Assembly (NCBI GenBank): GCA_004347965.1
Contig: QNVF01000011.1
Span: forward strand, 1 to 35,925
Source: Candidatus Nezhaarchaeota archaeon WYZ-LMO8
GTDB taxonomy: Archaea > Thermoproteota > Methanomethylicia > Nezhaarchaeales > WYZ-LMO8
Direction: 5' to 3'
DNA length: 35,925 bases
The notes under the pieces are model-generated. The model was not told the origin of the DNA. It saw nothing but the letters and a program-made list of their open reading frames with translations, and ran no database searches. Position 1 is the stretch's first letter; every line of letters begins with the position of its first letter. The translations under genes were made by a program, and so were the position numbers. This document shows, one piece after another, positions 1 to 35,925 of this stretch.

Positions 1-2
1 TA

Positions 3-542
3 AAAGGTGTTCCTATGATCAAGAGAGTCACTGATGCAGCATTAAAAGTTTCAAGTGAAGTTGTAATCGTCACTAGCAATCGAAGGTTGTCGAGGAATAT
101 AAGTAGCGTAATCGGAGGAGAAGTTACGATAGTTGAAGACGAGGAGAGGGGATGGGGCCCTATAATGGGGGTTCTTACCGGATGCAAGAAGGCACGTGCC
201 GAATACGTAGCCGTTGTCCCATGCGATGTACCTTTCTTAAACCCAAAGGTGTTATTGGAACTTTTTAAGAGAGCTGAAGATCATGATGCTGCGATACCGC
301 TGTGGCCTAATGGGTTCTTAGAGCCCCTTCAATCTGTTTACAGAAGACGAGCAGTGTTAGACGTTGCAGAAGAGCTTATCAAAAGAGGATCGAGATCCAT
401 CGCGCACTTAATAAGTAGCTTAAGAAATGTCGTCTATGTTCCAGTAGAGGAGCTCAAGCTAATGGACGAAAAGCTCTTAACGTTCTTTAATGTAAACACA
501 CCTCGAGACCTGTTAATGGCAGAAGCTACAGAGATTTCATGA
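3..542 (+). CDS. mobA: Molybdenum cofactor guanylyltransferase (MobA family), 5'-truncated by the window edge
   Basis: Frame is open upstream of the listed ATG (KGVPMIKRV...) to the window edge, so the N-terminal nucleotide-binding motif lies outside. VVPCDVPFLNP and overall pattern fit MobA. Confidence 0.8.
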   Translation, partial: KGVPMIKRVTDAALKVSSEVVIVTSNRRLSRNISSVIGGEVTIVEDEERGWGPIMGVLTGCKKARAEYVAVVPCDVPFLNPKVLLELFKRAEDHDAAIPLWPNGFLEPLQSVYRRRAVLDVAEELIKRGSRSIAHLISSLRNVVYVPVEELKLMDEKLLTFFNVNTPRDLLMAEATEIS

Positions 543-1071
543 ACGCACTCACTGCATAGATGAGCTTATCTCTATCTCGAGGTAAAATCATGTAGTTGGT
601 ATCGTGATGGCTTTTTTCGATTAGCTCTTCATTGAAAGTGCAATATGCTATTATTGGTTGCTCAGTCCCCTTGATTTTCTCTTCAAGATCCTTAAAATCC
701 TTAAACACTATTATTTTACCTACATCAAATCTTTTAGCTACAAGCCTATGAAAACCCTCCATTATTAGCAAATCTATTTTCAATCCTCCAATTAGCTTTA
801 GAGCCTCCTCAAGGTCTCTCGGCTCTCTCTCAATACTTAAGATAAGACCTGCTTCTAGTGGAGAGATGTAAGTAGTCACTTTAGCTCCCGCACGTCTATG
901 TCTCCAAGTATCGCTACCCTCACTATCAATTGTAAAGTTGGAGTGATGTATATGCTTCATGGTGCCAACTATCAATCCCATCTCCGTAAAGTGTCTTACC
1001 AGCATCTCTACAATACTTGTTTTACCCGATTTCTTGCTTCCAAGAACTGCTATCTTTTTCGTGCCCCTCAC
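526..1071 (-). CDS. mobB: Molybdopterin-guanine dinucleotide biosynthesis adapter protein MobB
   Basis: P-loop GSKKSGKTS and the KHIHHSNFTIDSEGSDTWRHRRAGA motif typical of MobB; next to mobA. Confidence 0.88.
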   Translation of the reverse strand: MRGTKKIAVLGSKKSGKTSIVEMLVRHFTEMGLIVGTMKHIHHSNFTIDSEGSDTWRHRRAGAKVTTYISPLEAGLILSIEREPRDLEEALKLIGGLKIDLLIMEGFHRLVAKRFDVGKIIVFKDFKDLEEKIKGTEQPIIAYCTFNEELIEKSHHDTNYMILPRDRDKLIYAVSAFMKSL

Positions 1072-1256
1072 CTATGCCCATTCACACGATTTAAGCTTTA
1101 GTTTGAATATAAGCCTTGATGTGCTAGAGAATTGTGTTTCCAACCTTCACTTTTCTAAGCATTTACGAGAGAGTTTTAGAAATATACAATACCTTTTTTT
1201 ACTCTTACTAACTTTAACTTTTTCTACTGATTACCTGAGGATGGTGGTGAAATCGA

Positions 1257-2210
1257 TTGCTATATGACAAGTACGGTAGACCGATAACGAGCCTTAGGAT
1301 CACGGTAACTCATAGATGTAATTACAGGTGCTTTTATTGCCACATGGAGGGTGAGGAAGGAGAAGAGGTGCTTACAATAGATGATATAATGAGACTTGTG
1401 AAAATCGGCAAAAAGCTTGAAATCGATAAGGTCAAGCTTACTGGAGGAGAACCCCTTATCCGACACGATATAGTCGATATAGTTAAAGCGATAAGCGACG
1501 TGAAGGTGGCTGATTTAGCTATGACCACTAACGGATCATTGCTGGAGGGCCTCGTAGCCAAACTTGTCGAATCCGGTCTAAAGAGGATAAACGTCAGCCT
1601 ACCTTCTCTTAAAAGTGAGGTCTTCGAGAAAATAACTGGCGTGAAAATGCTTGACAAAGTCATAAGTGGCATACTAAAGTCTAAGGATTATAACTTGAAA
1701 CCCATCAAGCTTAACATGGTCCTACTAAAAGGGCTCAATAACGATGAAGTTTGGGAGATGATTGACTTTGCTAGGAAACATGATCTCATACTTCAAATAA
1801 TAGAGCTAGAGCCCTTAGGTATTAGCAACGAACTTTATCGTGAGTATCACATGCCCCTTAACGATATCGAAAAGTGGCTTGAAGAGAGGTCAGTTAAGAT
1901 CGAGGAGAGAAAAAGCATGCATAAGAGGAAACAATACGATTTAGGTGATGTTAGGGTTGAGTTAGTGAGGGCCGTTGATAATCCTGAATTTTGCATGCAC
2001 TGTACTCGACTCAGGGTTACAGCCGATGGAAAACTAAAGCCTTGTCTCATGAGAAATGACAATCTAATCGATGTACTAAGGGCGTTAAGGAAGAGAGCGA
2101 GTGATGAAGAGCTTATTGAGCTATTCATTAGAGCCATTAATGCTCGAGAACCCTACTTCAAGAACAGTTGTAGAGTTGAGAGAGCGAGTGTGAGAGCCAA
2201 GATATGCTAA
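1257..2210 (+). CDS. moaA: GTP 3',8-cyclase MoaA (radical SAM)
   Basis: RITVTHRCNYRCFYCHMEG radical SAM motif, KLTGGEPLIR, C-terminal FCMHCTRLRVTADGKLKPCL. Confidence 0.92.
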   Translation: MLYDKYGRPITSLRITVTHRCNYRCFYCHMEGEEGEEVLTIDDIMRLVKIGKKLEIDKVKLTGGEPLIRHDIVDIVKAISDVKVADLAMTTNGSLLEGLVAKLVESGLKRINVSLPSLKSEVFEKITGVKMLDKVISGILKSKDYNLKPIKLNMVLLKGLNNDEVWEMIDFARKHDLILQIIELEPLGISNELYREYHMPLNDIEKWLEERSVKIEERKSMHKRKQYDLGDVRVELVRAVDNPEFCMHCTRLRVTADGKLKPCLMRNDNLIDVLRALRKRASDEELIELFIRAINAREPYFKNSCRVERASVRAKIC

Positions 2211-2352
2211 TCGACTTGATACGTTACTTTGCTAAACCTATCGTTAACCAATCGTAGCAAATGTTTAACATTATTAAAAGTTAGGCTGGTCGTTAGATCT
2301 AAAAGCTTCTGCCTTGACCAGAGTAGGTGAGGGATTTGAGGTGAGGTAGCTA

Positions 2353-3621
2353 TTGAGGGAAGCTGTAAGAGAGGATTGGAGGAGAGTTCTGAAGCTTACA
2401 TCAATTGATGAAGCGATTAAGAAACTTTTGGAATCTATTGAAATCAAGCCGAGGATCGAGGAAGTAAGCGTGACTGAAAGTCTTCATAGAGTCTTAGCAG
2501 AAGACATTTCATCTAATCAAGACATACCTCCTTACGACTGTGCTTGCTTCGAAGGTTACGCCATTAGATCCAAGGATACCTTAGGAGCTTCGAAGGACAA
2601 CCCGGTTAAAATGAAGATAGTAGGTAAAGCTCTCCCAGGCTTAAAAGAGATTCCAAAGATCGGAGAAAGAGAAGCTGTCTTTCTAGTCACTGGTTCTCCA
2701 ATACCTCCGGGAGCTGATGCTCTTATTAAGGTTGAAGAGGTGAGACTGGAGCAGGGTCACATATTGATCTTCAGAGAGGTGAAGAAGATGGAGAACGTTG
2801 CGATTAAAGGTGAGGATATTAAAGCTGGAGAAGTATTGTTGAGAGCTGGCCACGTCATAAGACCCATAGATATCGGCCTACTCTTGGGACTAGGCTTATC
2901 TAGAGTCAAGGTTTACGCTAAGCCAAGGTTCGCCTTATTATCTATTGGAAAGGAGCTCTACTTGAAGAGCTTAGAGAAGAAGGAGCTACCACCTAATAAC
3001 TATGCTTACGTCATTAAGGGGTTGATTGAGGAGCTTGGCGGTTCAGCCAACATACTAGGCATACTACCGGACGATGTTGATGTAGTTAAGGAGGCCATTT
3101 CAAGTGCTCTTAAAGAGTATGACGTTGTGATAACCATGGGTAGTTGCAGTATAGGTATTAATGACACCGTACCCGATGCTGTAAATATGCTTGGAAAGCC
3201 TGGAGTAATAGTGCATGGGCTCACTTTAAGCCCCGGAAAGCCTGCAGGTTTTGGAGTGTTAAGAGGAAAGCCAATAGTAATGCTACCAGCTCACATAGTC
3301 TCAGCAGTAGCAGCTTTCTACGTACTATGTTTACCCCTACTAGCGGCTATGACTGGGAGGACTATTGAAAAAATTTTGCCATACGTGTATGCTAAGCTTG
3401 AAAGTGATGAAGAACATTGGGGGACTCACAGATTCTTGAGAGCTAAAGTCGAAGATGTGAATGGCGAGATCATCGCAAGACCTATGCACGGCGGGGCAAA
3501 TGTAATGGCAACCCTAGTTAGAGCCAATTACTTTACAATAATCTCACCAAGAACGACTGTTAAGAAAGGTGACAAAGTAAGATTCATGGCTCTTAGCTTG
3601 GCAGATGTTTTACCACAGTAA
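2353..3621 (+). CDS. moeA: Molybdopterin molybdotransferase MoeA
   Basis: DIPPYDCACFEGYAIRS, VTGSPIPPGADALIKVEEV, LSPGKPAGFGVLRGKPIVMLPAHIVSA; next to moaA. Start (TTG) uncertain. Confidence 0.92.
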   Translation: MREAVREDWRRVLKLTSIDEAIKKLLESIEIKPRIEEVSVTESLHRVLAEDISSNQDIPPYDCACFEGYAIRSKDTLGASKDNPVKMKIVGKALPGLKEIPKIGEREAVFLVTGSPIPPGADALIKVEEVRLEQGHILIFREVKKMENVAIKGEDIKAGEVLLRAGHVIRPIDIGLLLGLGLSRVKVYAKPRFALLSIGKELYLKSLEKKELPPNNYAYVIKGLIEELGGSANILGILPDDVDVVKEAISSALKEYDVVITMGSCSIGINDTVPDAVNMLGKPGVIVHGLTLSPGKPAGFGVLRGKPIVMLPAHIVSAVAAFYVLCLPLLAAMTGRTIEKILPYVYAKLESDEEHWGTHRFLRAKVEDVNGEIIARPMHGGANVMATLVRANYFTIISPRTTVKKGDKVRFMALSLADVLPQ

Positions 3622-3661
3622 TACTCTCCGATCATCAAGTTCCTTCAAACAGTTCTTCGTC

Positions 3662-4477
3662 TTAATACCCTACAAGAGGTTTTAAGATTTCAATGATGTG
3701 CCTTAAGCTATTCACATCTTGTGCTTGTGGAATGAGACTTAAGTTTATTGGAGTTATAGAGATGTATCCAGATCTCACTGCTTCTACATCGGTGTCTTCA
3801 GAATCCACTGGGTATAGCGATAGGTCCCATCGCGCTATTCTATATCCTCCACAATACTCAGTATGTATATCGGGATATCCCTTCTTTGATGGACGAGTTA
3901 TCTTTATCCCCCTTATGCCATATCGGTAATCAGGAACATTTACCGAGAACAAGTCAACTCCTTCAGGCATGTCCTCATCAATGATCATTTTGGCCAAGGC
4001 TTTTGCAATCTTAGTTGCCAATCTTAACCCGGGATCTTTAAGTGTTTGAGAAGTAATGTTGTCATCAAACTCTCTAGCTATACAGTACGATACTGCTATT
4101 GACGGGATGCCATGTATCGCGGCTTCTATTGCAGCTCCCACAGTCCCGGAGTTTAAAATATCATCGATACCCAAGTTAGGTCCCAAATTTATGCCAGTTA
4201 TGGCGATATCAGGTTTTCTCCTCAGTATTTTGTTTATTGCTATTAGGACAGCATCAGCAGGTGTGCCATCTACTGAATAAACTTCACCACACTGAAGATT
4301 CAATTTCTCAACCTTAATGACCTCACCTACAGTTAATGCTTTTCCTATTCCACTTCTCTCCTTTTTGGGACCTATTACTATGCATTCAAAGTCATTGCTT
4401 AGCTCCTCTCTCAACACATGTATCCCTATGGACTGAACTCCATCATCATTGACCAAGAGAGCTAATGGCTTCTTCAA
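3662..4477 (-). CDS. surE: 5'-nucleotidase SurE
   Basis: LLVNDDGVQSIGIHVL, VIGPKKERSGIGKALT, GTPADAVLIAIN, SGINLGPNLG-like (TGINLGPNLGID). Confidence 0.93.
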   Translation of the reverse strand: MKKPLALLVNDDGVQSIGIHVLREELSNDFECIVIGPKKERSGIGKALTVGEVIKVEKLNLQCGEVYSVDGTPADAVLIAINKILRRKPDIAITGINLGPNLGIDDILNSGTVGAAIEAAIHGIPSIAVSYCIAREFDDNITSQTLKDPGLRLATKIAKALAKMIIDEDMPEGVDLFSVNVPDYRYGIRGIKITRPSKKGYPDIHTEYCGGYRIARWDLSLYPVDSEDTDVEAVRSGYISITPINLSLIPQAQDVNSLRHIIEILKPLVGY

Positions 4478-4479
4478 TT

Positions 4480-5160
4480 CTAATCATCTCTTAACTTCTT
4501 AAGCACCTCTTCAATCTTTACAGCACCTTCTCTGATTACCTTAACCTCTTCATCAACCTCAACGACCGTAGATGGTATTCCTAGCGGGCAGGTACCTCCA
4601 TCTATTACAACGTCAGCCATCTCCTTAAGATAAGGATCGACTTCATTAAGTGATTTAGGAGAGGGCTCGCCAGACTTATTGGCACTTGTCCCAACAATTA
4701 AGCCTCCAACTCCTTCAGCTAAGACCCTCGCAACTAAATGATTGGGGATCCTCAAGCCTACTTTCTGTCTACCCATGGTGATTTTATCAGGAAGAGGGGT
4801 CCTTAACGGTAGGACTATGGTTAATGGACCTGGCCAAAAGGCTCTCATAAGCTTCTCGGCTTTAGGAGGTACTTTAGCTATTGATCTCACAATTTCAATA
4901 CTCGAGACGAGTAGAGGCAACGGTTTTCCTGAGCGACCCTTTAAAGCTAAAAGCTTAGTTAAAGCTTCTTCGTTTAGAGGATCGCAGCCAATACCGTACA
5001 CGGTGTCTGTTGGGTATATCACTATCCCACTGTTCCTTAGAGAGTTCATAGCTGGTTTAAGTGTCTCTTTCACTTCATGCTCCTCTTTAAGCCCTCTAAC
5101 ATCTATAATTAACATCGATAGCACCAGTCTTGAGACCCTATAAATAAGCTTGGTAATCAT
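4480..5160 (-). CDS. L-threonylcarbamoyladenylate synthase (Sua5/YrdC family)
   Basis: YPTDTVYGIGCDPLNEEAL, KGRSGKPLPLLV, FWPGPLTIVLP, GTSANKSGEPSP. True start is probably an internal Met. Confidence 0.92.
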   Translation of the reverse strand: MITKLIYRVSRLVLSMLIIDVRGLKEEHEVKETLKPAMNSLRNSGIVIYPTDTVYGIGCDPLNEEALTKLLALKGRSGKPLPLLVSSIEIVRSIAKVPPKAEKLMRAFWPGPLTIVLPLRTPLPDKITMGRQKVGLRIPNHLVARVLAEGVGGLIVGTSANKSGEPSPKSLNEVDPYLKEMADVVIDGGTCPLGIPSTVVEVDEEVKVIREGAVKIEEVLKKLRDD

Positions 5161-5165
5161 AAAGT

Positions 5166-5588
5166 TTGCGGGTACCTATGAGTAGAGGTGTATCCTCTTC
5201 ACTTGCACTTCTAGCATCAATAATGATATTGACGACTCAGATATGCATTAACTTGGCTTTCACAGAAGTTGTGAGCGAAGAGGTTATCAAAAGAGCTAAA
5301 GCAACTGTTGAAGAAGAAGGTTTTAAGATGTTAAGCTTAGTAGTAGTAGTTAACGGCTCATCCCTAGTGGTGGTGAATGGTAGAGATTGTGAACTTTCAA
5401 TAAGTAGCTTGTCATTGTATTGCATTGATGGTAATGTGGTAGATGTTGAGGTAAATTGGAGTATTCCTAGAGGATCCGTTAGCGCCCATCAACTACCCGA
5501 GATTTCTGAGATGTTAACGACTTGCATAGCGATAGGGCTTACATTTAAAGAAGGAAATAAGCTACTACTGCCTTTAAGCAGGGTTTAG
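5166..5588 (+). CDS. Hypothetical protein with N-terminal signal/anchor-like hydrophobic segment
   Basis: 140-aa ORF; hydrophobic N-terminus (SSSLALLASIMILTTQICINLAF) followed by a short extracellular-like domain. No family recognised. Confidence 0.55.
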   Translation: MRVPMSRGVSSSLALLASIMILTTQICINLAFTEVVSEEVIKRAKATVEEEGFKMLSLVVVVNGSSLVVVNGRDCELSISSLSLYCIDGNVVDVEVNWSIPRGSVSAHQLPEISEMLTTCIAIGLTFKEGNKLLLPLSRV

Positions 5589-6527
5589 CTAAGACGCTAT
5601 TGGAATCTTAAGCTTCTTGATCAGCTCTTTGTACCTATTTCTAACAGTAACCTCAGTCACTTGCGCTGCTCTAGCTATTTCCTTCTGAGTCTTCCTCTCA
5701 CCAGTTAATAGAGAAGCAATGTATATAGCAGCTGCTGCAAGACCAGCTGGATCCTTGCCTGCAGTCAAACCAGATTTTCTAGCTTGCTGTATTATTTCAA
5801 TGGCCTTTCTCTGTAGCACACCACTTAAGCTTAAGGAGCTAACTATTCTAGGTACAAAGTCGACTGGATCAGCTATCGGTATGTTAAGTCTAACATGCCT
5901 TAGCAATAGTCGATAGCATCTAGCAACATCCTTCCTTCCAGCCCTAGTGCAATCTGCTATCTCATCAAGAGTTCTCGGAATTTTGAGCTGCCTACAAGCA
6001 GCATATATGGAGGCTGCCATAACTGACTCTATTGAACGTCCTCTAACGAGACCTGCCTTAACAGCTGCCTTGTATATCTTAAGGGCTTCCTCCTTAACGT
6101 TCTGAGGTAGATTTAATCTGAAAGCTATGCGTTCAAGATGATTAGTTGCCTGCTGGATATTCCTATCTTGTGAAGTCTGGATTCTACTCCTTATTTGCCA
6201 TCGTCTCCACCTAGAAACTTCAAATACTTTTTGAGGGCTTAGTTTATGACCACTTGAATCTCTAGTAGGCCACTGTATAACTGTAGGAGATACTCCTTCA
6301 ACTGAGGCAGTTGAAATTGGAGGGCCAACTCTATCCCTTTTCTCTCTTTCCTCAGGTGTGAATGCTCTCCATTCTGGACCTTGGTCTATGAGCTTTTCAT
6401 CTATGACCAGACCACAATTCATGCATGTAAGCTCCCCACGATCATAACTCCTAATTATATTTGAACTACCACAGTCTGGGCAACGATCAATACCCTTTAC
6501 TTCCACATCAACATTCTTTGCACCCAT
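5589..6527 (-). CDS. tfb: Transcription initiation factor IIB (TFB)
   Basis: Zn ribbon CPDCGSSN...[26 protein letters not shown] plus two cyclin-like repeats. Confidence 0.96.
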
Positions 6528-6892
6528 AATTTCACCACCAAAAGGTTTCTTGAAATATACATCACCTCATATCTCCAGGTCAAACTTCCAAGGAACTTAC
6601 CTTATACCTCAAATTCTTTTTAGGTAAGGGAAGGTAAGAGCAAGATAAGGTCTATTTAAACTTTTCTACTTTTTTATGGAAAAAGAGATATATAAAGGTT
6701 TTCTGCTGGGGATCACCATAACGAATAGGTTCTTGTTTGGTGCAGAGATGGAACAATTACTCATGTACCTTCCTTCTGCAGATCAGCTATGAATAAGGAT
6801 GCATAATGATGTGAAGTGCTTAGACAAGGCTTGTACGATCTCAAGAGACGAGAGCATTAAGATTATAAAGGCTCACCTCCTTGTTAGAAGAT

Positions 6893-6988
6893 GGGCCCGT
6901 GGCGCAGTTCGGATAGCGCGGCGACAACTGCAAGGTTGCCGTAGGCCTCCTAAGCCGTTGGTCGGGGGTTCAAATCCCCCCGGGCCCG
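6893..6988 (+). tRNA. tRNA-Arg (anticodon CCU) with predicted 21-nt noncanonical intron at 6924-6944 (between positions 29 and 30)
   Basis: Acceptor GGGCCCG/CGGGCCC, D arm GCGC/GCGC, T arm GGGGG-TTCAAAT-CCCCC. Removing 6924-6944 restores anticodon stem GCGGC/GCCGT around loop CTCCTAA and a 5-nt variable loop TGGTC. No CCA encoded. Confidence 0.82.
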
Positions 6989-7050
6989 CTAGCTAAAGAT
7001 TTAAAAGCCTTCTTAAAGCTCAAATTGAACTTTGAGGTTGGTGCTAAGGA

Positions 7051-7938
7051 TTGGAGAGAGAGCCCCTAGTCTATATAGATGGAAATCTAGTACCCAAGAG
7101 TCAAGCCAAAATATCAGTCTTCGATCATGGCTTTCTCTATGGTGATGGAGTCTTCGAAAGCGTTATAGTAACTGATGGAGTTGCGTTCAAGTTAAAGGAG
7201 CATATCGACAGGCTGTACGATTCTGCTAAAGCAATATGCATTGACGTCCCTATGAGCAAGGAGGAGATGATAAAGACTATAGTAGATGTAGTGCGTGCCA
7301 ATGGCTTTAAGAACGCCTACATTAGAATCATAGTAACTAGAGGTGTTGGTGATTTAGGCTTAGATCCAAGAAAGTGTTCAAAACCGACTATAGTCATAAT
7401 TGTAGATAAGATAAAACTGTATGACGATGATGTATGGAGCAAGGGGCTCACCACCATAATATCTTCTGTAAGAAGGGATAGAGTGGATGCTACAACTCAC
7501 GAAGTGAAGTCAATGAACTACTTAAACAACATACTAGCCAAAATTGAGGCTAATGCTGTAGGAGCAGATGAAGCAATAATGCTCGATGATAGAGGCTTTG
7601 TTTCTGAGGGCACAGCTGACAACATATTCATTGTTAAGAACGGCGTAATATACACACCGCTAAGAAGCAGTGGTATATTACCAGGAATCACAAGGGCTAG
7701 GGTCATGAAGCTTGCTGAGGAGCTAGGCTATAAAGTTGTTGAGAAAGATATAACACCAGCCGAGCTCTTAACCGCTGATGAAGTCTTCCTAACTGGTACA
7801 GCTGCTGGCATAGTTCCAGTAGTCAAGGTCGCTGGAAGAGTCATAGGCGACGGCAAGCCTGGACCAGTAACAAGGAGACTTTATGAAAAATTCGTGGAGC
7901 TCATGAGGGATCCATCAGAAGGAGTTAAGATATTCTAG
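7051..7938 (+). CDS. ilvE: Branched-chain amino acid aminotransferase (class IV PLP)
   Basis: FDHGFLYGDGVFESV, KSMNYLNNILAKIEA, DDRGFVSEGTADNIFIVKNG, LPGITRARVMKLAEELG, EVFLTGTAAGIVPV. Confidence 0.92.
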   Translation: MEREPLVYIDGNLVPKSQAKISVFDHGFLYGDGVFESVIVTDGVAFKLKEHIDRLYDSAKAICIDVPMSKEEMIKTIVDVVRANGFKNAYIRIIVTRGVGDLGLDPRKCSKPTIVIIVDKIKLYDDDVWSKGLTTIISSVRRDRVDATTHEVKSMNYLNNILAKIEANAVGADEAIMLDDRGFVSEGTADNIFIVKNGVIYTPLRSSGILPGITRARVMKLAEELGYKVVEKDITPAELLTADEVFLTGTAAGIVPVVKVAGRVIGDGKPGPVTRRLYEKFVELMRDPSEGVKIF

Positions 7939-7953
7939 AGCGATAAATAAGGG

Positions 7954-8706
7954 TTAAGTGTAAACTTCAGCACGTTGATAGAAGGGCTGAATGGATGCTA
8001 CAACTTCTATGGGGAATGGATGCTCTGCCCTCAAGCTCTGAACCCCAGTATCACCGACACTGACCAGAGCGAAGACCCCAGCTACATTAGCCTTCATCTT
8101 CTTTACCAAGCTTATGAGGGCTTGGATAGTACTTCCAGTTCTTATCAGGTCGTCAACTATTAGGACGTCGTCTCTACTCGATAATGCATTTTTTGGAATG
8201 TATAGAGAGGTCATGTATGGACCTGTAGGATAAGATTCCTCTATGTAGTCCCTCACACCCATCTCCTTATGTCTCTTAGCTATTACTAAGGGGACTTCAA
8301 GGATAAGAGCTATTGAAGTGGCTATGGAGACGCCATTGACTGCCGGTGCTAACACTTTTGTTATTCTCTTCCCTGCGAACTTAATCATCACATAATGGGA
8401 TGCTCTCATAAGTATCAGGGGATCGTTGACTATATTGCTCGTGTCAACGTAACCGTAAGGATCAACCGTTATCTTCTCGTATATTACCTGGTGAAACTGC
8501 TCAATTTTATCCAGAGAATCCCAAAGTTTTTTTGCTGTATCATCTCCTGGAAGAACATCTCCCTTAACGTATCTGCAGAGAACAGTCTCAGGAATCCCAG
8601 TTCTTCGGGCAAGCTCACTATAAGAATAAAACTTCTTTAACAACCTTAATCTCTCGATTACCATGAATCTAAACCTTAAGCTTGCTTCACGCCTCCTCGT
8701 AAACAT
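7954..8706 (-). CDS. GfcR-like transcriptional regulator (N-terminal HTH + phosphoribosyltransferase domain)
   Basis: HTH-like SYSELARRTGIPETVLCRYVKG followed by PRPP-binding loop VLIVDDLIRTGSTIQAL. Confidence 0.8.
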   Translation of the reverse strand: MFTRRREASLRFRFMVIERLRLLKKFYSYSELARRTGIPETVLCRYVKGDVLPGDDTAKKLWDSLDKIEQFHQVIYEKITVDPYGYVDTSNIVNDPLILMRASHYVMIKFAGKRITKVLAPAVNGVSIATSIALILEVPLVIAKRHKEMGVRDYIEESYPTGPYMTSLYIPKNALSSRDDVLIVDDLIRTGSTIQALISLVKKMKANVAGVFALVSVGDTGVQSLRAEHPFPIEVVASIQPFYQRAEVYT

Positions 8707-9621
8707 CTTCCTCCAACTACGCTAGCTTCTACATCCCTCTACGTAATACTTGTAGATCATAAAAATCTTTATTAATTTTTATCTTTTAATTTAATCCGCT
8801 GCTTCAACTTGTACAAAGTCTGTAGTTGCTAATGTGGCTTCTTACAACGTTAGACAATGAAGAGAAAGGAGAGAAGCCCCATTGCTTCACGAAGCATTCA
8901 AAAGCTAGCTTCTCAAACTTTCATTGTTTCAATGCACGATTTTCAAGTTATGAGGGGAGACGTTATGTAGACTTCTTTCATTTGAAGTAAAGTTTATTGG
9001 GATCCAGCTAAGAGTGAGAGAGGAAGGAGTTATGGGAGGAAGACAAAAGACGACATTATTAGAAATGTTTGAGGAGAAGAAAAGCAAAACTGAGAAAAAG
9101 GCTAAAAAGTAGTTTCCACGCCAACGCTATGATGAGGGCTTGCTTTTCTTGTGCCTATATAGGAATGGAGATGATATTTTGGTTTTGATGATAGTGAATG
9201 ATCCAGAGCTCATGCTCAGGATGGCAGCTATGAAGAAGCTCAGAGAAAAATGGGCTCAAGGATAGTGTTAGAAAGTAAGTGGTAGAGCTATAGTTTTGCG
9301 ATGCTTACGATAGTATCAGAGATAATATGTCTCGTAGATTATTTGCTAAGCACTTCATAAGAATTTCCTGGTTGTCCTTTAGTTTTAAGTACTGCTTAAG
9401 CTACTAGAGGGGCTCAAACCATCTAGGTAGAGACGCTTAATATCTAAATTCATAGCGTCGTCTAAATGAGCGTCAAAAGGCGTGCTTGGGTAAACCATTT
9501 AAGTGATTTTTCAGCGGACATGACGTTAATGAGAGACGTATCTATTACGCCAAAATCGTGACTTAGGAAGGAGCTATAGCTACGTCGAAGACCTTTAGAG
9601 TGTAGGAAGATGGTAAAGCTT

Positions 9622-10290
9622 TCAGCTCATCGCTTCAGCCTTTGAGCGATGACCTCCTGATTCTTTGCCCTTCTTTGACTCCCTTTCAAGTCTCTTCTTC
9701 CTCCACTTGTAGTTATGAGACTCCTTGAGGCCTCTCGACTTTCTCAGCCCCCTCATCTTCTTGCCTGCCGACGTTAGTCCCCTGAAAGCCCTTCCTCTGT
9801 TGGCTGGACTACATATCCAGTTTATTTCTGGATCATTCTGTATAGCTGGATGGTGAGGATCAACCATTATCACCTCATACCACTTATAGCGTCCATCTTC
9901 ACCGACGTAGTAGCTATTTAGAACCTCTAGATTCGGGAATTTTCTAGCTGCTCTCTCCTCAGCTATTAACCTGAGACTCTTCCAAGTGGTGTAGCCGTGA
10001 ACTCCCATTCTCTTAGGTCTCCTGCCAGAATCTGGCCTAGGCTTCCTCTGTCCTCCCTTCCTCACCCTAACCCTTACAACTACGAAGCCCTGTTTAGCCT
10101 TGTAGCCTAACGCCCTAGCTCTGTTAAGCCTAGTGGGTTTCTCGATCCTAACTACTGTGGGCTCCCTTCTCCACTCTATGAAGCGTTGTCTCATTATTTC
10201 TTTCATTTCCCCTTGATAGGGTCTCTTCCAGTGCTCCGCTATGTAGTGGTACATGGACTTCAACTCTAGCACCTCGCGGTTTAGGATCAT
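9622..10290 (-). CDS. rpl15e: 50S ribosomal protein L15e
   Basis: [87 protein letters not shown]. Confidence 0.95.
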
Positions 10291-10355
10291 TAGCTAACTT
10301 AAATGTTTTCGCTCAGTTATACGATGAGTTAATTTCTCCGCCCTCAAATTAACTC

Positions 10356-11477
10356 TTGTGGAGTTACATGTTTGAGGTCTTCCTACTTAGACCAGATGCT
10401 CTTAGGGTTTGGAATCACCCTGAGATTAGGAAGAGACTTGGATGGTACTACAAGGTTATGGTAGACGAGAATCCAGCTAAGTACAGGATATGCAAGAGGA
10501 TTGAAGTAGATGTTGACTTGTCAGTTGATGATGAGGGGCTTTGGAGAGCACATAGAGAGGGGGCTAAGAGATTCTCTGAGATCTGGAGAGAGATAGCTTC
10601 AGGTGATATGAGGATTGAAGACCTCGAAGAGCCGAAGGTAAGCCTTCTAGATGTGAAGGTTGAACTAGTCAAGAGGATGTTAAGGTCCTGCATATTCTGT
10701 GAGAGGAGGTGCAAAGTGAATAGGGAGAGGGGTGAGAAGGGCTTTTGCAAGTTAGATGCTACTGCTAGGGTCTCTAGCTTCTTTCACCACTACGGTGAGG
10801 AAGCCCCATTAGTACCAAGTGGTACCATATTCTTCACGAGCTGTAGCTTCAAGTGCGTCTACTGTCAGAACTGGGACATATCAACTGATCCATACAACGG
10901 AGTTGAGGTGACGCCCAAACAGCTTGCATCTATAGCTACTAGACTTAGGAAGGAGGGCTGTAGAAACATAAATTACGTTGGTGGAAATCCTGATCAATCT
11001 ATGCATGTGATAGTTGAGTCTCTTAAGTACATGGACATCAACGTGCCGATACTTTGGAATAGCAATGCTTACTCAAGCTTAGAAGCTATGGAGATACTTA
11101 AGGACATAGTTGACATATGGCTTCCAGACTTTAAGTACGGCAACGATAAGTGTGCTGAGAGACTCTCCATGGTTCCTATGTACTTCGAGGTAGTGACTAG
11201 GAACTTGAAGATAATGCATGAAAATGGGGACATAATAGTCAGACACCTAGTCCTTCCAAACCACATAGAGTGCTGCACTAAGCAGGTGTTGAAGTGGTTA
11301 GCTGAGAACTGTCCTAGATGTTTAGTCAACATAATGGAGCAGTATAGACCTGAACACGAGGTTGCTAGAAGACCACACTTGTACCCAGACATCAATAGGA
11401 GACCTACTATGGACGAGATGAACAAAGCTTACAGTATTGCTGAGAAGCTTGGGATAGTTTACGAGCCAGTATCTTAA
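10356..11477 (+). CDS. PflX-like radical SAM protein (pyruvate formate-lyase-activating-enzyme-like, COG1313 type)
   Basis: Radical SAM motif CSFKCVYCQN plus upstream CIFCERRCKVNRERGEKGFCKL cysteine cluster; INYVGGNPDQ, DIWLPDFKYGN. Confidence 0.82.
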   Translation: MWSYMFEVFLLRPDALRVWNHPEIRKRLGWYYKVMVDENPAKYRICKRIEVDVDLSVDDEGLWRAHREGAKRFSEIWREIASGDMRIEDLEEPKVSLLDVKVELVKRMLRSCIFCERRCKVNRERGEKGFCKLDATARVSSFFHHYGEEAPLVPSGTIFFTSCSFKCVYCQNWDISTDPYNGVEVTPKQLASIATRLRKEGCRNINYVGGNPDQSMHVIVESLKYMDINVPILWNSNAYSSLEAMEILKDIVDIWLPDFKYGNDKCAERLSMVPMYFEVVTRNLKIMHENGDIIVRHLVLPNHIECCTKQVLKWLAENCPRCLVNIMEQYRPEHEVARRPHLYPDINRRPTMDEMNKAYSIAEKLGIVYEPVS

Positions 11478-11480
11478 ACT

Positions 11481-12044
11481 TTAACTCTTAGCTTTTAGAG
11501 TTGAGGAAATCCTCTGAGCTATCGTGTTAATTAGAGAAGTCCTGTTTGACAACGTTAACTCGATTATTTCAAAGTCTCTTCGACTCCTTATGTAATTGAG
11601 GAGTGGATGGTTAAGCTTGTAGTGTATTGTTGCTAGTAGAGACTTCTCAGAAGCTAAGGCATTCTTTACTGCCTCAATAAACCTCTGAGACTTGAGCTCC
11701 ATCGGTCCTATTTCGTCTACGACTATTAAATCACACTGCTCTAAGGCTTTAGATATGGAATTAACAACGAAGGAGTCTAGGTTTTCCACGTGAACCAAGT
11801 ATTTGCCAACTCTGGGTCCTGGAGCTGAGCTTACTGAAGCTAGCTGTGCTTCAGCTCCACTTTCAATGTCAACTATCTTAAATCCCACTCTATCACCTCT
11901 ATGATCTCTAACTTCAAGCGTCACAATTCCACCTACCTTGAAACTCATGTTCCTTAATCTGTTAACTACATTGAGAATTAACGTGGTCTTGCCTATTCCA
12001 GGTCTACCAGTTATGAAAATCTTCTCTTTCAGAGCTACCCCCAT
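11481..12044 (-). CDS. Nucleoside-triphosphatase THEP1 family
   Basis: Walker A ITGRPGIGKTTL, VDEIGPMELKS Walker B-like motif, TIHYKLNHPL. Confidence 0.85.
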   Translation of the reverse strand: MGVALKEKIFITGRPGIGKTTLILNVVNRLRNMSFKVGGIVTLEVRDHRGDRVGFKIVDIESGAEAQLASVSSAPGPRVGKYLVHVENLDSFVVNSISKALEQCDLIVVDEIGPMELKSQRFIEAVKNALASEKSLLATIHYKLNHPLLNYIRSRRDFEIIELTLSNRTSLINTIAQRISSTLKAKS

Positions 12045-12083
12045 TACCTCTTGAAGGCTTAATAGTTAAGCGTTACTAAGGTA

Positions 12084-12860
12084 TTGTTGATGGGCTTGAG
12101 GATATTTAAAGGGCTTGAAACCGATAATGCGTACTTAGAGTTGAAGACTAGCTTAGCCAACAACGAGTCAGTAATAATAGTTGGAGACTGCGAAGTCGAG
12201 TATTATGGGCGAGCGAGCTCAACATTAACGAGAGGTGAGAGGGTCGTTATGATAAAGCAAGATGGTTCCATCCTGGTCCATAGACCTGAAGGCTACGAGC
12301 CTGTCAATTGGCAGCCACCTGGTTGTTTATTTAAGGTGGATAGCTTGAATGGGCTTCTAAAAATTGTTGCAACTAGACTTAGCCCTCATGAAGTCTTGAC
12401 CATCTCATTCCATAAGGTCTATGTAATGGTGTGTGGAAGACTGTACGATAAAGGCATATTCTCTATGCATGCGAGTGAAGATGAGATGAAGGAAGCCATA
12501 AGGCTAAATCCATCATTGATCGAGGAAGGGCTAAGAATATTAACTTCAGAGAAGGATCTTGGAGAAGCTGGTTACGCAGACTTTGTAGGTGAAGATTCTA
12601 AGGGGAACTTCGTAGTAATAGAAATTAAAAGAGAAGTTGCAGGAGAGGAAGAAGTCTTACAACTTGCTAGGTACGTTAATGAAGCTAAACAAAGAGTTAA
12701 CAGACCAGTTAGAGGGGTGCTTGTTGCTCCATCGCTAAGGAGGAGAGGACAGGTGCTCTTAGAGCAACTGAAACTTGAATTTAAGGCATTAACACCTGAA
12801 AGCTGTAAAAGGTTTTTAAAGAAAGTTCCAAGACTGAGCCTACTCGAGTTCATGGAGTGA
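12084..12860 (+). CDS. nucS: Endonuclease NucS/EndoMS
   Basis: N-terminal CEVEYYGRASSTLTRGERVVMIKQDGSILVHRPEGYEPVNWQPPG and C-terminal nuclease core GYADFVGEDSKGNFVVIEIKR; PIP-like C-terminus LSLLEFME. Confidence 0.92.
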   Translation: MLMGLRIFKGLETDNAYLELKTSLANNESVIIVGDCEVEYYGRASSTLTRGERVVMIKQDGSILVHRPEGYEPVNWQPPGCLFKVDSLNGLLKIVATRLSPHEVLTISFHKVYVMVCGRLYDKGIFSMHASEDEMKEAIRLNPSLIEEGLRILTSEKDLGEAGYADFVGEDSKGNFVVIEIKREVAGEEEVLQLARYVNEAKQRVNRPVRGVLVAPSLRRRGQVLLEQLKLEFKALTPESCKRFLKKVPRLSLLEFME

Positions 12861-14382
12861 GCGTAAATAGCTTTAAGATGACTTTGTTTATTTCTTCCGT
12901 GAATATTGTTGGATACATACCTAGGAAAAGTGATGCTAGAGCCATGACCATTAGTGGTGTAAGAAAACTTAGAGGAGCTTCTTTAACTTCGTTAAGTTGT
13001 GGTGGAGCTTGACCGAAGAGCATTCTCCTTATGGACCAGAGCGAGTAGGCAAACGTTAAGACAGTCGCTATTATTGCCACAATGACCATGAATATCCTGA
13101 AAGCCTCAGCAACTAGCGAGGCAGAGCCTATAGCACCTGTGAAGATCATCCACTCACTTATGAAGCCACTGGTGAAGGGTACTCCCATCAATGTGAAGAA
13201 GCCTATGAACATCATAACAGCTGTGTACGGCATTTTACCCGCTAAGCCTCCCATTTGACTTATGGTCCTCGTACCCACTTGAACCATGAAGACCCCGACT
13301 AAGAGGAATAGTATTGCTTTACCCATGGCGTGAGCTATGTAGTGGAACATGGATCCCGTAGCACCTATTGCTGCTAGGCTCTTGAAACCCATACTTATTG
13401 CTAAGGCTGCAGCACCAAGCCCTAGAAGTATGTAGCCCATCTGACTTATGCTCGAGTAGGCTAGTAATCTCTTGAAGTCGTCTTGACTTAAGGCATTGGC
13501 AGCTCCGTATATCATGGTTATGATGGCTAAGACTATCATGGCAGTAGATATGTACTGTAATGCTGGAGTGTAGAGGAACACTATCCTAATTGTGGCGTAA
13601 GCTGCTAGACCACTCATAGCTGACGAGAGGAGAGCAGTTATTGGTGTTGGAGCTTCAACGTAGGTGTCTGGAAGCCAGCTGTGAAGCGGGAATATGGCCA
13701 TCTTCACGAAGAAGCCTATGAGCATCGCTGAGACTATTGCCGTTAAAATCCCAACGTTAGGGTTTAGCTGCGCTATCTTCTGCGGGATTTCGTATATTTC
13801 GAGAGTTTGAAGATAACCATTGGTTGCAACTATTCCAGCTAAGAAGCAAAGTGCTCCAGCTTCGGTGAATAGGAAGTACTTCAAGGCGACCTTCTCCTTC
13901 TCGCCAGTGCCCCACTCATTTATCAGAGCCCATGAAGCTACAACAGCTATCTCGAAGAAAACGAAGAACACTACAAGGTTTGTAGAGAGGACGAGACCAA
14001 TCATTCCTAAGAAGAACAATTGGTAGAGACTGAAGAAGAGGCCCATGTTCGGCAAGTCCCTCATCAACTTCACGGTGTAGAGGGCTGTGAGGGCTGTAAC
14101 TAATGCTATGGTTAGTGCTACTGGTGAGCTCAAGCCGTCGGCTCTGAAGCCAAACCTCAACACCAAATTGCTGGTTACCACCCAATCGTAAATCTTCTCA
14201 TACGACGACACTAAGCCAGCGAAGATCTTGTACGTTGAAACACTAAAAATCACTATGGAGAGTAACGAGGTTAAGATGGCTATAATGCCGTTCCACCTAC
14301 CTAAGGGCTTGTTGAGGCCCAAAGTCACCAGTGATGCTACTGCTGGTACAATTACTGTGTAGGGAAGTAGCTCCTCTATCAT
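12850..14382 (-). CDS. Complex-I-like antiporter subunit (NuoM/NuoN family)
   Basis: Multi-TM protein with VKMAIFPLHSWLPDTYVEAPTPITALLSS and QDDFKRLLAYSSISQMGYILLGLG. Confidence 0.88.
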   Translation of the reverse strand: MIEELLPYTVIVPAVASLVTLGLNKPLGRWNGIIAILTSLLSIVIFSVSTYKIFAGLVSSYEKIYDWVVTSNLVLRFGFRADGLSSPVALTIALVTALTALYTVKLMRDLPNMGLFFSLYQLFFLGMIGLVLSTNLVVFFVFFEIAVVASWALINEWGTGEKEKVALKYFLFTEAGALCFLAGIVATNGYLQTLEIYEIPQKIAQLNPNVGILTAIVSAMLIGFFVKMAIFPLHSWLPDTYVEAPTPITALLSSAMSGLAAYATIRIVFLYTPALQYISTAMIVLAIITMIYGAANALSQDDFKRLLAYSSISQMGYILLGLGAAALAISMGFKSLAAIGATGSMFHYIAHAMGKAILFLLVGVFMVQVGTRTISQMGGLAGKMPYTAVMMFIGFFTLMGVPFTSGFISEWMIFTGAIGSASLVAEAFRIFMVIVAIIATVLTFAYSLWSIRRMLFGQAPPQLNEVKEAPLSFLTPLMVMALASLFLGMYPTIFTEEINKVILKLFTLTP

Positions 14383-16440
14383 CTACCACAACCCCCCTAG
14401 CTTAAGTAGTATTAAAGCTATGATTATGAGACCCATTAATATGCCTATAATGTTGTAGTTTAAGAAACCTGTCTGTAGCTTCCTAAACTGAGATGCAAAA
14501 CCCACAACACCTGATACAAATCCTGCTAATGCTCGGTCAAAGCCTCCAACCTCGATCCACCTATAGAGACCTCGAGATGCCGACATCAAGGGGTAAGCGA
14601 AGGCGTTGTAGTACATCTTATTTATGAACCACCTCTTGAAGAGGAAAGTGTGAAGTGTGCGTAGCAATAAGCTCTTAGCAACTATAGCTGAGGGGTCTAC
14701 CTTCCTGCTTACATACATGAAGTACGCAGGAATAGCCCCCACAATAAGCATGACTATTGCCAACGGCAACGTTATGATCTGAGGGCTCACAGTTTCAACC
14801 TCCGCTTGCACTGATGGTACCAATGAATGTAAAGCAGCGTATGGAGTCATGCTGGAGAGAGCACGGTGAAGAGCCTCCTCCATCCACCACCCAACAACTC
14901 CTATACCTAGAGAAGCCACGGCTAATATAGCATAGGGCACGTACATTACTGGGCTTGCCTCCTCAATCTTATGGCCTTCGGCCTCGAGCTCCACGATCCT
15001 ATGGCTTTTTTCTCCATGAAACGTTAAGCCCATCATCCTAATAGTGTAAAATACTGTTAGTGCAGCAGTTACTACAGCAAGAACGAATGGACCTAAGAGA
15101 CCTGCTTCCCAGCTTACAGCTAAGACTGTCTCTTTGCTCCAGAAGCCACTGAATGGAGGTACACCTGCTAGTGATAGAGCAGCAAGCCACATCGCCACAT
15201 AAGTCAGGGGCATGTACTTTCGAAGGCCTCCCATGTGGTACATAAATCTAGATTCAACGGCATGTATTATAGCTCCAGCTGAAAGGAATAATGCTGCCTT
15301 AAATATCGCATGGCTCATTAAGTGGAACATTCCTGAAGTTAGCCCTTCAACTAGTCCATGTGCTAATAAACCTCCAGCACCCAACGCCAAGAACATGTAT
15401 CCTATCTGGCTGACAGTTGAATAGGCTAGCACTTTCTTTATCTCCCTAGAAACCATCGCTTGAGTTGCAGCGAGAAAGGCTGTGAAGGCCCCGATCCACG
15501 CAATAATCGTGAAAAATGCCGAAAGCTCTGATATCCTCAATACGTGATAAGCTAGCCAGAATATTGGTAAGACCCTCGCAACTAGGTATACACCTGCTTT
15601 AACCATCGTAGCAGCGTGTATGAGCGCGCTGACAGATGTCGGACCAGCCATGGCATCTGGAAGCCACTCATGAAGTGGGAATTGAGCAGATTTTCCAACT
15701 GGGCCCATGAAGAATAAGATTGCTGCTGGAAGCAGTAGACCAGCCTTGCTTATGGTTGGAGCCCATTGATCAATTCTTTCTAAGAGCTCAGAGTAACTAA
15801 ATGTTCCCGCGAACGCGTAGATAACGAATATCGAGGCCAATAGGCACACGTCACCAATTCTAGTCATTATGAAGGCCTTCATACCTGCATGAGATGGTGG
15901 ATAAGCTTCGTCCCCCTCTCCAACCCAGCACTTTAACCAGTCTTCCTTTGAGTCCCTATACCAGAAGCCTATTAGAGCATAGCTGCAGACACCCACACCC
16001 TCCCAGCCGAAGAACATGAGCAGCATGTTATCTGCCATAACTAGTAGCAGCATGCTGCCGATGAAGAAGTTCATGAAAAACCAGTACCTAGTAAGCCCCG
16101 GCTCTCCATGCATATAACTTAAGGAATAAACCATTATGAGGAAGCTTATCCATGCAACTATGTTGGCCATTATTATGCTTAAAGGATCAACTACGACCCC
16201 CATCTTAACGTTTAGAGAGGGTATCCAGTCAAAGCTCTCGGAATTGAATAGTGGAGTAGCGTTAAATAAGAGAGGTATCATGGTTGAAGCGGATATTGCT
16301 GCAAAAAGAGAAAACAGAACTGCAACGTAGTCTCTAACACGTAGATTAATTTTTGCAAATAGAGGTGTTAGGACGGCTCCAACCATCGGTGAGATCCAGC
16401 AAAGCCAAGCACCAGGATACTCAAGTGACAAGCTCGTCAC
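14383..16440 (-). CDS. nuoL: Complex-I-like antiporter subunit NuoL
   Basis: FFGWEGVGVCSYALIGFWY, GKSAQFPLHEWLPDAMAGPTSVSALIHAATMVKAGVYL, C-terminal lateral-helix/TM region ending QTGFLNYNIIGILMG. Confidence 0.92.
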   Translation of the reverse strand: MTSLSLEYPGAWLCWISPMVGAVLTPLFAKINLRVRDYVAVLFSLFAAISASTMIPLLFNATPLFNSESFDWIPSLNVKMGVVVDPLSIIMANIVAWISFLIMVYSLSYMHGEPGLTRYWFFMNFFIGSMLLLVMADNMLLMFFGWEGVGVCSYALIGFWYRDSKEDWLKCWVGEGDEAYPPSHAGMKAFIMTRIGDVCLLASIFVIYAFAGTFSYSELLERIDQWAPTISKAGLLLPAAILFFMGPVGKSAQFPLHEWLPDAMAGPTSVSALIHAATMVKAGVYLVARVLPIFWLAYHVLRISELSAFFTIIAWIGAFTAFLAATQAMVSREIKKVLAYSTVSQIGYMFLALGAGGLLAHGLVEGLTSGMFHLMSHAIFKAALFLSAGAIIHAVESRFMYHMGGLRKYMPLTYVAMWLAALSLAGVPPFSGFWSKETVLAVSWEAGLLGPFVLAVVTAALTVFYTIRMMGLTFHGEKSHRIVELEAEGHKIEEASPVMYVPYAILAVASLGIGVVGWWMEEALHRALSSMTPYAALHSLVPSVQAEVETVSPQIITLPLAIVMLIVGAIPAYFMYVSRKVDPSAIVAKSLLLRTLHTFLFKRWFINKMYYNAFAYPLMSASRGLYRWIEVGGFDRALAGFVSGVVGFASQFRKLQTGFLNYNIIGILMGLIIIALILLKLGGLW

Positions 16441-16592
16441 CCTTGCGACGCCCTTTTTGAGGCTGTAGAAGCGTATTTAACGTTTACTCACTAATCTACT
16501 TAAAGGCAAACTTCAATCATGATGCTAGGTGTACACTGAGTTAGCGCGATTAGAAGACTGCTGCAATAAGGGTTTGAGAGGATCATGAGTTC

Positions 16593-17885
16593 TCACCCGA
16601 AGAAATCCATAATACTTGCTTGACCTCGACGTTCTTTAGCAGTTACGGAAGAAGCATCAACGTCGAGCACTAATCTGCCGTATACACCGTCGTAGCCCGG
16701 CCTTATAGTGACAAGACCTTCTCTCACCCTTACTATTGCTTCTGCTATTCTGCTTGGGACAACCATTTCGAGATCCTTAGCATTAACATTTAAGAGTACG
16801 TTAAGCTCGTTATCGAAGTTCCTTATTAACTTCATGTACAGCTCCCATACCTGCCCCGAGTACAGCTTGGTCTCCCCTCTAATCTTCATGCACTCAGCTA
16901 TGATCTCTGTTAGTGGTAGAAGCTTCTTGAAGCCTATAGCATTCGGCGGTTTAAATCCTCTTGGTCTGTCGGCGAGCTCTTCAACTCTTTGTTCAACACC
17001 CTTCGTTAGCAGCTTCCCGCACTTGGGGCACCTATTACCCCTTTTAATGGCTTCTTCAGGTGGCATGGAAACCCCGCACTTCCTGTGACCAGTCCAGTGG
17101 TATTTGCCGTAGGCCGGATCCACCTCTATGGTCATTAAGAACTTGGAGGGATTCTTGCTAATTATAGCCTCGATAAGCTCTTTATAAGAGGGCTTCTTTA
17201 AGTTAAAGACGTTAACCTCTCTACCAAGCCTATGAGGGTAGGGACTATGACTATCACTATTACTTAGGAGGGTCAGCCTATCAAGCCATGAAACTCGCCA
17301 GTTCATTTCCGGGTCTGAGCTGAGCCCGGTTTCAAGAGCTTTAATTTTGTGGCTCTTATCTCCATAACACTCTTCAAGGCTATCGACTCCACCTATGGAG
17401 CCGAAGATCGACCACCAAGGAGTCCAAGCGTGAGCAGGAAAGATGAAGATGTTACTGTCAATCTCTAGAAGCATTTCTATTAGTTCAGCGGGATTCATGG
17501 CTAGAACTGGACGACCATCAGCCTCTAAGTCGCAGAGTTTACTGAAGACATCAATTACCTGCTCTGCAACCTCAAAGCTAGGCATTAATACGACGTGATG
17601 TATTCTCCTCTTCTTTCCCTCAACTTCATGTATTGTTCCTATCTCTGTCTGAGCTACGAAGTAAAGATTGGCTTGAGAATTCTTAATCTTGTACAGGCTA
17701 GTTCCAGGAACCTCCTCTAGACTTTCCTTTAATTCCTTAAGCCACAATGGATGAATAACGTCACCGGTTCCAAGGAGGTTAATCCCCTTAATGGGGGCAT
17801 AGGCTGATAGCTCTTTCACACTCATCTTTTCTGACGTGGCTCCACTATACTTCGAGTGTATGTGAAGATCAGCGTATATTATCAA
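16593..17885 (-). CDS. Endonuclease Q (EndoQ), PHP-domain DNA repair nuclease
   Basis: PHP motif YADLHIHSKYSGATSEKMSV, LGTGDVIHPLWL, FPAHAWTPWWSIFGS, SNSDSHSPYPHRLGREVNVF, Zn-site CG...RCPKCGKLLTKGVEQRVEELADRP, C-terminal PIP box QASIMDFFG. Confidence 0.88.
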   Translation of the reverse strand: MIIYADLHIHSKYSGATSEKMSVKELSAYAPIKGINLLGTGDVIHPLWLKELKESLEEVPGTSLYKIKNSQANLYFVAQTEIGTIHEVEGKKRRIHHVVLMPSFEVAEQVIDVFSKLCDLEADGRPVLAMNPAELIEMLLEIDSNIFIFPAHAWTPWWSIFGSIGGVDSLEECYGDKSHKIKALETGLSSDPEMNWRVSWLDRLTLLSNSDSHSPYPHRLGREVNVFNLKKPSYKELIEAIISKNPSKFLMTIEVDPAYGKYHWTGHRKCGVSMPPEEAIKRGNRCPKCGKLLTKGVEQRVEELADRPRGFKPPNAIGFKKLLPLTEIIAECMKIRGETKLYSGQVWELYMKLIRNFDNELNVLLNVNAKDLEMVVPSRIAEAIVRVREGLVTIRPGYDGVYGRLVLDVDASSVTAKERRGQASIMDFFG

Positions 17886-17940
17886 ATAAGGTTACCCAAT
17901 TATACTTGCCTTAAATAATGCTAAGAAAGCTTTTCTGTGT

Positions 17941-19473
17941 TTACGGTAATGGAAGGAGGATTGATGCTGCCTTCTGAGCTACCTCTATTAAAGGCCATGG
18001 ATAGCAGCCAATGGCTACTAGCGCTATCATGAGCAGTACTAGGGGGACTACAATCAATGCTGATACCTCCTTTGATGTCTCAGCCCTAATCCCCTTAGGT
18101 CTTATGACGCACACTTGAAGTAGCCTTAGATAATATGCTGCTGCGAACACACTATTTACAAGCATTAGTGAGGTGACTACGTTCATAAAGGCATCACCAA
18201 CACTATAGCCAGACATTAGCAGCAATAGTTTGCTCACGAAGCCAGCTAGAGGAGGAGCTCCACTTAATGATAGTAAACCTATTGAGAACGATGCCCCCGT
18301 CCACGGCATTGCTCTGCCAATGCCTTGGAGGTCATAGATGTTCCTCGTTTTAGCCCTCGTGATAAATGAGCCAGCTGCAAGGAAGAGGAGACCCTTGCCA
18401 ATGGCATGTGATAATAGATGCATTAAGGCTCCAATAAAGCCCATTAAGCTTGCAGCAATAGCTCCTATGCGTAAGCCATAAGCTGCTACTCCTAGACCAA
18501 ACAGTATGAAACCTATGTTAACAGTGCTCGAGAATGCTAAGAGTCTTTTTACGTCCCTCTGCAATAGCGCCATTATGTTTGCAACCGTCGTAGTTACAAC
18601 AGCGAAGACCGTAAAGAGTACTCCATAGTTAAAGATTAATGGGTTAAAGATCGTGTAGGCGCTCCTCGCGATGGCGTAGATAGCAGCCTTAATTACTAAC
18701 CCCGACAGCATGGCGCTTATTGGGCTCGGAGCGGCTGGATGAGCGTCGGGCAACCAAGTGTGGAAGGGTACTATGGAGGCTGTAACGCCGAACCCGACGA
18801 AGATCAAGGTTAACGTGATGTAGCCGTAGAATGGGTCAACGCTTGACGTAGAGAATATCATTGAGAGGGCATGGAAGTTCAGTGTTCCCGCATAGCCGTA
18901 GAGCAACGCCATGCCCAGCAAAGCCATGAGAGAACCAAGAGAGCTCATCACCAAGTACTTGAAGCCAGCTTCTATAGGCTCCCACCGGTACTTCCTGAAA
19001 GCTACGAGAGAATACGAAGATACGCTCATTAACTCCCAGAAAACGAATAACGTGAAGAAATCTCCAGCAATTGCTACACCAATCATTCCAGCTACGAGCA
19101 GCAACAACATCGTGTAGTACCTATCTAAGCCAGTATCATGTTCCATGTACTTTATGGAGTATAAGGATACAAGTAGACCTAGACCGAGGAATAGTAACAC
19201 CATGAAAATGCTTAATGCATCTACCCTGATTTCAACACCTAATGGTGGTCCAAAGCCTGAAAGTGATGCTACAGCGCCCTCAGTTAGTAGGGCCTTAGGC
19301 ATATCTATTGAAAGTAGAAGGGCTATGAGGAGTCCGAGTGTCGCAAATGCCCCCGTCAAACGCTTGAGCTTTAGTTTTCCTTCAATGTAACCTAGTAGTG
19401 GAGCCACTACAGAGAAAGTAATTAAAGCTATTAAAGGCCTTAAAACAGTCACCAAGTCCACTTCAATTACCAT
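17941..19473 (-). CDS. Complex-I-like antiporter subunit (NuoN/NuoM family)
   Basis: FWELMSVSSYSLVAF, ASIVPFHTWLPDAHPAAPSPISAMLSGLVIKAAIYAIAR, QRDVKRLLAFSSTVNIGFILFGLG. Confidence 0.88.
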   Translation of the reverse strand: MVIEVDLVTVLRPLIALITFSVVAPLLGYIEGKLKLKRLTGAFATLGLLIALLLSIDMPKALLTEGAVASLSGFGPPLGVEIRVDALSIFMVLLFLGLGLLVSLYSIKYMEHDTGLDRYYTMLLLLVAGMIGVAIAGDFFTLFVFWELMSVSSYSLVAFRKYRWEPIEAGFKYLVMSSLGSLMALLGMALLYGYAGTLNFHALSMIFSTSSVDPFYGYITLTLIFVGFGVTASIVPFHTWLPDAHPAAPSPISAMLSGLVIKAAIYAIARSAYTIFNPLIFNYGVLFTVFAVVTTTVANIMALLQRDVKRLLAFSSTVNIGFILFGLGVAAYGLRIGAIAASLMGFIGALMHLLSHAIGKGLLFLAAGSFITRAKTRNIYDLQGIGRAMPWTGASFSIGLLSLSGAPPLAGFVSKLLLLMSGYSVGDAFMNVVTSLMLVNSVFAAAYYLRLLQVCVIRPKGIRAETSKEVSALIVVPLVLLMIALVAIGCYPWPLIEVAQKAASILLPLP

Positions 19474-19476
19474 AGC

Positions 19477-19803
19477 TTACCACCTTAACCTCCTAAGCTT
19501 CTTTAAGTCAAGCGTCTTGTAGTGTTGATGTGCATCAACAACCAAGGAAAGAGCTAATGCAGCTACAATACCTCCAATAGCTATCGAGATTATCACGAAT
19601 GTCTGCGCTAGGGGGTCTATGAAGTTAGCTGGGTAAGTCCTCATCCAACCAAGTGACATGAAAGCTGTGTTGACCGCTATCGTTACTATCTCCAAGCCTA
19701 TGACGGTCTTTATCATGTTCCTCTTAGAGACGAGACAGTAAAAGCCTATCGCTAGTAAGATTAGAGAAAGGGCCAAGTAAGATTGAGGTGGAAGGTATTC
19801 CAT
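19477..19803 (-). CDS. nuoK: NADH-quinone oxidoreductase subunit K-like protein
   Basis: YLALSLILLAIGFYCLVSKRNMIKTVIGLEIVTIAVNTAFM ... DPLAQTFVIISIAIGGIVAALALSLVV. Confidence 0.92.
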   Translation of the reverse strand: MEYLPPQSYLALSLILLAIGFYCLVSKRNMIKTVIGLEIVTIAVNTAFMSLGWMRTYPANFIDPLAQTFVIISIAIGGIVAALALSLVVDAHQHYKTLDLKKLRRLRW

Positions 19804-19806
19804 AGC

Positions 19807-20178
19807 TCACACCTCCTCCTCTTCAATGAGCTCCTCAATGGGAGCTTCAATAACCGCCTCCTCCTCTTCGATAACCTCCTTTGGAGGCTCTATCCTAAAT
19901 AGTGCTGTCACCCCGCATGCGGCCCCCAGTATGAGGAAGGCTTGAATTATAATGTCAATTGCTCTATAGCTCCATAACGTTGTGCCCAACCTCAAATCAG
20001 CCAAGAAGTCCTTGTCGTAAGCTTGTGAGACATTACCCCACCAATTTACTCCAAGCTCTCTAAGACCTTGACTTAACGCTAGAGCATTCGTATAAGGTTG
20101 TGGTATTGGCATAAAGTATAGGATTGCTAAGACTGCTAATGCTAGTATTGCACCACATGCAGCAAGCTCTTTACTCAT
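19807..20178 (-). CDS. NuoJ-like subunit, C-terminal part (split NuoJ) with acidic C-terminal tail
   Basis: Two TM segments in operon position of NuoJ C-terminal half; tail EVIEEEEAVIEAPIEELIEEEEV. Confidence 0.7.
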   Translation of the reverse strand: MSKELAACGAILALAVLAILYFMPIPQPYTNALALSQGLRELGVNWWGNVSQAYDKDFLADLRLGTTLWSYRAIDIIIQAFLILGAACGVTALFRIEPPKEVIEEEEAVIEAPIEELIEEEEV

Positions 20179-20411
20179 GCCACACGCCTCCTTCTAATTG
20201 TATGTACAGTTACCGCTAAAAGTACAGAGACCGCACCTGCATAGATTAGAAGTTGAAATATCGATGCGTAGAATGCACCCATTACGTAGTAGATTATAGC
20301 TATGAGGACGCACATAACAGAGAATGCTATGATGCACTTCACTAAGTCCTTGGATTCAACAGCAAGCAAGGCCATTAGGATTGTTAGGAATGCTAATACG
20401 ATATCCCACAA
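20175..20411 (-). CDS. NuoJ-like subunit, N-terminal part (split NuoJ)
   Basis: AFYASIFQLLIYAGAVSVLLAVTVH matches the conserved NuoJ TM3 signature; overlaps the downstream ORF by 4 nt. Confidence 0.85.
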   Translation of the reverse strand: MWDIVLAFLTILMALLAVESKDLVKCIIAFSVMCVLIAIIYYVMGAFYASIFQLLIYAGAVSVLLAVTVHTIRRRRVA

Positions 20412-20743
20412 GGCTCAACCACCTCGATCCTCCTATTGTAGGAAGCTAGCTCATAGAACTGAGTCATCTTAATAGCTTTTCGAGGACAAGATTCAACGCA
20501 TTGTGAGCAGAAGGTACATCTAGCTAAGTAATATCTAGGCTTCTTATTCCCACTCGGTAAGGTTACGAGTTCAAGTGCAGCTGCCGGACAATCTTTAACG
20601 CACAGACCGCAACCAACACACCGATTGTAATCTATTTCGACCTTGCCCCTATAGTCTGAAGGGACATCTCTCTTTTCAAAGGGATACAGCAAGGTAGCTC
20701 TCTTCTGAAAAGCGGTCTTCAACACATCACCAAATATGGGCAT
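20393..20743 (-). CDS. nuoI: NuoI-like 2x[4Fe-4S] ferredoxin subunit
   Basis: CVGCGLCVKDCPAAALE and CTFCSQCVESCPRKAIKMT. Confidence 0.92.
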   Translation of the reverse strand: MPIFGDVLKTAFQKRATLLYPFEKRDVPSDYRGKVEIDYNRCVGCGLCVKDCPAAALELVTLPSGNKKPRYYLARCTFCSQCVESCPRKAIKMTQFYELASYNRRIEVVEPCGISY

Positions 20744-20752
20744 TTCACCACC

Positions 20753-21748
20753 TCAAATAACTATCAATCTAGGCACCATAACAGCTAAGAGCAATTGAAG
20801 TATTGAGATGGGTACCAGGTACTTCCACGCGAAGTTCACCATCTGATCTATCCTAAGTCTAGACATAGCTGCCCTTATTATCGTAAGTATCAAGAGGACG
20901 ATGATGGACTTGATTACGAAGATTATTGTTGATGAAAGAGCACCTACGAAGCCTGGAAGTATTGGTTGAGGGCCTCCTAAGAATAATGTAGCTCCCAAAC
21001 CACATAGAAAGGCAAGCTCTATGTCCTTTGCAAGCCTTATGAGGGCAAGCTTCTTCCCTGAGTACTCGGTAAGCCAACCTGCAACTATCTCTGTCTCCGC
21101 TTCAGGTATATCAAATGGAACTCTCTCAAGTTCTGCTTGAGCTGCCAGCAGAAATATCGCAAAGCCTAGTGCTTGAATACCGAGAATGCTCCACCAACTG
21201 CTTTGAGTCTCTACTATACTTTTGATTTGTAAAGAGCCTTCAGTCTGAATCGTTACAGCAGCTGCTCCTAAAACTGAGGCCACGAGAGGTATTTCGTAGC
21301 CTAGTAGCTGCAATACTGATCTTTCAGCCCCCACTCCTGGGTATCTACTTGCAGACGAGAAGCCTGCTAAGAAGACTAGTATCACGAAGAAGGTTAGTAT
21401 GACTGTTACAACGATGAGATCCCCTTCAAACGATAGTACACCTTGAGCCCCGCACACTGGCAAGAACAGAACAGCAAATAAGCTTAGAGCTAAGGCGAAT
21501 ACCGGGATTGAAGAGAATAGTGGTCTATCGGCACCTTCGGGAACTATGTCCTCCTTAGCCATCAGCTTAACGAAATCAGCAAAGGGTTGGAACAAGCCCC
21601 AAGGCCCAGCGTACAAGGGACCTACTCTGTTTTGAAGCTTTGCGTAAAACTTTCTATCTATCCACTCGAAGAATAAACCGAGAACTGCGAAGAATAGGAA
21701 ACCTGGGAAAACTATTATTCGAAGAAGGTCAATGAGGTCTTGAATCAT
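20753..21748 (-). CDS. nuoH: NuoH-like membrane subunit
   Basis: DRKFYAKLQNRVGPLYAGPWGLFQPFADFVKLMAKEDIVP, AELERVPFDIPEAETEIVAGWLTEYSGKKLALIRLAKDIEL. Confidence 0.94.
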   Translation of the reverse strand: MIQDLIDLLRIIVFPGFLFFAVLGLFFEWIDRKFYAKLQNRVGPLYAGPWGLFQPFADFVKLMAKEDIVPEGADRPLFSSIPVFALALSLFAVLFLPVCGAQGVLSFEGDLIVVTVILTFFVILVFLAGFSSASRYPGVGAERSVLQLLGYEIPLVASVLGAAAVTIQTEGSLQIKSIVETQSSWWSILGIQALGFAIFLLAAQAELERVPFDIPEAETEIVAGWLTEYSGKKLALIRLAKDIELAFLCGLGATLFLGGPQPILPGFVGALSSTIIFVIKSIIVLLILTIIRAAMSRLRIDQMVNFAWKYLVPISILQLLLAVMVPRLIVI

Positions 21749-21751
21749 GAG

Positions 21752-22930
21752 TTAATCCCTCCAGTACATACGCTTTATTTGGCTGAAAGTCCAAACCCAA
21801 CTCTTACCGCTTGAGACGTCTATAAACCTTATAGCTCTATCAGTACAGCTTAAGCATGGATCTATGCTAGCAAAGGTTATAGGTACGTCAGCTATGTTAA
21901 CCACGTAATCGCCCCTAGACGTAAGCATTACTGGAATTGAGAGGAGGTTTGCCAGCGTTGGTGCCCTCACCTTCCACCTAAAAGGTCTCTCCGTGCCATT
22001 AGCTCTAACGTAGTGAATCACTTCACCCCTTGGAGCCTCAGTTCTTCCGACGCCCTCTCCAGTTGGCACAACTCTTGGTACTCTAATCCTTACAGGTCCA
22101 GAAGGCATCCTCTTTATAGCTTCTCTAACTATACTTATCGACTCAAGAGTTTCGTCAATCCTAACCAGAAGCCTAGCCGTTACGTCGCAAGTATCATATG
22201 TAACAACCCTGAACGGTATCTCATCATAGGCTGCATGTGGATCGTCAGCCCTTACGTCGAAAGGTACTCCTGATGCTCTTGCTGTTGGACCCACAGCGCA
22301 TAGAGCTATTGCATCCTCCTTCCTTAAAATGCCGACGCCATCGCACCTCATCCTTATAGTTCTCTCATCTAAGCACATCTTCTTGTACTTCCTCACTTTC
22401 TCATCTAGTAAGTCCATGACCTTCAAGATCCTCTCTGCCTTCTCCTGCGGTATATCCCTCCTCACTCCACCTATAGTCATTAGAGCGTACGTGACCCTAT
22501 TACCGGTGAAGTCCTCTATAACGTCCATTACCATCTCTCTATCTCTCCAAACGTACATGAAGAGTGTGTCAAAGCCTATTTCGTGAGCTGCAACTCCAAG
22601 CCATAGCAGGTGGCTATGTATCCTATTTAGCTCAAGACCTATCGTCCTTATGTAGTCAGCTCTCTTAGGTATCTCCTTACCTATTATGTCCTCGGTTGCT
22701 TGAGTTAGACAGAAGGCATGAACTATTCCGCATATACCGCATATTCTCTCAGCTATGTAGAGGTTTTGAATGTACGTTTGGTACTCACCAGCCTTCTCTA
22801 TGCCTCTGTGATTGTAACCAATCCTAAGCTTAGCTCCAACCACATGCTCTCCATCCACATAGCACGTTATGTTTAGGGGCTCCTTTATTGCAGGGTGTTG
22901 AGGACCTATTGGGATGTCAACTACGCTCAT
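21752..22930 (-). CDS. Group-4 [NiFe]-hydrogenase-like large subunit (NuoD homologue with intact NiFe ligand motifs)
   Basis: GPQHPAIKEPLNI, L1 motif ERICGICGIVHAF, L2 motif SIDPCLSCTDR; complex-I/hydrogenase 49-kDa family fold. Confidence 0.9.
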   Translation of the reverse strand: MSVVDIPIGPQHPAIKEPLNITCYVDGEHVVGAKLRIGYNHRGIEKAGEYQTYIQNLYIAERICGICGIVHAFCLTQATEDIIGKEIPKRADYIRTIGLELNRIHSHLLWLGVAAHEIGFDTLFMYVWRDREMVMDVIEDFTGNRVTYALMTIGGVRRDIPQEKAERILKVMDLLDEKVRKYKKMCLDERTIRMRCDGVGILRKEDAIALCAVGPTARASGVPFDVRADDPHAAYDEIPFRVVTYDTCDVTARLLVRIDETLESISIVREAIKRMPSGPVRIRVPRVVPTGEGVGRTEAPRGEVIHYVRANGTERPFRWKVRAPTLANLLSIPVMLTSRGDYVVNIADVPITFASIDPCLSCTDRAIRFIDVSSGKSWVWTFSQIKRMYWRD

Positions 22931-22933
22931 ATC

Positions 22934-23410
22934 TCAATCCCTCTCCTTAGTTATCTTGCTAAGAAGTGTTTGAAGATCTACATCCTTCCTAAGTGGATAG
23001 AGACCTTCAGGCCATTCATCTGGTAATTCTAGGTGGCTAAGATCTGGATGGCCGTTAATGTTGATTCCAAACATCTCGTGAACTTCTTTTTCGTAGAAAA
23101 AGGCCCCTGGGATTACGTCGCTTATCGTATCTATTTCTGGATTGTCTTTAGGAATTAACCCTCTAACCGATATCACCACACCTTTGAATGAGAAGTGAGG
23201 TATAACTTCGAATCTATCTACTGCATCAACACCAGATATTGTGGATACGTGTGTCACACCAATATTATCTCTCAAAAACCTAATAACATCCTTATACGTT
23301 GACCTATCAACAGTTATGAATATCCTCCTAGCCCTCTGAATCTTCGCTTCAAGTATTTTCTCTCCAAACTTCTCTTTGAGCTTATTTACGATCTCTTCTT
23401 CAAGAGTCAA
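22934..23410 (-). CDS. nuoC: NuoC-like 30-kDa subunit
   Basis: GAFFYEKEVHEMFGININGHPDLSHLELPDEWPEGLYPLRKD. Confidence 0.92.
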   Translation of the reverse strand: MTLEEEIVNKLKEKFGEKILEAKIQRARRIFITVDRSTYKDVIRFLRDNIGVTHVSTISGVDAVDRFEVIPHFSFKGVVISVRGLIPKDNPEIDTISDVIPGAFFYEKEVHEMFGININGHPDLSHLELPDEWPEGLYPLRKDVDLQTLLSKITKERD

Positions 23411-23844
23411 GAGGCCCCCCCTCTAAGTTTCTCTATGAGTTTAACGACACCGTTTATTATTGCTTCAGGCTTGGGAGGACACCCCATAACATAGACGTCA
23501 ACAGGTATCACGTTATCGAGCCCAGGATAGACGTTGTAGCAATTTCTGAAAGCTCCACTACTAGCACAGCAATTGCCAACAGCCATGACGAATTTAGGTT
23601 CAGGCATTTGCTCGTAGACCCTCTTGAGTCTCTTCTCAACTTGCTTAGTCACTGGACCTGTGACTATCAATATGTCAGCATGTCTTGGCGAGCCAACAAG
23701 TCTAATTCCAAACCTCTCAACGTCATATCTAGGAGTGAGCGCAGCTACTACCTCAATGTCACAACCATTACATGCACCAGTATTGAAGTGTATTACCCAA
23801 GGACTTCTAATTCTAGCCCAGTCAACTAGCCCCAACCTTACCAC
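23407..23844 (-). CDS. NuoB / [NiFe]-hydrogenase small-subunit-like protein
   Basis: HFNTGACNGCDIEVVAALTPRYDVERFGI (hydrogenase-type CxxC), GNCCASSGAF, VDVYVMGCPPKPEAIINGV. Confidence 0.92.
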   Translation of the reverse strand: MVRLGLVDWARIRSPWVIHFNTGACNGCDIEVVAALTPRYDVERFGIRLVGSPRHADILIVTGPVTKQVEKRLKRVYEQMPEPKFVMAVGNCCASSGAFRNCYNVYPGLDNVIPVDVYVMGCPPKPEAIINGVVKLIEKLRGGAS

Positions 23845-24179
23845 CTTCTTCTAGCTAAGAGAAGTATAGCCTCTAAAGCCACAAGCGCGTATATTGCAAC
23901 CAAGAAAGATGTTTGAGTGAGCATAGTTGGTGACAATATTGCAAACGCTATGATCAGAGCCAATGTATCAAATACTAAGAAGAGGGTTGCGAAGTTTATT
24001 AAGTGAATCGTTACGGGAACTATTTCAGCAGGAACATCCTCACCACATGCATAGGGTTTAAGCTTATCAGAGCTTGGCTTTGGTCTAGGAGCAATCTTAG
24101 CGCCCCACGCATAAGTTAATGCAGAGACTATGAGGGCGATAATGAATGAAATTATCGGGATTGTGACTGTCGAGCTCAT
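23838..24179 (-). CDS. nuoA: NuoA-like subunit
   Basis: KLKPYACGEDVPAEIVPVTIHLINFATLFLVFDTLALIIAFA; three TM segments; first gene of the operon. Confidence 0.85.
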   Translation of the reverse strand: MSSTVTIPIISFIIALIVSALTYAWGAKIAPRPKPSSDKLKPYACGEDVPAEIVPVTIHLINFATLFLVFDTLALIIAFAILSPTMLTQTSFLVAIYALVALEAILLLARRRW

Positions 24180-24224
24180 AGTGCAACCGCCTCAGATCGC
24201 TAGCCAGCACTCTTGGCTCTAAAG

Positions 24225-24237
24225 TTTAAAATATAAA
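24225..24237. promoter_or_regulatory. Candidate TATA element in the divergent nuoA-proS intergenic region
   Basis: tttaaaatataaa located 50-60 nt upstream of the proS start; AT-rich patch in a short divergent spacer. Confidence 0.45.
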
Positions 24238-24287
24238 TCCTTCGCTGAACCTCACTTAGAAAGCATGATAGCTTCAACTATGGTGTT

Positions 24288-25730
24288 ATGACTATGACTT
24301 TACAGCAGAGGAAAAAACATGAAAACTTTAGTGAGTGGTTTGAGCAAGTCACTCTTCACACTATGGTTTACGACTACAGGTTTCCAGTTAAAGGGTGTGG
24401 TGTATGGCCAGGCTACGGATTTAAGCTTAGAAAGCTTGTGCTGGACATCATGAGGAATTTGCTCGATGAGAGTGGACACGAAGAATGCCTATTTCCAACA
24501 TTAATCCCAAAAAGCCTTTTAGAGAAAGAGAGCGAGCATGTAAGAAGTTTTGAAGGTGAGGTCTTCTGGATTACGAAGGGCGGATTTACCGAGTTGGGGG
24601 AGAAGCTGGCTTTAAGACCTACAAGCGAGACAGTTATTATGCCCATGATGAAGCTGTGGATCAAGGATTACAAGGACTTACCCATCAAGTTATATCAGGT
24701 AGTAAGCGTTTTCAGGTACGAGACGAAGGCAACTCATCCAATGATAAGGGTAAGAGAGGTGACTACGTTTAAAGAGGGCCATTCAGCTCATGCTACCTAT
24801 GAAGACGCAGAAAAGCATGTTTGGAACATGGTTGAGCTCTATAAGAAGTTCTTTGACGAACTCTGCATACCTTACTTGATATCTAGGAGACCAGACTGGG
24901 ATAAGTTTGCTGGAGCTGTCTACAGCATTGCCTTCGATACATTAATGCCCGATGGAAGGGCTCTTCAAGTAGGGACGGTTCACCACTTGGGGCAAAACTT
25001 CTCAAAAGCATTTGATGTAAAGTATTTGAGGGCTGATGGAAGTCATGAATACGTTTGGACGACGAGCTACGGCATATCAGAACGCGTTATAGCTGCTTTA
25101 ATAGCCATACACGGAGACGACCATGGCTTAGTGCTACCACCAAAAGTTGCTCCTATCCAAGTAGTCATTGTACCAATACCCTATAAAGGCAAGGAGCTCG
25201 AAGTATACGAGGAAGCTCAGCGAGCTTACAATGAGCTTAAGTTAGCTGGCTTTAGAGCAACTATGGACGATCGAAGAGATGTCACGCCTGGTTCTAAGTT
25301 CTACGAGTGGGAGCTCAAGGGGGTTCCAATAAGGATTGAGGTAGGACCTCGTGATGTCGAGAGAGGCGTAATAACACTGGTTAGAAGAGATAACCTAGCT
25401 AGAGAAGAGGTCCCACGAAATGAGCTTGTAGCTTCGATACGTCGACTAGCCGAAAACATCACTATAGCCCTCAAGGAAAATGCTTGGAACTATATGAAGA
25501 GTAGAATTTTAAGGGCCCACAGCCTTGAAGACGCTAGCTCATTCATCAGAACTAAGAAGGGAATAGTGGAAATGACGTGGTGTGGTCATAGCGAATGCGG
25601 ACTAGCTCTTGAAGAGAATTTGGAAGCTAAAATTTTAGGGGCAGCCATGGAGACAATAAAGGTAGAAGGTAAGTGCATTAATTGCAGTAAAGAAGCAATG
25701 AAGATCTTAAGGGTTGCAAAGACTTACTAG
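24288..25730 (+). CDS. proS: Prolyl-tRNA synthetase (archaeal/eukaryotic type)
   Basis: FPVKGCGVWPGYGFKLRKLV, LRPTSETVIMPMMKLWIKDYKDLPIKLYQVVSVFRYETKATHPMIRVREV, C-terminal Zn-binding region. Confidence 0.95.
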   Translation: MTMTLQQRKKHENFSEWFEQVTLHTMVYDYRFPVKGCGVWPGYGFKLRKLVLDIMRNLLDESGHEECLFPTLIPKSLLEKESEHVRSFEGEVFWITKGGFTELGEKLALRPTSETVIMPMMKLWIKDYKDLPIKLYQVVSVFRYETKATHPMIRVREVTTFKEGHSAHATYEDAEKHVWNMVELYKKFFDELCIPYLISRRPDWDKFAGAVYSIAFDTLMPDGRALQVGTVHHLGQNFSKAFDVKYLRADGSHEYVWTTSYGISERVIAALIAIHGDDHGLVLPPKVAPIQVVIVPIPYKGKELEVYEEAQRAYNELKLAGFRATMDDRRDVTPGSKFYEWELKGVPIRIEVGPRDVERGVITLVRRDNLAREEVPRNELVASIRRLAENITIALKENAWNYMKSRILRAHSLEDASSFIRTKKGIVEMTWCGHSECGLALEENLEAKILGAAMETIKVEGKCINCSKEAMKILRVAKTY

Positions 25731-25803
25731 GATTTCTCAAAAATCCTTATAAGACAAAAATCGCCAATTCTGTTTACAGCAGGATTTTAAGGGTTGGTGT
25801 TTT

Positions 25804-26127
25804 GTGCCCAAGAAAAGGAAGAATCGAGGAAGAGCTAAGGGAGACAAAGGAAGAGACTCTATAGTCATGTGCGACGGTTGTGGAAGACCAATACCAAGAG
25901 GTAAAGCAATAAAGGTCACTAGATACGTAAGCTTTGTCGATCCACAGCTTAGGAAGGAGCTTGAAAGTAAAGGGGTCCTAATAAGCAAGACCCTTGTCAC
26001 TAAGTACTTATGCGTTAGCTGTGCGATATTTCAAGGCGTGAGGAAGGTTAGAGCTGAGGAAGAAAGGAGGGCTGTTCCAGGTCAAGCTAAGCCCAGAATA
26101 ATTAAAGGAGGAAGTGGAAGCTCTTAG
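25804..26127 (+). CDS. rps26e: 30S ribosomal protein S26e
   Basis: PKKRKNRGRAKGDKGRDSIVMCDGCGRPIPRGKAIKVTRY, YLCVSCAIFQGVRKVRA; GTG start. Confidence 0.93.
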   Translation: MPKKRKNRGRAKGDKGRDSIVMCDGCGRPIPRGKAIKVTRYVSFVDPQLRKELESKGVLISKTLVTKYLCVSCAIFQGVRKVRAEEERRAVPGQAKPRIIKGGSGSS

Positions 26128-26329
26128 CTTAAGGCTTAATCTCTAAACTTAGCTTAATGATTTGTTATCTTGATATAAGTTGAAATTATGAGTTAAAGAA
26201 TTTTGAAGTTAAGGTCATGATTATTGTCTCTTATAACTTTGTAAGCTTTAGATAAAGTTAAAGAGATACTAATGTAATAGCTCATTTATATTCCAAGGCT
26301 TGTTCGTAGATCAAGCAGGGACGCATAAG

Positions 26330-27250
26330 ATGTTCGATTTAGTAGCAATAGGTAACCCCGTATACGACATCATTAAGACCCCCTTCGTTGAGAGCTTAGG
26401 TAGAGTTTTATCAGGGTGTAGTGTAAATGCAGCCATAACTGCTAAGAAGCTAGGAATGAAGAAAGTGGCACTGGTTGGTTGCATTGGAGAAGATTTTGAG
26501 AGACGCTTTATGCGTGAAATGGAGAGCAGAAACATTCAGTTAATGATAGTTAAGAGGTCTAAGGAGACAACAGGCTTCAAACTTAAGTACCTTGATTTCT
26601 CGGGTAATAGGGAGCTCGAGGTTTTAGGATTAAGTGAGGGGATATCGAGGGGCGATATTCCCGAAGGCGTTTTCAATACGAAAGCAGTAGTAGTTGGCCC
26701 AGTTATAGGTGAGGTTGAAGTCGATGTTCCAGCTGCCTTTAAGAGTAGAGGAGTAACAGTCTTTCTTGACCCTCAAGGCTATCTCCGCGAAATCAGTGAA
26801 GGAGTCATCCAGCACTGCAGCAACCCCATGGCTCTAGAGGCTTGCTGTGAAAGCCACGTAGTTAAGCCGAACATGTTAGAGGCAAAACTTCTTTCAGGAT
26901 TTGATGAGCCGATCAAAGCTGCCATCTCAATTCATGAAAGGACTGGAGCCATGGTTGCTGTGACTTTAGCTGAGAAGGGCTCTGTAATCGTTTACGGGAG
27001 GAGAGCCATCATAGTTCCAGCCTATCCTACTCATCCAGTAGATCCGACTGGAGCTGGAGATGTTTACTTAGGCGCCTTTGCGTACTATCTGCATAAGGGT
27101 CTTGGAGCGGAGGAAGCTGCCTCATATGCTTCGGCCATTGCATCCATAAAGGTCGAGAATATTGCTGGGCACTTCGACATAAGTCTAGACGAAGTCGCTA
27201 GACGAGCTCTATGGATAAGAAGCAGGGTTAAGATAAAGAGATTACGTTAG
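26330..27250 (+). CDS. PfkB-family carbohydrate kinase
   Basis: N-terminal MFDLVAIGNPVYDI, GCSVNAAITAKKLGMKKVALVGCIGEDFERRF, C-terminal DPTGAGDVYLGAFAYYL. Start chosen at the ATG closest to the conserved core. Confidence 0.88.
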   Translation: MFDLVAIGNPVYDIIKTPFVESLGRVLSGCSVNAAITAKKLGMKKVALVGCIGEDFERRFMREMESRNIQLMIVKRSKETTGFKLKYLDFSGNRELEVLGLSEGISRGDIPEGVFNTKAVVVGPVIGEVEVDVPAAFKSRGVTVFLDPQGYLREISEGVIQHCSNPMALEACCESHVVKPNMLEAKLLSGFDEPIKAAISIHERTGAMVAVTLAEKGSVIVYGRRAIIVPAYPTHPVDPTGAGDVYLGAFAYYLHKGLGAEEAASYASAIASIKVENIAGHFDISLDEVARRALWIRSRVKIKRLR

Positions 27251-27261
27251 CATCCATTATC

Positions 27262-27423
27262 CTATAGAGGCCATTCGTGGCCGCATTTGGGGCATCTAGC
27301 GTATTGGCAACCTATTGCTGAAGATGGGCAACCACCACAAGCAAAGGTCCTAGCGTAAGTTAAGTCAAACTCGTAACCACACTTGGGGCACGTAAGGGTT
27401 CGAGATGCTGCTCTTATCTTCAA
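27262..27423 (-). CDS. Small zinc-ribbon protein (53 aa), absent from the supplied ORF track
   Basis: Reverse-strand translation MKIRAASRTLTCPKCGYEFDLTYARTFACGGCPSSAIGCQYARCPKCGHEWPL from a TTG start preceded by SD-like GAGGG; CxxC...CGGC...GC...CxxC pattern. Confidence 0.75.
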   Translation of the reverse strand: MKIRAASRTLTCPKCGYEFDLTYARTFACGGCPSSAIGCQYARCPKCGHEWPL

Positions 27424-27495
27424 CTTTAATCCCTCGTCTACACAGTACTAAAGCCCTTTAAAATAGTTTCACAGAAAATTAATTATGGTGAGCCT

Positions 27496-28308
27496 TTGAA
27501 TATACTTCACTTAACAGCCTATGCCAAAGTATTGCTGTGCACTACAGCTCTAGGATTAGCATCGATTCAAGACTGGAAGACCAGAGAAGTAAGTGACGTG
27601 ATATGGCTTATAATGGGGTGCTGTGGAGCCGTAATGACCATGGTCGAGTTAGTCCTTGACTACTCGATTAGCTTCCTCGCAACCTTCACGATATCGACAG
27701 CATCATGCTTCCTACTTGGCTTCGGGCTTTACTACCTAGGCTTCTTTGGAGGTGCTGATGCTAAGTGCTTGTGGTGTGTAGGGGTAACACTGCCCTTTAA
27801 CCCACTAAAGAAACTGGCTTTTAACCTCGCTGGCCCGGAAAGCCCAATATTCTCAATTTCAATATTTAACAACTCCATTTTAACCGCTGCCCTATTGGCT
27901 CTGGGTATCCTGCTCTTTAATGTTGTCAAGAGGGCAAGAGGGCCTCTCTTCACAAGTGGTGAGGAGAGTAGTCTGTGGAAGAGGTGTTTCGTTCTTATGC
28001 TAGGTTATAAGGTGAAAGTTTCAAAGCTCCTTAAAAGAAGAGACTTCTACTTTCTCCTCGAGGAGATCGTGCTTGAAGGAGACTTTGTTAAGAGGAGATT
28101 TAGACTTTCAACAAGGTGCGTAAATAATGGGTCTTACGAGAAGTTGAAGGGGTTAGTGCATAAGAAGATTGTTAAGGAAGGAGATGAAATTTGGGCTTCC
28201 CCAGCGATCCCGTTGATAGTTAACATAACGGTTGGCTTCTTCATAGCCATGCTCTATGGCGACTTAGTGCTAGCGATAGTTAAGGAGGTACTGGACTTAA
28301 TGCTGTAA
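27496..28308 (+). CDS. Archaeal type IV prepilin peptidase (A24 family)
   Basis: IQDWKTREVSDVIWLI and LGFFGGADAKCLWCVGVTLP (FGGADAK aspartate motif) with multiple TM segments. Confidence 0.85.
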   Translation: MNILHLTAYAKVLLCTTALGLASIQDWKTREVSDVIWLIMGCCGAVMTMVELVLDYSISFLATFTISTASCFLLGFGLYYLGFFGGADAKCLWCVGVTLPFNPLKKLAFNLAGPESPIFSISIFNNSILTAALLALGILLFNVVKRARGPLFTSGEESSLWKRCFVLMLGYKVKVSKLLKRRDFYFLLEEIVLEGDFVKRRFRLSTRCVNNGSYEKLKGLVHKKIVKEGDEIWASPAIPLIVNITVGFFIAMLYGDLVLAIVKEVLDLML

Positions 28309-29382
28309 TTGCAAAATAGTTCTTGCAAGCCGTACTACTTCATTCGCTACATCGACAGTCTTAGCGATGCCACCCATGTCTGGCGTTAGCACCCTACCAT
28401 CTGAGATTAATTTATCAATTGCTGATTCTATCGCCTTTGCTTTCTCAACTTCACCTAAATGGCTTAGCATCATCGCTGCGCTCAGAATTGATGCTATCGG
28501 GTTCGCAATTCCCTTGCCAGCTATGTCTGGAGCTGTTCCATGAATTGGCTCAAACATGGCATGCTTATCGCCCACATTAGCTGAAGGCGCCAGCCCAATG
28601 CTTCCCACAACACCTGCAGCAACATCAGAGAGTATATCTCCAAACATATTCGGAGTCACGAGGACTTCAAGGGTTTCTGGAGCCACTACTATCCTATACG
28701 CAGCCGCATCAACTATTAGCTCGTCTGCTTGAATCTCAGGATACAACTTAGCAACTTCGAAGAAAGCTGAGCGGAATAAACCGCAAGACTCCTTCATAAC
28801 GTTCGCTTTATGAACTACCGTAACCCTCTTCCTCCCCTCTCTTCGAGCCAGCTCGAAAGCGAATCTTGCTATCCTCTTAGATGCCCTTTCACTTACTATC
28901 CTTAAAGTGATTGCTGTAGAGCCAATTTTGAACTCTATACCTGAATAGAGGTCTTCTGTGTTCTCTCTAACTATAATCATGTCGACTTTCTTGGATGTCC
29001 TGCCAAAGCTCTTAAATGGCCTAACATTTGCGTAGAGATCTAGTACCTGTCTCAAGGTTATGGTGACCGACCTATATGACTTGGGACTTGGAGGGGTCAT
29101 TAACGGACCTTTCAGTATACAGTTGCAGTCCTTTATTACGTCGAGAGCTCCATCCTCAATAGGCTTACCTGATTGTCTCCAATACTCGTAGCCAGCCTTT
29201 ATCTCCACGTACTCGGCATCGAGGTCAAGTGCTTTAAGAACCTTAATAGCTGCCCCAATAACCTCAGGGCCTACACCGTCGCCGTATATGACTGCTATCT
29301 TGTACTTCAAGCCGTAAACCTCCACATTTTTAAGTACTTTAAGCTTTTGAAGAGTAGGTGCCTTAAAGTGGAATTTAAGCAT
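28297..29382 (-). CDS. Isocitrate/isopropylmalate dehydrogenase family protein
   Basis: IAVIYGDGVGPEVIGAA, IIVRENTEDLYSGIEF, VHKANVMKESCGLFR, NMFGDILSDVAAGVVGSIGLAPSANVG, MFEPIHGTAPDIAGKGIANP. True start probably near 29310-29325; substrate not assignable by eye. Confidence 0.88.
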   Translation of the reverse strand: MLKFHFKAPTLQKLKVLKNVEVYGLKYKIAVIYGDGVGPEVIGAAIKVLKALDLDAEYVEIKAGYEYWRQSGKPIEDGALDVIKDCNCILKGPLMTPPSPKSYRSVTITLRQVLDLYANVRPFKSFGRTSKKVDMIIVRENTEDLYSGIEFKIGSTAITLRIVSERASKRIARFAFELARREGRKRVTVVHKANVMKESCGLFRSAFFEVAKLYPEIQADELIVDAAAYRIVVAPETLEVLVTPNMFGDILSDVAAGVVGSIGLAPSANVGDKHAMFEPIHGTAPDIAGKGIANPIASILSAAMMLSHLGEVEKAKAIESAIDKLISDGRVLTPDMGGIAKTVDVANEVVRLARTILQLQH

Positions 29383-30312
29383 TTATGCGAAGAGCTGGAT
29401 AAAATCTTGAGACTTGACATAGGTTTTAGAGGCGTTGTTGACGGTCTTTACTCAGCAGCTAGATCAATCACTGGTAAGCCTCTCACACAAGCTTTCTCGG
29501 AGATCATTAATTCTATGTCGCTCGGACATATAATAGTGATTACTGGGTTTAAGGTTGTACCTAAGGCAGTTCAAGAGACTGATGGACCGTCCGGTGCAAT
29601 AGTGCTTGCAAAGACCCTTGCATCATTAGGGTTTAGCGTCTCCCTAGCCATCGAAGAAGACTCTGTTGAAATTCTTAAGGCTGGGCTCGAAGTCTTCGAC
29701 CTAAAGTGTCCTGTACATCCTCTGCCAGTAAACGTTCCTTTAAGCAATTTGTCTCAAAGGTTACTCAGGGAACTTAAACCTAGCGCATTGATCTTCATTG
29801 AAAAAGCTGGGGCTAACGATGCCGGAGTATATCACAACATGTTTGGGGTCGACGTTACTAAGTACCATGCTAAGGTTGAGAGGCTCTTAGAAGATGCTCG
29901 AAATATGAGGAGCAAAATCATAGCGATAGGTGATGGCGGGAATGAGGTGGGGTTCGGACTTGTGAGGGAAGCAGTAAGAAAGCTCGTCCCTCGAGGAAGT
30001 GATTGTGGATGTCCATGCCGTGGAGGTATAGCTGCATCGTCAAAAGCAGATGTGGTCATAGTCTCGTCGATATCTAACATTGGCTGCTACGCTGCTTCAT
30101 GCTCCCTCCTAGTCTCCAATAACTCTCCTTGGTTTTACAATCACAACTTAGAGCTTAAGCTCTTGAAGGCAATAATTGATTTTGGTGCAGTTGACGCGAA
30201 GACAGGTGATTCCTGCATGATGGTTGATGGGGTACCTGCCGAGGTTATAGCATCGCTGATGGACGTTATGGCTCACATGGCTGAAAGGTATCTTAAGATG
30301 AGAAGGTTATAG
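29364..30312 (+). CDS. DUF4392 / D-glutamate cyclase-like protein
   Basis: ETDGPSGAIVLAKTLASLGF, IFIEKAGANDAGVYHNMFGVDVT, IAIGDGGNEVGFGLV. ORF opens at 29173, but the first ~190 nt overlap the divergent dehydrogenase; start approximate (GTG near 29370). Confidence 0.75.
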
Positions 30313-30838
30313 ATATCGGTGTAAGGCCTAAGTGAATGTAAATGTCCTTGATGAAGTTGATGCAGTCATTTACATCCTGATGAGGTAGGAAAGCTAGGTG
30401 AGAGAAGCACTTACAATCACTACATCCAAACCCCTTTATGCATTTCGTTAAGGAGTTTATTGCAGATGCTATTGTACATTCAAACCTCTTATCGACCATT
30501 GATGCGACGACTCCAACAACTGTCGATGACTTAGATGAGGTTAAGTAGTCTATGTGCCACTTCAACTTCTTCCTCTTCTCGAGATGTCTTAGGACCCTAC
30601 CTCTAAGGCTTAAAGCTCCTCGACCTAGTCCTGAGCCGGTGTACGCATAGAATCCTTCCATTACATCCATAATCCCCAACGAGCCTATGTGCATCCTTCC
30701 TCCTTTCACAACGTGAATTATTACCGTATACACACCCTTCTTAGGGAGAATGTTGAGGGGAGGCTCGGCAAGCCTGTCAACATCATGCCTAAAGTCAGAA
30801 CCCGGGTTACAAGTCATAGCCTCCACCTCGTATAGCAT
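30293..30838 (-). CDS. DUF123 (GIY-YIG-like, COG1833) domain protein
   Basis: GVYTVIIHVVKGGRMHIGSLG, GFYAYTGSGLGRGALSLRGRVLRHLEKRKKLKWHIDYLTS, GFGCSDCKCFSHLAF. Confidence 0.88.
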   Translation of the reverse strand: MLYEVEAMTCNPGSDFRHDVDRLAEPPLNILPKKGVYTVIIHVVKGGRMHIGSLGIMDVMEGFYAYTGSGLGRGALSLRGRVLRHLEKRKKLKWHIDYLTSSKSSTVVGVVASMVDKRFECTIASAINSLTKCIKGFGCSDCKCFSHLAFLPHQDVNDCINFIKDIYIHLGLTPISITFSS

Positions 30839-30896
30839 CTCGACAGCGCATTAACGTTTCGCATATATATGGTTCGCGCTAAAGATTAAATTGAAC

Positions 30897-30958
30897 AGGG
30901 CTGTGATCGAGGGTTCAAAGCGCTGAGAGATGATGATGCCGACTACACTGTGAGCCCT
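30897..30958 (+). ncRNA. Candidate C/D box sRNA
   Basis: Terminal stem AGGGCT (30897-30902)/AGCCCT (30953-30958); C-like GTGATCGA; 12-nt spacer; D' CTGA (30923-30926); GAG; C' ATGATGA (30930-30936); 11-nt spacer; D-like CTGT. TATA-like atatata ~27-34 nt upstream. Terminal C and D boxes are imperfect. Confidence 0.45.
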
Positions 30959-31042
30959 GGAAAAACCTTTAAAGTTAAGCAATTAGCGTGCTTAAATGTG
31001 AAGTTATGTTCGAGAAAATTAGAATTCATGTGAGGGAAGTTG

Positions 31043-31558
31043 ATGTCTAAGTCTAGAGGGCAGAAAAAACAGGAGGGCTCTCAAGAGAACAACCCCGACA
31101 AGGTAATTCTCATACACTCTGAGAGGGGTAATATCAGGAGGGTTGTTGAGCTTAGTGGACCTCTACATGAAGTTGTCAAGAAAGCTGCTCTTGAGGCTTT
31201 GCAGCTATGGAATCCCGAAACATCCGACTTCGTGGTCATGAGGGATAACTACACTAAGACCTTAAAGCTACCACTAACTAAGGAAGAGTACGAGGTTTAT
31301 TCAAAATTCGAGTTGCGCAGAGGATCTAAAGAAGCCGAGGTTATTATCCCTATTTACATAGCATCGTTTAACAATGAATGGAGAGAAACTGACTACTACG
31401 ACAATGAGATATTCATAATAGCCCCCAAGTTGCCGCAAGAAGACTTAGAGGAGCTCAAGAGGAGAGCTATGATTGCTACTTCGGAAGAGCAGCTTGAAGC
31501 AAGTGGCTTAAGTGGTCTAGAAGAAGATTTAGAAGAGCTTGAAGAGGAGGAAGAGTAG
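31043..31558 (+). CDS. Conserved archaeal protein resembling DUF2286, with strongly acidic C-terminus
   Basis: VVELSGPLHEVVKKAALEALQLWNPETSDFVVMRDNYTKTLKLPLT; tail GLEEDLEELEEEEE. Family assignment from memory only. Confidence 0.65.
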   Translation: MSKSRGQKKQEGSQENNPDKVILIHSERGNIRRVVELSGPLHEVVKKAALEALQLWNPETSDFVVMRDNYTKTLKLPLTKEEYEVYSKFELRRGSKEAEVIIPIYIASFNNEWRETDYYDNEIFIIAPKLPQEDLEELKRRAMIATSEEQLEASGLSGLEEDLEELEEEEE

Positions 31559-34162
31559 CTATTTATTGAAGAACGAAGTTATGCTCTTAACCCCAAGTAT
31601 CTCATCAAAGTCTAGGCCTAGAGCAGTAAGCACTTGCTCAAATGTAGTCCTCATGTGCTCAACGTACTTATCTACATCTATTTCGTCTATCCTTGCAAGC
31701 TGGATAGGTTTAACGCCTGGCTCTCCCTTTACTTTTACGAATCTTATTATTGAGCCAGAATCTACATTCTTTTTGTAGGCCATCAAGAGCTTAGCTGCCT
31801 TCACGTGTTGAGAGGAAACAGCGTACTCTGATGGGTGCTTCGACAGCATGACAGTAAAGGCCAGCTCATCGAGACTATACCTTCTCTCCTTCAACCTATC
31901 ATAGACTCTTCGTGCCAAATTTCTGATTAGAGTTTTTGATCTCTCAAAGGCTTCTGGCGTGTCTACTTTGCTTAGTAAGCTCACAAAGTTCAAGAATGCC
32001 TCCTTCAGAAATGGTGGTGTATTCCTCTTTTTTCCAACAAGACCTTTAATGTCAACCTCACCGTTCACGAGGACTCCCACATAGTTCTTCTTTAATCCAG
32101 AGAAAGCTACAAACTTATAGTGCTTGTCGTAGTCCAAGTCTACCTTAAGCTCTTCCTCAGCCCATCGCATTAGTTCCTTTATCCTTAGCTCCTCAGGCTC
32201 GTAGATGAAGATGCTGTCTGTATCACCGTAGAGAACCTTGAGCCCTAGACTTTGAGCTTTCTCTATAGTCTTAGTTATTATGTACCTACCTATAGCTGTT
32301 GTGCTCTCTGCAACTGGAGGGCAATATAGTGAGAAGTTTGAGGAACCCATGACTCCATAGGAGGCATTCAATATAACCTTCAAGCTCTTCTCAACCACCT
32401 CGTAGAGACTCCTCTTTGCTGGATCTTGGACCTTCCTAGACATAGGTTTGAACCATAGTGCTCTAATGTCTCGTAGCATTCCTATCAATATAGATGTTAA
32501 TCCCTGTTTTTTCACGCAAACCCAGTGCGGCGTTGAGGGTATTGTATTCGACTTACATTCTGGATGATTGCAGTTTATGACTTCATATGATAAGTTCCTG
32601 GTCTTAACTATGCTTGGATATAGTGATGTGAAGTCGAGAACCGCTACGTTGAAGTAAACTCCTGCTGGAGGTTTCAGTACTATCGCACCCATGTACTTCT
32701 TGCCCTTTATCCTTGCCTCCGTTACTGCTTGACCCTTGACAGCTATTATCTCATCTTTCCTAGGTATTAGGTAGTTCCTCTTACGGTGTTCGAAGTATAG
32801 CATATTCCTTATCCAATTCGATATGCCTTGTCTGGTCACATCCTCCATGCTCATCTTGGCTATGCGCATGAAGAGTATCACAAGTTTCATTACAAGATTA
32901 TCGTTAAACTTCGTAAACTGCATCACCAGCTCAGCATCCCTCAAGCAGTAAGATGCTAATTGAGCATAGCTTAATTGTGAGACCGAATCTTTAAGCTGAA
33001 TTTTTCTGACTGAGAGCAATGCTTCAGCAACAGCATCTAAGGTCACGTCTCTGTACTTGTTGCTGAAGGCATAGCCTTGAATGGACTTGTTGTGGAAGAA
33101 CTTATAGAGATCCACATGAACTGATGATGCTAAGAGTGCTGCAGGATTTTCGCCCGCTGTCATCGATATTGGTACTTTATCCCTAGAAAAGCCAAGCTTA
33201 AGTGCTCTATGAAGTATGTAGTTTAAGTCGAAGTTATCTCCATTGAATGTGAGTATCACTGGGTACTCACATAGTAGCTTGAAAATTTCCTCCAACATCT
33301 TGTACTCGTCATAGAAGAACCTCACCTCACAATCCTGTGGAAACTCGTCTGGTTGCGAGGACTCAACGTTTTCTCTTCTTAGTAGGAAGACGAGCTTTCT
33401 CCCGTCGGAGTCTACGAGACTAAATGCTATTATTGGGTACAGAGCTTCTTTAGGGTTTGGAAGCTTATCAGGGTCAGGGGAGTAGACCTCTATGTCTATT
33501 GCTGCTCTCCTTATGTCGGGTATAGGTGCTAAGAAGAGTGGTAGCCACTCTTTTGCGAGCTCTTTGATTGCTACCTGATCTTCAAAGAGCTTTAAAACTT
33601 CTTCAGATTCCTCTCCACTAGGCTCTACATCGACTTTGACTAGCTTCCCATTCTCAACCTTATAGAACATCCCTGGTACAAGTTGTCTATCGAAGATGTA
33701 GCAGTTGTGGTACTTTATGTCAGCTTCCCAAGCTTTGGGTAGTAGATCCCTTATAGCCCCCCTTCTTCCACCTATAGCTAGAGGATCTGAGGCAATTATC
33801 TTCGTAAGCTCAACTTCCCTTTCTTTAAGAACATCAAATTTTTTAACCCTCTCAAAGCCCAAGAAGCCTGGATGCGATACGACCTTGCTTCTCTTGAGAT
33901 CCTCAATATTCATGTCGGTTAAGCAATAAGGCTTGTGACCAGAATCATCATACCAGAAGTGCATAATGCGCTTTTCAACGTCATAAAGTTTAAGGAGAGC
34001 TTTCTTTGCTTCACCACTATAAGAGACCGATAAGAGTATGCACACCCCAGTGTTCCTAGCTGGTTTAAGTTCAACTTTCTCGGGAATGTAGAGCTCCTCT
34101 TCGTACTCAGCTTCAAAACCCTCCTCGACTTCAAAATACTCCTCAAGCAGCCTGCTCACCAT
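31559..34162 (-). CDS. polB: B-family DNA polymerase (replicative type, exonuclease and polymerase motifs intact)
   Basis: ExoI AAIDIEVYS, ExoII TFNGDNFDLNYI, ExoIII YCLRDAELV, motif A DFTSLYPSIV, motif B KVILNASYGVMG, motif C YGDTDSIF; C-terminal PIP-like KSITSFFNK. Confidence 0.95.
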   Translation of the reverse strand: MVSRLLEEYFEVEEGFEAEYEEELYIPEKVELKPARNTGVCILLSVSYSGEAKKALLKLYDVEKRIMHFWYDDSGHKPYCLTDMNIEDLKRSKVVSHPGFLGFERVKKFDVLKEREVELTKIIASDPLAIGGRRGAIRDLLPKAWEADIKYHNCYIFDRQLVPGMFYKVENGKLVKVDVEPSGEESEEVLKLFEDQVAIKELAKEWLPLFLAPIPDIRRAAIDIEVYSPDPDKLPNPKEALYPIIAFSLVDSDGRKLVFLLRRENVESSQPDEFPQDCEVRFFYDEYKMLEEIFKLLCEYPVILTFNGDNFDLNYILHRALKLGFSRDKVPISMTAGENPAALLASSVHVDLYKFFHNKSIQGYAFSNKYRDVTLDAVAEALLSVRKIQLKDSVSQLSYAQLASYCLRDAELVMQFTKFNDNLVMKLVILFMRIAKMSMEDVTRQGISNWIRNMLYFEHRKRNYLIPRKDEIIAVKGQAVTEARIKGKKYMGAIVLKPPAGVYFNVAVLDFTSLYPSIVKTRNLSYEVINCNHPECKSNTIPSTPHWVCVKKQGLTSILIGMLRDIRALWFKPMSRKVQDPAKRSLYEVVEKSLKVILNASYGVMGSSNFSLYCPPVAESTTAIGRYIITKTIEKAQSLGLKVLYGDTDSIFIYEPEELRIKELMRWAEEELKVDLDYDKHYKFVAFSGLKKNYVGVLVNGEVDIKGLVGKKRNTPPFLKEAFLNFVSLLSKVDTPEAFERSKTLIRNLARRVYDRLKERRYSLDELAFTVMLSKHPSEYAVSSQHVKAAKLLMAYKKNVDSGSIIRFVKVKGEPGVKPIQLARIDEIDVDKYVEHMRTTFEQVLTALGLDFDEILGVKSITSFFNK

Positions 34163-34407
34163 CTCAACCTCTCAAGCTCACGCTCTTCTTCACTCCTTTT
34201 CTTATACTCCTTGTAGTGCTTCTTGCACAAATAGACCCTTCTACGTGTTTCAAGTCTCACGTTGAAATACCTTGAGACTTCAGCGGTAGAAATGGATCTA
34301 ACCGCAACATCGTTGCAGAGGGCACATTTCTCTCCCTTAGAGATCTTGCCCAAGTCAATTAGCCTCCCACTAGAGAGATTATAGAAGGCTAATTTTAAAG
34401 ATTGCAA
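34156..34407 (-). CDS. Small zinc-finger protein overlapping the polB start
   Basis: GEKCALCNDVAVRSISTAEVSRYFNVRLETRRRVYLCKKHYKEYKKR (CxxC...CxxH); stop codon overlaps polB ATG (ATGGTGA). Confidence 0.75.
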   Translation of the reverse strand: MQSLKLAFYNLSSGRLIDLGKISKGEKCALCNDVAVRSISTAEVSRYFNVRLETRRRVYLCKKHYKEYKKRSEEERELERLRW

Positions 34408-34577
34408 TAGATAAGGGGAAGTTACCTAGCTTCACGTAATGCCAAGCTAAAGAGTGAAAAATTTCGTAAGTAGAAGGGTCTACCTCCGCATAGAGGTAAT
34501 GATATGGCTATATGTGGGGCTGAAACGTATGTTGCAATCAGGAGGGGGCGAAGATAGTAGAGGAAAGAGGTTCTACG

Positions 34578-35354
34578 ATGAGGAGTATCTTATTTGTCTC
34601 ATTCTTTGGCTTGATGATTGGGGGCGTTGCTGGGCTAATAGGTGTTGGTGGAGGTGAATTTAGGATCCCAGTTTTGCTTTACGCACTTAAACGCCCAGCC
34701 GCCACTGCTGTAGCAATTAACCTATTTGTAGGCTTGCTAGTAGTTGTCGCTTCCTTTATTAGACGTCTTCAATTAGGTTTGTTGAGCAACCACTACGCCA
34801 ACATAGCCTTCACTATGTCGATGTCATCGATTGTCGGTGCTTATTTAGGAGCTCGGTTAATAGGCAAGTTCCCTGAAAAAATGTTGAGAAAGATTTTAGT
34901 ATCGTTCCTAATAGTAGTCGGCTTAAAAGTTGGTATTGAGCCCTTCATTGAAGTACCAAAGCTCTCTGCCTTCACGCTAGGCTTTGTGGAAGAGACCTTG
35001 CTATCTGCGATGATAGGTTTAGCGATAGGTATCATCGCGGGATACTTTGGAGTTGCTGGTGGTGAGTTTCGTATTCCAGCGTTGATCTACATCTTCGGTC
35101 TTGACATTGTTAATGCCGGTACCCTTAGTCTCCTCGTCTCTATTCCAACAGTTGCTTCAGGCCTCCTTAAGCATCATAGGACAAAGCACTTAAACTATGA
35201 CACATGTATCATTGCTACAGCTATGGGGGTAAGCTCGGTTATAGGCTCCCTGATCGGGGCTTCCTACGTTAACAATGTAGATAAAGGTTTGCTTAAGGTA
35301 ATGCTTGGAGCGATTCTCGTCTTGTCAGCTCTACGAATCGCTACTAAACCATAG
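34578..35354 (+). CDS. TauE/SafE family permease (sulfite exporter-like)
   Basis: Duplicated glycine-rich GGVAGLIGVGGGEFRIPVLLY / GIIAGYFGVAGGEFRIPALIYIFG repeats with TM helices. Confidence 0.9.
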   Translation: MRSILFVSFFGLMIGGVAGLIGVGGGEFRIPVLLYALKRPAATAVAINLFVGLLVVVASFIRRLQLGLLSNHYANIAFTMSMSSIVGAYLGARLIGKFPEKMLRKILVSFLIVVGLKVGIEPFIEVPKLSAFTLGFVEETLLSAMIGLAIGIIAGYFGVAGGEFRIPALIYIFGLDIVNAGTLSLLVSIPTVASGLLKHHRTKHLNYDTCIIATAMGVSSVIGSLIGASYVNNVDKGLLKVMLGAILVLSALRIATKP

Positions 35355-35793
35355 CTTCACTTTTAATCTCTTAATAATTACATCGAACGGTACGTCCCTT
35401 CAAGGTCTTGAAAGTTATTTTTAGCGGCTCTTACAATATTGGCTTATGATTTATTCGCATGTAGTATGTGCATTATCTTGGGTTTTATATTATAATTATT
35501 GAAGACGTGCTAAGCTTTTCAAAGAAAAGAAGATAGTAAAGATTTAAATAGGGATGGCATCTCCACAATTCTTAAAGAGATACTTGCGAAATTGTTTAAA
35601 GCGTTGCTCATGGCTCTCATAATCTTTGTAGTAATTTTGTAGTAATATTGACTATGCTCCTTTACCTTCATAGTTAATGAAGGGCTTCGCAACCCTCATA
35701 TAATTTAAGGGGAACGTCTATAACTAATTCTTTCAAGTCTCGCTGAGAAAATAGGATAAGAAAAGATATACAAATGCTTGAACAGGAGGAGTA

Positions 35794-35879
35794 GGGCCCG
35801 TCGTCTAGCTTGGATAGGACGCCAGCCTGCGGTTCATGCAGAAAGCTGGAGGTCCGGGGTTCAAGTCCCCGCGGGCCCG
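35794..35879 (+). tRNA. tRNA-Arg (anticodon GCG) with predicted 11-nt intron at 35833-35843 (canonical 37/38)
   Basis: Acceptor GGGCCCG/CGGGCCC, D arm GTCT/GGAC, anticodon stem CCAGC/GCTGG, T arm CGGGG-TTCAAGT-CCCCG. Removing ttcatgcagaa yields loop CTGCGGA; pre-tRNA has a 4-bp CTGC/GCAG helix and AAA 3' bulge. No CCA encoded. Confidence 0.87.
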
Positions 35880-35925
35880 CTTAAAACTTAGATCATTTTC
35901 TTGCTGCCACACGCTCCTACACCTA

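Follow-up and report, generated by a model that had tools for sequence, protein, structure and literature searches.

A probable Hfo-type [NiFe] hydrogenase on a complex I-like subunit set in a Nezhaarchaeia-like archaeon

Hfo, an 11-subunit Fpo-like [NiFe] hydrogenase of subgroup 4g, combines an Fpo-like gene order with intact L1 and L2 motifs (Loh, Hervé & Brune 2021, PMC7886697). It was reported in Bathyarchaeia, and nearly identical clusters are known from Ca. Methanomethylicus and Pyrodictium delaneyi. The enzyme was proposed to link hydrogenases with complex I and to draw on the proton-motive force (pmf) for ferredoxin reduction by H2; as of that report, none of the 4g enzymes had been biochemically characterised (PMC7886697). 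Hfo also occurs in Bathyarchaeum tardum (PMC10477458). For Nezhaarchaeia, an Ehg cluster has been reported (Kohtz 2022, PMC9723716).

Here we describe a locus that adds to the Hfo enzymes. The window, meaning the whole stretch of 35,925 nucleotides that we analysed, is contig C3 (GC 43.6%) of a 1.35 Mb genome that is 93% complete. We read its hydrogenase operon as encoding an energy-converting [NiFe] hydrogenase of the Hfo type (4g-like), from a Nezhaarchaeia-like methanogen, that would couple ferredoxin/H2 to H+ movement, with a probability of roughly 0.88. The operon runs from 24179 to 12850 on the minus strand and comprises 13 ORFs, with NuoA first, NuoM last and an endonuclease Q (EndoQ) gene included. 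An ORF check of the window located all of them on the minus strand, among them the EndoQ gene that the sequence-only reading of this DNA had not mentioned, in the order NuoA-B-C-D-H-I, J1-J2 (a split NuoJ), K, N-like antiporter, EndoQ, L, M:

23838..24179, minus strand: NuoA-like, 113 aa (PF00507, 27 bits; KPYACGE loop; Asp71, E. coli D79, retained)
23407..23844, minus strand: NuoB/MbhJ-like small subunit (PF01058, 114 bits; CxxC at C25 and C28, plus C92 and C122)
22934..23410, minus strand: NuoC/FpoC-like (PF00329, 103 bits; FpoC profile, 100 bits)
21752..22930, minus strand: NuoD homologue, catalytic large subunit (PF00346, 240 bits; PF00374, 51 bits)
20753..21748, minus strand: NuoH-like membrane anchor (PF00146, 297 bits)
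20393..20743, minus strand: NuoI-like electron-input subunit, 2x[4Fe-4S] (Fer4_7, 61 bits)
20175..20411, minus strand: J1, N-terminal part of NuoJ, MbhD-like (PF00499, 35 bits; MbhD, 24 bits; YAGA motif retained)
19807..20178, minus strand: J2, C-terminal part of NuoJ, MbhE-like (without a Pfam match; one weak BLAST match)
19477..19803, minus strand: NuoK-like (PF00420, 73 bits)
17941..19473, minus strand: N-like antiporter, MbhH/MrpD-type (PF00361, 207 bits; MbhH, 314 bits)
16593..17885, minus strand: EndoQ, not a hydrogenase part (PfuEndoQ, 226 bits; C-terminal QASIMDFFG, PIP-box-like)
14383..16440, minus strand: NuoL with lateral-helix C-terminus (TIGR01974, 526 bits against a cut-off of 407)
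12850..14382, minus strand: NuoM (TIGR01972, 293 bits against a cut-off of 264)

The complete 11-part set, A to D and H to N, is encoded in one locus, with J as two genes. From NuoA through the N-like antiporter, neighbours overlap or lie at most 9 bases apart; 55 bases separate the N-like antiporter from EndoQ and 152 separate EndoQ from NuoL, which directly adjoins NuoM. Profiles from Pfam and NCBIfam support A to D, H, I, J1, K and the three antiporters, bearing out the sequence-only reading for NuoA, C, H, I and K and for a NuoL whose C-terminus contains QTGFLNY. J2, which has neither a Pfam nor a PDB match, is assigned by its position and by one weak BLAST match (E 8e-5) to the MbhE-like portion of the genome's own Mrp-linked cluster, and the split NuoJ probably corresponds to the MbhD/MbhE arrangement. 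Two further NuoM/N-like antiporters had also been proposed; one is NuoM, above its cut-off, and the other (17941-19473) scores higher with MbhH (314 bits) than with NuoM or NuoN (about 131 and 112 bits).

The NuoD homologue retains the ligands of a NiFe centre. Its L1 motif RICGICGIVH (residues 62-71, at 22747-22718) and L2 motif DPCLSCTDR (residues 357-365, at 21862-21836) lie exactly where the cysteine pairs had been noticed, and both satisfy the group-4 patterns, C[GS][ILV]C for L1 and [DE][PL]CxxC for L2. The four cysteines are invariant in an alignment of 17 homologues, which excludes chance as an explanation for the motifs. The NuoB homologue likewise has the hydrogenase-type CNGC that had been read at 23772-23761. 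Among PDB chains, the large subunit scores best with Mbh (300 bits), then FHL HycE (266) and Thermus Nqo4 (225), and the best match of the small subunit is Mbh MbhJ (186 bits). Complex I and Fpo are recognised by the presence of Nqo4 H38 and Y87 together with loss of the NiFe cysteines; the NuoD homologue shows neither feature, and the alignment pairs the two quinone ligands with K16 and G65. An AlphaFold (AF2) model of the protein (pLDDT 78, pTM 0.82) finds its best PDB fold in FHL HycE, although this fold by itself does not discriminate hydrogenases from complex I.

Maturation genes accompany the NiFe site. The NuoD homologue extends 27 aa beyond DPCLSCTDR, the point at which the solved Mbh chain stops exactly, and this tail fits a precursor that would be cut by a HycI-type protease. 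The search for hyp and protease genes that the sequence-only reading had called for recovered HypC, HypD, HypF, HypE in two pieces and two HycI-family proteases; HypA and HypB were not identified within the genome regions read. Both HypE pieces (G000:C48:1-504 and G000:C78:15-479) lie at contig ends, and the split is an assembly break, not gene loss. Some Hfo large subunits of the same class (L058, L065 and L070) end a few residues past L2 and are tail-less, for example DPCFSCTSRNEVVKSS, which suggests that these may mature independently of a protease.

Phylogeny separates the window enzyme from complex I at its catalytic subunit. In a tree of 91 D proteins, 20 cysteine-less Nuo-type rows stand against 71 hydrogenase-side rows with support of 100 on each side, and the window protein falls on the hydrogenase side, outside the Nuo clade. 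The phylogenetic check suggested earlier finds the NiFe site intact on alignment and the large subunit apart from Nuo. NuoH joins archaeal Hfo and Nuo in one clade (99.9), apart from the other group-4 rows sampled, which are Mrp-linked, FHL-like and bacterial; this subunit places Hfo nearest true complex I. An origin of Nuo inside Hfo gave p-AU 0.345 when tested on NuoH. Archaeal Nuo rows also sit among Hfo rows for NuoL, in a quick tree with long branches that calls for caution, and for NuoB the number of columns is too low for a tree to separate Hfo from other hydrogenases. On these grounds, the idea that the locus resembles a hydrogenase-to-complex I transition state survives in part: the NuoH and NuoL trees agree with the published link between Hfo and complex I and fall short of proving such a state.

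The locus matches Hfo more fully than the other known systems we compared. It has the same 11 subunits, the same L1 and L2 NiFe motifs, neither NuoEFG nor FpoFO, and the same proposed function, and described Hfo carriers include probable relatives of the host (Methanomethylicus). Membership in HydDB subgroup 4g is suggested by synteny and relatives. It differs from described Hfo in its host, a Nezhaarchaeia-like lineage with Mcr and Mtr, in the N-like antiporter, which is encoded between K and L and carries Thr where a TM7 Lys would be expected, and in the embedded EndoQ gene. With Mbh (4d, Pyrococcus furiosus, 6CFW) it shares the nearest solved large and small subunits, an MbhH-like antiporter and the split NuoJ; Mbh itself combines an Mrp-type Na+ module with a single large antiporter subunit, whereas the window adds NuoL and NuoM and lacks the Mrp module. 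The complex I/Fpo core (Nuo, Nqo, Fpo) has the A, C, H, K, L and M architecture and channel residues in common with it; unlike that core, the window pairs NiFe cysteines with missing quinone ligands in D and has no NADH or F420 input module. Ehg of Nezhaarchaeia is a group-4 hydrogenase of the same lineage but is tied to Hdr/FdhF and a single HyfB-like antiporter. The sequence-only reading had noted that many group-4 hydrogenases lack NuoA and a three-antiporter set, which holds for the classical types; the combination is on record under the name Hfo, and many Thermoproteota have it. The architecture was described and named in 2021, and the window is a further Hfo; we have not met this host lineage, the TM7 substitution pattern or the Nuo/Hfo hybrids described below in the literature, as far as we compared it.

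Two other identities for the complex were weighed and rejected. A true Nuo/Fpo-type quinone or methanophenazine oxidoreductase, with relic cysteines and no NiFe cofactor, would account for a NuoL/M-like membrane arm with NuoA and NuoC and for top NCBIfam scores to NuoD (332 bits) and FpoD (293 bits). Those NCBIfam matches, however, include no Ech, Mbh or Hfo large-subunit model, and the PDB comparison favours Mbh and FHL. Cysteines invariant across deep homologues, substituted quinone ligands, a retained C-terminal pro-peptide, maturation genes in the genome and a D protein outside the Nuo clade make relic cysteines very improbable. A Na+-pumping hydrogenase working in the mode of P. furiosus Mbh (4d) has a comparably slight chance. 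Mbh is the nearest solved structure for D, B and the N-like antiporter, and NuoJ is split as MbhD/MbhE, but the operon lacks the MrpB/C/E/F/G-type module that the C23 cluster of the same genome has, NuoL and NuoM are full and above curated cut-offs, and NuoH groups with Hfo/Nuo, not with the Mrp-linked rows. The original proposal of a group-4 [NiFe] hydrogenase on a complex I chassis is upheld by the NiFe motifs, the position in the D tree, the maturation genes and the lack of NuoF.

Most of the complex I channel residues persist in the membrane arm. NuoL retains the canonical channel residues and NuoM retains E144, K227 and E410; across the two, almost every canonical channel residue checked is in place, and those that differ in NuoM lie at positions where archaeal Nuo diverges too. 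NuoH retains the E-channel and acidic-loop residues D74, E152, E216, E218 and E220. The N-like antiporter keeps E147, K262 and K415, and its TM7 lysine is replaced by Thr231 (FGVTASIVPFHTW). Threonine occupies this position in 5/5 members of the window's family, 2/2 of a sister family and 8 of family f4 in the same class; the residue there is Gln, Val or Glu in part of the other archaeal Hfo, and Lys in some Hfo. All 10 Nuo-type rows other than hybrid L194, and all bacterial rows sampled, have Lys, and the substitution requires at least three changes on the tree. NuoK retains E38 (E. coli E36) and has V80 in place of its second Glu (E72), which is missing in 14/14 Hfo compared and present in 8/9 Nuo.

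These substitutions bear on how many ions the arm moves. One refinement holds that the three-antiporter arm is partly disconnected, the N-like subunit relaying conformational change while fewer ions are translocated. It draws on the replaced TM7 lysine and the missing second Glu in NuoK, and it would suit the narrow potential gap between ferredoxin and H2. K262 and K415 are retained, however, and some Hfo keep the lysine. Proton pumping persists in the K217A mutant of E. coli NuoN (PMC13073174), so lost pumping is not to be assumed for the Thr231 antiporter, although an older study reported a loss of function (PMC3046159). We consider this refinement possible but unlikely. More speculative still is a re-geared pump in one clade of Hfo from methane-forming and related Thermoproteota, in which the missing TM7 Lys and NuoK Glu would lower the ion/electron ratio and make the arm reversible across the small potential step between ferredoxin and H2, so that Hfo would take the place of Eha/Ehb as the hydrogenase that reduces ferredoxin in Nezhaarchaeia. 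With a complex I subunit set and a hydrogenase site, Hfo offers a natural model both for the origin of complex I and for how many ions a complex I arm has to move, and the residue variation that the locus points to in the proximal antiporter would open the ion-per-electron question to testing.

The preferred Hfo-type reading carries a candidate mechanism. If made and active, as we infer, the enzyme would pass electrons reversibly between ferredoxin, the two [4Fe-4S] clusters of NuoI, the NuoB cluster and the NiFe centre in NuoD, where protons and H2 would interconvert (2H+ + 2e- <-> H2) at the former quinone site. NuoH/A/J/K would link catalysis conformationally to the three antiporter-like subunits, which would move H+, Na+ being less likely, giving reversible ferredoxin:H+ oxidoreduction coupled to H+ translocation. 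The ferredoxin/H2 step spans about 0.1-0.2 V, insufficient for complex I's four protons per two electrons at ordinary membrane potentials; therefore either fewer ions are pumped or the enzyme runs in reverse, with pmf driving ferredoxin reduction. Both the energetics and the methanogenic setting argue for reduction of ferredoxin by H2 with the pmf as driving force. In a CO2-reducing methanogen this would serve an anaplerotic role like that of Eha/Ehb during growth on H2/CO2, and a surplus of reduced ferredoxin would lead to H2 evolution. An electron partner other than ferredoxin could also serve. As the sequence-only reading had noted, neither NuoEFG nor FpoFO, nor any FpoF-like gene, was found in the operon; NuoF is absent from the genome in a family search whose control was positive in 9/14 genomes, and an FrhB-like gene adjoins the separate C23 hydrogenase.

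The host is probably a Nezhaarchaeia methanogen, as indicated by McrA, MtrA and an Ehg-type cluster. It encodes McrB-G-A, MtrA and a group 3b-like hydrogenase. Its second group-4 hydrogenase, L007 (G000:C34:26000-41433), lies in an HdrC-HdrB-FdhF-HdrA-MvhD-hydrogenase-HyfB cluster that matches Ehg of Nezhaarchaeia, at a separate locus and on a separate branch of the D tree from the window enzyme. A third, L008 (G000:C23:36000-49261), is Mrp-linked and has the FrhB-like neighbour. Given L007 and L008, the window hydrogenase is perhaps redundant or condition-specific. With this locus, Hfo reaches into a probable Nezhaarchaeia methanogen, for which it suggests a possible source of reduced ferredoxin.

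Hfo-type loci are widespread in the phylum. A D homologue at E <= 1e-30 occurs in 358 of 398 genomes, a figure that includes true NuoD and other group-4 enzymes and is not an Hfo count. Many of the 40 loci examined have A-B-C-D-H-I-J-K-N-L-M with both cysteine pairs, and others have B-C-D-I only or an Mrp set. Synteny shows the same 11-part set across many Thermoproteota families. Named carriers of the full set include several Bathyarchaeota MAGs, with related loci in Baldrarchaeum and Jordarchaeia. In bacterial and other relatives, among them Omnitrophota, Elusimicrobia, Aminicenantes and Halorhabdus, the catalytic module comes with antiporter sets of different composition.

Some Bathyarchaeia-class genomes carry hybrid complexes (L194 on G019:C6, L238 on G410:C2, and L242-L245). 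In these, cysteine-less Nuo-type B, D and H occur together with an N-like antiporter and a NuoL of the Hfo type. The D, B and H proteins of L194 belong to Nuo clades, and its L (99) and N (97) nest within Hfo clades. Gene scores repeat the pattern in relatives, which makes an assembly artefact unlikely.

Two DNA-repair nucleases lie at the window operon, one flanking and one interrupting it. A NucS/EndoMS endonuclease gene (12084-12860) runs convergently towards NuoM and shares 11 bases with the 3' end of that gene. EndoQ, the interrupting gene, recurs in further Hfo loci (L041-L044, L071, L074 and L079); it separates N from L in the family of the window, and I from J1 in two further families belonging to the same class.
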